A program made the position numbers and the translations under genes. Below the pieces are notes generated by a model. That model did not search any database. It saw only the letters and a list, made by a program, of their open reading frames with translations, and was not told the DNA's origin. Below, piece by piece: positions 1-53,966 of a DNA stretch of 53,966 bases. Each line of letters opens with the position of its first letter. Position 1 is the first letter of the stretch. Location of the stretch: the NCBI GenBank assembly GCA_938001915.1, contig CALLBD010000096.1:1-53966 (forward strand), written 5' to 3'. This stretch comes from an uncultured Caulobacterales bacterium. Lineage in GTDB: Bacteria; Pseudomonadota; Alphaproteobacteria; Caulobacterales; Maricaulaceae.

Positions 1-1545
<1,545 letters not shown>

Positions 1546-1651
1546 GCTTTTTGCTATGCTAAGGATGTCAGTTTAAACCTGAAGTATTCTGTAACACATT
1601 GGGAAAGGGCGTGAATTGCTTTACGCTCCATATTCTGAATAGGGTGTAGGC

Positions 1652-4144
1652 ATGCAAAATATATATGTTTACGGAGTCATGCTCCTTTCATCGACAGCTT
1701 TAATTTCAGCCTGTAGTGGCGGCGGTGGAAGTACGGCGTCATCGCCTCCGCCCATAACCGTTACGCCGCCTCCGCCGCCCGCTCCAGTCGTCTTAAACCG
1801 CTCCGCCGATTTGCCTGTTGGCGATGAAAATTGTTTTCAAGGTGGCACCCGCACGGATACAGGTAGCGACACAAATGGAGACGGGACGCTGAATGATGCC
1901 GAAGTTGAAAGCTCGGAATTTGATTGCGTCACGACCCAAGCCAATGACTCGCTGAATTTTACGCGTATATCGACCTTCCCGGTTTGCCTGCAACAAGATG
2001 CGAGCTGCGATACAAATATACAACGCCGCGCAGAAATTTTGGATGTGTCTACGGATGGAAACCTAATCATATATACTGACCCGCCGCGCTCGACGGTTGG
2101 TTTTGTCGACATCTCCAATGCCCGCGCGCCGCAAGCTGCTGGAACGCGGGACTTGCCGGGCGTGCCAACGTCTCTGGCTATAAAAGACACCTTTGCACTC
2201 GTTAGTGTCGACCGTCCTGAAACCTCAGGAGACTCCAATGGGTCATTGGAGATTATAGACACAAACTCGCGGGTCGTTTTAAGGTCCATCAACGTGGCAG
2301 GCGTCCCCGAGTCTGTTGCGGTCAGTCCAGACGGAACGCGGGCTTTAGTCGCGGTTGAAAACCCTAACACTCATGGCAGTGACCAACCGCCTATACCCGG
2401 GTTCTTGCTCTCTCTGGATATTTCAGATGCAGACCCCGCGAATTGGCCCGTGACAACACTCGGATTGACGGGTTTGGCGAGCGTGGCACCTGATGATCCT
2501 GAGCCTGAATTTGTCGATATAAATTCCGATAATGTAGCTGTCGTAAGCTTGCAGACTAATAACCATTTAGTTTTAGTTGATCTCATGACGAATAGCGTCA
2601 CGGCTGATTTCTCTGCTGGCCTAGTCAATGTCGACCAAATTGACGCGACACAAGGTGAGATCGACCGCATTGAACAAACTGAGCGCCTAGTCGGCGTGGT
2701 CCGTGAACCTGATGGGGTGGCGTGGATAAATTCGACCCATTTCGCCACCGCCAATGAAGGCGACGAAAATGCCGCGAGCCGTGGCTTTACTGTGTTCAAC
2801 ACGTCTGGTGAGGTTGTCTTTGATGTTGGCAATTCACTGGAGCATGAAGCGGCCCGTCTTGGTCATTATCCTGAAATTCGCTCTGATGAACAAGGCAATG
2901 AGCCCGAAGGTGCCGAGACAGGAGTTTTTGGCGATGATCGTTTTTTATTTATTGCCTCTGAACGCGGTGATCTAGTCTTTGTCTATGATGTCGCGGATCC
3001 CAGCGCGCCGCTGGCCATCCAGAGCCTGCCTACCCCGGCAAGTCCAGAAGGGCTCAAAGCTATTCCGTCTCGCAATCTCTTGGCTGTGGCGGGTGAGGAA
3101 GATGATCGCCAAGAGGGTGTCCGCTCGGCTATCTCACTTTACGAATATGACTTCACCGTGCAGAGCTACCCAAGCTTACGGGCCGAGGACCGCGCGGACG
3201 GAACGCCTATTCCGTGGGGGGCGTTATCCGGCCTGGCGGTTGATGCCAGTAATGACTCGATTTTATATTCCGTCGAAGATAGCGTATTTGATTCAAACCG
3301 TATTTTCAGAATCGATATTTCCTCGCAGCCAGCCCGTCTCACAGATGAAATTCGCCTGGTGGATGAGAATAATGTTCTCGGCGGTTTAACTATTTCGGGC
3401 GAAACGCGTGACCGCGATAGTTTCGATGGGCGGGACCGGGCCAACCTTCTCAATGCCGACGGAACAGTCGATCTCGATCTTGAAGGTATTTCCACTGCAT
3501 CTTCTGGCGGATTTTGGGTGGTGGCTGAAGGGCGCGGCGACGTTGAATCAACGCTTTTTGATCCCATTGATGCCGTTAATCTCGTTGTAAAAGTGAATGA
3601 CACAGGCGCTATCGAAGAGGCTATCCGCTTGCCTGCCAATGTTGACGCGCTACAGATTGACCAGGGTTTCTCTGGAATTGTGGAGCATGACAATACGCTT
3701 TATGTGACATTCCAGCGTCCTTGGGTGAATGAAACCCGTCATCGTATTGGTCGATATGATTTAAATTCGGAACTTTGGGATTTCATATTTTACGATTCAG
3801 ATGCTCCGGAGTCGCAAAATGCAGGTACCGTAAATCTTGCGGCTATTTCAGTAACGCCTGAGGGCGATTTCCGCCTGCTAGAAAGCGATAGCGAGGCGGG
3901 GTTTGATGCGGCGGTGAAGCGTATTTATAGCGCTGATTTGTCTGGCGCGGCAGCAAATGCGGTGGTGTCTAAATCCCTTGTGCGCGACCTTCTTGTGGAA
4001 GGTGATATTCCCGTCGAGGGCGGGGTCGTTTTCGACAATATGCAAGCCATGACGGTCTTATCTGATGGGCGGATTTATCTTGTCAATGACAATGATAATC
4101 TTCGCGGGAATACTGGCGAAACCCGTTTGATCGAAATCGAGTAG
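1652..4144 (+). CDS. secreted lipoprotein with beta-propeller and esterase-like phytase domain
   Basis: An 830-residue protein with a lipoprotein signal peptide (lipobox LISAC, Cys about residue 21), then a Gly/Ser and poly-Pro linker, so it is probably anchored in the envelope. Around residues 58-90 a DTNGDGTLNDAE loop has the spacing of an EF-hand/DUF7151-type calcium site, between two cysteines. Residues about 110-500 carry beta-propeller repeats (VGFVDISNARAP, ESVAVSPDGTRALVAVE, VYDVADPSAPLAIQSL) of LVIVD/YncE type. The last 300 residues resemble the esterase-like domain of the phytase family (ALSGLAVDASND, LEGISTASSGGFWVVAEG). A role in phosphoester use is only suggested by that domain. 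It stands alone between gyrB and a convergent thioesterase. Confidence 0.8.
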   Translation: MQNIYVYGVMLLSSTALISACSGGGGSTASSPPPITVTPPPPPAPVVLNRSADLPVGDENCFQGGTRTDTGSDTNGDGTLNDAEVESSEFDCVTTQANDSLNFTRISTFPVCLQQDASCDTNIQRRAEILDVSTDGNLIIYTDPPRSTVGFVDISNARAPQAAGTRDLPGVPTSLAIKDTFALVSVDRPETSGDSNGSLEIIDTNSRVVLRSINVAGVPESVAVSPDGTRALVAVENPNTHGSDQPPIPGFLLSLDISDADPANWPVTTLGLTGLASVAPDDPEPEFVDINSDNVAVVSLQTNNHLVLVDLMTNSVTADFSAGLVNVDQIDATQGEIDRIEQTERLVGVVREPDGVAWINSTHFATANEGDENAASRGFTVFNTSGEVVFDVGNSLEHEAARLGHYPEIRSDEQGNEPEGAETGVFGDDRFLFIASERGDLVFVYDVADPSAPLAIQSLPTPASPEGLKAIPSRNLLAVAGEEDDRQEGVRSAISLYEYDFTVQSYPSLRAEDRADGTPIPWGALSGLAVDASNDSILYSVEDSVFDSNRIFRIDISSQPARLTDEIRLVDENNVLGGLTISGETRDRDSFDGRDRANLLNADGTVDLDLEGISTASSGGFWVVAEGRGDVESTLFDPIDAVNLVVKVNDTGAIEEAIRLPANVDALQIDQGFSGIVEHDNTLYVTFQRPWVNETRHRIGRYDLNSELWDFIFYDSDAPESQNAGTVNLAAISVTPEGDFRLLESDSEAGFDAAVKRIYSADLSGAAANAVVSKSLVRDLLVEGDIPVEGGVVFDNMQAMTVLSDGRIYLVNDNDNLRGNTGETRLIEIE

Positions 4145-4164
4145 GGGCCTAAGCGAAGAGCTGT

Positions 4165-4971
4165 CTACCCGTCAAAAATTGCAATAGACTGCATGCCTTC
4201 GACAACTAATTCGCCTTTCGTATTCCAAACCCGCATGAGCTGACTGGAATATCCTCCGCTTGCAGCGGTAAGGCGGGACTCCACTTGCCACCACCCGTCT
4301 TCAGTTTCTGGTGTGTCGGTGAGGAGATTGAAAATCCAACTCATGGAACTGACGGGCGCCATCTGCCGCAATAGCGGCATTGCGGCGGGCGGTAGAACAT
4401 CACCGATACAAAGAAGGGACTCAATGCCCGCCCGCGACGCTGGATCTTTATGCCGCGACCAGGTCCGCATATAGCCCTCATCCCCCATCAACGGGCGCGC
4501 ACCTGCGATTAACCGCGTGTCAAAATTATGGAAAAATTGCGGGACGAGCGAGGCCGCCGCAGGCGGGGTGAGGGGCTCTGCCTCTTGCGGGGGCATCGCA
4601 GGGGGTGCGGTAAAATTAATATTTATTTTGGAGGACCGCGCCGTGCCAAATAGAAAATCTGCCCGTCCAACGACTGCGTCGCCGATATGGGCTGCGGCGC
4701 TGATGCTGGTGACATTGCGGCCGCGCCGTTCCAGATTGGCCGTCAGACTAGGGTCTTCGGTCACGGGGCCGACGAAATTTATCATGGCTGACCGCAATGG
4801 CGGCAGCGCCTCGAAAGTCTCATGGGTTGCCGCTAACATAAGGGCTGCCGTCAGCCCGCCATATGCGGTGCGACCTTGCCGCCAATTTGCGGGGATAGGC
4901 GCGCGAAACCCTGCGCCGTGGCTTTGCATGGCCGATCTGATATCGGCCCATCCCATTACTTTATCGGCCAC
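4165..4971 (-). CDS. acyl-CoA thioesterase-like protein (double hotdog, TesB type)
   Basis: A 268-residue protein resembling the two-hotdog thioesterase family. The N-terminal half has the family pattern of a substrate-entry segment (NWRQGRTAYGGLTAALML) followed by LRSAMINFVGPV. The C-terminal half has MSWIFNLLTD and SGGYSSQLMRVWNTKGELVVEGMQSIAIF, the usual end of these proteins. Members hydrolyse acyl-CoA to free acid and CoA in the cytoplasm; the chain length cannot be read from sequence. It is convergent with the lipoprotein gene, with 20 bp between the stop codons and no obvious hairpin. Nothing next to it indicates a pathway. Confidence 0.82.
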   Translation of the reverse strand: MADKVMGWADIRSAMQSHGAGFRAPIPANWRQGRTAYGGLTAALMLAATHETFEALPPLRSAMINFVGPVTEDPSLTANLERRGRNVTSISAAAHIGDAVVGRADFLFGTARSSKININFTAPPAMPPQEAEPLTPPAAASLVPQFFHNFDTRLIAGARPLMGDEGYMRTWSRHKDPASRAGIESLLCIGDVLPPAAMPLLRQMAPVSSMSWIFNLLTDTPETEDGWWQVESRLTAASGGYSSQLMRVWNTKGELVVEGMQSIAIFDG

Positions 4972-5119
4972 AAATATACCTCGCCTTTTTCTTCACGCTC
5001 ATATGTGGTGAACACCGACCCCCTAAACAAGCTTCACGCTTCGGTATAGGCCTATGCAGAAATGGCGAGGCTCCGAAACGTAGTCTTGACATAGACCGCG
5101 CAGACATGACTGTAACGTC

Positions 5120-6118
5120 ATGGTAAAAATAGTGATTTTAGGTGCGGGCTCTATTGGCTGTTGGGTTGGCGGGCATTTAATCGCGGGCGGCGGGCAGGTC
5201 ACTCTTATCGGGCGCGCGCGATATGCCGCGCAAATCGCGGAGCAGGGATTAACGCTCACCCATTTTGAACGCCCCCCTGTTGCCTGTCAGGCTGTGGACT
5301 TTCAGGAATCGGCGCAGGCCTTGGTAGGCGCCGATATTATCGGGCTTTGCGTGAAAAGTCAGGACACAGACCTCGCCGCGCAGCAGATAAAAACCTACGC
5401 CCCACAGGCTCGCGTCATAAGTTTCCAAAATGGTATTCGCAATTCCGAAACCTTGCGGGCTGTGCTGCCCGAAAATAATATCATACCGGCCATTGTTCCC
5501 TTCAATGTGACGCCCACGCAGCCAGGCCGGTTTCATTGCGGGACGGCGGGCGAGCTCGTGATTGAGGCTCATCCCGATATAGCGCCGTTAATATCAGCAT
5601 TGGAAAAATCTGGGCAAGGCGTGCGCCAATCAAAAAATATCTTAGGGGACCAATGGGCCAAGATGATTGTCAATTTGAACAATGGACTAAATACGCTGAC
5701 GGGGCGCCCTTTACGTGCAGGCCTTGTGCAACGCGACTATCGCCGCGCTTTGGCGCTCTGTGTTGAAGAAGCCCTTCATGTCGCTAAGGCCAATGGGGTT
5801 GAGGTTGGGCAATTTAATGGCCGGCCGCCTACGGCTCTGATGAAAATTTTACGTCTGCCAGATTTTGCCTATCGCATCGTCATGCAGCTTATTGTGAAAA
5901 TTGATGCCAAGGCCCGCTCATCTATGCTGGATGACCTAGAGGCGGGGCGGGAGTCAGAAATCGCCTATCTTCAGGGAGAAATTGTAGACAGGGCCGCTAA
6001 GGCAGGTCTCTCAGCGCCCCATAATGCCGCCATTCTCTCGGCGGTGATGGACACTTTTGAAGCGAAACATAGCCCGCAACTTAGCGGCACAGAGATTTTG
6101 TCGCTGTTGAAAAATTGA
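5120..6118 (+). CDS. panE: ketopantoate reductase family protein (2-dehydropantoate 2-reductase)
   Basis: A 332-residue NADPH-dependent reductase of the ApbA/PanE family, which reduces 2-dehydropantoate to pantoate for CoA synthesis. The Rossmann loop GAGSIG is at residues 8-13 and a basic residue follows strand 2 (TLIGRARYA), as expected for NADP. The conserved VKSQDT and QNGIRN segments and the catalytic lysine region (WAKMIVNLNNGLNTLTG) are present, followed by the helical C-terminal domain. Several family members act on other 2-keto acids, so the substrate is inferred. No Shine-Dalgarno sequence precedes the ATG. A TTGACA at 5086-5091 with TGTAAC at 5111-5116 (19-bp spacer) would put transcription at or near the start codon, so leaderless expression is possible. 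Confidence 0.8.
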   Translation: MVKIVILGAGSIGCWVGGHLIAGGGQVTLIGRARYAAQIAEQGLTLTHFERPPVACQAVDFQESAQALVGADIIGLCVKSQDTDLAAQQIKTYAPQARVISFQNGIRNSETLRAVLPENNIIPAIVPFNVTPTQPGRFHCGTAGELVIEAHPDIAPLISALEKSGQGVRQSKNILGDQWAKMIVNLNNGLNTLTGRPLRAGLVQRDYRRALALCVEEALHVAKANGVEVGQFNGRPPTALMKILRLPDFAYRIVMQLIVKIDAKARSSMLDDLEAGRESEIAYLQGEIVDRAAKAGLSAPHNAAILSAVMDTFEAKHSPQLSGTEILSLLKN

Positions 6119-6119
6119 C

Positions 6120-6165
6120 GCGCCGCCCAGCCCTGGGAGGGGGAGGAGAGAGGCTGGGCGACGCG
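6120..6165 (-). terminator. hairpin between panE and hsp20, terminator-like for the minus strand
   Basis: Arms CGCCCAGCC (6124-6132) and GGCTGGGCG (6152-6160) pair perfectly. Four more pairs form outside a single mismatch (6119-6122 with 6162-6165). Read on the minus strand the hairpin is followed by CAATTTTTC, a short U-run, so it could end the hsp20 transcript. On the plus strand there is no T-run. It begins just after the panE stop codon. Confidence 0.5.
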
Positions 6166-6240
6166 GCGCTATGAGGCTCGGAGCGTTACAGGGATACAAA
6201 GGGAGAGCATCTGTCTGTAACTGAGCATCATACTCTAGAG

Positions 6241-6735
6241 TTAGGCAGCCTTTTTGGATTTTCTAGGCTTGCCTGCAATTAACTTTCCGTCAGATTTCTG
6301 CGAAGCGCCATTAATCGCGATTTTCTGCGGGCGCAAAGCTTCGGGAACTTCTCTGACGAGATGTAGGACCAGTAGGCCATTGGAGAGGTCTGCGGAGGCT
6401 ACGCGGACATGATCAGCCAATTGGAAACGGCGTTCAAAGCCGCGCTCGGCTATCCCGCGGTGCAGATATTCCGCCTCATCATTTTCGGCCTTCGGCGTTT
6501 GATGACCTGTGATATTGAGCACGCCTTCATGCGTTTCAATCTCGATCTCCTCGGCTGTGAATCCCGCCACGGCGAGTTCAATGCGGTAGCTATCTTCGGA
6601 CAGCTGCGCGACATTATAGGGCGGGTAGGTCGAGCCTGATTTCGCCGCATGGGAGGCCGCATTATCAATCATGTTTGCCATGCGGTCAAAACCGACGAAA
6701 CTGCGGTACAGGGGGGAAAAGTCATAGGTTCTCAT
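6241..6735 (-). CDS. small heat shock protein, Hsp20/alpha-crystallin family (IbpA-like)
   Basis: A 164-residue ATP-independent holdase that binds unfolding proteins in the cytoplasm. The alpha-crystallin domain spans about residues 35-130: YPPYNVAQLSEDSYRIELAVAGF, then EIEIETHEGVLNITGHQ, then EYLHRGIAERGFERRFQLADHV, then the NGLLVLHLVREVPEA strand. This order is typical of the proteobacterial IbpA branch (YPPYNI start, RGIA.R.F). The tail is lysine rich (GKPRKSKKAA). The usual C-terminal IXI motif is seen only as QKIAING. A sigma32-like promoter and a leader of about 85 bases with a strong hairpin lie upstream, which fits heat induction. Confidence 0.93.
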   Translation of the reverse strand: MRTYDFSPLYRSFVGFDRMANMIDNAASHAAKSGSTYPPYNVAQLSEDSYRIELAVAGFTAEEIEIETHEGVLNITGHQTPKAENDEAEYLHRGIAERGFERRFQLADHVRVASADLSNGLLVLHLVREVPEALRPQKIAINGASQKSDGKLIAGKPRKSKKAA

Positions 6736-6768
6736 AATATCATCCTTTGTTAAGCGATGTGTATTTCA

Positions 6769-6787
6769 GGCCCCCAACCGGGCGGCC
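6769..6787 (-). promoter_or_regulatory. leader hairpin with bulged G upstream of hsp20
   Basis: On the minus strand the 5' leader of hsp20 contains GGCC-G-CCC, loop GGTT, then GGGGGCC: seven pairs with one bulged G and a four-base loop. It lies about 35 bases upstream of the AUG, and the AAAGG ribosome binding site is at 6743-6747. Bulged G residues are typical of ROSE-type RNA thermometers of alphaproteobacterial small heat shock genes. However, I do not see a clear helix sequestering the ribosome binding site itself, so this is only a candidate. Confidence 0.35.
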
Positions 6788-6826
6788 CAAACTCATACAG
6801 CCCCACAATTGGCGGCTGCGTCATCA

Positions 6827-6854
6827 AAGTGGGAAAAGGATTCAGAGCTTCAAG
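6827..6854 (-). promoter_or_regulatory. sigma32-type heat-shock promoter of hsp20
   Basis: Read on the minus strand: CTTGAA (6849-6854), 15 bases, then CCCACTTT ending near 6827. This closely fits the RpoH consensus CTTGAA-N13/17-CCCAT. The predicted start lies near 6818, giving a leader of about 85 bases to the hsp20 ATG at 6735. Confidence 0.75.
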
Positions 6855-6896
6855 AGGTTGGAGTGACTTTTTTGACAATCATGTCTTGTGACACCC

Positions 6897-6919
6897 ACTA
6901 TGTTTTCAAAAAATATAGT
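6897..6919. repeat. 10-bp inverted repeat, 3-base spacer
   Basis: ACTATGTTTT, CAA, AAAATATAGT: nine of ten arm positions are complementary and the tenth is G/T. It is AT-rich and close to symmetric, so it could be a protein-binding palindrome or a weak hairpin upstream of the lipoprotein gene at 7146. Confidence 0.5.
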
Positions 6920-7145
6920 AAGTTCAGTGGTTTAATAGGGTGGTAGCTTTCGTGCAGAATTTTTCAACATTTTGACAGATCAGATATTGTTTGGTCGCAA
7001 TGCCAAGGCGTAAATTCGCAGCGGACGGGCGTAAGTGACGATGAAAAGGGTTCTTGGCATCCCCCACGAGAAGTTTACTCGACATTTGCTTTTAACGCCC
7101 TATTTCACGCTCAAGACATAACGACATCAAAAATGGGAGACCCTT

Positions 7146-8015
7146 ATGCGCGTTCACACTTCATGGCTGGCTCTTTTGGCCGCCGCTACTCTTACTGCTT
7201 GCTCAAGCGGAGAAAGTACCTCTGCACCTGATGCAAAGACTGAAACGCAAGCCGCCGCAACGGTGACTTTGGACGATGTGCTGGCTCATCCCCGCCGCGC
7301 CAAAGAGGCCGCACGCGATCAATTTCGCAACCCGAAAGAGACGCTTGAGTTTTTTGAAATAGGCCCAGGCAAGCGCTTTGCAGAGCTTTGGCCGGGTTGG
7401 TACACAAATGCCACCGCGCCTTATCTCGCGGCCAATGACGGTCAATATATCGCGATTCTCTACCCCGAAGGCGTCAGCGATCGTCTGGACGAGCGCGTGG
7501 CTAAATATAAGGAAACCTATTCCGATACATCGGTCTATGGAGACATCGAATATGCGAGCTTCTGGCAAGACGGCGGTCCAATCTTGGCAGAGGGCCAGGA
7601 ATCGTTCGACGTTCTTGTGACCTATCGCAATGTTCATAACTGGATGGGCCGGGGCTATGCGCAACAGGCTTTTGACGAGTTTTTTGCCGCTTTAAAGCCC
7701 GGCGGAATTCTTGGCGTTGTCGAACATCGCTTGCCTGAAACCGCGGTTCAAAATCCAAAAGGAAGCACTGGCTATGTACAGGAAAGCTACATGAAGGACT
7801 TGGCCGCAAAAGCGGGGTTTGAATTTGTCGCCTCTAGCGAAATTAATGCCAACCCAAAAGATACTGCGGATCATCCCTTTGGCGTTTGGACATTACAGCC
7901 TCGCTCACGCGTGCCGGCCCCCGATAGTGCAGAAGCTGCAGACTTTAACGCCGAAGCCTATAGGAATATTGGTGAGTCTGACCGTGCAACTTTGAAATTC
8001 CGCAAACCAAAATAG
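7146..8015 (+). CDS. predicted periplasmic methyltransferase-like lipoprotein (COG4798 type)
   Basis: A 289-residue protein with a lipoprotein signal (LTAC, Cys about residue 19). It is followed by a degenerate class I methyltransferase fold: LDDVLAHPRRAKEAARDQFRNP, then the motif-I-like FEIGPGKRFAELWPGWY, then VLVTYRNVHNW and a FFAALKPGGILGVVEHR strand. Family members are annotated as predicted methyltransferases. An exported SAM enzyme is odd because SAM is cytoplasmic, so the domain may bind something else. It has a GGAGA ribosome binding site 7 bases before the ATG. An 8-bp GC-rich hairpin follows the stop, and an SCP2-domain gene comes next on the same strand. Confidence 0.75.
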   Translation: MRVHTSWLALLAAATLTACSSGESTSAPDAKTETQAAATVTLDDVLAHPRRAKEAARDQFRNPKETLEFFEIGPGKRFAELWPGWYTNATAPYLAANDGQYIAILYPEGVSDRLDERVAKYKETYSDTSVYGDIEYASFWQDGGPILAEGQESFDVLVTYRNVHNWMGRGYAQQAFDEFFAALKPGGILGVVEHRLPETAVQNPKGSTGYVQESYMKDLAAKAGFEFVASSEINANPKDTADHPFGVWTLQPRSRVPAPDSAEAADFNAEAYRNIGESDRATLKFRKPK

Positions 8016-8023
8016 GTCTGGTC

Positions 8024-8044
8024 ATGGGGGCATCACGCCCCCAT
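8024..8044 (+). terminator. GC hairpin after the lipoprotein gene
   Basis: ATGGGGGC (8024-8031), loop ATCAC, then GCCCCCAT (8037-8044): eight perfect pairs starting 9 bases after the stop codon. There is no T-run after it, so it may protect or pause the transcript rather than end it. Confidence 0.4.
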
Positions 8045-8083
8045 ATACAGGTTTCTCACATATTCGATTAAATGGAGTTCGAA

Positions 8084-8377
8084 ATGGAAAATGCCGAGAT
8101 TGCAGCAAAAATGACTGAAGCCCTCGAGAAAGCGGGCGGGTTAGATAAATCTGTGAAATTTGATTTTGGTGATGGCGGTCAGGTCTTTGCAACCGGAACG
8201 ACAGCGGAAGTCGCCGATAAGGATGCAGATTGCACTATTCGCGTCGATAAAGCGGATTTCGTTGCCTTAGCCTCTGGGTCTTTGGACCCCATGATGGCTT
8301 TCATGTCGGGTAAGTTGAAAGTTGAAGGCGACATGTCTGTCGCAATGGGCTTGCAAAGCCTTTTTTCAAATATGTAA
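8084..8377 (+). CDS. SCP2 sterol-binding domain protein
   Basis: A 97-residue single-domain protein of the SCP2 lipid-carrier fold: FDFGDGGQVFATG, then DADCTIRVDKADFVALASGSLDPMMAFMSGKLKVEGDMSVAMGL. The last part is the family signature in which GSLDP and GKLKVEGD line the lipid pocket. I prefer the ATG at 8084 because GGAG (8074-8077) lies 6 bases before it. The upstream in-frame ATG at 8072 has no ribosome binding site and would itself contain that GGAG. It is cytoplasmic with no signal peptide. Such proteins bind fatty acyl or sterol-like ligands; the ligand is unknown. A lipase-like hydrolase follows. Confidence 0.88.
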   Translation: MENAEIAAKMTEALEKAGGLDKSVKFDFGDGGQVFATGTTAEVADKDADCTIRVDKADFVALASGSLDPMMAFMSGKLKVEGDMSVAMGLQSLFSNM

Positions 8378-8380
8378 ATA

Positions 8381-8423
8381 AAAAAGGGCGCAGCGGACTC
8401 AAACGCCGTTTGCGCCATTTTTA
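8381..8423 (+). terminator. rho-independent terminator after the SCP2 gene
   Basis: AAAAAG, then GGCGCA (8387-8392) pairing with TGCGCC (8411-8416), then ATTTTT (8417-8422). An inner GCG/CGC adds stability. The A-tract before and T-tract after make it usable on both strands. The T-tract touches the start codon of the next gene. Confidence 0.65.
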
Positions 8424-9391
8424 TGGTGTCTCCCCTCCCAAATTTTGAAGAAGCTGAAATTGTCCTTCCGGGAGGGCGGCCGGTCCCTGCGGCTTTGGAG
8501 CCGCGACTCAAAACCTATTATATAAAGCGCGGCGATATTCGCCTGCGCGTCATGTTGGCGACGGCGGTTACAGATAATCCCAGAGGGTCGATTATCTTTT
8601 CGCCAGGCCGAACGGAATTTATCGAAAAATATTTCGAAACAACGCAAAACCTTATTCAAATGGGGTTTAATGTTCTGATGGTTGATCCACGCGGACAGGG
8701 TTTATCTGACCGCATATTAGAGGATCGCCTAAAATCTTATATTAGCGATTTCCAAGTCTATGCCGATGATTTGGCTTTTGCCGCGCAAGAATTTGCACCG
8801 CTCCTTCCCCGGCCCCATGTCGGCATGGGGCATTCCATGGGCGGGACGATTGTTTTACAATCTATCATATCCGGAGTTTTGACTCCCGATGTCGTGGTCT
8901 GTAGCGCGCCTATGTTGGGGTTGTTTGATTTGGAAACGCCGATTTTGCGCGGCCTAATTATAGGTTTGGCGCGGTTAGGCTTAGACAAACGTAACCTGCC
9001 TTGGCAGCGGCAAAGGTCTGGGCTGCCAATTCCTTTCGAGGGCAATAAGTTGACATCAGACAAGGACCGTTATCGGAATTGGGCGTCCTTTTTCCAGTCC
9101 ACTCCTCGGTTACGTGTCGGGCAACCGACATATGGATGGATCCGCGCCTCTTTGGCCGCCATTAGTTTCGTGAATAGGAATGCGGCAGCCCTTAAAATTC
9201 CAGGCCTGATGTTGGGCGCCGGAGCCGATCCGATTGTCAATCCTGCGAGTATTGAGGCCTTTGCGAAGGCAGCGGGGTGTGAATATGTCGTCGTTCCCGG
9301 CGCTCTGCATGAACTCTTTTTGGAACGCGACCCGCTACGGGATGAGGCCTTTGCAAAAATTGACGCTTTCCTTAAATCTCAAAAAATCTAA
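8423..9391 (+). CDS. alpha/beta hydrolase, lysophospholipase-like (PldB/serine aminopeptidase S33)
   Basis: A 322-residue cytoplasmic hydrolase. The oxyanion and nucleophile regions are clear: VLMVDPRGQGLSDR, then the elbow GMGHSMGGTIVLQS with nucleophile Ser about residue 143, then GAGADPIVNP supplying the acid and PGALHELFLERDPLRDE supplying the His. This combination is typical of lysophospholipase L2/monoacylglycerol lipase-like enzymes. The start is uncertain: the ATG at 8423 directly follows a terminator T-tract and has no ribosome binding site, and GTG at 8426 is equally possible. Next to an SCP2 lipid carrier, a role in lipid turnover is plausible but inferred. Confidence 0.85.
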   Translation: MVSPLPNFEEAEIVLPGGRPVPAALEPRLKTYYIKRGDIRLRVMLATAVTDNPRGSIIFSPGRTEFIEKYFETTQNLIQMGFNVLMVDPRGQGLSDRILEDRLKSYISDFQVYADDLAFAAQEFAPLLPRPHVGMGHSMGGTIVLQSIISGVLTPDVVVCSAPMLGLFDLETPILRGLIIGLARLGLDKRNLPWQRQRSGLPIPFEGNKLTSDKDRYRNWASFFQSTPRLRVGQPTYGWIRASLAAISFVNRNAAALKIPGLMLGAGADPIVNPASIEAFAKAAGCEYVVVPGALHELFLERDPLRDEAFAKIDAFLKSQKI

Positions 9392-9421
9392 GGCTCATAA
9401 AACCCAAAAACAAGTCTGTGG

Positions 9422-10555
9422 CTAACGATTGCCGCGCAAGCTGCGGATGAGGGTCCGATAGCTTTTTTTGAAAACATGGTAAGGGCTGGCGGCTATCCGC
9501 GTCATGCGCCGAACTCTCCGCCAACTTTTGCGCGGCTTATATTGCGGCGTGAGAAGCTGAAAGAACACATCCGTAACAGCGTCCCAGCTATATTTCTCGG
9601 CATGTTTTATGGCGTCCTTCGGGTCTAGTTTTAGGGCCTCTAGGCAGGCTGACTGCAGATTATCTTTCATAACGCCCGCTTTGGAACCCGGGATAATATC
9701 GATAGGGCCAGAAACAGGATAGGCCGCGACAGGTAGGCCAGAGGCCATAGCCTCGATAATGACGAGGCCAAATGTGTCCGTTTTTGAGGGGAAAACAAAC
9801 ACATCCGCATCTGCAAAATGCCGCGCGAGCTCTGTTCCAAATTTCGCGCCTGTAAAGACCACATCCGGATAGCGGCGCTTTAATTCGGCAAGCTGCGGCC
9901 CGTCTCCCACGATCACCTTTGTGCCCGGAAGCGCTATGGAGAGAAATGATTTCAGGTTTTTCTCGACAGCGACTCGGCCAACATTGATCCAAATGGGCCG
10001 CTCCAATCCTGCATAAACGTCGTCTGGCGCGTTCTTCTTATCGGGATTGAACAACACTGTATCCACACCGCGGGCCCAAGGCGCGAGGCGGGTGAACCCC
10101 CGGGTTTGAAGGAATGTAACCATGCTGGGCGTCGTCACCATCGTCCGCCCCCCCGCATTATGAAAGCCTCTGACAAAACGATAGGACCAGCTCATCGGGA
10201 TGAGGGGAATTCGCGCTTTGATATATTCTGGGAATTTCGTGTGATAGCTTGTGGTGAAGGGCATGGCCCATTTGTGACATAGGAATTTCGCCATCTGCCC
10301 CAGCGGACCTTCCGTTGCGATATGAATCGCCTCAGGCCCAAAAGCCATCATGCGGCGTTTCACATCTTTATAGGCAAAGGGCGCTAAGCGAATGTCGGGA
10401 TAGGTCGGTAAGGGCAGGGTGAAATAGCCGTCGCTGGGAGCTATTACTTCTACGTCATGTCCCTGAAGCCGCAATTTCGAGACAGTCTGATCCAACGTTC
10501 GCACCACGCCGTTGATTTGCGGGTGCCAGGCATCTGTAACGAGTAATATTTTCAT
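9422..10555 (-). CDS. family 4 glycosyltransferase (GT-B fold)
   Basis: A 377-residue retaining glycosyltransferase of the GT4 type. The N-terminal acceptor domain starts VTDAWHPQINGVVRTLDQT, a signature of the group that includes SqdX-like and mannosyl/digalactosyl-lipid transferases, and contains HIATEGPLGQMA and TSYHTKFPEY. The donor domain has NVGRVAVEKNLKSFL, VGDGPQLAELKRRYP and the EX7E region PSKTDTFGLVIIEAMASGLPVAAYPVSGP. It probably transfers a sugar from a nucleotide donor to a membrane lipid at the inner face; donor and acceptor cannot be told. The basic C-terminal tail (RKSWRRVRRMTRIA) fits membrane association. It is convergent with the hydrolase gene. Confidence 0.88.
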   Translation of the reverse strand: MKILLVTDAWHPQINGVVRTLDQTVSKLRLQGHDVEVIAPSDGYFTLPLPTYPDIRLAPFAYKDVKRRMMAFGPEAIHIATEGPLGQMAKFLCHKWAMPFTTSYHTKFPEYIKARIPLIPMSWSYRFVRGFHNAGGRTMVTTPSMVTFLQTRGFTRLAPWARGVDTVLFNPDKKNAPDDVYAGLERPIWINVGRVAVEKNLKSFLSIALPGTKVIVGDGPQLAELKRRYPDVVFTGAKFGTELARHFADADVFVFPSKTDTFGLVIIEAMASGLPVAAYPVSGPIDIIPGSKAGVMKDNLQSACLEALKLDPKDAIKHAEKYSWDAVTDVFFQLLTPQYKPRKSWRRVRRMTRIAASPYHVFKKSYRTLIRSLRGNR

Positions 10556-10937
10556 GTGTTAACCAAGGGGACGCGCCAGATAGCGCGTATTCAGGAATGT
10601 CTTTTATCGGCTTGCGTTGAATTTTCAATCATAACACGGGCCTCTAAATGATGTCTGCCCCCATCTGGTGAAGAAAGCGCGGAAGCGGCGTCGCGCCAAA
10701 TATAATTTCTGACGCCTTTACCTTCCCAAAAGACTGGACTTTCCAGGACACTGGCCGTGAAATAAGACAGTCGCGGGAGTAAGCTGTTGTTTTATATAAA
10801 CTTCCCAAAAATTTCGCCTGTTAGCGCGCCTCGGCGCTGTCATGTCGGAGAGCGGGGGCTGCTATAAGCTCCAAGAAAAATTCGTAAAAAATCCAAAGGC
10901 TTAACACTCTGTAAACCATTTTTCTTGTTTAAGATGG

Positions 10938-10953
10938 ACACTAGGTGTTGACG
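10938..10953 (+). promoter_or_regulatory. upstream NrdR box (weaker copy)
   Basis: ACACTAGGTGTTGACG matches the NrdR box consensus ACACWATATATWGTGT mainly in its left half. It begins exactly 31 bp before the strong box at 10969, the helical-phase spacing known for NrdR box pairs. Its right end overlaps the TTGACG -35 element at 10948-10953. Confidence 0.6.
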
Positions 10954-10977
10954 CTATGGGGCAAATCAACACTATAT
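10948..10977 (+). promoter_or_regulatory. nrdA promoter (sigma70 type)
   Basis: TTGACG (10948-10953) followed after 17-18 bases by ACTATAT (10971-10977) in place of TATAAT. The -35 falls in the upstream NrdR box and the -10 in the downstream box, as expected if NrdR represses by blocking RNA polymerase. Confidence 0.5.
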
Positions 10978-10984
10978 GTAGTGG
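10969..10984 (+). promoter_or_regulatory. downstream NrdR box (strong copy)
   Basis: ACACTATATGTAGTGG is a near-perfect NrdR box: ACAC-TATATGTA-GTG dyad, differing from the consensus in the last base. NrdR is the ATP/dATP-sensing repressor of ribonucleotide reductase genes, and the gene downstream is nrdA. Confidence 0.85.
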
Positions 10985-11078
10985 AACGAAGGGTTCACCC
11001 TACATATTTATACCGAGGCAACACACGTAAAACTGCGTGTCGGGTATAGATTTGTGCGGGTTTTTTGGGGAAAAGATA

Positions 11079-13040
11079 ATGAATGAATCAAATGAAGACT
11101 TCCGGTCGCAGGAAGTATTAGCTGAGCTTAATCAAATGGACACGCAATCGATGGACATACTTTCTGCAGACCTCGACGATCCCAATGCCCCTTCCGGCAT
11201 TGCGATGAGCGAAAAGGTCGTCGAGCGCGAGCCAGAGCTGGAATTTATCCCAAAACCCGATCGCCCCAAGCAAGATAAGTCCCGCAATGATCTGCTGACA
11301 GATTTTGGTAAGCGGACCTTGTTGGACCGGTATCTCTTGCCTGATGAAAGTTTTCAGGACATGTTTGGCCGCGTCGCGCAAGCTTACGGCGATGACACAG
11401 CCCATGCGCAGCGCCTGTATGATTACATGAGTCAGCTTTGGTTCATGCCAGCAACCCCTGTTCTCTCGAATGGCGGCGCCGATCGGGGTTTACCGATTTC
11501 TTGTTTTCTCAACGCTGTCGACGACTCTCTCGATTCTATTGTTGATGTTTGGAATGAGAATGTTTGGCTCGCCTCTAATGGCGGCGGCATCGGGACATAT
11601 TGGGGAAATGTAAGGTCAATTGGTGAGAAAATTGGCCGTGCAGGCAAGACCTCAGGTATTATTCCTTTCATCCGCGTTATGGACAGCTTGACTCTCGCCA
11701 TTTCCCAAGGCTCGCTTCGCCGGGGCTCTGCAGCGGTCTATCTTGATATCCATCACCCCGAGATTGAAGAGTTCCTTGAAATTCGCAAACCTTCTGGTGA
11801 CTTTAACCGCAAGTCATTGAATCTACACCATGGATTGAACATCACAGACGCGTTTATGGATGCTGTCCGTGACGGGACTGAATTCGGTTTAATCAGCCCA
11901 CATACCGGCGAAGAGATTAAGAAAATTGACGCCCGCAAAGTGTGGCAGAAGATATTGGAAATGCGCCTCGCGACAGGCGAACCTTATATGATCTTCTCTG
12001 ACACAGTGAATAAGGCACTGGCGCAACATCAACGCGATGCGGGCCTGAAGGTACAGCAATCCAATCTCTGTGCCGAGATTATGCTCGCGACAGGTAAAGA
12101 TAAATTTGACCGCCAGCGCACGGCCGTCTGCTGCTTGTCATCTATTAACGCGCAGAAGTATGATGAATGGAAAGATGTTCCAGGCTTCATTGAAGACATC
12201 ATGCGCTTCCTCGATAATGTCCTGGAGAGCTTCATTCAGAACGCACCAGACCATATGGCGGATGCCAAATATTCCGCTATGCGGGAACGCTCTGTTGGCC
12301 TCGGGTTGATGGGTTTTCACTCTTTGCTACAAAGCAAAGGCATTCCGTTTGAATCTGCGATGGCAAAAAGCTGGAATATGCGCCTCTTCTCTAAAATCAG
12401 AGGCGATGCGGATAAGGCGTCAAAGCTTCTGGCCGAAGAGCGCGGACCTTGTCCCGACGCGGCCGATATGAATGTGATGGAGCGTTTCTCTCATAAGATG
12501 GCTGTCGCGCCAACGGCGTCCATCTCTATCATTTGCGGCGGAACCTCTGCGGGCATCGAGCCCATTCCGGCTAATATTTACACGCATAAAACTCTATCGG
12601 GTTCCTTCACGGTCCGAAACCCGCTTTTAGAGGCTCTGCTCGAGACAAAGGGCAAGAATACTGACGGCGTTTGGGCGACCATTCTGGAAAATGAAGGCTC
12701 CGTGCAGCACCTATCTTGCTTAGATGAGCATGAGAAGGCGACTTTCCGGACCGCTTTCGAAATTGATCAACGCTGGGTCATCGAGCATGCCGCGGACCGC
12801 GCACCTATGATTTGCCAAGCGCAATCACTTAATATCTTTCTGCCGGGCGACATTGATAAGTGGGATTTGCACATGCTGCATTGGACAGCGTGGGAAAAAG
12901 GCGTGAAATCGCTCTATTATTGCCGGTCAAAATCCATTCAGCGGGCCGCCTTTGCAGGCTCAGACGCCAAGACCGATATGGAAAAGGCGATGGAGGCTGC
13001 CGCCCCGACAGATTATGATGAGTGTTTGGCCTGTCAGTAG
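11079..13040 (+). CDS. nrdA: ribonucleoside-diphosphate reductase, alpha (large) subunit, class I
   Basis: A 653-residue catalytic subunit that reduces ribonucleotides to deoxyribonucleotides. Visible are the redox Cys in LPISCFLNAVDDS, the thiyl-radical Cys in SNLCAEIML, its partner in TAVCCLSSIN, the radical-transfer tyrosine pair in SLYYCRSKS, and the C-terminal shuttle cysteines in the final ECLACQ. An ATP-cone is not evident in the roughly 85 N-terminal residues, so the N-terminus looks reduced compared with E. coli NrdA. I chose ATG 11079, with GGGG-AAAAG before it, over a GTG at 11037 that has no ribosome binding site. No nrdB lies next to it, so the radical-generating subunit must be encoded elsewhere. 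Two NrdR boxes upstream predict repression when dATP is plentiful. Confidence 0.93.
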   Translation: MNESNEDFRSQEVLAELNQMDTQSMDILSADLDDPNAPSGIAMSEKVVEREPELEFIPKPDRPKQDKSRNDLLTDFGKRTLLDRYLLPDESFQDMFGRVAQAYGDDTAHAQRLYDYMSQLWFMPATPVLSNGGADRGLPISCFLNAVDDSLDSIVDVWNENVWLASNGGGIGTYWGNVRSIGEKIGRAGKTSGIIPFIRVMDSLTLAISQGSLRRGSAAVYLDIHHPEIEEFLEIRKPSGDFNRKSLNLHHGLNITDAFMDAVRDGTEFGLISPHTGEEIKKIDARKVWQKILEMRLATGEPYMIFSDTVNKALAQHQRDAGLKVQQSNLCAEIMLATGKDKFDRQRTAVCCLSSINAQKYDEWKDVPGFIEDIMRFLDNVLESFIQNAPDHMADAKYSAMRERSVGLGLMGFHSLLQSKGIPFESAMAKSWNMRLFSKIRGDADKASKLLAEERGPCPDAADMNVMERFSHKMAVAPTASISIICGGTSAGIEPIPANIYTHKTLSGSFTVRNPLLEALLETKGKNTDGVWATILENEGSVQHLSCLDEHEKATFRTAFEIDQRWVIEHAADRAPMICQAQSLNIFLPGDIDKWDLHMLHWTAWEKGVKSLYYCRSKSIQRAAFAGSDAKTDMEKAMEAAAPTDYDECLACQ

Positions 13041-13063
13041 GCGGAAGGGCCTAAAAACATATA

Positions 13064-13107
13064 GCATTTGTCTCAATACGCCCAAGCATTTGTCTCAATA
13101 CGCCCAA
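13064..13107 (+). repeat. 22-bp tandem repeat, two full copies plus the start of a third
   Basis: The units 13064-13085 and 13086-13107 are identical and begin GCATTTGTCTCAATACG. A partial third copy (GCATT) follows at 13108 and then diverges into CGGGCG. It starts 24 bases after the nrdA stop. Confidence 0.9.
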
Positions 13108-13434
13108 GCATTCGGGCGTAATCCGCCACCTTCGGGTGAAAGTAATTGGCTCTCTATCAGGTGCATCTCTGACGCCGAGCCACTTTGCAGGCGGTGATGC
13201 TGGCCTTTGAGCAGTAGGTCGTCTACCCCTCGCGCAGACATTCCTTTTAGAAACTAAGCCCACCAAGATTGGGGGTGAGACACAGGCAAATATTTTCAAA
13301 GTAGCGCGTATTACGCGCGCTCCATGCCCAAAAATCGCTATTTCCAAGGTCAAAAGCTAGACTAGAAGTAGATTTTCATATTTTGTTCAGTTTTAATAAT
13401 TATATCTTAACATACAGAAACTTAACCCTTTTAC

Positions 13435-13451
13435 CGCCCGACAGGCGTTTT
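13435..13451 (+). terminator. weak terminator-like hairpin before the outer-membrane-type gene
   Basis: CGCC (13435-13438), loop CGACA, GGCG (13444-13447), then TTTT. The stem is only four pairs, so this is tentative. Confidence 0.25.
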
Positions 13452-13550
13452 AAGCCTTACGATTGTAAAAAATTTCTGGTAAAAAAATGAAACTCTGCTA
13501 AAGTGCTTCCGATTGTCGCAGTGTCGGGGATCAAAGGATTGGCGCAAAAT

Positions 13551-14297
13551 ATGCCGTATTATAGGCAAAAATTACTGTCAGAGGTAACACGGCCTCTTAT
13601 CGCCGTGATAGCGACGATACTGTGTATCAGTGTCTCAACCGCTGTGGCTGCGCAAGATAAGCCCTCAAAAACCGTCGAAACATTACATGACAATAAGCGC
13701 CTGCCTGTCAGTGAGGGGTTAAATTTCAACCTGCCTGGCGTGCCAGAATTATCTGCGCAATCTGGTCCAACGCTGGACATTCCTATGAATTCCCTCACAT
13801 CCTCATCCGTATTCAAGCTCGATCTTACCCCCAGAGCTTGCGCGAGCGGAGATGAGAGCTGCTCGAAATTTGACGATAATATAAAAATGGGTCTCACAGA
13901 CACATTTCGCCGCCGATCTGAAAAAGGTTTGGACTTATCCTTAACGCCGCGCGCCTCCGTTAGCTTTTCTAATGATATCAGTGTGAAAACGGTTGGGGCT
14001 ATGATTGAAATTGGTGAAGATTTACGTGAAGGCTCGGAGTTTGAAAGTAATACCTGGTATTTCTTTGCGGGTGCGGATGCCGAAGCGCTGACTTATTCTC
14101 CAAATTCCATCAATCGGATCACGGCGGGGCAATTCCATCTACAGGATCGGATTATTGTCGGTGACGCTCAGGCGGGCCTCGGCTACCGTATTGGCGATGC
14201 CGATGTATCGCTTTCCTACATGCGCCGCGAAGCCTCAGGCGAAGCCTATAAATTTGTCGAAGATGCAGCCGCGCTCTCCTTCACCTGGAAGAGGTAA
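13551..14297 (+). CDS. exported outer-membrane-type protein, possibly LpxR-like
   Basis: A 248-residue protein starting at ATG 13551. The signal peptide is MPYYRQKLLSEVTRPLIAVI plus a hydrophobic run ending AVA-AQD at about residue 36. An alternative GTG start at 13503 would place 16 extra residues before it without benefit. After a linker, the C-terminal 130 residues show alternating strands typical of a beta-barrel (GLDLSLTPRASVSFS, VGAMIEIGEDLREG, NTWYFFAGADAEAL, AGLGYRIGDADVSLSYMRREA) and end in SFTWKR. This resembles LpxR-family lipid A modifying proteins annotated in related bacteria, but I cannot see the catalytic residues with certainty. A single CysX7Cys pair (ACASGDESC) lies mid-protein. 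Confidence 0.6.
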   Translation: MPYYRQKLLSEVTRPLIAVIATILCISVSTAVAAQDKPSKTVETLHDNKRLPVSEGLNFNLPGVPELSAQSGPTLDIPMNSLTSSSVFKLDLTPRACASGDESCSKFDDNIKMGLTDTFRRRSEKGLDLSLTPRASVSFSNDISVKTVGAMIEIGEDLREGSEFESNTWYFFAGADAEALTYSPNSINRITAGQFHLQDRIIVGDAQAGLGYRIGDADVSLSYMRREASGEAYKFVEDAAALSFTWKR

Positions 14298-14397
14298 CCC
14301 CTTAAATTCAGGCGCGTTTGAAACCTCACTAAATTTTGCGTTCTCGCTCGGCGGTGTTTGATTGACCCTAGCGCCCCCAGAGACTAATCGCCCCCGC

Positions 14398-15993
14398 ATG
14401 ACATTTGAAAATTATATGACCTCTAAAGCTTGGCCCTTTGATCAAGCGCGCGCCATTTTACGCCGTCTCGATATTGAGAAAAAACGCGGCATTGAGCGCG
14501 GGGATAAACCGGTTATTTTTGAAACAGGTTATGGTCCCTCCGGTTTGCCGCACATCGGAACATTTGGCGAGGTTGTGCGCACCACAATGGTCCGTAATGC
14601 TTTTATCGCTCTGACCGAAGGCAAGATTGAAACGCGGCTAATCTGCGTCTCCGACGATATGGACGGCATGCGAAAAGTCCCGAGCACGGTGCCAAATCCA
14701 GATGACCTTGCAGACTATATGCAAAAGCCGCTAACGGATGTGCCTGATCCCTTTGGCACCCATGAGAGCTATGGGGCGAATATGAATTCGCGCCTGCGGG
14801 CTTTCCTCGATAGTTTTGGCTTTGAATATGAATTTAAATCCGCGACCAAGCTTTACCGTGCAGGCGATTATGATGCCTATCTCTTGAAGGCCCTGGAAAA
14901 ATTCGATGATATCATGAAAGTGATGCTGCCAACCTTGGGCGAAGAGAGACGCGCGACCTATTCTCCCTTTCTCCCGATTAGTCCGACAACGGGCCGCGTG
15001 CTTTATGTGCCAATGAAATCGACTGACGCAGAGGCGGGCACCATTACCTTTGATGATGAAGACGGTACAGAGGTGACGCTGCCTGTCACGGGCGGAAATG
15101 TGAAACTGCAATGGAAACCAGATTTTGGGATGCGCTGGGCGGCACTTGGTGTTGATTTTGAAATGTTTGGCAAAGACCATCAGGATAATGCCCCGCTCTA
15201 TTCAAAGATTTGTAAAATTCTGGGCGGCAATCCCCCTGTCCAATTCGTTTATGAGCTCTTCCTCGATGAACAAGGTGAGAAGATTTCCAAGACAAAAGGG
15301 AATGGTATTTCTGTTGAAGACTGGCTGAAATATGCTCCGCCAGAAAGCCTATCGCTGTTTAACTTCGCCAAGCCGCGCGCCGCGAAGAAACTCTATTTCG
15401 ATGTCATCCCAAAGACGGTGGATGAATATTATCAGCATCTCTCCGCCTGGTTGCGCCAAGATGAAAAACAGCGCGCCAATAATCCTGTCTGGCATATTCA
15501 CAATGGCAATCCGCCCGATGAAAACCCGCCCTTGACCTTTGCGCTTTTGCTCAATCTCGTCAGCGCGGCCAATGCCTCTGATACGGATACGCTCTGGGGG
15601 TTCATCAAAAAATATGCTCCAGACGCTACGCCCGAAAATAGCCCGGGGCTTGATCGCCTCACGCATTATGCTGTTACCTATTATGAGGATTTTGTGAAGC
15701 CGAATAAGGCCTACCGCGCGCCGACTGAACAAGAACGCGCTGCCCTTGAAGATTTAGCGACCCGCTTTCAAATCGTCTCAGAAAATGAGGCCGCAGATGG
15801 GGAGGCTTTACAAACACTCATCTTCTCTGTTGGGAAAGAGCATGCGTTTGAAAATCTGCGGGATTGGTTCAAAGCCATTTATGAAGTCTGCCTCGGTCAA
15901 AGCCAAGGCCCGCGATTTGGCTCCTTTGTGGCGATTTATGGTCCCAAGGAAACAGCGGAACTGATTACCTCGGCGCTGCAAAGAGACGCCTAA
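14398..15993 (+). CDS. lysS: lysyl-tRNA synthetase, class I
   Basis: Charges tRNA-Lys with lysine. The class I type is used by archaea and many alphaproteobacteria, in contrast to the class II LysS of E. coli. The HIGH motif appears as [17 protein letters not shown], and the KMSKS loop as [17 protein letters not shown]. The C-terminal part is the helical anticodon-binding region. The family is usually 520-550 residues; starting at ATG 14398 this one has 531. An in-frame TTG at 14362 would add 12 residues, and ATG 14416 is also possible. None has a good ribosome binding site. A short hairpin follows the gene. Confidence 0.93.
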
Positions 15994-16020
15994 GCCGTTT
16001 AAACCTTAAACTTTAGACAG

Positions 16021-16045
16021 CCCCCCTTTACGAAAGGGTTGTTTC
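16021..16045 (+). terminator. short hairpin after lysS
   Basis: CCCTTT (16024-16029), ACG, AAAGGG (16033-16038), followed by TTGTTTCT. Six pairs and a broken T-run make a weak terminator 30 bases after the lysS stop. Confidence 0.4.
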
Positions 16046-16062
16046 TGTGGAAGTCTGACCGG

Positions 16063-16875
16063 ATGAAAAACATCGTGATATCCGCAATAATGGCATGTAC
16101 TATGCTGTTGTCGGCCCCTTGCGCCTCTGCCAATTCGCCAGAAACTATTCGCCAAACGATAAGTGCGGGGGACTATGCAAGCGCCTTCTCCCAAGCCGAA
16201 ACTTTAGAGACCGCGGAGGGCTATGCACTTGCGGCAGAAAGCCTATTGTCCGAAATCATGTTGGGGCAAGCCGAGAATAATAAGAAACAAGCCAAACGCG
16301 CCAGAAAATTGACAGAAGCTGCTTTGGCACTTGACCCAACGCATCAAAATGCGCGGTTACAATTTGCCCTCGCTGATGGCTTCGTCGCGCGAGAGACAGG
16401 TGATGTGTCGGCGTGGATGAAAAAGCTGCCGCAAAAAACCGAAGCGATTGTGCAGGCGTATCGCATGGATTTCCCTGAGGACCCTCGCGGGTCGGCAATG
16501 TTAGGGGCCTGGCATCTCACCATTGCGCGCAAAGCCGGAGGTAAGAATGCGGAGAAATGGTTCGGCGCTAGTGTGGAACAGGGGCAAAGCTTATTTCGCT
16601 CCGCGCAAACTGTCTGGCCTGACGATGTTATTATTGGCGTGAATTACGCTTTCGCTTTATTGGCCCTTGCAGATGAAGACTTAGAAGATAGCGTTGAGGC
16701 GCGTCAAACCTTACAGCGGATTGCCAGCCTCACGCCCGAAGATCATATGTCGACGGTATTGAAAACCTATGCAGCCCAGGCCCTCAAAAATATTGAAGAC
16801 CGCAGCGCTATGCGCGCCTATGCGGATCTTTTTCTAAATGGCAAAGTTCCGGTATTCTCCGCTGAAGAAGACTGA
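16063..16875 (+). CDS. exported helical-repeat (TPR-like) protein
   Basis: A 270-residue secreted protein starting at ATG 16063, with GGAAG about 9 bases upstream. The signal peptide MKNIVISAIMACTMLLSAPC continues to ASA-NSP and is probably cut there. The rest is almost all alpha-helical with TPR-like pairs (ISAGDYASAFSQAETLETAEGY; LTEAALALDPTHQNARLQFALADGF; MLGAWHLTIARKAGG; VIIGVNYAFALLALADEDLED). I infer a scaffold or assembly role in the periplasm; no catalytic motif is visible. It follows lysS on the same strand but a hairpin intervenes. Confidence 0.7.
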   Translation: MKNIVISAIMACTMLLSAPCASANSPETIRQTISAGDYASAFSQAETLETAEGYALAAESLLSEIMLGQAENNKKQAKRARKLTEAALALDPTHQNARLQFALADGFVARETGDVSAWMKKLPQKTEAIVQAYRMDFPEDPRGSAMLGAWHLTIARKAGGKNAEKWFGASVEQGQSLFRSAQTVWPDDVIIGVNYAFALLALADEDLEDSVEARQTLQRIASLTPEDHMSTVLKTYAAQALKNIEDRSAMRAYADLFLNGKVPVFSAEED

Positions 16876-16899
16876 CCCTCGCGGAGGGCGGGTTTTATT
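16876..16899 (+). terminator. terminator between the TPR-like gene and the S24 regulator
   Basis: CCCTC (16876-16880), loop GCG, GAGGG (16884-16888), then CGGGTTTTATT. It starts directly after the upstream stop codon and overlaps the 3' end of the convergent regulator gene. Confidence 0.55.
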
Positions 16900-17521
16900 G
16901 CGACACCCATATAATTCGTCCAATCCACTGCACGTCCTGACGCTTTAAATGCCGGTCTTCAAACTCTGGGTTCAGTGAGACTAGCTCCACGATCGATTCC
17001 GTCAGTTTCCGCAACTCTTTCGCCATGACTTCCCCGTCTTGGGTTTTCACAACCACGCGGTCACCGCGCCGAACGGTCGCATTTGGCGCGACAAGGACTT
17101 TGTCACCTGCCCGCAAAACAGGGTCCATACTATCGCCCGCGATTTCCAACGCATAGACATTTTCGTCTAACTCTCCCGGAACGCGGACATCTTCCCAGGA
17201 GGCGCCGCAAGGAAAGCCCGCATCGTCGAAAAACCCTTCATCGCCCGCTTGGGCCAAGCCGATAACGGGAATGGCGGGGCCAGAGGGACTTTTATTTTTT
17301 GCCATACAGGCAAAATCCTCGAAATCCATATTCACGGTTTTTAAGACTTTTGAGATAGACTCCGTGGAAGGCCAGCGCGGTTTCCCAGCGGGCGTAACGC
17401 GTTTAGACTTATTGAAGCTCGTGGCATCCAGTCCCGCATCACGCGCGAGGCGGGAGGGGGAGATTGAGTTTTTAAGCGCCAATCGATCGATTGCGCCCCA
17501 AATTTCACTATGTGAGAGCAT
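16895..17521 (-). CDS. S24-family LexA/CI-like transcriptional regulator
   Basis: A 208-residue repressor-type protein. Residues 1-70 form a helix-turn-helix of the XRE/CI type (SPSRLARDAGLDATSFNKSKR). Residues 85-208 are an S24 peptidase domain with the Ser-Lys dyad at S131 (AGDSMDPVLRAGD) and K168 (EVMAKEL), the same 37-residue spacing as S119/K156 in LexA. An Ala-Gly bond at 92-93 (AQAGDEG) is a candidate self-cleavage site. It is not LexA itself, whose DNA-binding domain is winged. By family analogy it could be inactivated after DNA damage. A palindrome ATATAG-N11-CTATAT overlaps its start codon, which suggests autoregulation. Confidence 0.85.
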   Translation of the reverse strand: MLSHSEIWGAIDRLALKNSISPSRLARDAGLDATSFNKSKRVTPAGKPRWPSTESISKVLKTVNMDFEDFACMAKNKSPSGPAIPVIGLAQAGDEGFFDDAGFPCGASWEDVRVPGELDENVYALEIAGDSMDPVLRAGDKVLVAPNATVRRGDRVVVKTQDGEVMAKELRKLTESIVELVSLNPEFEDRHLKRQDVQWIGRIIWVSQ

Positions 17522-17542
17522 ATAGCCTGCCTAGGACTATAT
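17520..17542. promoter_or_regulatory. palindrome over the start of the S24 regulator gene
   Basis: ATATAG (17520-17525) and CTATAT (17537-17542) are exact inverted repeats separated by 11 bases; the left arm includes the first bases of the regulator's start codon. Its position suits an operator for negative autoregulation. Confidence 0.45.
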
Positions 17543-17560
17543 ACCTATTGGGTCAAACAA

Positions 17561-17612
17561 AAAGCCCGCCCTGTGCATGTTGCGATATAGCAAATTGCAC
17601 GAGGCGGGCTTT
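17561..17612 (-). terminator. strong bidirectional terminator after ammonium transporter 1
   Basis: AAAGCCCGCC (17561-17570) pairs with GGCGGGCTTT (17603-17612). Inside, GTGCA/TGCAC and TTGC/GCAA extend the stem. It lies 25 bases past the stop codon of the transporter at 17637 and ends its transcript. Confidence 0.85.
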
Positions 17613-17636
17613 GGGGAATTTAATTGTGGGTTCGCC

Positions 17637-18914
17637 TTAGTTATAAGCGCTTTCACCGTGAAGGCTGGTGTCCAGCCCTTCAAACTCTTGCTCTTCACTA
17701 ACCCGCAGGCCGAGCGTGACTTTCAAAGCTAGAAGGATGACGAAGCTGGCAATGGCCGACCAGGCAACAACCGCGAGCGTCCCGACAAGCTGCGTCATGA
17801 ATACGCCGCCGCCGTTTCCGCCAAGGAACTCAGCAGAGAGGATCGGCAGGATAAGAATACCCAAGATACCGCCCACACCGTGGACTGCGAAGACGTCGAG
17901 ACTGTCATCAATTTTCAGCTTCACACGGATGAGGTAAACCGCAGCGTAACAAATAAGGCCGCCCGCAAGACCGATAAGTAATGCACCGCCCGGTCCGATG
18001 ACGCCCGCTGCAGGTGTGACAGTCGCTAGACCTGCAATTGTACCTGTGGCTGCGCCAACAAGTGTTGGCTTCTTATTCGTGATGGCTTCGATTGCGACCC
18101 AAACCAATGTTGCAACAGAGGCAGAAATATGGGTGACAAGTATAGCCATGCCTGCGCCGCCGTCGGCTGCGAGTTGTGAGCCGCCGTTGAAGCCGAACCA
18201 ACCGACCCAAAGCATAGAGGCGCCAATCATAACAATCGCAGGGCGATGCGGCACCGCGAGCTCATTCGGGAAACCATTTCGCGCGCCGAGCATGAAGACA
18301 TAGACCAGCGCTGAAATACCCGCCGTTGCGTGAACAACAAGTCCGCCCGCAAAGTCGACGACGCCGCCGCCATAATTTGACAACCAACCGCCGCCCCAAA
18401 TCCAATGGGTCACAGGCGCATAGACGACCAAAATCCAAAGCGCCGTAAAGATGAGAACAGGCAGAAACTTCACCCGCTCAACAAAGGCGCCAACGATAAG
18501 CGCTGGTGTGATGACGGCAAAGGTCATTTGGAAGGCGAGGAAGGTTGTTTCTGGGATTGCGAGCCCGTCAACGATTGCATCTGATGAGAGGTTTTTCAGG
18601 AATAGATTTTCTAATCCGCCCCACCAGCCATTGGCGCCGCCAAAAGCAATGGAATATCCCGCAACAACCCAAACGATAGAAGCAAGCGCTGCAATCGCAT
18701 AGACTTTCATCAATACGGATAGGTAGTTCTTAGCCCGAACCAAGCCGCCATAAAAAAGTGCGAGCCCAGGTAGGCTCATAAACAAGACCAACGCGGTTGC
18801 CGTGAGTATCCACGCTGTATCGCCAGAGTTAAGCGTAGCCTCTTGCGCGGCTGCGAGTGAGGGCAGTCCCGTAGCGGCAAGCGCCAGTCCTGCGGTTTTA
18901 AAATATCGTTTCAT
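17637..18914 (-). CDS. amtB: ammonium transporter (Amt family), copy 1
   Basis: A 425-residue inner-membrane channel for ammonium/ammonia. A signal peptide (ending LAAA-QE) is followed by 11 membrane segments. Family marks are LFYGGLVRAKNYLSVLMK near the start, the Asp and first pore His in VVDFAGGLVVHATAG, and the second pore His in DVFAVHGVGGILGIL. The C-terminal cytoplasmic tail LRVSEEQEFEGLDTSLHGE is the PII-binding type. It has its own terminator and its own upstream region with repeated TCTGTGC motifs, so it is probably transcribed separately from the second transporter. No glnK is next to it. Confidence 0.95.
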   Translation of the reverse strand: MKRYFKTAGLALAATGLPSLAAAQEATLNSGDTAWILTATALVLFMSLPGLALFYGGLVRAKNYLSVLMKVYAIAALASIVWVVAGYSIAFGGANGWWGGLENLFLKNLSSDAIVDGLAIPETTFLAFQMTFAVITPALIVGAFVERVKFLPVLIFTALWILVVYAPVTHWIWGGGWLSNYGGGVVDFAGGLVVHATAGISALVYVFMLGARNGFPNELAVPHRPAIVMIGASMLWVGWFGFNGGSQLAADGGAGMAILVTHISASVATLVWVAIEAITNKKPTLVGAATGTIAGLATVTPAAGVIGPGGALLIGLAGGLICYAAVYLIRVKLKIDDSLDVFAVHGVGGILGILILPILSAEFLGGNGGGVFMTQLVGTLAVVAWSAIASFVILLALKVTLGLRVSEEQEFEGLDTSLHGESAYN

Positions 18915-18970
18915 GAGCTTTCCCTACCTCTATTTTATTTGAGCAGGGTTTACTGTCAGGCTGGCCCGAG

Positions 18971-19020
18971 TTCTGTGCAGAAGCTTATAACATCTGTGCA
19001 CGGCCCGCCCGCGCACAGAT
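18971..19020. promoter_or_regulatory. inverted repeats with TCTGTGC upstream of ammonium transporter 1
   Basis: ATCTGTGC (18992-18999) and GCACAGAT (19013-19020) are perfect 8-bp arms 13 bases apart. A further TTCTG-TG-CAGAA dyad lies at 18971-18982. They are 60-105 bp upstream of the transporter start. Candidate binding sites for a nitrogen regulator; the motif is not a clean NtrC site (TGCACY-N5-GGTGCA). Confidence 0.45.
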
Positions 19021-19029
19021 TCAAGGCAT

Positions 19030-19079
19030 AAAAAACCCGCTCTTGCACAGGATGAGTGCGGCAAGAGCGGGTCATTTTT
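19030..19079 (-). terminator. bidirectional terminator after ammonium transporter 2
   Basis: ACCCGCTCTTGC (19035-19046) pairs perfectly over 12 bases with GCAAGAGCGGGT (19061-19072). On the minus strand it is followed by TTTTTT, on the plus strand by CATTTTTA. It separates the two transporter transcripts. Confidence 0.88.
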
Positions 19080-19154
19080 ATTAATCTCTGTTGGAGACGC
19101 CAAGTAGAGATAAGGGGTGACAGGGCTGCGGGGGGCAGCCCTGTCTGTTCGGGC

Positions 19155-20465
19155 CTAGGAGTTTACAAACTCAGGATAGGATGGAACGCCCATCTCAGCT
19201 TGGTCAAGACCGACATACTCGTCCTCTTCACTTACGCGCAGTCCAATGGTTAGCTTTAGCGCGAACCAGATAACCGCTGAGATAGCAGAGACGAAGACCG
19301 CTGTTGCAAGAACGCCCATGAACTGACCGCCATATGTCGCGTCGCCATTCGTCAATGGTACAATCATCGTACCGAAGATCCCGGCTACCAGGTGAACTGG
19401 GATGGCGCCGACAACATCATCAATTTTTAGCTTGTCAAGAAGCGGAACCGTTAGACAGGCGAGGAGTGAGCCGATGCCGCCGATGAGCAGAGCAAACGGT
19501 ACGTTCGGTGTAAGCGGTTCAGCCGTGATTGCGACCAAACCAGCCAATGCACCGTTAAGTGCCATTGTTAGGTCGATTTTTCCGTAACGAAGTTGCGTAA
19601 AGATAACCGCGACTATGACACCAGCTACAGCAGCCATGTTTGTGTTGACGAAGATCTTAGCAATCGCGTCCGCATCGGAGATTGTACCCATAGCGAGCTG
19701 TGATGCGCCGTTAAAGCCGAACCAACCGAGCCATAGGATGAAGACACCGAGTGTCGCGAGCGGCATGTTTGACCCTGGAATTGGGTTAACTTTACCGTCA
19801 ACATATTTGCCAAGGCGTGGCCCGAGAATAATCGCACCCACGAGAGCAGCCCAGCCGCCAGTAGAGTGAACGAGTGTGGAACCAGCGAAGTCAGAGAAAC
19901 CGAATTTGCTGTCGAGGAAACCTCCGCCCCATTCCCATGAGCCGACGATTGGATAAATCATACCGGTTAGGAACACGACAAAGATAATGAAGGGCCAGAA
20001 CTTAATCCGTTCCGCCACTGTACCAGAGACGATAGACGCCGTTGTCGCACAGAATACCATTTGGAAGAACCAATCGGAATAGGACGCATAGCCTGTGTCC
20101 ACATCTTCAACCGCGAACTTATAACCTGTGAAGTCCCAAGCGCCGAAGAAATTCGGTGTTCCGCCGTACATAAGGTTATAGCCGATAATCCAGAACATCA
20201 GACCTGCAACAGAATAAAGAGAAATATTCTTCAGGCACTGCATGGAGACGTTCTTTGTGCGGACAAAACCTGCCTCAAGCATGGCAAAGCCAGCTGCCAT
20301 CCACATGACGAGGAAGCCGCCAATAAGGAAGAGGAGTGTGTTAAAGACAAAGGCGTCATTCGCCGCCAAGCTTTCAAGTGTTGGCGCGTCTTGCGCCATG
20401 GCTAGTGAGGGGGCGAGCGCAGCGAGGGCTACTGCTCCACTCAGGATTTTCGCAAAATTGCGCAT
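19155..20465 (-). CDS. amtB: ammonium transporter (Amt family), copy 2
   Basis: A 436-residue paralogue of the neighbouring transporter but clearly a different subtype: FAMLEAGFVRTKNVSMQCLKN replaces the LFYGGLVRAKN segment of copy 1. The Phe gate region is FFQMVFCATTASIVSGTVAER. The pore residues are kept, with FAGSTLVHSTGGWAALVGA and VVGAIPVHLVAGIFGT. A signal peptide ends AMA-QD. The tail LRVSEEDEYVGLDQAEMG again suits PII control. The sequence suggests an ancient divergence rather than a recent duplication. Its terminator lies at 19030-19079 and CTGTGC motifs lie upstream at 20574 and 20607. Confidence 0.95.
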   Translation of the reverse strand: MRNFAKILSGAVALAALAPSLAMAQDAPTLESLAANDAFVFNTLLFLIGGFLVMWMAAGFAMLEAGFVRTKNVSMQCLKNISLYSVAGLMFWIIGYNLMYGGTPNFFGAWDFTGYKFAVEDVDTGYASYSDWFFQMVFCATTASIVSGTVAERIKFWPFIIFVVFLTGMIYPIVGSWEWGGGFLDSKFGFSDFAGSTLVHSTGGWAALVGAIILGPRLGKYVDGKVNPIPGSNMPLATLGVFILWLGWFGFNGASQLAMGTISDADAIAKIFVNTNMAAVAGVIVAVIFTQLRYGKIDLTMALNGALAGLVAITAEPLTPNVPFALLIGGIGSLLACLTVPLLDKLKIDDVVGAIPVHLVAGIFGTMIVPLTNGDATYGGQFMGVLATAVFVSAISAVIWFALKLTIGLRVSEEDEYVGLDQAEMGVPSYPEFVNS

Positions 20466-20634
20466 GATTTTTCCCTTTCAAATCTAATTCGTGGGCTGTT
20501 CCTGCGGCAGTGAAGGGGACGGTTGCGAGTCCGTTCGCGCGGTTGATGCGGGACAACATTGGTCCGCGCATTTTCTGTGCGCCTTCTTATACGATATGCC
20601 CTATGACTGTGCGCAGCTTAAAAAAGGGAATCGC

Positions 20635-20991
20635 ATGAATCGAGATAGGTACATTTATAAGGCGCTAACGCCGCAGCAATGGGCAGAGTTCCAAACCCAT
20701 GCCATATTCACGGGTTCCCCTGTCGACCTCGCCGATGGCTATATACATATGTCTTGCGCCGCTCAGCTCAAGGCGACCTTGGATAAATGGTATGCGGAGT
20801 TGACAGAGGTCATCTTGCTGCAAATTGAGGCGAGCGTCATTGCCGCTGACCTGAAATATGAAGTCTCGCGCGGCGGGGCGGAGTTTCCGCATCTCTTTGC
20901 GGATTTACCGATGACAGCTGTGGGGCAAGTCTGGGTGGTCTCGCCCGAAGCAGGCGTCTATAGGCTGCCTGTGGATTTGAAAGCGAACTGA
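20635..20991 (+). CDS. DUF952 family protein
   Basis: A 118-residue cytoplasmic protein of the DUF952 family. Family marks are IYKALTPQQWAEFQTH near the start, FTGSPVDLADGYIHMSCAAQL (the conserved D-GYIH-S segment, possibly a ligand or active site), LLQIEASVIAADLKYEVSRGGAEFPHLF and the end VYRLP. Function is unknown for the family. ATG 20635 is chosen because AAGGGAA precedes it by a few bases. It is 17 bases upstream of pyrD and probably in the same transcript. Confidence 0.85.
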   Translation: MNRDRYIYKALTPQQWAEFQTHAIFTGSPVDLADGYIHMSCAAQLKATLDKWYAELTEVILLQIEASVIAADLKYEVSRGGAEFPHLFADLPMTAVGQVWVVSPEAGVYRLPVDLKAN

Positions 20992-21008
20992 CCAAAAGCG
21001 ATTTGACT

Positions 21009-22073
21009 ATGAGCCTGATGTATAAAATGGGAACGTCTCTCCTGCGCCGCCTGCCCACCGAGCGTGCCCATGTCACAACGGTGAAATTGCTACGCGCGGG
21101 CCTTGGGCCAAAGGGCGGGGTGATAACCTCCGATATTTTAAAAACTGAGGTCGGCGGCCTGCAGCTACCCAATCCCGTGGGTCTCGCGGCAGGGTTTGAT
21201 AAGGACTGCGATGTGCCTGATGCGATGTTGGATGCAGGATTTGGCTTTGTGGAATGCGGCACAGTCACGCCGCGCCCGCAGGCGGGTAATCCGCAGCCCC
21301 GTCTCTTTCGCCTCATCGAGGACGAAGCCGTCATCAATCGCATGGGATTTAACAATCGCGGCTTGGATCATTTTGAAATGCGCCTGAAAGCCCGCGCAGG
21401 GCAGGTCGGTCTTGTCGGGGCGAACCTCGGCGCGAATAAAGATAGTGATGACCGCGCCGCGGATTATGTGCAAGGCCTCACGCGCCTCTGGGGGCATGCG
21501 GAATATTTCACGATTAACATTAGTTCGCCGAACACGCCGGGGCTGCGTAAGCTGCAGGGCGCGGATGAGATGGAAGATTTGCTCGGCCGTATCGCCGAAA
21601 CACGGGCCACGCTGTCGGCACAGTCTCCCAGCGTACCGATATTCTTAAAGGTCGCGCCCGATGTAGAGCTCTCACAAATTGGCCGCATTGTCGAACAGGC
21701 GCGTAATTATGGGATGAACGCCCTCATCGTGAGCAATACAACGCTTGACCGCCCAGATAGCCTCCAAAGCCCGCATGCGGGCGAAGGCGGCGGTTTATCT
21801 GGTCAGCCTTTGTTTGAAAAATCGACGCGCATATTAGCCGAATTTGCAAAGGCGGCGGAAGGCAAAATTGACCTCATCGGCGTGGGCGGTATTGGCGATG
21901 GCGCGCAGGCCTATGCGAAAATTCGGGCCGGCGCGAAGGCCGTGCAGCTCTACTCGGCGCTGGTCTATCACGGCCCGCAGCTCGTTGCGGATATTTGCGC
22001 AGACCTAGAGGCCCGCGCCAAGGCCGATGGGTTCAAGACAATTGCCGATGCGGTTGGGGCGGATTTGAAATAA
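21009..22073 (+). CDS. pyrD: dihydroorotate dehydrogenase, quinone-dependent (class 2)
   Basis: A 354-residue FMN enzyme of pyrimidine synthesis that oxidises dihydroorotate to orotate and passes electrons to the quinone pool. The N-terminal amphipathic helix (LMYKMGTSLLRRLPTERAH) is the membrane-docking part of class 2 enzymes. FMN and substrate motifs follow: NPVGLAAGFDKDCDVPDAM, FVECGTVTPRPQAGNPQPR, NRMGFNNRGLDHF, ISSPNTPGLRKLQ with the catalytic Ser, IVSNTTLDRP, GLSGQPLFEKSTRIL and GVGGIGDGAQAYAKI. Start ATG 21009 is chosen over the near TTG at 21003. It follows the DUF952 gene closely. Confidence 0.96.
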   Translation: MSLMYKMGTSLLRRLPTERAHVTTVKLLRAGLGPKGGVITSDILKTEVGGLQLPNPVGLAAGFDKDCDVPDAMLDAGFGFVECGTVTPRPQAGNPQPRLFRLIEDEAVINRMGFNNRGLDHFEMRLKARAGQVGLVGANLGANKDSDDRAADYVQGLTRLWGHAEYFTINISSPNTPGLRKLQGADEMEDLLGRIAETRATLSAQSPSVPIFLKVAPDVELSQIGRIVEQARNYGMNALIVSNTTLDRPDSLQSPHAGEGGGLSGQPLFEKSTRILAEFAKAAEGKIDLIGVGGIGDGAQAYAKIRAGAKAVQLYSALVYHGPQLVADICADLEARAKADGFKTIADAVGADLK

Positions 22074-22079
22074 TCTGAT

Positions 22080-23423
22080 TCACCCTTCTCCCGCCGCCAT
22101 ATGCCGCCGAATAGACGGATAACCAAACCCCAGCGTAATCGCGCGCACGATATAATAAAATAGAAACGCGACCCAAATCCCTGCGGGGCCGATGACGGGA
22201 TAAATCAAAAAATGCGCGCCTATATATAAAGCCACAGCGACGATACCAGCATTACGCATGGCGGCGGTCTGTGTGGTGCCAATGAAAATACCGTCCATCT
22301 GATAGGCGGCAAATCCCAATATTGGCACCATGGCGCAATAAGGTAGATAAGTTAGTGCGCTCTCAACCACCGCTGGGTCCGTCGTCAAAAGCTGAATGAG
22401 AAATGGCCCGCCCAGATAAATCAGCGCGCTGAGGATTACGGCAAATCCTGCCGAAAATTCCGTGGTGATGCGCACAGCGCGGTCAAAGCGCGGGCGGTCT
22501 TTTGCACCATAAGCGGCCCCCGTGACGGCTTCGGCGGTATGGGCGAAGGCGTCTAGCACGAGCGCGGCAATGGTGATCAATTGCATCAAGATATGAAACC
22601 CCGCGAGATAGGTCTGGCTTTCGCTGGCGGCAGCATTGGTGAAGAAATTGAATCCGAGCGTGAGGCAAACCGTACGGATGAAAATATTGCCATTCGCTAC
22701 GCCGAGCTTTGATAGCGCCTCTCTGGCCAAAAGCACTTTGCGCGAGAAGGCTCCGGGCCGCCAATTGCCCCGCCGTTTCACCTCGCGGACCATGAGCAAA
22801 ACACCTGCCGCAAAGCCCGCCCATTCTGCTGCCGCACTGGCGAGGCCCACGCCGATAAGACCCCCGCCGAGGACGATGACAAAAAGCGGTGAGAGAATGA
22901 TGTTTACAATATTCAAAACAATCTGCAGCCCCAGCGCCAAACCTGCGCGGCTAATGCCGACAAACCATCCCATCAGGGCGATAGTCCCCAGCGTCGCAGG
23001 CAAGCCCCACAGGCGCGCGCGGATGTAATCCGAGGCGCTGCCCTCAATCTCGGCGCTGGCGGTGAATATGGCAAAGGCCCCTTTCAGCAGCGGAATTTGG
23101 AACGCGAAGACTAGCAGCCCGATAGCAAGGCCTATTGGAATAGCGCGCAATATATGTGACTGAACCTCGGCTTCCGCCCCCGCCCCGTCACTTTGCGCCG
23201 CGAGCCCTGCCGTTGACATGCGAAGAAAACCAAAGCCCCAATAGGCAATGCCGTAAACGGCCGCGCCCAACCCAATTCCCGCCAAAGCGCCCGTCCCAAC
23301 AAAACGGCCCACCATTAAGGTGTCCACCAAACCCACAATCGGCGCCGCGCCATTGGCGAGCATAATCGGCCAAGACTGGCGAAAAACCTGCAGGCGAGAA
23401 ATTGTGGCGGCGGAGGATGACAT
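22080..23423 (-). CDS. MATE family efflux transporter (DinF/NorM type)
   Basis: A 447-residue multidrug and toxic-compound exporter with 12 predicted membrane segments. It begins with SWPIMLANGAAPIVGLVDTLMVGRF, the characteristic MATE helix 1, and GTGALAGIGLGAAVY. The repeat in the second half begins at NIFIRTVCLTLGFNFFTNAAA and contains AEAVTGAAYGAKDRPRFDRAV, the DinF-branch pattern. Transport is driven by a Na+ or H+ gradient; substrates cannot be inferred. Its stop is 6 bases from the convergent pyrD stop, with no terminator between them. Confidence 0.93.
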   Translation of the reverse strand: MSSSAATISRLQVFRQSWPIMLANGAAPIVGLVDTLMVGRFVGTGALAGIGLGAAVYGIAYWGFGFLRMSTAGLAAQSDGAGAEAEVQSHILRAIPIGLAIGLLVFAFQIPLLKGAFAIFTASAEIEGSASDYIRARLWGLPATLGTIALMGWFVGISRAGLALGLQIVLNIVNIILSPLFVIVLGGGLIGVGLASAAAEWAGFAAGVLLMVREVKRRGNWRPGAFSRKVLLAREALSKLGVANGNIFIRTVCLTLGFNFFTNAAASESQTYLAGFHILMQLITIAALVLDAFAHTAEAVTGAAYGAKDRPRFDRAVRITTEFSAGFAVILSALIYLGGPFLIQLLTTDPAVVESALTYLPYCAMVPILGFAAYQMDGIFIGTTQTAAMRNAGIVAVALYIGAHFLIYPVIGPAGIWVAFLFYYIVRAITLGFGYPSIRRHMAAGEG

Positions 23424-23530
23424 GGGCCAGCCTTATAATGGCCTATCCAAAAAGTAGAGTTTAATTTTAAGGGATAGCTCTAAATGGCCGTGTGTTTGTT
23501 TCATGCGTGTATTTCTGATAAATATTACTT

Positions 23531-24343
23531 ATGAGATTACTTTTTGCCATTTTTGCGAGCGCAATATTTTTAGTTTCACCCTTCGAGTTATCGGCTCAGG
23601 TGTCCAACACTTTTGAAGCGAAATTTGTTGAGGAACTGAGACTCAAATATCCGGATTTTCGAATTGTAAAAAAGATGGAGGTATTCCCAGAACGTTATAA
23701 CGCGTCTGTTGATCTTCATATTCGCGCCGCTACTCCAGACGGGTCTAATTCGAATCGGGCCTTGGTTACCTTGCATGATGCGACAACAGGTGAGCCATTA
23801 GAGAGTTGTTTTACGCCCTGTGTTTTGCACAAATCGCCCGGACGACCTGTTTTTGCGTTTCCGTATAAGTATGGGCATTTCACCTTCCCATATGAAATTG
23901 AGTTTGATCCTGGTGGGATGAAAGCAAAATATCCTTATTGGGACAATGACTATGAAGTTCAACTTGGTCCCGATTTTCACAAAGCTTATTTCCGTAAAGT
24001 AATGTGTGAGCGGGAGTTCAAGAAAATGGATCGCTCTGATCGTGATGCAGAGCCATGTTACCGTATGCCACCACCTATTCCGCCATTAAATTATAGTGGA
24101 TATTGTAGGCTTGAGTTCGATGTCACGTCCAAGGGTAATGTTACGAATGATCGTATAATAGAGTGCAGTGATAGCGCATTTGAAATTACAAGTCAGATCG
24201 CTGTTAGGGCTTGGAAATATCATCCAAAAATTGAGCGCGGAATGGCCGTAACGCGTCCTGGAGTTAAAACTAAACTCAAATATGACGTGACAGATTTTGA
24301 CAAAACCTTATTGGACGAAAATGGAAAGCGCGTCGAAGAATAG
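23531..24343 (+). CDS. exported protein with TonB C-terminal-like domain
   Basis: A 270-residue protein with a signal peptide (LFAIFASAIFLVSPFELSA-QV). The central part is unrecognised: LHDATTGEPLESCFTPCVLH carries a close Cys pair, and EIEFDPGGMKAKYPYWD follows. Residues about 180-260 match the energy-transducer TonB C-terminal fold: PPLNYSGYCRLEFDVTSKGN, then IIECSDSAFEI, then AVRAWKYHPKIERG. There is no membrane anchor or proline-rich stretch, so it cannot be a normal TonB. Base composition looks lower in GC than its neighbours and there is no ribosome binding site before the ATG. Four to six cysteines suggest disulfides. Confidence 0.65.
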   Translation: MRLLFAIFASAIFLVSPFELSAQVSNTFEAKFVEELRLKYPDFRIVKKMEVFPERYNASVDLHIRAATPDGSNSNRALVTLHDATTGEPLESCFTPCVLHKSPGRPVFAFPYKYGHFTFPYEIEFDPGGMKAKYPYWDNDYEVQLGPDFHKAYFRKVMCEREFKKMDRSDRDAEPCYRMPPPIPPLNYSGYCRLEFDVTSKGNVTNDRIIECSDSAFEITSQIAVRAWKYHPKIERGMAVTRPGVKTKLKYDVTDFDKTLLDENGKRVEE

Positions 24344-24485
24344 CTGCCTGACATTGTTTGTTGAGGTTTTCTCAGGTCTAGAAACTCGTTTTTTTAACTT
24401 AATTGCGCTTTCTAAGGGTAGCAGGTTTCAGACCAATAATTGTTGGCGGCGCTGATGAATTCCGCCCCCGAATGCATATAAACGC

Positions 24486-24514
24486 TTGCAAGAGCGCTTG
24501 GGCTTTCATATACG
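24486..24514 (+). promoter_or_regulatory. promoter of the initiator tRNA gene
   Basis: TTGCAA (24486-24491), 17-base spacer, TATACG (24509-24514). The predicted start lies just before the mature tRNA 5' end at 24527, as expected for a solitary tRNA gene. Confidence 0.5.
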
Positions 24515-24526
24515 CCCAATTCTTGG

Positions 24527-24603
<77 letters not shown>

Positions 24604-24612
24604 AACAAAATG

Positions 24613-24635
24613 ACCGCCCTTTGGGGCGGTTTTTA
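24613..24635 (+). terminator. terminator of the tRNA-fMet gene
   Basis: ACCGCCC (24613-24619), loop TTTG, GGGCGGT (24624-24630), followed by TTTTAT. It starts 10 bases after the tRNA. Confidence 0.92.
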
Positions 24636-24649
24636 TGTCGCTGGCTTAA

Positions 24650-26548
24650 TTATTGGACCCAAATAGCGGAACTCCATGCGCGGTCTTGCAGGCTTGCGTT
24701 CATATTGGGATTTGGCGGCGTGCCGTTTTTCACCGCGTCCCATGTGCTCCACCGGCATTTCGGGGTTTCTAATACGCGGATGTAATAGGCCGTCGGCTGC
24801 TTTGGATCATACTCTGGGTCGGTCCAGAGTGTTTTCAGCTCTGCCGCCCCGCTGCCTGATATTTGGCAGGTTGCCAAATCTAGAGCTGACGCTTGGGCAG
24901 GGCAGCGGCCGTCAATGGGGTCTCGTCCCTCCGCGCAGGCGATATCAAAAATTCGTTCTTGCGGGCGGCCATCTTCCATCCAGCTCTTGATGATTTGTAC
25001 GCGTTCCAGCGGCGCAGAGTTGGGGTCTTGGCTGGCCCAGGCAAGGAATTGCGGCGGGGCCTTGTCGGACTTGTCCCATTTTTGTCCCATCGGAATCCCA
25101 GCCGCATAGCTTTGCGCGACCATATCGGGCGCGTCCAACACGCTCGGCTTGGCGGGTTGTTTCATGGCGAAAAACCTAACTTTCATCCGCGGGCCCGATG
25201 TGCCGAAGGTTTCTTTATTTGCCATGGCGTCGAAAATTTCTTCGCGCGTATTTGCCCGCGCCCACACGCCTGCCAATCCAGATGCGCCATATTGCGGCGT
25301 AGCGATGAGGTCGGTTTGGGGTGTGAAATTTTCCGGCCATGAAGTCTCGCCCTTTGGCGGCGTGGTCTGGCGGCTGTCTGGGTTCATGTCGTGAGAGAAC
25401 TTTCCGAAGAAGTTTTCTTCTTCATACGCGCCCGCCGAGATGTGTGTATCTGAACTTCCGATAACTCCAAATTGGAAGGGGTTCACGCCGGTGGTTTCTT
25501 CGAGCGAAAATCCGCGCGCGAGGCCCTGTCTAATGAAGCTGCCATCAGTGACATAGGACGGCAATCGCCCGCCAATCAGATTGTCGTAAAGCTCAAAATT
25601 GGACCACTCATCATTGGGGGAAAGCAGCGGATGTGTCTCGGAGGTTCCCTTAACCTGCGTGATCTCGACAATGGGCTCATTGCGGGCTCGGAGCTCGGCT
25701 TCGGCTGCGCCCATTGGGCTGCCATTATAACTGCCAAAGGCGAACATCATGCCGTTGGACGCATTGGAGTTATGCGGGATAGCGAGCACCTCATGACCTG
25801 CGCTGCGTTGTTCGTCCATCCAGCCCCACAGCGCGTCGGGGCGCGGGCTGTCCAATGTCGTGAACAGGCGCTCTGGCGCGCTGTCCTTGAAGATAACATT
25901 GCGGTGCAAATTGGCAGCGGCCGTATCTGAGACAAAGCGCATAGCCGTAAATTCATAGCCCGCAAATGTGGTGAATGTCCCAGGGGCGTTATGGTCTTCT
26001 GCGGCGGCAACATTTCGGGCCCAGGTGGAGTCAATTAGGTCGCGATCGTAAATATCTTCAACGGGTTCGCCGCTGACAACGGTCTGCCCGACACGCAGGA
26101 AACTTGCGCGGCGATCCGTGGCGAGGAGGCCAAAGATAGACTTAGCCGTATCGGTTTTTGAAAGCGGGGAGCTGCGGTCTCTCATCGCCGGCACAACCCC
26201 CAAATATTCACCGTGGTCCGTTACGGCGTAGAAGTCTAAGGGCGGTCCCGCTAATTTGACCTTATCCCCCGCGCCATTGTCGATGGTTTCGCCTTTTGCA
26301 AAACGGTAAGCGTCATTGGCATCCGTGCGCGTGCCGAAAATAAAGGCGTCAAAACTATTTGTCGTGTGAACATGCAGGTCGCCAAATAGGGCAATCTTCG
26401 TCTCGACTAAGGGGATGTCATTTGAAGCGGCAGCAGGAGCATCAAGAGCGCCGGCGCGTGTGTCAGGGGCGGCGGGCGAAGCTGTTTGTTCGGCTTGGCA
26501 GACCGAAAGGGCTAGAACGCTGATGGCTCCAATGAGTGATACGCGCAT
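24650..26548 (-). CDS. DUF3604 lipoprotein, PHP-like metal-dependent hydrolase fold
   Basis: A 632-residue DUF3604 protein. A lipobox (LSVC, Cys about residue 17) implies envelope anchoring. The metal-site-like motifs of the PHP fold are present: FGDLHVHTTNSFDA near residue 55 and FYAVTDHGEYLG near residue 105, with IPHNSNAS, GVIGSSDTHISAG and a C-terminal WSSAIWVQ. Members often lie near sulfatase or sugar genes, but there is none here. Substrate unknown. GGGGAAACT before the ATG is a good ribosome binding site. The gene is convergent with the tRNA. Confidence 0.85.
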   Translation of the reverse strand: MRVSLIGAISVLALSVCQAEQTASPAAPDTRAGALDAPAAASNDIPLVETKIALFGDLHVHTTNSFDAFIFGTRTDANDAYRFAKGETIDNGAGDKVKLAGPPLDFYAVTDHGEYLGVVPAMRDRSSPLSKTDTAKSIFGLLATDRRASFLRVGQTVVSGEPVEDIYDRDLIDSTWARNVAAAEDHNAPGTFTTFAGYEFTAMRFVSDTAAANLHRNVIFKDSAPERLFTTLDSPRPDALWGWMDEQRSAGHEVLAIPHNSNASNGMMFAFGSYNGSPMGAAEAELRARNEPIVEITQVKGTSETHPLLSPNDEWSNFELYDNLIGGRLPSYVTDGSFIRQGLARGFSLEETTGVNPFQFGVIGSSDTHISAGAYEEENFFGKFSHDMNPDSRQTTPPKGETSWPENFTPQTDLIATPQYGASGLAGVWARANTREEIFDAMANKETFGTSGPRMKVRFFAMKQPAKPSVLDAPDMVAQSYAAGIPMGQKWDKSDKAPPQFLAWASQDPNSAPLERVQIIKSWMEDGRPQERIFDIACAEGRDPIDGRCPAQASALDLATCQISGSGAAELKTLWTDPEYDPKQPTAYYIRVLETPKCRWSTWDAVKNGTPPNPNMNASLQDRAWSSAIWVQ

Positions 26549-26642
26549 AATAGTTTCCCCAGTTTCATGGCCGTATTTTTAAGACCGATTGCCAAGCAGT
26601 TTAGACGGCGCCGATAAAGAGGGATAGCAACAAATATGAAAG

Positions 26643-27698
26643 CTATTTCTTCAAACCATGTTTGCGCATCAGCCCGCGAAATTGATGATAAGTCAGCTCT
26701 AAATATTCAGCGGCTTTGCCTTGGTGATTGCCACTGGCTTGCAGGGCTTCCAGAATTAGATTGCGTTCAAAGGCGAGAACGCGGGCTTGAAACCCTGGGT
26801 CTGGTGGCAGCAGGCTCTCTCTTGCGGGCGGGAGGTGTTCAAGAGGTTCAGATGAAGGGGCAGGGGGTGTTGCGGCGGTTTCGGATGAAGTGCCGCCTAG
26901 GCGGTGCGGGCTCGCGAAAGGGTCAAATCTGAGCGGGCCCGCCGGGCCGCCGCCAATGGGGTCGGATAAGGTCTCATCCGCGAGCCAGGCTTTGGCCGTG
27001 TTACGTTCAATGACGGCTTTTAGCTCGCGCACATTTCCGGGCCACTCCCGCGCGAGCAAGGCTTCGCTGGCTTCGGCGGTGAAGCCAGGGAAACGATCTG
27101 CGCCTAATTCGGCGGCAATCTTGCGGCCAAAATGATCCGATAAGGGCAGGATATCATCGCGTCGCGCGCGCAGGGGCGGCAAGGTCAGGACTTCGAACGC
27201 CAGACGGTCGAGCAGGTCTGCCCGAAAATCCCCGCGCGCGACGGCGCCTGGCAAATCAATTGCGCTGGCGGAGATAACGCGCACATCGACTTCTTGTTCG
27301 GCATGTTCGCCGCTGGCTTCATAGCGGCCATATTCAACCGCGCCCATGAGCTTTTCTTGGAGGCGAGGGGAGACCGCGTCAATATTATCGAGAAAGATTG
27401 TCCCCTCATCCGCATGATAGAATTTCCCGTTGGTGTCGGCACGCCCGTCCAGAAAGCTCTCTCCGAAAAGTTCCTCATCCAGTCTCTGATCGGTAAAGGC
27501 GGCGCAATTGACTGTTATGAAGACCTTTTCCCATCGCGGCGATAAGAAGTGGAGGCGTTTTGCAATGAGCTCTTTGCCCGTGCCGCGCTCTCCCACGAGT
27601 AAAACAGGGCGTTCCAGCACCGCAGAGTCGGATACGCGGTCCAGAATCGCAAGATACGCTTGGCTTTGTCCAATGGGTTGGGGAGGTAGAGCGGCCAT
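26643..27698 (-). CDS. pspF: PspF-like enhancer-binding protein with degenerate sigma54-contact loop
   Basis: A 351-residue AAA+ protein with no regulatory domain in front, as in PspF. Walker A is GERGTGKE (36-43), the arginine fingers R159 and R165 are in FRADLLDRLAF, and WPGNVRELKAVIE and DPFASP follow. The C-terminal helix-turn-helix NHQGKAAEYLELTYHQFRGL closely resembles that of E. coli PspF. Two key features are missing. After ELFG (76-79) the sequence is ESFLDGRADTNGKF, three residues short and without the GAFTGA loop that engages sigma54. Walker B reads FLDN, with Asn105 where PspF has Glu108. DNA binding is probably intact, while sigma54 activation is doubtful. ATG 27698 is preferred over TTG 27716. 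Confidence 0.85.
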   Translation of the reverse strand: MAALPPQPIGQSQAYLAILDRVSDSAVLERPVLLVGERGTGKELIAKRLHFLSPRWEKVFITVNCAAFTDQRLDEELFGESFLDGRADTNGKFYHADEGTIFLDNIDAVSPRLQEKLMGAVEYGRYEASGEHAEQEVDVRVISASAIDLPGAVARGDFRADLLDRLAFEVLTLPPLRARRDDILPLSDHFGRKIAAELGADRFPGFTAEASEALLAREWPGNVRELKAVIERNTAKAWLADETLSDPIGGGPAGPLRFDPFASPHRLGGTSSETAATPPAPSSEPLEHLPPARESLLPPDPGFQARVLAFERNLILEALQASGNHQGKAAEYLELTYHQFRGLMRKHGLKK

Positions 27699-27711
27699 AT
27701 TAGTGTTATTT

Positions 27712-27758
27712 ACCAAATTGTATTGGTTTATTATACCAAATATTAGTAAAAAATACTA
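27712..27758. promoter_or_regulatory. AT-rich inverted repeats between pspF and the psp operon
   Basis: ACCAA-N6-TTGGT (27712-27727), a second ACCAA-ATA-TTAGT (27735-27747) and TAGTA-AAAAA-TACTA (27744-27758) follow each other just upstream of pspF. They lie where a regulator controlling both divergent units could bind. No GG-N10-GC (sigma54) element is visible on the plus strand between 27699 and 27955. Confidence 0.45.
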
Positions 27759-27955
27759 TTTATTTCTGCCTTAAGAAGCACGCAAAATAAATTATCCAAT
27801 AAATACAGTTACTTAAAAATATTCGACAAACTCGCTGCATGTCCCCATCTTGAGTGTGTCAGCGATACGCAGCCGCGTTTCGCCAGATAGGAGACGAAAC
27901 TCTGGGGTGTGCCAATCCCAGGTTTCGCAACGGAATATAGAGGAGATTATAAAGA

Positions 27956-28090
27956 ATGAGCCGCTACACAGATTCATCAGATGACTGGCGCGCCAAAGGG
28001 GCGCGCTTCGTGAAATATCTTAAATCCCGTCCACCCGAATGCTGGGGCTTTTTTGCCGTTGGCATCGTGGTCGCGAAGATTTTTCTTTAG
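27956..28090 (+). CDS. small membrane protein, first gene of the psp operon (44 residues)
   Basis: A 44-codon frame starting MSRYTDSSDDWRAKGARF, with a single C-terminal membrane helix preceded by basic residues (KYLKSRPPECWGFFAVGIVV, then AKIFL). AGGAG at 27941-27945 is a good ribosome binding site 10 bases before the ATG, and the stop lies 51 bases before pspA. The layout (charged cytoplasmic segment, KSRPPE boundary, hydrophobic end) is that of a small tail-anchored membrane protein. It is not PspB, PspC or PspD by sequence. I infer co-transcription with pspA and a role in membrane-stress sensing. Confidence 0.7.
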   Translation: MSRYTDSSDDWRAKGARFVKYLKSRPPECWGFFAVGIVVAKIFL

Positions 28091-28141
28091 ACCTTTCCTC
28101 CCCCTCAACCCTCGAAAATTGAACATATTAGGAGACACATC

Positions 28142-28843
28142 ATGGGTATTTTTTCCCGCATGGGTGACATCATTAACTCGAACCTCAACTCACTGATCGA
28201 CAGAGCCGAAAATCCTGAAAAGATTGCACGCTTAATTATCCAAGAGATGGAAGACACACTTGTCGAAGTTCGCACGGACGCCGCCCGTAATATTGCTGAG
28301 CGTAAAGAGCTTTCCCGCAAAGCCGATGACTACGCCGCCCGCGCCGCGAATTGGGAAGCCAAAGCGGAACTGGCGCTCACGAAGGGCCGTGAAGATTTAG
28401 CGCGTGGTGCTTTATCGGCCAAGCAACAATCCGAGCAAATGGTTGACGTCGTAGAAAGCGAAATCGCCGTTCTGGACGAAGCCGTTGCAAAAGCCGATGA
28501 GGACCTTGCCAAGCTTCAGACAAAGTTGAACGAAGCCAAGGCCAAACATAAAGCGCTCAACATGCGCAGTTCTGTTGCCAAAGGCCAAATCAAAATGCGC
28601 CAAATGGTACGCGATACAAAGGTAGAAGATGCACTGGCGCGCTATGAGCGGATGGAACGCAAAGTCGATGAGCTGGAAGCCCATGTCGAGAGTTTCGACC
28701 TCGGCGGCGGCGGTGACAGCTTGGAAAGTCAATTTGCCGAACTCGAAGCCAATGATGCGATTGAGGACGAATTGGCGAGCCTGAAGGCGCGCATCAATAA
28801 GCCCAAGGCGGCGAATGGTGCCAAGAAGAAAAAAGCGGGTTAG
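28142..28843 (+). CDS. pspA: phage shock protein A
   Basis: A 233-residue peripheral membrane protein of the PspA/Vipp1 (ESCRT-III-like) family that binds stressed inner membrane and, in E. coli, inhibits PspF. It starts MGIFSRMGDIINSNLNSLID (amphipathic helix 1), with the family segment ENPEKIARLIIQEMEDTLVE. Long coiled-coil helices follow to about residue 190, and the end is Lys-rich (KPKAANGAKKKKAG). An FDLGGGGDSLESQFAELE hinge precedes the last helix. AGGAG 8 bases before the ATG. Because the neighbouring PspF appears unable to drive sigma54, PspA may regulate something else here. Confidence 0.96.
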   Translation: MGIFSRMGDIINSNLNSLIDRAENPEKIARLIIQEMEDTLVEVRTDAARNIAERKELSRKADDYAARAANWEAKAELALTKGREDLARGALSAKQQSEQMVDVVESEIAVLDEAVAKADEDLAKLQTKLNEAKAKHKALNMRSSVAKGQIKMRQMVRDTKVEDALARYERMERKVDELEAHVESFDLGGGGDSLESQFAELEANDAIEDELASLKARINKPKAANGAKKKKAG

Positions 28844-28859
28844 ACCCCGCTTGATAAGA

Positions 28860-28935
28860 TTTGCGCCCGGCCCTCCGCCGGCTCTGAAATGATCCCTTCC
28901 GGAGCCGCTTCATCCCCCGAACGGCTGGGCGCAAA
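28860..28935 (+). promoter_or_regulatory. long-range RNA stem between pspA and pspB
   Basis: TTTGCGCCC (28860-28868) pairs perfectly with GGGCGCAAA (28927-28935), extended by four pairs including one G-T. Inside, CGGCTC (28879-28884) pairs with GAGCCG (28902-28907). The structure fills the gap after the pspA stop and leaves the pspB ribosome binding site free. It has no T-run, so it probably stabilises or separates pspA mRNA from pspBC rather than terminating. Confidence 0.6.
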
Positions 28936-28967
28936 CACAAATTAGAGAGAGACAGAAAGGTATAGAA

Positions 28968-29183
28968 ATGAATTTAGTTGCCCTTGCACCGTTTTTGATG
29001 GTCGTCGGTATTGTCTGGATTAGCCTGCATTATAAGCACCTGAATAAGACAGCTGGCACTATCACAGATGATCAAGCGATGGAGTTGACGCAAATGTCAA
29101 AAATCGCTGATATTTTGGACCAGAGGGTCGCTGTATTAGAGCGAATTCTCGATGACGAAATTCCGAATTGGAGAGAAAAATGA
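28968..29183 (+). CDS. pspB: phage shock protein B
   Basis: A 71-residue inner-membrane protein. One N-terminal membrane helix (LVALAPFLMVVGIVWISLHY) is followed by a cytoplasmic leucine-zipper-like helix (MSKIADILDQRVAVLERILD) and the typical ending DDEIPNWREK. In the E. coli model PspB and PspC relay membrane stress and release PspA from PspF. AGAAAGG lies upstream. The stop codon overlaps the pspC start in ATGA, implying translational coupling. Confidence 0.93.
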   Translation: MNLVALAPFLMVVGIVWISLHYKHLNKTAGTITDDQAMELTQMSKIADILDQRVAVLERILDDEIPNWREK

Positions 29184-29599
29184 GTCCCGCAACGGAGCCA
29201 AATAGCGCCGGCAGGCCTCGGCTGACCCGCAATAAAGTAGATGGAAAACTTGGCGGCGTTTGCGCTGGTATCGCGGATTATCTCGGATGGGATCACAATA
29301 TGGTGCGCATCCTGACAATCTTGTTGGTGCTTTTCACCGCCTTGCCGCTGATTGCCTATTTTATTCTTTGGATTGTGATGCCCAAGAATACGCGCGCCCC
29401 TTATATCCGAGAGTATCGAGAGCAAACGCAGTCGCGACAGAAACAGAAAGCGGCAGCCGGGACAGCCGGATCGTCGACGACCTACTCAGACGTTCAATCC
29501 AAATTCCGGTCACTCGAAATGCGTTTGCAGGATTTAGAGAGATCTATCACGTCGAAGGAATGGAAGCTCAATCGCGATTTTCGCGACCTTGAAAGCTAA
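29180..29599 (+). CDS. pspC: phage shock protein C
   Basis: A 139-residue PspC-domain protein: RNKVDGKLGGVCAGIADYLG and WDHNMVRILTILLVLFTALP, then IAYFILWIVMP (two membrane segments). A cytoplasmic or periplasmic helical tail (YSDVQSKFRSLEMRLQDLER) is typical of proteobacterial PspC. ATG 29180 is chosen because GGAGAGA precedes it and it overlaps the pspB stop. It acts with PspB in the membrane. A 9-bp GC hairpin follows the gene. Confidence 0.93.
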   Translation: MSPATEPNSAGRPRLTRNKVDGKLGGVCAGIADYLGWDHNMVRILTILLVLFTALPLIAYFILWIVMPKNTRAPYIREYREQTQSRQKQKAAAGTAGSSTTYSDVQSKFRSLEMRLQDLERSITSKEWKLNRDFRDLES

Positions 29600-29606
29600 G
29601 AATAGG

Positions 29607-29641
29607 TGAGGCGCGTCAGCCAGTTTTAACGGCGCGCCTCA
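29607..29641 (+). terminator. hairpin after pspC
   Basis: TGAGGCGCG (29607-29615) pairs perfectly with CGCGCCTCA (29633-29641), loop 17 bases. No T-run follows, so termination is partial at best and the small gene downstream may be read from the psp promoter. Confidence 0.45.
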
Positions 29642-29705
29642 TCTCCTCAACGGCGCAGTGCCATGCGTCGCATGTTTATATCTTGGCCAAGGGAGAGATT
29701 ACGCC

Positions 29706-29963
29706 ATGCTAAAATCCGCAATCATTTCATCTATCGTTTTATTTGGGACGGCGACCCCGCTGTCAGTGCCTCCGCAATACACGCCCTCAAATGCTGAGCA
29801 AACGGCGCTATCTCTGCCAGAGGTCGAGACTGTGGTGGCGCAATTTGCCTATCTAGAGATAAGTCATGATGAGACCGGTTTCGGCTTTTCAATCACGGAC
29901 GAAAGCGCTGTTTTTTTAGACATTGATTTTCCGCCAAACCTACGCGTTCGAGTTGGTTTTTAA
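29706..29963 (+). CDS. small exported protein of unknown function
   Basis: An 85-residue protein starting MLKSAIISSIVLFGTATPLS, a likely signal peptide or single membrane anchor. A soluble domain follows (LPEVETVVAQFAYLEISHDE, then SITDESAVFLDIDFPPNLRV). GGGAGAG lies about 9 bases upstream of ATG 29706; frames starting further upstream lack a ribosome binding site. It does not match a family I know. It is the last same-strand gene after pspC and may belong to the envelope-stress unit. Confidence 0.55.
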   Translation: MLKSAIISSIVLFGTATPLSVPPQYTPSNAEQTALSLPEVETVVAQFAYLEISHDETGFGFSITDESAVFLDIDFPPNLRVRVGF

Positions 29964-29989
29964 GGCTGTTACCCTCGCGCTATAGACCG

Positions 29990-31660
29990 TTATCTCGGGG
30001 CCGAGAGTTTTTCTAGAAGTGCCTTGTCCAAAGGACTCACTTCTGCGCAAATATCTGCAATCAAGGCTTCGGCTAATAGCGGGGCAAATGTAAATCCACG
30101 GCTGCCCAACCCTGTCAAAACCCATGTTTTTGGGCCAGTTTTAATCAGTAATGGTAATGTGTCGGCGGTGGTCACGCGCACACTGGCGCGAGAAGCCGCT
30201 GGGAACGGCGTTACAGCTTTTAGAGAAATTTCCTGTAACGCCTGATAGTTTTTGAAGTCATCTTCCGCTCGCAGGTCAAACGGGTCGCCCGCGCCCAATC
30301 TGTCATGCGTCGCCCCGATTAGGGCCGCGCGGCCTAAATTGATGGCGTAACCTCCATAGGCGGTTGGCATCGACCAAATAGGTTCCGCCCAGCTCAATTG
30401 CCCGCGGGAAAAGCGCAGGGGAATATCCTGGTTGAGCTGCCGAATACCATATCCCGCTGCCAAGAAAATATGGCTATAGGCGTCCGTGTTTGTGGCTGCG
30501 GAAAAGCTGCCTCGCTTTACCTCAAAATTATCGAATATTTTTGTCGGGTCGATGACAAGGGCGCTGTCGATCCAAAGGGCCTCGTCTCGCCATGCTAAAT
30601 GGCCCTCGCCGAGCGAAACCTGTTCGATCAGTTTTTTAAATCGTTCCGTCTCTTTCTGCGTTTTGGGTATTTGACGGACGCCGCGGTCTATGACGGCCGC
30701 TTGCGGGTAGGCTCTTAGGGCATGCAAGTAAGCCGAGAGAAAAAACCGGCTCTCGGGACGGTCCTGTAAATCGAACCGCGGTTTCACCAGCGCGGCCGGG
30801 TTACCGCTTGCGGCAGGGTGGGCCGCATCATCAATGATATCGAATCTAATGCCGCGCCTATCCAGTGATCGGGCGAGGGAGCGGCCCGCTATTCCGGCCC
30901 CCACAATGAGCGCCCGGTCAACTTCTTGTGATTTGGTACCACAGCCGCCTTTGTAATCAGCTTCTAGGCGGTGGCGTTTTCGGCCAAAACCAGGCATTTT
31001 CCGAACCTCAAATCCCGCCTTTTTCAGGGCTGAGCGTACAGCGCCCGCCACCGTGAAGCTTGCAAGACGGGCCCCCGCTGCGCAGCATTTGGCGACACCC
31101 GACATAACCGTCTCGCTCCACATCGCCGGATTTCCTGACGGACTAAATCCATCGAGGAACCACGCATTGGCCGCTAACTCGCCAAGCTGCTCCAGCGCAT
31201 GATTGACATCCTCATGCACGAGGGTGAGCGTCACGGAGCCAAACTCTAAACGGTGAAAACCTTTGACTCGTCCAGGCCAGACACGAAGGAGCGCTTCACT
31301 ATAGGTGGAAAGCTCTGGCCATGCCGAGAGTGCGCGCTGTAACTGACTGTAATCCAGAGGAAATTTTTCGATAGATACAAAGTGCAATCTTTGATGCGGG
31401 GTGGCCGTTTGATCCCAGAGTTGCCACGCCGCGAGAAAGTTTAAACCTGAGCCAAATCCAAGTTCGGCAATTGTAAATCTCTGTCGAACAAGCCAATTTT
31501 CAGGCAGCCCGCATCCTTTTAAAAAGACGTCCCGCGTTTCGTCCAAGCCGCCATCTATTGAGAAGTAAATGTCTCCAAATTCTGTCGCCGCAGGGGTATT
31601 GGGGCGAGACCAGTCTAATCTTGCTGGGTCTGTTTGCGTCAAGGGACGGGGGTGAGCCAT
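29990..31660 (-). CDS. mnmC: bifunctional tRNA mnm5s2U34 synthesis protein MnmC
   Basis: A 556-residue fusion that finishes the mnm5(s2)U modification at the wobble base of several tRNAs. The N-terminal methyltransferase half (DUF752) has FTIAELGFGSGLNFLAAW and NAWFLDGFSPSGNPAMW. The C-terminal half is an FAD oxidoreductase with ALIVGAGIAGRSLARSLDRR, SGNPAALVKPRF and the closing VLTGLGSRGFTFAPLLAEAL. Both domains are complete. ATG 31660 with ACAGG upstream is preferred over the TTG at 31678. It needs MnmE/MnmG products as substrate. It is convergent with the small exported-protein gene. Confidence 0.94.
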   Translation of the reverse strand: MAHPRPLTQTDPARLDWSRPNTPAATEFGDIYFSIDGGLDETRDVFLKGCGLPENWLVRQRFTIAELGFGSGLNFLAAWQLWDQTATPHQRLHFVSIEKFPLDYSQLQRALSAWPELSTYSEALLRVWPGRVKGFHRLEFGSVTLTLVHEDVNHALEQLGELAANAWFLDGFSPSGNPAMWSETVMSGVAKCCAAGARLASFTVAGAVRSALKKAGFEVRKMPGFGRKRHRLEADYKGGCGTKSQEVDRALIVGAGIAGRSLARSLDRRGIRFDIIDDAAHPAASGNPAALVKPRFDLQDRPESRFFLSAYLHALRAYPQAAVIDRGVRQIPKTQKETERFKKLIEQVSLGEGHLAWRDEALWIDSALVIDPTKIFDNFEVKRGSFSAATNTDAYSHIFLAAGYGIRQLNQDIPLRFSRGQLSWAEPIWSMPTAYGGYAINLGRAALIGATHDRLGAGDPFDLRAEDDFKNYQALQEISLKAVTPFPAASRASVRVTTADTLPLLIKTGPKTWVLTGLGSRGFTFAPLLAEALIADICAEVSPLDKALLEKLSAPR

Positions 31661-31863
31661 GAGGGACCTGTAGGACAACCGCGCTAGGAGGTCACCTGAA
31701 TCCCCTTATTTTAGGCCTATTTTCTTCATGTGGCTGGAAAGTCACAAGTGTGAGAGAAACTCAGTATGAGTGCACGCCAGCCCTTGCGTCCGTAAAATAG
31801 GCGAGATAACCAAACTATAACCGCGGCAATAATGACCGCAAAACAGCAGATATCTGGGGATAC

Positions 31864-34545
31864 ATGATACATCGTTTTTCTTTACTGGCGGCTTCCGCCT
31901 CCGCTTTCGCCTTACTCGCTACCGCACCCGCTTTCGCCCAAGATGATGATAGCGATGTTATCATCGTCAGCGCCACGAAACGAAATACAACGCTGCAAGA
32001 AACACCTGTTGCTGTAACCGTCACCACATCAGATGTTATTGAGAAAGCGCAAATTCTCGACATTAAGGATCTTCAATCTGTCGTCCCGACCTTCCGCGTG
32101 TCGCAGTTGCAAAATGCAGGTAACACTACACTCAGTATTCGCGGCCTCGGAAATGGCGGCAATAATATCGGTATTGAACCTTCAGTTGGTCTATATATTG
32201 ACGGAGTTTATCGCTCTCGTGCCGCGGCGCAGATTGGTGATTTACCCAAACTCGAGCGCGTCGAGGTTGTTTCCGGACCGCAATCAACTTTATTCGGTAA
32301 AAATGCCCCAGTTGGCGTTGTAAGCATTGTCACGGCAAAACCTGAATTCGAAACCAGCGGGTTTGTCGAAGGCGGCGTTGGGAATTTTGATCAACTCTAC
32401 GCCAAGGGCTATATCACGGGCGGGATTACGGATGATATCGCTGTAAGCTTAGGCGGCGGTTTCCAAGTTCGCGATGGATATTTTGAACCAGCCGAAGGCA
32501 CGGGCGGTGGAGATTTTAATAATCTAGACCGCTTTAACTTCCGCGCTCAGGCGCTCTGGGAGCCTAATGATGATTTCAGCGCGCGTGTCATTTGGGATCA
32601 ATCTACACTGGACGAAAATTGTTGCGGCGTGGCAACGGCGATAATTGGGCCGACAGCGGGAATCGTAAATGCACTCGGCGGACGAGTTCCGAGTCAGTCA
32701 GCACCTGGAAGTTTTGAGGCCGATCCTTTCGATTTTAGAACGTCTGTGAATGTCCCGCAAACAAATGAAATCGACGATAGCGGAATTTCGCTTCAATTAG
32801 ATTGGGATGTTGATGTCTTGGGCGGTGCGACATTTACCTCTATCACGGCGAATCGTAAAAACGAATATGACTATTTTGGGGATAGTGATTTTACGAGTTT
32901 AGAATTGCTTGAAGACACATTCCAATTTGTGGAAATTGATACGTTCTCGCAAGAGTTCCGCTTAGCCTCAACTGGCGACCAACGTTTGTCTTGGTTGATT
33001 GGCGGTTTCTATTCCAATGAAGATATCGAACAGGAATCTGGTTTGGATTATGGCTCTGATTTGCGCGCCTATATTGATGCGCTTGCAACGGGCGGCGCTT
33101 CAATCGCCGCGGGTCCTGCCGCGTCTCCTTTGGCCGGCTTCGAACAAATTCTCGGCTTCGCACCGGGAACTTTCTTTGGCGATCAAACGCGAATTGATGA
33201 AAACTTTATTCAGGAAAACGAAAGTTGGTCTGTCTTTGGTAGCGTCGATTTTGACGTGACGGATCGCCTGACATTAACCCTTGGCGGTAACTACACGGAT
33301 GATGCGAAGCAGGTCAGCGCGTCTACAGTCAATAATGATGTCTTTAGTAATTTGTCCCTGACAGGCGCAGATGGCACGCAGATTATTTCGACAGGTCTTT
33401 TCCTGAGCGGAAATGCAGCAGCAGGCGTTCCGTCCTTTATGCAAGCGTTAGGTCTGCCTTTCACACCAACGAATTTCCAATCCGCAGCATCAGGGGCCTT
33501 TGGACCTGCGGCTCAAGGTTATGTAAATGGTGTTTTGGCGGCTTCGGCGGGCTTGGCGGCCGATACGCAAAACGGGCCTTTAGCGGGCCTCTTGCCGTTG
33601 CAGTTCCAACCGCAATTCTTGTCATTCCCGAACTCTGTTGAAGATGGACGGACAAATGATGAAGAGTTCACTTATTCCATCAAAGGGTCATACGAAATTA
33701 ATGATAATTTTAACGCCTATGTTGGGTATTCAACAGGCTTTAAGGCGTCATCTTTCAACCTGACACGGGACTCGCGCCCATTCCTCGCCGATGGTGCAGC
33801 CCTACAAGCAGCTGGACTGCTCCCGAACAACTTCGACCCAGCGACGGGCCGAAATTTCGGAACGCGTTTCTCTGGTCCAGAATCGATTGAACTGATCGAA
33901 GCAGGCCTAAAAGCAAAATTCGGCTGGGGCGCTTTCAATGTGGCGATCTTTGATCAGACCGTCGAGAATTTCCAGTCTACGATTTTCCAAGGTACGGGTT
34001 TCGTTCTGTCTAATGCGGGTCAGCAATCCACACGCGGTATTGAACTCGACTCGACCTTCACGCCTTTTGAAGGATTGACACTTGGCGTTGCCGGTATTTG
34101 GCAAGATCCAGAGTTTGATGACTTCACGGGTGCGCCTGTGGTTGTCGGCGGCGAGCTTGATCTCGCTGACGGCGTTGCCGACGGTGTTGGTGATTTGTCT
34201 GGCACGCAACCTGCGGGCATCAATGAACTCGCCGTGACGCTTCAAGCGCAATATGAGTTTGCGCTCTCTGACTCAATCGACGCTTATATCCGCGGTGATT
34301 GGCAGTATGAAGATGAGGTACAAGTCGTGAATAATATTGCAGGTGTCTTGCGTGATACCAGCATCTTTAATGGTGCGATTGGCTTCTCACTCGATGAAAG
34401 CCTTGATCTCCGGTTCTGGGGCCGCAATCTGTTTAACCACGAAACTTTCACAAGTGCCTTCCCGGGTGTTGTGCAAGCTGGAACCGTCAATGCTTACCCA
34501 AATCAGCCAAGAACCTATGGCGTGAGTTTACGGAAGAGCTTCTAA
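31864..34545 (+). CDS. TonB-dependent outer-membrane receptor
   Basis: An 893-residue receptor. The signal peptide ends PAFA-QD. The TonB box region is DDSDVIIVSATKRN, followed by a plug domain (TTLQETPVAVTVTTSDVIEK, then SIRGLGNGG, VGLYIDGVYRSRAA, LERVEVVSGPQSTLFGKNA) and a 22-strand barrel closing at NQPRTYGVSLRKSF. The plug pattern (SATKR, GVYR, GPQSTLFGKN) is of the type abundant in marine sphingomonad/hyphomonad genomes, often for complex organic substrates rather than siderophores. No degradative or iron genes adjoin it, so the ligand is unknown. A strong terminator follows. Confidence 0.95.
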   Translation: MIHRFSLLAASASAFALLATAPAFAQDDDSDVIIVSATKRNTTLQETPVAVTVTTSDVIEKAQILDIKDLQSVVPTFRVSQLQNAGNTTLSIRGLGNGGNNIGIEPSVGLYIDGVYRSRAAAQIGDLPKLERVEVVSGPQSTLFGKNAPVGVVSIVTAKPEFETSGFVEGGVGNFDQLYAKGYITGGITDDIAVSLGGGFQVRDGYFEPAEGTGGGDFNNLDRFNFRAQALWEPNDDFSARVIWDQSTLDENCCGVATAIIGPTAGIVNALGGRVPSQSAPGSFEADPFDFRTSVNVPQTNEIDDSGISLQLDWDVDVLGGATFTSITANRKNEYDYFGDSDFTSLELLEDTFQFVEIDTFSQEFRLASTGDQRLSWLIGGFYSNEDIEQESGLDYGSDLRAYIDALATGGASIAAGPAASPLAGFEQILGFAPGTFFGDQTRIDENFIQENESWSVFGSVDFDVTDRLTLTLGGNYTDDAKQVSASTVNNDVFSNLSLTGADGTQIISTGLFLSGNAAAGVPSFMQALGLPFTPTNFQSAASGAFGPAAQGYVNGVLAASAGLAADTQNGPLAGLLPLQFQPQFLSFPNSVEDGRTNDEEFTYSIKGSYEINDNFNAYVGYSTGFKASSFNLTRDSRPFLADGAALQAAGLLPNNFDPATGRNFGTRFSGPESIELIEAGLKAKFGWGAFNVAIFDQTVENFQSTIFQGTGFVLSNAGQQSTRGIELDSTFTPFEGLTLGVAGIWQDPEFDDFTGAPVVVGGELDLADGVADGVGDLSGTQPAGINELAVTLQAQYEFALSDSIDAYIRGDWQYEDEVQVVNNIAGVLRDTSIFNGAIGFSLDESLDLRFWGRNLFNHETFTSAFPGVVQAGTVNAYPNQPRTYGVSLRKSF

Positions 34546-34570
34546 GCCAAGCTTATATTATTAAATTCAG

Positions 34571-34598
34571 AAGGCGGCCTCGATAGGCCGCCTTTTTT
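34571..34598 (+). terminator. terminator after the TonB-dependent receptor
   Basis: AAGGCGGCCT (34571-34580), CGAT, AGGCCGCCTT (34585-34594), then TTTT. Ten perfect pairs. It also reaches the 3' end of the convergent gene and could serve both strands. Confidence 0.92.
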
Positions 34599-35394
34599 AT
34601 ACCTTAAACCGCGTTCCCGCTGCCGGCGGGGTTTCTCCACCGCCTGCAAAACATTGCGCATGTGTCATCCATTCGTCCGCAATATCGCCAATCATCACCA
34701 GCTCCGTGTCTTTGATATTTCGGCATTGGGTCACAACCTGAGAAAACTCCGTAGCCGAGCCTGAGATTTTATTATCGGATTGCGGCACGTTCCACGTCCA
34801 AATTTCGCCAGACGGAGAGGTCAGCTCGACATAAGGTTTTGGCGATGGCGGCGTTTTGCCTCTCACCCGGAAGGACCATGAAAAGGTTGTCACGCCGATA
34901 TGGGCGACATTTTTCAAGCGGTCCGCATTTTCTCGTTCGACGCCTAGGCTGTCGAAGATAGCTTGCGCATGGGCCCAATGCTCCATTTGCCGCGCGATAA
35001 TACAGGACCGAACGGACATGTCTGGGCCGACCCATTTGACCCTATCGTCAGGGTCTGCGGCGTGAAACCGCGCGGCCATCTCTGGGAAATAGCCTGCCCA
35101 TGCGGAAAATATTTCGACGTCACTCTGGCCTTTGAAATACTCGGCTTGTAGCTCTGTATGGCTTCGACCCGCGCTTATCTGGGTCATAGTGGCTGCCATA
35201 AGCTTCATGAAAGCCGCAGGGTCATTCAAAGACAAATCCGCGGCGATGTTCCATAAATGCAAATGCCCTATAATGTCACCGATGGTCCAGGCCTTAAATT
35301 GGGAGACCCGGTCAAAAACCGTCTCATCCTTGTCTTTTAAAAGCGCGCAAATCTGCTCACATTCGGCTTTAAAATCGAGGGCTTCTGGGGTCAT
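34597..35394 (-). CDS. TIGR03084-type metal-binding protein (DinB/MDMPI fold)
   Basis: A 265-residue protein with the N-terminal helical-bundle domain of the DinB/maleylpyruvate isomerase superfamily. GDIIGHLHLWNIAADLSLND carries the first histidines and RQMEHWAHAQAIFDSLGV the second pair, the usual three-His metal site. The second domain (VELTSPSGEIWTWN, then DIADEWMTHAQCFAGGGETP) matches the TIGR03084 layout. Such proteins are thought to be thiol- or metal-dependent enzymes, but the reaction is unknown. It is divergent from the acyl-CoA dehydrogenase operon, which often accompanies this family; a link to acyl-CoA metabolism is inference. Confidence 0.78.
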   Translation of the reverse strand: MTPEALDFKAECEQICALLKDKDETVFDRVSQFKAWTIGDIIGHLHLWNIAADLSLNDPAAFMKLMAATMTQISAGRSHTELQAEYFKGQSDVEIFSAWAGYFPEMAARFHAADPDDRVKWVGPDMSVRSCIIARQMEHWAHAQAIFDSLGVERENADRLKNVAHIGVTTFSWSFRVRGKTPPSPKPYVELTSPSGEIWTWNVPQSDNKISGSATEFSQVVTQCRNIKDTELVMIGDIADEWMTHAQCFAGGGETPPAAGTRFKV

Positions 35395-35532
35395 GGGTGC
35401 GCCTCCTTTACAAATTGGCTGCTGCGTCAGGGCCGCAGTTTCTGTCTCTCAGCCCTATCATGGCTTTTTTGGACTTTGATTTCCGCTAAGATAGGACCTC
35501 ACACAGCTTCGAAGATAAACGCATTCCGCGCC

Positions 35533-35561
35533 TTGACACCCGCGTATGACTGAATAGTAAT
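35533..35561 (+). promoter_or_regulatory. promoter upstream of the acyl-CoA dehydrogenase operon
   Basis: A perfect TTGACA (35533-35538), 17-base spacer, AGTAAT (35556-35561, four of six). Transcription would begin near 35568 and give a leader of about 170 bases. Confidence 0.5.
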
Positions 35562-35640
35562 TTATTGGAATTGAATAGGCTTCAAGCGGTGTTAGTCAAG
35601 ACGGCGCTAAAAGGTCAATGTATTCGCGGGGAGAGCGAAA

Positions 35641-35698
35641 GACATGGCATCGAAGCTGGCACACATTAAAAAATAATCGCCAGCTTTGATGCTATGTC
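35641..35698 (+). repeat. 20-bp-arm inverted repeat (leader hairpin)
   Basis: Left arm 35641-35660 (GACATGGCATCGAAGCTGGC) and right arm 35679-35698 (GCCAGCTTTGATGCTATGTC) are complementary at 18 of 20 positions; the other two are G-U pairs in RNA. The 18-base loop is AT-rich (ACACATTAAAAAATAATC). No T-run follows. It sits 38 bases before the ATG of the first acyl-CoA dehydrogenase. Confidence 0.9.
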
Positions 35699-35736
35699 AT
35701 CTTCCATCTCAGTAATTTGCAACACACGGTCCTTAC

Positions 35737-36918
35737 ATGATTTCTGTTGAAGATTTTGCACGGGACGCAGAAAAATGGTTCGCGGAACATACACCGCGGG
35801 ACGTCGATTTTATGTTGCCGCTCACCTTTATGGAGGTTGGTACCGATCAGCAATTTGAGTTTTTGCAAAACTGGCAGCGGCAGGTCTATGACGCTGGGTT
35901 TCTCGGCGCGGCCTGGCCGTCGGCATATGGCGGCGGCGGATTAACGGACGCGCATCAATCGGCGGCGACGAAAATTATGCGTGAGCATAATGTGCCAATC
36001 ATGATGAATACAATCGGCCTCTCATGGGCAGGTCCGCTTATTTTGGATATGGGATCAGAGGCGCATAAGAACAAATATATCAAAGGCATATTGTCCGCCG
36101 AGGATATTTGGTGTCAGGGCTTCTCTGAGCCTGAGCATGGGTCTGATCTTGGGAATGCGCAGTTGCGGGCGGTCCGCGACGGCGATGAGTATATTCTCAA
36201 CGGTTCTAAAATATGGACCACTCATGGTCACTACAGCAAATATATGATCCTTCTGGCGCGCACCGATACGAATACGCAGAATAAATATGCGGGGCTTTCC
36301 TTTATTCTCACCCCCATGCGCGTGCCTGGAATTCACACGCAGAAAATCCGGAAACTGACAGGCGAGCATGGCTTTACCCAAACATTTTTCGAAGACGCAC
36401 GTGTGCCTGCCGACGGGTTGATGGGGGCGGAAGGCATGGGCTGGAAAATTGCTATGAAAACCTTGGAGTTTGAACGCGGCGCTCGCGGCGGACAGGCAGG
36501 TGGATTTTCTGTAACCGAACCTGACCCGTTAGAGATTTTAAATCTCGCGCGCGAAAGCGGCCAGCTTGAAGACCCTGTCGTGCAAGATGATTTGGTTGAT
36601 TTCATCATTGAGGCGCAGGCGTTGAATTTAAATGGACAGCGCGCGAAAATAGGCGCGCTTGTGCGAGATAACCCCGCAGGTCTCCCCTTGATAAATAAAC
36701 TCACCAAGTCTGAATTTGCGCGCGAGATTAATCAATATGCCCTGACCCTGCAGGGGGCGCGCAGCGCCTATTATGTGGATGAGCCGAATGCGGTGGATGG
36801 CGGATGGTGGCATCGCGCTTATCTTAACGCATTCTCTGCCACGATTGGCGGCGGGACCTCCCAAATTCAGCGCAATATTATAGGCGAGCATGTGCTGGGC
36901 CTACCGAAGAGCACATAA
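35737..36918 (+). CDS. acyl-CoA dehydrogenase, subunit 1 of an adjacent pair
   Basis: A 393-residue FAD enzyme of the acyl-CoA dehydrogenase fold. FLGAAWPSAYGGGG opens it, followed by the FAD-contact segment CQGFSEPEHGSDLGNAQLRA, ILNGSKIWTTHGHYSKYMIL and GTSQIQRNIIGEHVLGLP at the end. The usual catalytic Glu just before GTSQIQ is Gly372 here. Glu246 in TLEFERGARG lies where isovaleryl-CoA dehydrogenase keeps its catalytic base, so it may take over. The stop overlaps the next start by one base (TAATG), which points to coupled synthesis of two subunits, as in the heteromeric enzymes for steroid or branched acyl side chains. Substrate unknown. Confidence 0.9.
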   Translation: MISVEDFARDAEKWFAEHTPRDVDFMLPLTFMEVGTDQQFEFLQNWQRQVYDAGFLGAAWPSAYGGGGLTDAHQSAATKIMREHNVPIMMNTIGLSWAGPLILDMGSEAHKNKYIKGILSAEDIWCQGFSEPEHGSDLGNAQLRAVRDGDEYILNGSKIWTTHGHYSKYMILLARTDTNTQNKYAGLSFILTPMRVPGIHTQKIRKLTGEHGFTQTFFEDARVPADGLMGAEGMGWKIAMKTLEFERGARGGQAGGFSVTEPDPLEILNLARESGQLEDPVVQDDLVDFIIEAQALNLNGQRAKIGALVRDNPAGLPLINKLTKSEFAREINQYALTLQGARSAYYVDEPNAVDGGWWHRAYLNAFSATIGGGTSQIQRNIIGEHVLGLPKST

Positions 36919-38054
36919 TGGGAGTTGACGTCAAAGCCATGGGCCGCCTTGGGATTACCGAGGAACAGGTCACCTTCATGGATATCGCGGAGCGTTTTTG
37001 CCGTGATAATAGCTCCATTGCCGCCGTGCGGGAGAGGATGGCGGGGGAGGCAGACGTTGATAGCCAGGCCTTAAACTCCCTGTCTGAAATGGGATGGTTC
37101 GGCATCGCGCTGCCGGAGGAATATGGTGGTGTTGGCTTAAGTCTCGCCGAGGCTGTGCCCGTGGCCGAGCAGATTGGGCGGCGTCTGATGATGGTGCCCT
37201 TCATACCAACGACAGTGGCTGCCCAAGCTATTTTGGTGGGCGGGACAGAAGATCAGAAACGAAACTACCTCCCTAAAATCGCCAAGCAGGGTGGGGCCAC
37301 TTTGGCATTATCAGAAGCCAATGGGTCATTTGCACTGGCGAATATTGACGCGGCTGCGCAGGAGACAAAAGCGGGATTTATTCTATCGGGGCAGAAAATA
37401 TTAGTGGAGGGGCTCGCCGACTCACAGATTTTAATTCTGACCGCCAAGCTCAAAGGACAGGTCAGTCTTTTCATCTGCGAAACGCAAAATATTCCCGCAT
37501 CGGCACGCAGGCGGGAAATCCTAATTGATGAAACCAAGCGCAGCTATACGCTGCAACTGGACGGGGTTACCTTACCGAGAACTGCGCTTATGGATTCGTC
37601 CAAAGCAAAAGCCGCCTTGCAGAGAATTGATTTGGCGGCCAATCTTCTGGCGAGCGCAGAACAAATTGGCGCGGCGAAATCCTGTATTGATTACACGGTG
37701 GAATATTTAGGCACGCGCAAACAATTTGGAAAATATATCGGCTCCTATCAAGCGCTGAAACACACCACCGTTGACGCTTATGTCGGCTATGAAAAAGCGC
37801 GTAGCCTGCTTTATGCGGCGGCGCATAATTTCGAAGACCAAGGTAAAGGCGAAATCGCGACGCGCATGGCGGCGGTTGCGGCCGGGCGAGCGCTTTCTTT
37901 TGCGGCGGACCGCGCTATTCAATTCCACGGCGGGTTTGGTTTCACCTATGACTGCGACGCGCATCTCTACAGACGCCGCGCCATTTTCCATGATAGTCTT
38001 TTTGGAAACGCCCGCTGGCATAAGAAGAAGTTAGCGTCGCTCTTATTCAACTAA
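36918..38054 (+). CDS. acyl-CoA dehydrogenase, subunit 2 of an adjacent pair
   Basis: A 378-residue partner of the upstream enzyme. It has MGWFGIALPEEYGGVGLSLA, a shortened middle domain (LALSEANGSFALANID instead of the usual TEP-GS-D motif) and the C-terminal FAD segment GTRKQFGKYIGSYQALKHTTVD and IQFHGGFGFTYDCDAHLYRR. It ends soon after RRRAIFHDSLFG and lacks the EGT catalytic segment entirely. This is the pattern of the FAD-contributing second subunit in heterotetrameric acyl-CoA dehydrogenases. Start by TAATG overlap. A fatty acid hydroxylase-type gene follows 58 bases later. Confidence 0.9.
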   Translation: MGVDVKAMGRLGITEEQVTFMDIAERFCRDNSSIAAVRERMAGEADVDSQALNSLSEMGWFGIALPEEYGGVGLSLAEAVPVAEQIGRRLMMVPFIPTTVAAQAILVGGTEDQKRNYLPKIAKQGGATLALSEANGSFALANIDAAAQETKAGFILSGQKILVEGLADSQILILTAKLKGQVSLFICETQNIPASARRREILIDETKRSYTLQLDGVTLPRTALMDSSKAKAALQRIDLAANLLASAEQIGAAKSCIDYTVEYLGTRKQFGKYIGSYQALKHTTVDAYVGYEKARSLLYAAAHNFEDQGKGEIATRMAAVAAGRALSFAADRAIQFHGGFGFTYDCDAHLYRRRAIFHDSLFGNARWHKKKLASLLFN

Positions 38055-38112
38055 GCGTGAGAGGATAACACGCCGCATTTCAAAAAACTCTACTGTGTGA
38101 TAGCACCGACTC

Positions 38113-38889
38113 ATGACGGAAACTCAAATTAGATTAGGGGTCTTTCTCGGCGTGTTAATTGCGATGAGCGCGCTTGAAGCGCTGTTCCCCGCGCGAGACC
38201 GTGTGCAAACACGCGGGCGGCGCTGGGTCACAAATTTTGGTCTTGTTGTCATTGATACGCTGTCGATTCGCCTGCTCTTCCCTATTATTGCTGTGGGCGC
38301 CGCGCTTTGGGCGCAAACCCGCGGCTGGGGCATTTTGAACCTCGCCGCCATACCTCTTTGGATTAAAGTTCTTATAGGGGTCATCGTGCTGGATATGATG
38401 ATTTATTGGCAACATGTTGCCTTCCACCGCATCCCACTTCTGTGGCGGCTGCATAAGGTCCACCATGCCGATAGGGATTTAGATGCGAGCTCGGGTCTGC
38501 GATTTCACCCCGTCGAAATTATCATATCTATGCTCTATAAAATGAGTGTCGTTATCTTGTTAGGCGCGCCTGTATTGGCGGTAATAATTTTTGAAATTAT
38601 TCTAAATGCCTGCGCGGTGTTTAACCATGCGAATGTCCGCTTGCCGCGCTGGGTTGAGCGACCCTTGCGGCTTGTGATGGTCACGCCTGCGCTGCACCGT
38701 ATCCATCACTCCGTTATCGAGCGGGAGACAAATTCAAATTACGGATTTTCCGTTATCTGGTGGGATAAAATTTTTAAATCCTATACCGACGCGCCCAAAG
38801 GCGAGCTGACGCTAGGCCTGAGTGAATATCAGACAGATGCACCCTCAGGACTTATGTGGAGCCTAATCGCGCCATTTAAACGCAATTAG
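38113..38889 (+). CDS. sterol desaturase / fatty acid hydroxylase family protein
   Basis: A 258-residue integral membrane di-iron oxygenase. The membrane part begins VFLGVLIAMSALEALFPARD. His clusters are HVAFHRIPLLWRLHKVHHAD (HX3H and HXXHH), HANVRL and LHRIHHSV, giving the eight-histidine set of the ERG3/AlkB-like superfamily. The last segment NYGFSVIWWDKIFKSYTD is typical. It inserts oxygen or a double bond into a lipid; the substrate is unknown. Downstream of two acyl-CoA dehydrogenases and on the same strand, it may act on the same acyl or isoprenoid chain. It is convergent with glmS, with stops one base apart. Confidence 0.9.
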   Translation: MTETQIRLGVFLGVLIAMSALEALFPARDRVQTRGRRWVTNFGLVVIDTLSIRLLFPIIAVGAALWAQTRGWGILNLAAIPLWIKVLIGVIVLDMMIYWQHVAFHRIPLLWRLHKVHHADRDLDASSGLRFHPVEIIISMLYKMSVVILLGAPVLAVIIFEIILNACAVFNHANVRLPRWVERPLRLVMVTPALHRIHHSVIERETNSNYGFSVIWWDKIFKSYTDAPKGELTLGLSEYQTDAPSGLMWSLIAPFKRN

Positions 38890-38890
38890 A

Positions 38891-40726
38891 TTATTCGACA
38901 GTGACAGATTTCGCGAGGTTGCGCGGCTGGTCAACGTCTGTCCCCAAGGCAACGGCGGTATGATAGGCGAGCAGCTGCATTGCGACTGTTGTCAGAAGCG
39001 GCGCAACGAAAGGATCTGAAGTCGGTATAATAATTAAATCATCCGCCATAGACGCGCCAGTTTTCGCGCCTTCAACATCTGTTACTAATGTCACCCGCGC
39101 GCCGCGAGAGGCGACTTCTTGTAGGTTCGAGACTGTTTTCTCATACAACTCATCCATCGGTGCCAGAACGATGACCGGCGTCCCGTCTTCGATCAGGGCA
39201 ATCGGGCCGTGTTTTAGCTCGCCGGCCGCATAACCTTCGGCGTGAATATAGGCGATTTCTTTAATTTTTAGCGCCCCCTCATAGGCGATCGGCACTTGCG
39301 CGCCGCGGCCCAAATAAAAGGCGGAACGCGACGGCGCGAGGGTCTTCGCCATTTCGGCGATGATCGTATCGAGCTCCAAAGCCTCAGTAATCAGGCGCGG
39401 TACAGAGACGAGCTCCGCTGTCAATCGCGTGATTTCCGCATCGCTTTGTGTGCCGCGTGTTTTTGCGGCAGATAAAGCCAAAGCGGCCAAAGCTGTGAGC
39501 TGTGCTGTAAAAGCTTTTGTCGAGGCGACACCGATTTCAGGTCCCGCGAGGATAGGCATAGAAATATCGGCTTCGCGCGCCATCGTTGACGTCATGACAT
39601 TGACGAGGGCTGCCGTGGTCAATCCGTTTTCTTTGCAGTAACGAAGTGCTGCCAACGTGTCCGCTGTTTCGCCCGATTGCGAAATCGCAATGAAAAGCGA
39701 CCGCTCATTCAGAACGGGGCGGCGATAGCGGAATTCAGAGGCTACATCGATATCAACGGCAATCCCCGCGACCTGTTCGAACCAATATTTTGCAACGGCC
39801 CCCGCATAATAGGCGGTTCCGCAAGCAATCAAAATGATACGGTCGAACTTAGTGAAATCCAAAGCGGGCGCAAGTTCAGGGCCAGTAACAGGACGTGTCC
39901 GGTCGGCATTGAGATAATGGGTCAGTGTCCGCGTAATAATTTCAGGCTGTTCATAGATTTCTTTGACCATGAAATGGGGATATTTCCCTTTCTCGGCGAC
40001 GGCGGGACCGCCCTTGATAATCGTGATGTCGCGGTTAACAGGTGCATCGGTTTCGTCGAAAATTTGATATCCAAAAGGACGAAGAATGGCCCAATCGCCT
40101 TCTTCTAAGTAAATTAGCTGACTTGTCAGCTGTGCCATCGCCATCGCGTCAGAGCCTAAGAAATGCTCTGTTCCGTCAGGTCCAATCCCTAGCGCGAGGG
40201 GTGAGCCCGCACGCGCGCAGAAAATCTCATTTGGATTATCATCGATGATTAAGCCAAACGCATAGGCCCCTTTGAGGCGTTTTAAAGTGGCGGCAAAGGC
40301 GTCTTTCGGCGAATAGCCTTTGGCCAGCTCAATATCGACCAAATGTGCCACAACCTCAGTATCCGTGTCAGAAACAAATTCGCGCGTGGCGGAAAGCTCT
40401 TCACGAAGCTCAAGGTAATTTTCGATGATACCATTATGCACAACGGCGACGCGGCCCGACCTGTGCGGGTGCGCATTTTCCTCGGTTGGCGCGCCGTGCG
40501 TCGCCCAACGCGTATGGGCGATGCCGATTTGACCATCCATCACATCGCGTGAGATTTTAGCTTCCAGATTGCGAATTTTGCCTTTTGCCCGACGCCGGTC
40601 AAGCGAGCCATTCGTCAAGACGGCAATGCCTGAACTGTCATAGCCACGATACTCCAAGCGCTTCAGACCGTCGATAAGACGGTCCGTCACCTGACCTTGA
40701 CCTGCAATACCGATAATGCCGCACAT
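38891..40726 (-). CDS. glmS: glutamine--fructose-6-phosphate aminotransferase (isomerizing)
   Basis: A 611-residue enzyme that makes glucosamine-6-phosphate, the first step to UDP-GlcNAc for peptidoglycan and lipopolysaccharide. The N-terminal Ntn amidotransferase begins MCGIIGIAGQGQV with catalytic Cys2 and has RWATHGAPTEENAHPH. Two SIS domains follow (ACGTAYYAGAVAKYWFEQ, AISQSGETADTLAALRYCKE; YLGRGAQVPIAYEGALKIKE). It ends in the conserved DQPRNLAKSVTVE. Length is normal. No glmU is adjacent and no glmS ribozyme is seen upstream. Confidence 0.98.
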   Translation of the reverse strand: MCGIIGIAGQGQVTDRLIDGLKRLEYRGYDSSGIAVLTNGSLDRRRAKGKIRNLEAKISRDVMDGQIGIAHTRWATHGAPTEENAHPHRSGRVAVVHNGIIENYLELREELSATREFVSDTDTEVVAHLVDIELAKGYSPKDAFAATLKRLKGAYAFGLIIDDNPNEIFCARAGSPLALGIGPDGTEHFLGSDAMAMAQLTSQLIYLEEGDWAILRPFGYQIFDETDAPVNRDITIIKGGPAVAEKGKYPHFMVKEIYEQPEIITRTLTHYLNADRTRPVTGPELAPALDFTKFDRIILIACGTAYYAGAVAKYWFEQVAGIAVDIDVASEFRYRRPVLNERSLFIAISQSGETADTLAALRYCKENGLTTAALVNVMTSTMAREADISMPILAGPEIGVASTKAFTAQLTALAALALSAAKTRGTQSDAEITRLTAELVSVPRLITEALELDTIIAEMAKTLAPSRSAFYLGRGAQVPIAYEGALKIKEIAYIHAEGYAAGELKHGPIALIEDGTPVIVLAPMDELYEKTVSNLQEVASRGARVTLVTDVEGAKTGASMADDLIIIPTSDPFVAPLLTTVAMQLLAYHTAVALGTDVDQPRNLAKSVTVE

Positions 40727-40790
40727 ATATCTAGCCTTTTACACTTTGATTTACTGCGCTTTTACACATAAAATCTTCAATAGTGATTAA

Positions 40791-40840
40791 GCCCGCCTAA
40801 GAAATATATTTATGGTAAAATATGGCTAAAGTTTGGCGGG
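40791..40840 (-). terminator. possible terminator after the gap-pgk-fba operon
   Basis: CCCGCC (40792-40797) pairs with GGCGGG (40835-40840), with partial extension by TAA/TTT. The loop is long and AT-rich. On the minus strand it follows the fba stop by about 10 bases but the T-run is poor. Confidence 0.4.
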
Positions 40841-40849
40841 TGGGCCTCC

Positions 40850-41896
40850 TTATGCGTCGACTGTGTCGTCGATTTCAGCACTCCATTCGCCCTTACTCGC
40901 CAGACCATTCATCCGTGCGCGATGATTAAAGGCGGTTTGTGCGGCGTCATAATTTGCAGCATCACCCTTCCAGGCAAAGAGAGCAGATTGCTGTAGGGCG
41001 CGGCCATATGAATAGGTGAGTTTCCACGGGAATCCGCCAATCTTATTCATCATGTCCAAATTGCGGGTCGCTTCCTCATTGGCTTGTCCGCCAGAAAGGA
41101 AGGCAATGCCAGGAACCGCAGAAGGCACCGTATCCTTAAGAACCTGAATTGTACGCTCAGCGATCTCTTGGCGAGAGGGCTGCTCAGCACATAGCTTACC
41201 CGCCACGACCATATTTGGCTTTAAAACTATACCTTCTAACGCCACACCTTGCTCATAAAGCTCCGTGAAGAGTGAATTAAGGGTCTTCCTCGTGACCTCA
41301 TGGCAGCGTTCAACGGAATGATATCCGCCCATAAGGATCTCTGGCTCGACAATGGGGACAATGCCCGCTTCTTGGCAGAGCGCTGCATAGCGTCCCAAGG
41401 CGTGGTTATTCGCCTTTAGCCCACCGCGTGTCGGGGTTTGGCCGACATATTGATCAGGATGAGAAATCTCAATCACCGCGCGCCATTTTGCAAAACGGGC
41501 GCCGAGCTCGTAATATTCAGCAAGGCGTTCGCGAAGACCGTCGAGGCCTTGCGTGATGGTTTCGCCTGGACGTCCCGCGAGCGGCGTGATGCCCTTATCG
41601 ACTTTGATGCCAGGAATTGCGCCCGCATCTTGGATAAGTTTAACGAAGGGCGTACCGTCTTTTGCAGATTGGCGGATAGTTTCATCGAATAGGATTACGC
41701 CGCTAATATAATCATTCATCGCAGGCTGCGTTCTGAAAAGCATTTCCCGCCAATCGCGGCGATTATCCTCATTATTCTCTGCGCCAATAGAGGCCAGACG
41801 CTTTCCGATAGTACCCGTACTTTCGTCAGCGGCCAGAATGCCCGTGCCAGGTTCGACCATCTTGACGGCAATTTTATTTAGAGCTTGGATATCCAT
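40850..41896 (-). CDS. fructose-bisphosphate aldolase, class I
   Basis: A 348-residue Schiff-base aldolase of glycolysis/gluconeogenesis. It starts MDIQALNKIAVKMVEPGTGI, followed by LAADESTGTIGKRLASIGAEN. The catalytic lysine lies in EGIVLKPNMVVAGKLC, and GIAFLSGGQANEEATRNLD and LTYSYGRALQQSALFAWKG complete the class I signature. Longer frames upstream run into pgk and are not used. GGAA precedes the ATG. It is the last gene of gap-pgk-fba, 13 bases after the pgk stop. Class II aldolase is not seen in the window. Confidence 0.95.
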   Translation of the reverse strand: MDIQALNKIAVKMVEPGTGILAADESTGTIGKRLASIGAENNEDNRRDWREMLFRTQPAMNDYISGVILFDETIRQSAKDGTPFVKLIQDAGAIPGIKVDKGITPLAGRPGETITQGLDGLRERLAEYYELGARFAKWRAVIEISHPDQYVGQTPTRGGLKANNHALGRYAALCQEAGIVPIVEPEILMGGYHSVERCHEVTRKTLNSLFTELYEQGVALEGIVLKPNMVVAGKLCAEQPSRQEIAERTIQVLKDTVPSAVPGIAFLSGGQANEEATRNLDMMNKIGGFPWKLTYSYGRALQQSALFAWKGDAANYDAAQTAFNHRARMNGLASKGEWSAEIDDTVDA

Positions 41897-41909
41897 GATA
41901 TATTCCGAT

Positions 41910-43103
41910 TTAGGCGTTGGATTGAGATTTGAGAATTTCGACACCAGGGAGCGCTTTACCTTCCATCCATTCAAGGAAGGCCCCGCCTGCAGTCGATATA
42001 AAGGTGAATTCATCTAATACATCCGCGAGCGCGAGTGCGGCGACTGTATCTCCACCGCCAGCGACCGCGGTGAGCGACCCACGACGGCAGAATTTCGCGG
42101 CATATTTCGCACATTCAATGGTAGACGTATCAAAGGGTGGTAGTTCGAAAGCGCCAAGAGGTCCGTTCCAGATAAGCGTTTCGGACGCGTCCATAGCGTC
42201 CAATATGGTGGAGACTGTTTGTGGGCCCGCGTCCAAAATCATTTCATGTGGCAGAACTTCATTCAGTCCGCAAACGCGGCTGTCTGCATGAGCTCTAAAT
42301 TCTGTAGCGGTAACAACATCGACGGGTAAAATAATATGGCAATTTTCTTTTTCCGCGGCCGCCAGAATATCCAAAGCTTTCGCCTTGAGATCTTTTTCAC
42401 AAAGAGAGCCGCCGACATCATGGCCTTGCGCAAATAAGAATGTGTTTGCCATGCCGCCGCCAATTACAAGCGTATCCAGGCGGGAGACGAGGTTTTCGAG
42501 TAGGTCGATTTTTGTACTGACCTTTGCCCCGCCGACAATCGCCATGACAGGTGTCTTGGGATGATCAAGCGCCGCTGCCAAATGATCGAGCTCGCGTTCC
42601 ATCGCCAGCCCCGCATAAGCGGGCAGGTAGTTTCCAACCACCGCGCTGCTTGCGTGATTACGGTGAGAGGCAGAAAAGGCATCCATAACAAAGAGGTCAC
42701 CAAGGCTGGCAAGAAATTGCGCCATTTTTGGATCGCCCTGTGTTTCCATGTGAGAAAAACGCGTATTCTCAACGAGGATAATGGCGTCTTGAGCCATATT
42801 TGCGATAGAGTCTGCGCTAGGCTTTTCGACAAAACTTACTGATTTTCCAATAGCAGCTTCTAAGGTGGGAACGATGAAGCGAAGCGACATCTCCGGATTT
42901 GGCTGACCTTTCGGGCGGCCAAAATGCGAGAGCAACACAATTTTCGCGCCACTATCTTGTAGATATTTTATCGTCGGAAGCGCCGAACGAATACGTGTAT
43001 CATCGGTGATTTTCCCGTCCCCATCACGCGGGACATTAAAATCGACACGAACGAGGGCTGTCTTGCCTTTTAGCTCGGCGGTTTCTAATCGGTTGAAGCT
43101 CAT
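41910..43103 (-). CDS. pgk: phosphoglycerate kinase
   Basis: A 397-residue glycolytic kinase interconverting 1,3-bisphosphoglycerate and 3-phosphoglycerate with ADP/ATP. It starts MSFNRLETAELKGKTALVRV, then DFNVPRDGDGKITDDTRIRS. LLSHFGRPKGQPNPEMSLR and LVENTRFSHMETQGD lie in the N-terminal domain; VIGGGMANTFLFAQGHDVG and the nucleotide segment AVAGGGDTVAALALAD follow. The ATG overlaps the gap stop as ATGA, so translation is coupled. Confidence 0.97.
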   Translation of the reverse strand: MSFNRLETAELKGKTALVRVDFNVPRDGDGKITDDTRIRSALPTIKYLQDSGAKIVLLSHFGRPKGQPNPEMSLRFIVPTLEAAIGKSVSFVEKPSADSIANMAQDAIILVENTRFSHMETQGDPKMAQFLASLGDLFVMDAFSASHRNHASSAVVGNYLPAYAGLAMERELDHLAAALDHPKTPVMAIVGGAKVSTKIDLLENLVSRLDTLVIGGGMANTFLFAQGHDVGGSLCEKDLKAKALDILAAAEKENCHIILPVDVVTATEFRAHADSRVCGLNEVLPHEMILDAGPQTVSTILDAMDASETLIWNGPLGAFELPPFDTSTIECAKYAAKFCRRGSLTAVAGGGDTVAALALADVLDEFTFISTAGGAFLEWMEGKALPGVEILKSQSNA

Positions 43104-44119
43104 GCTGCGGTTTCCATATTTGTACCCATTTCTCGGGCGACATCTATCATACGGTTCGCAAAACCCCACTCATTATCATACCACGCAATGATTTTTACCA
43201 GGTCGCCGTCCATGTCTTTCGTTAGCAAAGAGGCAAAGGTCGCGCTATGCGGGTCATGGTTTAAATCAGAGCTGACGAGCGGATTCTCGGAAAAGCAAAT
43301 CACGCCCTTCATTAGGTCGTTCGCGGCTTCTTTCATGACCGTGTTCACTTCATTGGCAGAGGTGCGCATTTCCGGCTGAAAGGCCAGGTCCACCATGGAG
43401 ACATTCGCCGTTGGGACCCGCACAGCGGAGCCAGACAGACGGCCCTGCAGCTCAGGAATCACGAGCCCCACCGCTTTGGCCGCGCCAGTTGACGTCGGAA
43501 TCATGTTTAGACCCGCGGCGCGGGCGCGGTATAAATCCTTGTGAGAATTGTCTAAAATCCGTTGGTCTTGGGTATAGGCATGCACAGTTGTCATAAAGCC
43601 GCGGCGAATGCCTACAGTATCCATCAGAACTTTCGCGACAGGCGCAAGACAATTGGTTGTGCAAGAGGCGCAAGACACAACCCTATCTTCGGCGGTTAAA
43701 GCCGTGTGATTCACCCCGTAAACGATGGTCTTATCAACATTTTGACCCGGCGCGGAAATCAGGACCGCTTTGGCGCCCGCTTTCAAATGAGGCTGCACAC
43801 CCTCTTTTGAGCGAAAAATGCCCGTACATTCCATGACGATATCAATACCCATGCCGCCCCAATCGACCGCCCCCGGATCGCGGTGATGGCTCATCGCTAC
43901 GCGGGTGCCATCATATTCTATAAAGCCGTTACTGACCTCGACAGCAGGCGCGAAACGCCCGTGCACACTGTCATAACGGAGCAAGTGAGCGGAGGTTTCG
44001 ATTGCGCCAGGGGAGTTGATGGCGACGAGTTCGACATCTTTGACGTTATATTCGCTGAGCGCGCGCGCAACGAGACGGCCAATACGGCCAAACCCATTTA
44101 TGCCAATCCTAATCGTCAT
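43100..44119 (-). CDS. gap: glyceraldehyde-3-phosphate dehydrogenase, type I
   Basis: A 339-residue NAD-dependent glycolytic enzyme. It begins MTIRIGINGFGRIGRLVARA with the Rossmann loop GFGRIG, has the catalytic Cys in SCASCTTNCLAPVAKVL, YTQDQRILDNSHKDLYRARA, and the closing WYDNEWGFANRMIDVARE. An upstream in-frame Met would add 23 residues not typical of the family. It is first in gap-pgk-fba and divergent from the DUF4164-zapA pair; the 144-base divergent gap must hold both promoters but I cannot name the hexamers with confidence. Confidence 0.97.
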   Translation of the reverse strand: MTIRIGINGFGRIGRLVARALSEYNVKDVELVAINSPGAIETSAHLLRYDSVHGRFAPAVEVSNGFIEYDGTRVAMSHHRDPGAVDWGGMGIDIVMECTGIFRSKEGVQPHLKAGAKAVLISAPGQNVDKTIVYGVNHTALTAEDRVVSCASCTTNCLAPVAKVLMDTVGIRRGFMTTVHAYTQDQRILDNSHKDLYRARAAGLNMIPTSTGAAKAVGLVIPELQGRLSGSAVRVPTANVSMVDLAFQPEMRTSANEVNTVMKEAANDLMKGVICFSENPLVSSDLNHDPHSATFASLLTKDMDGDLVKIIAWYDNEWGFANRMIDVAREMGTNMETAA

Positions 44120-44263
44120 TTTAGTCCAATTCCGTTTGCGCCCAAGGAATCTAGAAGTTGAAATCCAATGGGCAGGCTTTGCCAACAAGTCAATATAATC
44201 TACTTGTCCTAAAGCGATTTGCGGGCCATTCTATGACAATAATCAGTAGATTAGGTTAATTAG

Positions 44264-44581
44264 ATGAATGACAGCGCTGACATAAAATCTGCAGAGACAG
44301 CTCTCAAAGATTCCCTTGATTCGCTTGAGGCGGGGCTCGCCGACCTCTTGTCTCGCATGCAGAGTTTAGAGACGCGTTCGCAAGACAGTGAGGCCTTTCG
44401 CGAGGACCGCGTTAAATTGGCGGGGCAGCTGGATGAAATGGCGGCGCAAGCGGAGACGGCCAAGAATAGACTGGCCGAGCGTGAGGCGCAATTTTCTAAA
44501 TTAACGCAAGAGAGTGAAGCCGAGCTGGACCGCGTGATGGCGATTGTTCGCGGGGCACTCGAAAAGCGCGCAGGGGCTTAA
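44264..44581 (+). CDS. DUF4164-type coiled-coil protein
   Basis: A 105-residue almost wholly helical protein with heptad-like repeats (ALKDSLDSLEAGLADLLSRM, RVKLAGQLDEMAAQAETAKN, LTQESEAELDRVMAIVRGAL). In alphaproteobacteria such short coiled-coil proteins precede zapA, and this one ends one base before the zapA ATG. It may be a partner of ZapA at the division ring; this is inferred from position only. Confidence 0.75.
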   Translation: MNDSADIKSAETALKDSLDSLEAGLADLLSRMQSLETRSQDSEAFREDRVKLAGQLDEMAAQAETAKNRLAEREAQFSKLTQESEAELDRVMAIVRGALEKRAGA

Positions 44582-44582
44582 T

Positions 44583-44942
44583 ATGGGTAAAGTAAGCTTA
44601 GACATAAATGGCCGTAAATATGCCATGGGATGTGAAGACGGCGAAGAAGACCGTTTGCTGCGCCTCGGGCAAAAACTTGATGACCGCGTCTCGCAAATGG
44701 CTAATCAATTTGGCCAAATCGGCGATTTACGGCTTCTCGTCATGGCGGGTATTACCTTGATGGATGAGGTGGAAGATACAATCGAGAACGTTGATTTGCG
44801 CGTTGATGCGCGGGCGGCGGGCCTGCGAAAAGAACGTGACGCCGCGACGCTGGCGAGCGCAAAGAGCCAAGCGGATGCGGCCAAAGCGCTGAGTGCGGCG
44901 GCGGAACGCATCGCTGGGCTGGCAGAAAAATTAAAGGGATAA
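44583..44942 (+). CDS. zapA: cell division protein ZapA
   Basis: A 119-residue FtsZ-ring-associated protein. It starts MGKVSLDINGRKYAMGCEDG, then EEDRLLRLGQKLDDRVSQMA and LRLLVMAGITLMDEV, the ZapA domain. A C-terminal coiled coil follows (RKERDAATLASAKSQADAAK). AGGGG lies upstream inside the preceding gene, and the arrangement suggests coupled translation. In many proteobacteria the 6S RNA gene lies next downstream; see the note on the following gap. Confidence 0.9.
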   Translation: MGKVSLDINGRKYAMGCEDGEEDRLLRLGQKLDDRVSQMANQFGQIGDLRLLVMAGITLMDEVEDTIENVDLRVDARAAGLRKERDAATLASAKSQADAAKALSAAAERIAGLAEKLKG

Positions 44943-44957
44943 GGCGGGACGCCTACG

Positions 44958-45015
44958 CCTCGGGGTTGTTTGAAAGATGCCCTATCGCCGACACCCTTAA
45001 ACCCGCGAGACGGGG
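44958..45015 (+). promoter_or_regulatory. alternative RNA stems in the zapA-adhC gap
   Basis: Two mutually exclusive foldings are visible: CCCG-CGAGA-CGGG (45002-45014), and a longer pairing of CTC-GGGTT (44959-44967) with AACCC-GAG (45000-45009). They lie 20 bases before the adhC ribosome binding site. They could form a leader switch or part of a small RNA; the gap is only 93 bases. Confidence 0.3.
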
Positions 45016-45035
45016 ACCGAAAAAGGAGCCCTGAT

Positions 45036-46157
45036 ATGCCCAAGACCATGAAAACCCGCGCCGCCGTCGCTTTTGCGCCTAATCAACCGCTCGAAATCGT
45101 CGAGGTTGATTTACAGCGCCCCAAGGCGGGGGAAGTTCTGATTGAAATCATGGCGACGGGGATTTGCCATACGGATGCTTACACGCTGGACGGTCTGGAC
45201 AGTGAAGGGCTCTTTCCCTGTATCCTCGGCCATGAAGGCGCGGGCATCGTGCGGGAAATCGGGGACGGCGTAAAATCTGTGGCGGTAGGCGATCACGTTA
45301 TTCCGCTCTACACGCCCGAATGCCGCGAATGTAAATCTTGCCTTTCGGGGAAAACCAATCTCTGCACCGCCATTCGCGCGACGCAGGGCAAAGGCGTGAT
45401 GCCCGATGGCACTTCGCGCTTTTCCTATAAGGGCGAGACGATTTATCATTATATGGGCTGTTCGACCTTTGCTAATCACACGGTTCTGCCCGAAATCGCT
45501 GTGGCGAAAATCCGTGAAGACGCGCCCTTTGACAAAAGCTGCTATATTGGCTGCGGCGTGACAACGGGTGTGGGCGCGGTGACAAATACGGCCAAGGTTG
45601 AGCCGGGCGCGAATGTAATTGTTTTTGGTCTCGGCGGGATTGGGCTGAATGTCCTACAGGCCGCGCGTATGGTCGGGGCGGATAAAATCATCGGCGTGGA
45701 TATTAATGACGATAAAAAGGACTGGGGCGAGCGCTTTGGCATGACCCATTTCGTCAATCCGAAAGAGGTTGAGGGTGACCTCGTCGCCCATTTAGTTGAG
45801 CTCACCGGGGGCGGCGCGGATTACACATTTGACTGTACGGGCAATACGGATGTGATGCGCGACGCGCTAGAGGCCTGCCATCGCGGCTGGGGCGTGTCCG
45901 TTGTCATCGGCGTGGCCGAAGCGGGCAAAGAAATTGCGACCCGCCCGTTTCAGCTCGTCACAGGCCGCGTCTGGAAAGGCACTGCATTCGGCGGCGCCAA
46001 GGGCCGCACCGACGTCCCGAAAATCGTCGATTGGTATATGAACGGCAAAATCGAAATCGACCCGATGATTACCCATGTGCTGAAGCTAAAGGATATTAAT
46101 GAGGCGTTTGATTTGATGCATGAAGGCAAGAGCATTCGAAGCGTTGTGGTGTATTGA
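45036..46157 (+). CDS. adhC: S-(hydroxymethyl)glutathione dehydrogenase / class III alcohol dehydrogenase
   Basis: A 373-residue zinc enzyme that oxidises S-hydroxymethylglutathione, the spontaneous adduct of formaldehyde and glutathione, to S-formylglutathione with NAD. Catalytic zinc residues lie in [12 protein letters not shown] and [16 protein letters not shown]. The structural zinc site is [15 protein letters not shown]. The class III mark is [24 protein letters not shown], and the NAD loop is [19 protein letters not shown] 45036 has AGGAG in place. With fghA downstream it forms the complete glutathione-dependent formaldehyde route. Confidence 0.97.
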
Positions 46158-46158
46158 G

Positions 46159-46917
46159 ATGGGAAATTTTGCAGCATTAGTTGGTTGTCCATCCAAGGAA
46201 GCCGCCCAAACGCAAAACCATTGGTCCCACTATTGGGATGAGGACCTATTCGAGAAAACAGGATGGGGGCCGGTGTGGCTGTCTAAATATTGTATTGGCG
46301 GTTTTTGGTTAGGGTGTTTCTCGCCAGAGGACGAAATTCTTATTGATCGCGATGATGAGGAAGATGGCCTTCCTCCATTCGTTGGCTACTTTACGTCTAT
46401 TGAAACAGCGATAGAGCGCCTGACAAACCGGAAGACCGCTATCTTGTCGCTTACACCCGAAGGGCTTCGCGACTCTTATTCCGAGCTATATGACACTTGG
46501 GTGCAGACACTCTCCACGCAATTCAAAACGGGCATATTTTTGGATTGTGATGATATATTTGGCATGATTGGTCATGAAGAGGGATCGGACGAACTCCGCA
46601 GACATGTTGCGCGAATGGCTTCATTAAAGCCTGATGACGATGACTTTGATGTCATTGATTTTGGTTTAACTGGCTTGCTTAGCGTTGGCGAGATATCTGC
46701 AAATGGCGCGAAGACAACTTCGGCAGAACAGCTTGCCAAAGATTGGCAATATTCTGTCACTGCGGACCCGGCGGTCGAATCTGAGGCTTGGCCCCCAGAA
46801 ATAACTCCGGCAGAATTGGTGTTTGCAAAAAAGATAATATCTGACACCCTCGAGAAACACTCACGAAAATCAACCAAGTCCGTGCCTGCGCGTAAACCTT
46901 GGTGGAAGTTTTGGTAA
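46159..46917 (+). CDS. protein of unknown function inside the formaldehyde operon
   Basis: A 252-residue, acidic, soluble protein I do not recognise. The start is ATG 46159, one base after the adhC stop, so translation is probably coupled. It is rich in Trp and Asp/Glu (WSHYWDEDLFEKTGWGPVWL; DRDDEEDGLPPFVGYF; LDCDDIFGMIGHEEGSDELR; KPDDDDFDVIDFGLTGLLSV). It ends in a basic tail with a striking KPWWKFW. No signal peptide, membrane helix or catalytic motif is evident. Base composition looks lower in GC than adhC and the VOC gene, which suggests later insertion. Position suggests but does not prove a link to formaldehyde. Confidence 0.6.
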   Translation: MGNFAALVGCPSKEAAQTQNHWSHYWDEDLFEKTGWGPVWLSKYCIGGFWLGCFSPEDEILIDRDDEEDGLPPFVGYFTSIETAIERLTNRKTAILSLTPEGLRDSYSELYDTWVQTLSTQFKTGIFLDCDDIFGMIGHEEGSDELRRHVARMASLKPDDDDFDVIDFGLTGLLSVGEISANGAKTTSAEQLAKDWQYSVTADPAVESEAWPPEITPAELVFAKKIISDTLEKHSRKSTKSVPARKPWWKFW

Positions 46918-46931
46918 AAAGGAGAAACCCA

Positions 46932-47306
46932 ATGTTCACACATGTTATGGTCGGGGCGAATGATATTGATGCCGCCGAGAAATTTTATACGGCGGCTTTG
47001 GGCGCTTTAGGTATTAAAGGCGGGCGTCAGGGCGATCGATGTTTTTACGGCGCATTTGGCTCCGGCGCTTTTGGCGTGGGTAAACCGCGTGACGGCGAAG
47101 CCGCCACCCAAGCTAATGGCGGCACGATTGGATTTGAAGCAAAATCGCGCGCGGATATTGATGCCTTTCACGCGGCGGGCTGCGCCAATGGCGGAACATG
47201 CGAAGGCGAACCGGGGGAACGCGGCGGCGCGCCGGGATCCCCTTACGGCGCTTACTTACGCGATCCGGAAGGCAATAAAATCTGCGCCTTTACGACGGCT
47301 AAATAG
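46932..47306 (+). CDS. VOC-family (glyoxalase/dioxygenase fold) protein
   Basis: A 124-residue vicinal-oxygen-chelate protein: MFTHVMVGANDIDAAEKFYT with the first metal His, a central GTIGFEAKSRADIDAFHAAG carrying another His, and the last metal Glu region YGAYLRDPEGNKICAF. GGAG precedes the ATG. Small VOC proteins of this branch are common in adhC-fghA operons of alphaproteobacteria, where a role with glutathione adducts is suspected but unproven. It lies 10 bases upstream of fghA. Confidence 0.88.
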   Translation: MFTHVMVGANDIDAAEKFYTAALGALGIKGGRQGDRCFYGAFGSGAFGVGKPRDGEAATQANGGTIGFEAKSRADIDAFHAAGCANGGTCEGEPGERGGAPGSPYGAYLRDPEGNKICAFTTAK

Positions 47307-47316
47307 CCAAGGAAAA

Positions 47317-48156
47317 ATGGAAACCCTCTCCCTCAATAGATCTCATGGCGGCACGCAAGGTGTGTACCGCCATGACAGCGCGGCGACGGGCACGCCGATG
47401 ACATTTTCGGTCTTTGTCCCCGATAGCGCGCATGGGAAAAAAGGCCCGCTTCCCGTTTTGACCTATCTGTCGGGCCTGACTTGTACCCACGCCAATGTCA
47501 CGGAAAAGGGCGAATTTCGCGCGGCCTGCGCGCAACATGATATTATATTCGTCGCCCCTGACACCTCTCCGCGCGGGGACGACGTCGCCGATGATGAGGC
47601 CTATGATTTCGGCAAAGGTGCTGGGTTTTACGTCGATGCCACACAGGCGCCTTTCGCTAGGCATTATAAAATGCGCGATTATATCGAGCGCGATTTGCGC
47701 GATATTATTGCAGAGAATTTCCCCGTGGATATGTCGCGCCAAGGCATCATGGGGCATTCTATGGGCGGGCATGGCGCGCTGACCATTGGTCTGCGTCACC
47801 CGCGAAGCTATCGGTCTATTTCGGCCTTTGCGCCGATTTGCCATCCGTCCGATGTGCCCTGGGGGCAAAAAGCGCTGACGGGATATTTAGGCGAGGACCG
47901 CGCGGCGTGGCGGCAATATGATGCCATCAGCCTCATAGAAGACGGCGCGCGTACGGCACAAATACTGGTCGACCAAGGCACGGAAGATCAATTCCTGAAA
48001 GAGCAACTGCGCCCCGAAGCCCTAGAGGCCGCCTGTAAAGCGGCGGGCATTAAACTGACGCTGCGCATGCAGCCCGGCTATGATCATTCTTATTATTTCA
48101 TCTCAAGCTTTATGGCCGAGCATATTGCGTGGCACGCGGCGGCGCTGAAACGCTAA
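47317..48156 (+). CDS. fghA: S-formylglutathione hydrolase
   Basis: A 279-residue esterase of the esterase D family that releases formate and glutathione, the second step of formaldehyde detoxification. The catalytic triad is clear: Ser in GIMGHSMGGHGALTIGL, Asp in LVDQGTEDQFLKEQLRP, His in PGYDHSYYFISSFMAEHI. LSGLTCTHANVTEKGEFRAA and APDTSPRGDDVADDEAYDFG are family segments. ATG 47317 with AAGGAAAA upstream. It closes the adhC-unknown-VOC-fghA operon. An 18-bp tandem duplication covers its stop codon. Confidence 0.96.
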   Translation: METLSLNRSHGGTQGVYRHDSAATGTPMTFSVFVPDSAHGKKGPLPVLTYLSGLTCTHANVTEKGEFRAACAQHDIIFVAPDTSPRGDDVADDEAYDFGKGAGFYVDATQAPFARHYKMRDYIERDLRDIIAENFPVDMSRQGIMGHSMGGHGALTIGLRHPRSYRSISAFAPICHPSDVPWGQKALTGYLGEDRAAWRQYDAISLIEDGARTAQILVDQGTEDQFLKEQLRPEALEAACKAAGIKLTLRMQPGYDHSYYFISSFMAEHIAWHAAALKR

Positions 48157-48184
48157 TCGGCTTTGGAACGCTAATCGGATTTGG
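48149..48184. repeat. 18-bp tandem duplication across the fghA and SDR stop codons
   Basis: 48149-48166 and 48167-48184 are the same 18 bases with one difference (AACGCTAATCGGCTTTGG against AACGCTAATCGGATTTGG). Each copy holds a TAA on the plus strand and a TAG on the minus strand, so it touches the ends of both convergent genes. Confidence 0.9.
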
Positions 48185-48932
48185 AATCTTGGCGGGCTTT
48201 GCGGTAAATTTTCTCGGCCTGACCAGCGATGAAACTGCGCGGGGCGAGTTTTGAAAATCCTGCGATGAGTTTATTTTGCGCGCCCGGCACGCAGAGTGCC
48301 GGCATTTTATCATAGGCTTTAACCGCCGCCGCCGCGACGCTTTCCACGGGGGCGAGGTCTTTTTCTAGGGCTTTCATGGCGGGAATATCCGTCATTTCGG
48401 TTTTAATTCCGCCGGGCGCAAAGACGCCAACTTTTATCCCTTCATGTTTTAACTCTTCGCGCAAAGACAGGCCGAAATTTATCATAAAGGCTTTGGTGCC
48501 CGCATAGACGGCTTGATAGGGCAGTGGCGTCAGCCCGCCGAGGCTCGCGATGATGAGGATGCGGCCTTGGCTTTGTTTCAAATTTGGTAGCAGCGCGCGT
48601 ATCAGCTGCACATTGGCACCCACATTAGTTTGAATGAGCGCGTTATCTGTCTCATAATCTCCCGACGTAAAGTCATCGGCAAATGTGATACCCGCATTTA
48701 AAATGACGCCCGATAGGGCAGGCATATTTGCGCAAGCCAAAGTGATATTGTCTGGCGAAGATAAATCCAGCGCGAGGCCTGTGATGTCGCTGCGCGCCTC
48801 TAATGCCGTCAGTCGGTTTTGTCGCCGCCCGCTGGCCAAAATAGACTCGCCGCGCGCAGCCATTTGCAGGGCTATTTCTCGTCCCAGGCCAGAGGTCGCC
48901 CCTGTAATTAAAATTTTTGACTGCGATGCCAT
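48171..48932 (-). CDS. short-chain dehydrogenase/reductase
   Basis: A 253-residue classical SDR of the DltE/YdfG-like branch. The NADP loop is ILITGATSGLGREIALQMAA with Arg in ILASGRRQNRL. The NAG motif is GVILNAGITFADDF. The catalytic Ser is in ILIIASLGGLTPLP, and Tyr and Lys are in YQAVYAGTKAFMINFG. The substrate loop APGGIKTEMTDIPA follows. Start ATG 48932 (MASQSK) is chosen because the fold starts just after it. Substrate unknown; convergent with fghA. Confidence 0.9.
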   Translation of the reverse strand: MASQSKILITGATSGLGREIALQMAARGESILASGRRQNRLTALEARSDITGLALDLSSPDNITLACANMPALSGVILNAGITFADDFTSGDYETDNALIQTNVGANVQLIRALLPNLKQSQGRILIIASLGGLTPLPYQAVYAGTKAFMINFGLSLREELKHEGIKVGVFAPGGIKTEMTDIPAMKALEKDLAPVESVAAAAVKAYDKMPALCVPGAQNKLIAGFSKLAPRSFIAGQAEKIYRKARQDSKSD

Positions 48933-49056
48933 ATGCGCGTTGAACAAGCTTTTGCGCCGCAAAGCAAGTCGCCAGGGACAGGCGGTAAAAAGGTTTTCCT
49001 CGCGCCGCCTAAATTCGCGGTGGACCTACCCTAGTGACGCTCGGTATGGCTGAGGC

Positions 49057-51270
49057 ATGACATCTTTGACTTCAGTTTCTGACGACCTGACATTCGCGCT
49101 CTCCAATAGGCATTTTTCCTATGTGTTTGGCGTGACGCCAGAGGGACATCTCGAAAATATTTATTATGGCGGCGCATTATCTGACCCGCTGAATGCGCCG
49201 CTTCATTATCGCCGCATCACTCGTCATGCTGCCACCATATTTGAGGATAGCCCAAATTATAGCCTGTCGGATATGCCCCAAGACTACCCCAGTTCTGGAC
49301 GATCGGATTACCGCTATCCTGCGGTGGGCGGCGTGAATGCTGATGGGAATTCTGTGTTCTCTTTAGCCTATGTCTCGCATCGCACCGTTTTGGAAAAGCC
49401 CGCACTCCCCGATTTACCGTCCGCGCGCGGCGGCGGGTCAGAGAGCCTTATCGTGACGCTTGAAGACGCCCTGCAAAAACTGCGGGTCGAATTGATCTAT
49501 ACGATCTGGGAGGACTACGGCGTTATCGCCCGTTCGGCGCAATTTGAAAATTTTGGGGAGGGCGATATTCAGCTGCATCAGGCATTTTCGACAGCGCTAG
49601 TTTTCCCCGCCGATGCTTATGACATTCAGCATTTTCACGGGACATGGTCGCGAGAATTTAACGAGGAACGTATCGCCGTGCCGCAGGGCCGTTTCGTCGT
49701 CGAGAGCGCACGGGGCACATCTAGCGCCGCGCATAGTCCCTATGTCGCGCTCCTGCAAAAAGGGGCGAGTGAAACGCAAGGCCGCTGCTATGGGACGACA
49801 TTGGTCTATTCTGGCAATTTTTCCATTCAGGTCGAGACAGGTGAATTTGGGAATATCCGCCTGTTGGCGGGAATCAATCCGACTAATTTTCGCTGGTTAC
49901 TGAAAGCGGGAACACGGTTTTCAACCCCCGAAGCGCTTCATGGGTTTTCGGATAAAGGGCTCGGCGGGCTCTCCGCGCGGTGGCATGATTTCATCCGAGA
50001 TAAACTCTCGCCCGCGCGGTTCAAAGATAGGCCGCGCCCGACCTATATCAACACATGGGAAGCGGCCTATTTTGATGTGACAGAAGAGAAGGTCTTGGCG
50101 CTGGCGGAGAAAGCCGCGGCCATTGGCATTGAGATGTTGGTGCTAGATGATGGCTGGTTTGAAGGGCGCAAGGATGATCAATCGGCCTTGGGGGATTGGC
50201 GCGCAGATAGGGTTCGGTTCCCCTCGGGGATTCCCGCACTGGCGGCAAAGGTGAAAGCCAAGGGGCTGAAATTTGGTATTTGGTTTGAACCCGAAATGGT
50301 CAGCCCCAATAGTCAATTATTTAAAGCGCATCCAAATTGGATATTGCATGTCCCAGGGCGAAAGCCGTCTTTAGGCCGCAATCAATTGACGCTGGATTTG
50401 TCGCGGACCGAGGTTCAGGACTACCTCTTCACGGCTTTGGATGATATCCTGTCTTGCGGCGATATTGACTATGTCAAATGGGACATGAACCGCAATATGA
50501 CGGAAGTCGGCAGCGGCGCCCTGCCGCCAAATCAGCAGTTGGAAACGGCGCATAGATATATGCTGGGCCTCTATAAGTTGCTGGGCCGCCTGACAGATAA
50601 ATATCCGGAAGTGCTGTTTGAAAATTGCGCCTCTGGCGGCAATCGTTTTGACCTCGGGATGCTCTCCTTTATGGCGCAAGGCTGGGTGTCGGATATGTGT
50701 GACCCTATCGGGCGTTTGCCAATTATTGGCGGGGCGTCATACCTCTTTCCGATGGATGTTCTGGCCGCCTATATTGGCCCGTCTCCTAATCATCAAAATG
50801 GCCGTATATCCTCTATTCGCACGCGGTTTAATGCGGGCGCTTTTTGCGCCGCGCGAGGCGTCTCTCTCTCGGAAGCGGAGATCGACGCGCATGCGGCAGA
50901 AATCCGAGACTATATGGCCTTCGCCAAAGAAACTGCAGGCGATATGCTGGGCGGACGGTTTTACCGTCTCAAAACCACGGAGACTGAAACCCTCTGGCAA
51001 TATGTGACAGCGGATGAAGCAACAGTTTACTTAGCCTATTTTCATATATTATCTGCGCCGAACCTGCCATTTCGCCGCGCCTATTTTACAGGGCTCGACC
51101 CGCTCGCAGACTATAAATTAGAGGAAGATGGCGAGATATATCGCGGTGATGCTTTGATGCAATCGGGATTGCCTTTGCCGCAGGTCTCGACGGGGCAGAG
51201 CTCTAGCAAGATACGCTATATGCCAGACGGAGATTTCAGCTCCCACCTATTTGTATTCCGCAAAACATAG
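49057..51270 (+). CDS. alpha-galactosidase, GH36
   Basis: A 737-residue retaining glycosidase with no signal peptide, so intracellular. The N-terminal beta-supersandwich has SDYRYPAVGGVNADG and WEDYGVIARSAQFENFGEG. The (beta/alpha)8 barrel contains INTWEAAYFDVTEEKVL, LVLDDGWFEGRKDDQSALGD, GIWFEPEMVSPNSQLFKAHP, the nucleophile Asp476 in DYVKWDMNR, and the acid/base Asp546 in WVSDMCDP. The last is usually SDNTD in bacterial enzymes, so Met-Cys is a variation near the +1 site. It hydrolyses terminal alpha-galactosides such as melibiose or raffinose; the exact sugar cannot be told. A sugar-type sodium symporter follows 50 bases later. Confidence 0.95.
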   Translation: MTSLTSVSDDLTFALSNRHFSYVFGVTPEGHLENIYYGGALSDPLNAPLHYRRITRHAATIFEDSPNYSLSDMPQDYPSSGRSDYRYPAVGGVNADGNSVFSLAYVSHRTVLEKPALPDLPSARGGGSESLIVTLEDALQKLRVELIYTIWEDYGVIARSAQFENFGEGDIQLHQAFSTALVFPADAYDIQHFHGTWSREFNEERIAVPQGRFVVESARGTSSAAHSPYVALLQKGASETQGRCYGTTLVYSGNFSIQVETGEFGNIRLLAGINPTNFRWLLKAGTRFSTPEALHGFSDKGLGGLSARWHDFIRDKLSPARFKDRPRPTYINTWEAAYFDVTEEKVLALAEKAAAIGIEMLVLDDGWFEGRKDDQSALGDWRADRVRFPSGIPALAAKVKAKGLKFGIWFEPEMVSPNSQLFKAHPNWILHVPGRKPSLGRNQLTLDLSRTEVQDYLFTALDDILSCGDIDYVKWDMNRNMTEVGSGALPPNQQLETAHRYMLGLYKLLGRLTDKYPEVLFENCASGGNRFDLGMLSFMAQGWVSDMCDPIGRLPIIGGASYLFPMDVLAAYIGPSPNHQNGRISSIRTRFNAGAFCAARGVSLSEAEIDAHAAEIRDYMAFAKETAGDMLGGRFYRLKTTETETLWQYVTADEATVYLAYFHILSAPNLPFRRAYFTGLDPLADYKLEEDGEIYRGDALMQSGLPLPQVSTGQSSSKIRYMPDGDFSSHLFVFRKT

Positions 51271-51320
51271 GCGTAAGCCTGTGTGAGACACGCTGCTAAT
51301 CGCGGTAAAAGGGACCGAAT

Positions 51321-52811
51321 ATGACTCTCAATTTGACGCAATTCTCCGTATTCCTGGTCCTGAGCGCATTGATTGCCTTTGCGACATATTGGACCTGCCG
51401 CGGCAGTGCCTCGCGCGGAAATGTGGACGGGGGAGAGCGAGATTACTTCCTCGCGGGCGGCGGATTGAAATGGTACTTTGTCGCGGGCTCAATTACCCTG
51501 ACAAATCTCTCGACCGATCAACTGGTGGGAATGAACGGCGCGCAAATGGCTTTGATTGCGTGGTGGGAATTGGCAGCCGTCTTTGGGCTGCTCATGCTGA
51601 CCTTCATCTTCATTCCCGTTTATTATAAATATAATTGCACGACGACGACAGAGCTCCTCGAGAAGCGCTATAATAATCCGCATATCCGCGCGCTTATTTC
51701 TCTTCTTTTTCTTCTCGGGAATATCTTCATTTTCCTCCCCGCCATATTATATGGCGGCTCACTGTTCATGAGCAATCTCTTCGGCTTGGATATTAGCCTG
51801 TATACCATTGCGGCGCTCTTCGCCCTTGTCGGCTCTGCCTATGCGATATTTGGCGGGCTGCGCGCCGTGGCCGTATCAGATAGTTTTTCGGGCATTCTTT
51901 TATTGGGGCTTGCGATTACCGTCACACTTATCGCGCTAAATGCTATTGGGTGGGATTTTTCTGGTATCCCAAAAGACCGCCTGACTCTAATTGGCGCGCC
52001 AGAGAGCGATATCCCATTTGCGACCTTATTCACGGGGATGATTTTTATTCAGATGTTTTATTGGTCAACCAATCAGACCATCACCCAGCGCGCCATGGCG
52101 AGCCCTAGCGTTGGCGAGGCTCAAAAGGGTATTCTTGCGGCGGCGGCTATTCGTTTATTGATTATCCCGCCCATCATTGTTTTGCCTGGTATTGTCGCTT
52201 TCAAACTCTATGGCGATATTGGGGACGCGACCTATGGCCGCTTAGTGGGCGACATCTTACCGACGTTCCTATCGGGGGCCTTTGCCGCCGCCATAGCCGC
52301 AGCGGTGTTGACGACATTTAATTCTATTTTGAATGCGTCCGCCGCCTTATGGGTGATGGATATTCACGAAACCTATGTGAACAAGAGGCCGAATATTAAA
52401 CGGCTCTCGCTTTGGGTGTCTGTGGTCATGGTTATCCTCGGATTTGCCATGATTCCGATTTTTAACAATCCTGAAAACTCAATTATTGATCTCGTACAGC
52501 GTCTTTATGGATTGCTGTCTATGCCAATTCTCTCGGCCTTTATTGTTGGCTTATTATTTCGAAATGTCAGCGCGGCCGCTATGAGCATCGCGGTACTCTA
52601 TGGTGTGTTATTTTACGGATGGTCGACGAACCCGTTTGGAGAGGCGAATATTGACCTTCACTATATTCATATGATGGCCATCACATTAGTCTCTAGCGTT
52701 GGGATTGCGCTTCTACTGAGCCGCCTTCTTGGACATAAGCCGATCTGGGATGCGCATAATGTGTTTTCGCGCAGGTCCCTCGCAGAGGATGTCGAGCCGT
52801 TTGGCGCTTAA
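51321..52811 (+). CDS. sodium:solute symporter, SSS family (SGLT type)
   Basis: A 496-residue membrane carrier with 13-14 helices. It has DYFLAGGGLKWYFVAGSITL and NLSTDQLVGMNGAQMALIAW, the sugar/SGLT branch pattern. YYKYNCTTTTELLEKRYNNP, YAIFGGLRAVAVSDSFSGIL and FYWSTNQTITQRAMASPSVG (helix 6-7 region) follow, then AAAIAAAVLTTFNSILNASA, where the Na+-binding serines lie in SGLT proteins. It imports a solute together with sodium. Right behind the GH36 gene, it probably brings an alpha-galactoside or released sugar into the cell. AAAAGGGA is a good ribosome binding site. Confidence 0.92.
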   Translation: MTLNLTQFSVFLVLSALIAFATYWTCRGSASRGNVDGGERDYFLAGGGLKWYFVAGSITLTNLSTDQLVGMNGAQMALIAWWELAAVFGLLMLTFIFIPVYYKYNCTTTTELLEKRYNNPHIRALISLLFLLGNIFIFLPAILYGGSLFMSNLFGLDISLYTIAALFALVGSAYAIFGGLRAVAVSDSFSGILLLGLAITVTLIALNAIGWDFSGIPKDRLTLIGAPESDIPFATLFTGMIFIQMFYWSTNQTITQRAMASPSVGEAQKGILAAAAIRLLIIPPIIVLPGIVAFKLYGDIGDATYGRLVGDILPTFLSGAFAAAIAAAVLTTFNSILNASAALWVMDIHETYVNKRPNIKRLSLWVSVVMVILGFAMIPIFNNPENSIIDLVQRLYGLLSMPILSAFIVGLLFRNVSAAAMSIAVLYGVLFYGWSTNPFGEANIDLHYIHMMAITLVSSVGIALLLSRLLGHKPIWDAHNVFSRRSLAEDVEPFGA

Positions 52812-52823
52812 CGCATAGTGATC

Positions 52824-53693
52824 TTAGGCGTGAATAAATTCGCTCTCTTTATAGCCTTGAAAATAAAGTGCCGTGGTTAAATCCGTATGATTAATCGCGC
52901 AATGGGCGGCGGCGGCGGCTGCAGGTTTGGCGTAAAAGGCGACGCCCAATCCTGCGGCCTTAATCATCGCCAAATCATTCGCCCCGTCGCCGATGGCAAT
53001 GGCGGCGGCGTTCCCGCCAATATCTGCACTATATTTTTCTAAGGTTTCGCGCTTGGCGTCGCGTCCCAAAATCGGACGGCCGACATCGCCGATAAGACGC
53101 TCGCCATCTTCCAACAGCGTATTGGCATGATGGGCTTCAAAGCCGCAGGCCTCAGCCACGCGCTGTGTGAAGAAGGTAAAGCCGCCCGAGACAATGACGG
53201 TTTTTGCGCCGTTTGCTTTCATGGTCTGGCAAAGCGTTACGGCGCCTTTGTTTAAAACAATGCGCTCCTTAAAGCAGGTTTCTAAAACAGAGAGGGGTAG
53301 ATCTTTTAGTAAAGCCACGCGTTCCGTCAGAGCGGCTTCGAAGTCTAACTCCCCGCGCATGGCGCGTTCCGTAATGCCGCTGACATGGTCTTTGACGCCG
53401 GCGAAGTCGGCCAGCTCATCAATACATTCTTGGCCGATAAGCGTGCTATCCATGTCGCAAATCAGAAGGTTTTTCTTACGGCCCTGCGCAGGCTGGAGGC
53501 AAAAATCGACGTCTATATTTAGGCCTGCTAACGCGGAGGATAAGGTCTGGGCCTCTCCGTCATAGGCAAATTCGAAGGCCTTGCCGTCGGATAATGTGAC
53601 AATATTTGTAACGCCCACTGCATCAATAATAGCGTCCACGGTTTGTTGGTCTGCGCGCTTAAGAACAAGCGTTGCGAGTGTGTCTTGGGCCAT
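52824..53693 (-). CDS. serB: phosphoserine phosphatase
   Basis: A 289-residue HAD phosphatase making serine from phosphoserine. An N-terminal ACT-like segment of about 70 residues precedes the HAD core. Motif I is LLICDMDSTLIGQECIDELA, then GELDFEAALTERVALLKDLP. Motif II is TVIVSGGFTFFTQRVAEACG, and motif IV AAIAIGDGANDLAMIKAAGL. It ends in FQGYKESEFIHA. Convergent with the symporter gene, with 12 bases between stops. It stands divergently from the gene that starts at 53930. Confidence 0.95.
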   Translation of the reverse strand: MAQDTLATLVLKRADQQTVDAIIDAVGVTNIVTLSDGKAFEFAYDGEAQTLSSALAGLNIDVDFCLQPAQGRKKNLLICDMDSTLIGQECIDELADFAGVKDHVSGITERAMRGELDFEAALTERVALLKDLPLSVLETCFKERIVLNKGAVTLCQTMKANGAKTVIVSGGFTFFTQRVAEACGFEAHHANTLLEDGERLIGDVGRPILGRDAKRETLEKYSADIGGNAAAIAIGDGANDLAMIKAAGLGVAFYAKPAAAAAAHCAINHTDLTTALYFQGYKESEFIHA

Positions 53694-53784
53694 AAGTTTC
53701 GTCCTGACATCCCATTTGCGGAATCATAATAATGGCGGCCTCATGCCGCTTTGTGAAGCTGCGGTCAAACCTGGTGTGACGTTG

Positions 53785-53862
53785 CACTGCAGTGAAACTT
53801 AGATTGTTCCTTCTTTCACAGGGGGCTGTGCGGAATTTTTTTCAGCCATTACAAGGGCTTGT
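53785..53862. promoter_or_regulatory. cluster of short palindromes between serB and the last gene
   Basis: CACTGCAGTG (53785-53794) is a perfect 10-bp palindrome, CACAG-GGGG-CTGTG lies at 53817-53830, and ACAAG-GG-CTTGT at 53851-53862. All are in the divergent gap and could be binding sites; none matches a regulator I can name. Confidence 0.35.
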
Positions 53863-53929
53863 AAAAAACTTTAAAAATTGCGTCCTCACAGTGGGGAATG
53901 CCCTACATATTACAGGGGTTCTTTCGGAC

Positions 53930-53966
53930 ATGGGACAAGATAGACGCGTTATCTATTCTGTACCGA
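53930..53966 (+). CDS. start of an unidentified gene cut by the window end
   Basis: ATG at 53930 opens a frame reading MGQDRRVIYSVP to the last base. AGGGG (53914-53918) lies 11 bases upstream. Twelve residues are too few to name it. The 236-base divergent gap to serB contains several short palindromes, which fits a promoter region. Confidence 0.4.
   Translation, partial: MGQDRRVIYSVP

Follow-up and report, generated by a model that had tools for sequence, protein, structure and literature searches.

A PspF that lacks GAFTGA and the Walker B glutamate has very probably left sigma54 in relatives of Litorimonas, Hellea, and Robiginitomaculum

PspF is a model protein for the AAA+ activators that open sigma54 promoters. 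The gene that stands divergent from pspABC in the window (the whole stretch of DNA analysed here, 53,966 nucleotides of contig CALLBD010000096.1 from an uncultured Caulobacterales bacterium, assembly GCA_938001915.1) codes for a PspF that has no GAFTGA motif in loop L1 and carries FLDN as its Walker B motif. This locus raises the question as to how such a protein may still regulate a psp operon, and by way of which sigma factor. An original prediction, made from the letters of the DNA alone, had described a PspF without GAFTGA, three residues short and with FLDN in Walker B, and this description was borne out (Table 1).

The open reading frame (positions 26643–27716, minus strand) codes for 357 residues from a TTG start, or 351 residues from the ATG at 27698. 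We consider this ATG (MAALPPQ...), which is also the start given in the original prediction, the likely start of pspF, because the agreement with related proteins begins at about this point. The best NCBIfam model is that of PspF (TIGR02974), with a score of 356.4 bits that is below the cut-off of 443.55. PF00158, PF25601, and PF02954 all score above their cut-offs and describe an AAA+ fold with a C-terminal Fis-type helix-turn-helix. The predicted structure reached a pLDDT of 90.4 with an alignment of 54 rows and of 56.6 with an alignment of 9 rows, and the nearest solved fold to this model is that of PspF (2c99, TM 0.94 by target length). The segment FRADLLDRL, which contains R162 and R168, is retained. 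The locus resembles that of E. coli in its gene order (pspF divergent from pspA-pspB-pspC), in the combination of an AAA+ domain with a helix-turn-helix and no regulatory domain, and in the W56 docking loop.

Table 1. Features of the pspF–psp region, in coordinates of the window. Regulatory elements are predictions.
Feature	Position	Strand	Remarks
pspF variant	26643..27698	-	AAA+ domain and Fis-type helix-turn-helix; no GAFTGA; Walker B FLDN
Helix-turn-helix HQGKAAEYLELTYHQFRGLMRKH	26658..26726	-	present in PspF of the window
Walker B FLDN	27384..27395	-	N in place of E108 of E. coli PspF
Remnant of loop L1 ESFLDGRADTNGKF	27420..27461	-	after ELFG; 3 residues shorter than in E. coli PspF; no GAFTGA
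Trp equivalent to W56 (PspA-docking loop)	27531..27533	-	kept; 46/46 altered loci
Walker A GERGTGKE	27570..27593	-	kept; K42 in 46/46 altered loci
Predicted operator TTAGT-N7-ACCAA	27700..27716	.	centre 150 bp from predicted start of the pspA operon
Predicted operator TTGGT-N7-ACCAA	27723..27739	.	centre 127 bp from predicted start
Predicted operator TTAGT-N7-ACTAT (9/10)	27743..27759	.	centre 107 bp from predicted start
Weak, degraded IHF-like box ATACAGTTACTTA	27803..27815	+	stronger in many relatives; not the best match of the region in the window
Putative -35 TCGACA	27823..27828	+	positional conservation; not significant alone
Putative -10 CATCTT	27846..27851	+	17-bp spacer; predicted start 27858
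Small open reading frame, 44 aa (MSRYTDSS...ECWGFFAVGIVVAKIFL)	27956..28090	+	conserved; upstream of pspA
pspA	28142..28843	+	PF04012 157.4 bits; TIGR02977 279.4, above cut-off 242.95
pspB	28968..29183	+	TIGR02976 62.2, above cut-off 51.7
pspC	29168..29599	+	PF04024 77.7, above 25; TIGR02978 101, cut-off 104 narrowly missed

A search of 137 genomes from the GTDB family of the window, marine bacteria related to Litorimonas, Hellea, and Robiginitomaculum, returned 70 pspF loci from 69 genomes. One duplicate and six rows of other bEBPs were removed from this set, and four fragmentary PspF matches are not included. In each of the 70 loci pspA is divergent from pspF. GAFTGA and the Walker B glutamate are both present in 24 loci and both absent from 46. 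Since the same 46 loci that lack GAFTGA also lack the glutamate (E108 is kept in 24/24 GAFTGA loci and in 0/46 altered loci), the loss of the motif is neither chance nor a sequencing error in the loop, the artifact against which the original prediction had cautioned. The comparison with relatives that it had recommended shows instead a loss shared by 46 of the 70 loci of the family.

The altered loci fall into groups A (n = 26, including the window), A9 (n = 9), B (n = 8), and C (n = 3), in which L1 has 3, 9, 7, and 9 residues fewer than in E. coli, respectively. The nearest named genome is that of Litorimonas cladophorae (Maricaulales, Robiginitomaculaceae; 80% identical). Among the best 80 of 584 confirmed named loci, five are without the strict GAFTGA motif; three of these, from Litorimonas, Hellea, and one Robiginitomaculum, have the altered form, and the remaining two read GSFTDA and GAYTGA. 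The genera designated g16 and g17 each contain both GAFTGA and altered pspF. One genome (G117) has two psp loci (L048 and L053), and in both of them an altered pspF stands divergent from a pspA. Of the 42 family genomes that have no full PspF match, just 8 have a PspA-family match, and the whole psp system seems to be absent from much of the family.

E108 is the glutamate switch of E. coli PspF, and a patch consisting of Y51, L52, and W56 docks PspA, according to the available text of PMC3791423. The Vmax of the E108Q variant is given as 0.07 versus 39.51 per min, and the Km as 100 versus 250 μM (available text of PMC3419264). A crystal structure of E108Q PspF with ATP exists (4qnr). Because the Vmax collapses in E108Q, the Km is lower, and ATP-bound crystals are known, we expect by analogy that the altered PspF should bind ATP with scarcely any hydrolysis.

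The residues around this site have fared differently. K42, L52, and W56 are kept in all 46 altered loci, N64 and the sensor II residue R227 in 45 each, D107 in 42, R168 in 32, and R162 in 27. Position Y51 is Phe in 70/70 loci, canonical ones included. The conservation of docking-loop residues is compatible with the earlier idea of a PspA-docking protein, which describes a property of this PspF and not an alternative reading of its function. Every locus of groups A9 and B has lost the arginine finger R162, and the 8 B loci have lost R168 as well. Since R162 is lost in 19/46 and R168 in 14/46 altered loci, some altered PspF proteins may not assemble into an ATP-dependent ring.

These catalytic losses, deepest in two subclades (R162 and R168 in the 8 B loci, R162 in the 9 A9 loci), could be taken to mean that altered pspF is a decaying gene without function, next to a constitutive psp operon. 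The reading frames, however, are open throughout the clade. Median dN/dS values for the AAA+ domain, which are rough because dS is near saturation, were 0.127 in group A (7 usable pairs) and 0.162 in group B (10 pairs), and 0.131 (62 pairs) and 0.129 (3 pairs) among GAFTGA loci. For the helix-turn-helix the medians, likewise rough at high dS, were 0.150 in group A and 0.084 in group B. These ratios indicate that both domains of the altered protein are under purifying selection. The predicted operators discussed below are also kept in 41 of the 46 altered loci, which again argues against decay. We consider this explanation extremely improbable.

The promoter of the psp operon differs between the two types of loci as well. 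We computed a -24/-12 score over the pspF–pspA interval, with shuffle controls and with what we take to be the consensus (maximum score 23.5). All 24 GAFTGA loci contain a near-consensus element with a score of 22–23.5, versus 16–19.5 in all 46 altered loci. Scattered weak look-alikes occur in a few altered loci (shuffle p 0.02–0.05). The best look-alike in the window (19.0/23.5, p 0.04) lies within a small open reading frame at a position that is not conserved, and was dismissed. The absence of a sigma54 promoter from 46/46 altered loci and its presence in 24/24 GAFTGA loci is the strongest support for the view, already part of the original prediction, that this psp operon is probably under another sigma factor.

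Sigma54 itself is still encoded. One rpoN is present in the genome of the window (2.6 Mb in 120 contigs, completeness 89.65%), so the loss of rpoN that the prediction had considered does not apply here. The gene was found in 37 of 45 altered-form genomes and 23 of 24 GAFTGA genomes, and many of the genomes in which it was missed are incomplete. Further PspF copies had also been considered, and among the matches listed in the genome of the window there is no second GAFTGA PspF; the other bEBP-type genes listed are one GSFTGA protein and two of the NtrC/NtrX type. The presence of rpoN and of a GSFTGA activator, together with a Phe position in L1 that is kept in 23/26 group A loci, leaves room for the idea that altered PspF still activates sigma54, either by means of an unusual loop or together with a further GAFTGA activator from the same genome. 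With no altered locus scoring above 19.5 for -24/-12 and every GAFTGA locus scoring at least 22, and with E108 absent from all 46 altered proteins and R162 from 19, we judge this idea highly improbable. The altered PspF very probably cannot open sigma54 promoters, as predicted, and we are confident that it has left sigma54.

On contig 26 of the same genome (L013), two tandem NtrC/NtrX-type genes are without an intact GAFTGA, one reading GATGPD and one being loop-less. The loss of the sigma54 loop in this genome therefore extends beyond PspF.

Alignments of the altered groups reveal a common order at the former place of the -24/-12 element: an IHF-like box, about 7 bp, TCGACA/GTGACA or alike, a spacer, and CATCTT/CATATT or alike. 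The IHF consensus used for this box is one that we assume. The spacer between the -35-like and -10-like elements is 17 bp long in 32 altered loci, 16 bp in 11, and 18 bp in 3. A layout pattern written after viewing these same loci (CA(A/G)-N-TA, -35-like element, 15–18, -10-like element) matched 46/46 altered loci; its first form had matched 41/46. The relaxed form, fitted afterwards, matched 1/24 canonical loci and 1.6% of shuffled regions. Scores for -35/-10 beside the best IHF-like match were mostly no better than those of shuffles when taken locus by locus, and only the position across loci is convincing. All altered groups have a similar layout, and the start predicted from it is positioned, with respect to the operators, where the sigma54 start lies. 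An alignment of groES upstream regions (12 loci) with the psp layout did not indicate the sigma70-family factor. Unlike E. coli PspF and its target, the altered system thus combines a protein without GAFTGA and Walker B glutamate with an interval that has no -24/-12 element and, at the same place, a putative promoter of sigma70-family-like layout.

A dyad search without a prior motif gave TTAG-N9-CTAA and TAGT-N7-ACTA, from which we derived the 17-bp operator TTRGT-N7-ACYAA. Matches of at least 9/10 occur in 41/46 altered loci (1.52 per locus versus 0.09 in shuffles) and in 6/6 GAFTGA sisters from g16 and g17, but in 2/18 other GAFTGA loci (g18 and g4). With a threshold of at least 8/10, operators are found at -107, -128, and -150 in 33, 21, and 39 of the 46 altered loci, compared with 6/230 at five control offsets. 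Counted from the sigma54 start, the same three positions are occupied in 4, 3, and 6 of the 6 g16/g17 GAFTGA loci (control 0/30), and in 2, 6, and 3 of the 18 g18/g4 loci (control 0/90). In E. coli K-12, a single 9/10 match (TTAGTGTAATTCGCTAA) lies upstream of the sigma54 promoter of psp, and the operator TTAGT-N7-RCTAA and the order operator-IHF-promoter are similar as well. These patterns indicate that the upstream operators are kept in place through the loss of GAFTGA. Together with the helix-turn-helix and the position of pspA, they support the earlier suggestion that the protein has retained DNA binding and its place divergent to pspA. In the whole genome of the window there are 9 full operator matches, 2 of them in the window, versus 12 for a reversed control pattern, and for this reason we claim no wider regulon.

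E. coli PspF binds DNA and forms loops with the aid of IHF, and represses its own sigma70 promoter (available text of PMC3709507). TyrR, a protein without GAFTGA named in PMC3162934, is a known repressor. In the altered loci the predicted operators adjoin the pspF start codon on its upstream side, which makes self-repression of pspF probable. These observations are in line with the role of repressor that the original prediction had offered. In such a reading, altered PspF would repress its own gene and possibly pspA, would be relieved by PspA or membrane stress, and would leave pspA to an activator-free promoter of the sigma70 family. As a first choice this reading did not hold; it is the chief rival to the proposal below, and we regard it as rather improbable. 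The operators lie about 107–150 bp upstream of the predicted start of the pspA operon, in the same phase as in the sigma54 relatives, and would be a poor site for blocking; self-repression alone leaves the PspA-docking residues in 46/46 loci unexplained. Because the geometry is that of the enhancers of the GAFTGA relatives, an activator from a distance fits better than a blocker of pspA, and activation appears to be the likelier sign of PspF action.

We propose, with moderate confidence, that altered PspF is an ATP-binding, non-hydrolyzing enhancer regulator at a sigma70-family psp promoter, probably as an activator, and still docked by PspA. An ATP-bound and hydrolysis-poor PspF oligomer would sit on tandem operators near -107, -128, and -150. 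A DNA bend at the IHF-like box, immediately before the -35 element, would aid contact between PspF and sigma70-family RNA polymerase. The predicted start of this promoter is at the position of the former sigma54 start. PspA docked on the W56 loop would keep PspF inactive until membrane stress pulls PspA off. PspF would probably repress its own gene too, and rpoN would be retained for other uses. That the sigma factor belongs to the sigma70 family and that PspA docks on the altered protein is what we infer from promoter layout and conserved residues.

How often did this change occur? In an RpoN tree of 58 genomes the altered state takes 3 changes, 2 of them on well-supported branches, and a single altered clade is rejected (AU p = 0.006). 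This tree and the differing loop deletions (-3, -7, -9) favor multiple losses, and GAFTGA was likely lost more than once. On the other hand, a PspA tree does not reject one altered clade (AU p 0.245), such a clade is kept in 30% of PspF bootstrap trees, and the new promoter layout is similar across all altered groups. The altered form may then have had a single origin, followed by re-entry of a GAFTGA pspF–pspA pair into g16 and g17 by transfer, with the switch otherwise as proposed above. We think this unlikely in view of the RpoN tree and of deletions that vary by group, and because the g16/g17 GAFTGA proteins branch beside the altered ones and not with distant PspF. Conversion on several occasions is put forward tentatively, as a possibility in which we believe somewhat less than we doubt it: PspF would have become an ATP-binding-only enhancer protein for the sigma70 family two to three times independently. 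Each time the promoter would have been swapped in place with the same start site, keeping the enhancer sites, their helical phase, the IHF-like box, and control by PspA via the W56 loop.

The principle that bEBPs without GAFTGA can act at sigma70 is already known from some NtrC proteins; for PspF we found no report. The primary paper on NtrC from Rhodobacter capsulatus is reportedly that of Bowman and Kranz from 1998. This NtrC is without GAFTGA and works with RpoD (available text of PMC10274813 and PMC6925177). Like altered PspF, in which Walker A is kept, it is a bEBP with a deleted GAFTGA loop that has moved away from sigma54. Activators of this type are characterized by tandem binding sites over 100 bp ahead of the start, by a target promoter that sigma70 reads, and by activation that takes ATP binding but not hydrolysis; in the window, operators at about -107, -127, and -150 are predicted relative to a start that is itself predicted. 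As far as these sources describe it, R. capsulatus NtrC is a phosphorylation-controlled response regulator with a different and larger loop deletion, whereas altered PspF lacks a receiver domain and is presumably under the control of PspA. NtrC from the related alphaproteobacterium Caulobacter crescentus has an 8-residue deletion in L1 that includes GAFTGA, and is both an activator and a repressor at sigma70 promoters (available text of PMC10274813). In contrast to altered PspF, it is described as serving a nitrogen regulon with many targets and as depending on phosphorylation. TyrR, HupR, and VpsR, named in PMC3162934 and PMC10274813, are further AAA+ members of the bEBP family that have no GAFTGA, but their sensory domains and regulons are different. 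A survey of PSP evolution places PspF outside its detailed analysis (PMC11237479, available text), and a bEBP survey filtered out GAFTGA-defective proteins and placed them in a supplementary list (PMC3162934, available text). Literature on PspF without GAFTGA or on sigma54-independent psp, to the extent of its accessible text, contained no altered PspF, and the supplement of PMC3162934 may list some. The earlier claim of an undescribed arrangement is partly right: it appears to hold for PspF, and not for the principle, which Rhodobacter and Caulobacter NtrC exemplify.

Within the family, nature provides a series of loci that have lost the sigma54-contact loop, the glutamate switch, and the -24/-12 element together but retain DNA binding and the residues for PspA docking. 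Evolution has thereby separated the functions of PspF, and species with GAFTGA and altered proteins can be compared within one genus. This makes it testable how a regulator may exchange sigma54 for another sigma factor and yet keep its target. If the reading of repeated conversion is true, the series is a natural, repeated switch of sigma class at one promoter. In this group it is wrong to annotate such genes as sigma54 activators of psp.

Finally, the region upstream of pspA contains a small open reading frame of 44–57 codons with the motif ...ECWGFFxAG... and a hydrophobic C-terminal half. It occurs in 63/70 family loci with both types of PspF and in 17 of the 80 best named loci, and not in E. 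coli. We consider its product a candidate small membrane protein, as yet unnamed, of the psp operon in alphaproteobacteria. A second small frame (MT[YF]RT..., Arg-rich, often ending in G[FL]G[IF]) lies between pspF and the first, e.g., in L016, L024, and L038. Searches of Pfam and NCBIfam returned no credible family for either frame. The second frame is present in 47/70 family loci and 0/18 g18/g4 loci, and is absent from the window, where the pspF–pspA interval falls about 220 bp short of that in relatives.
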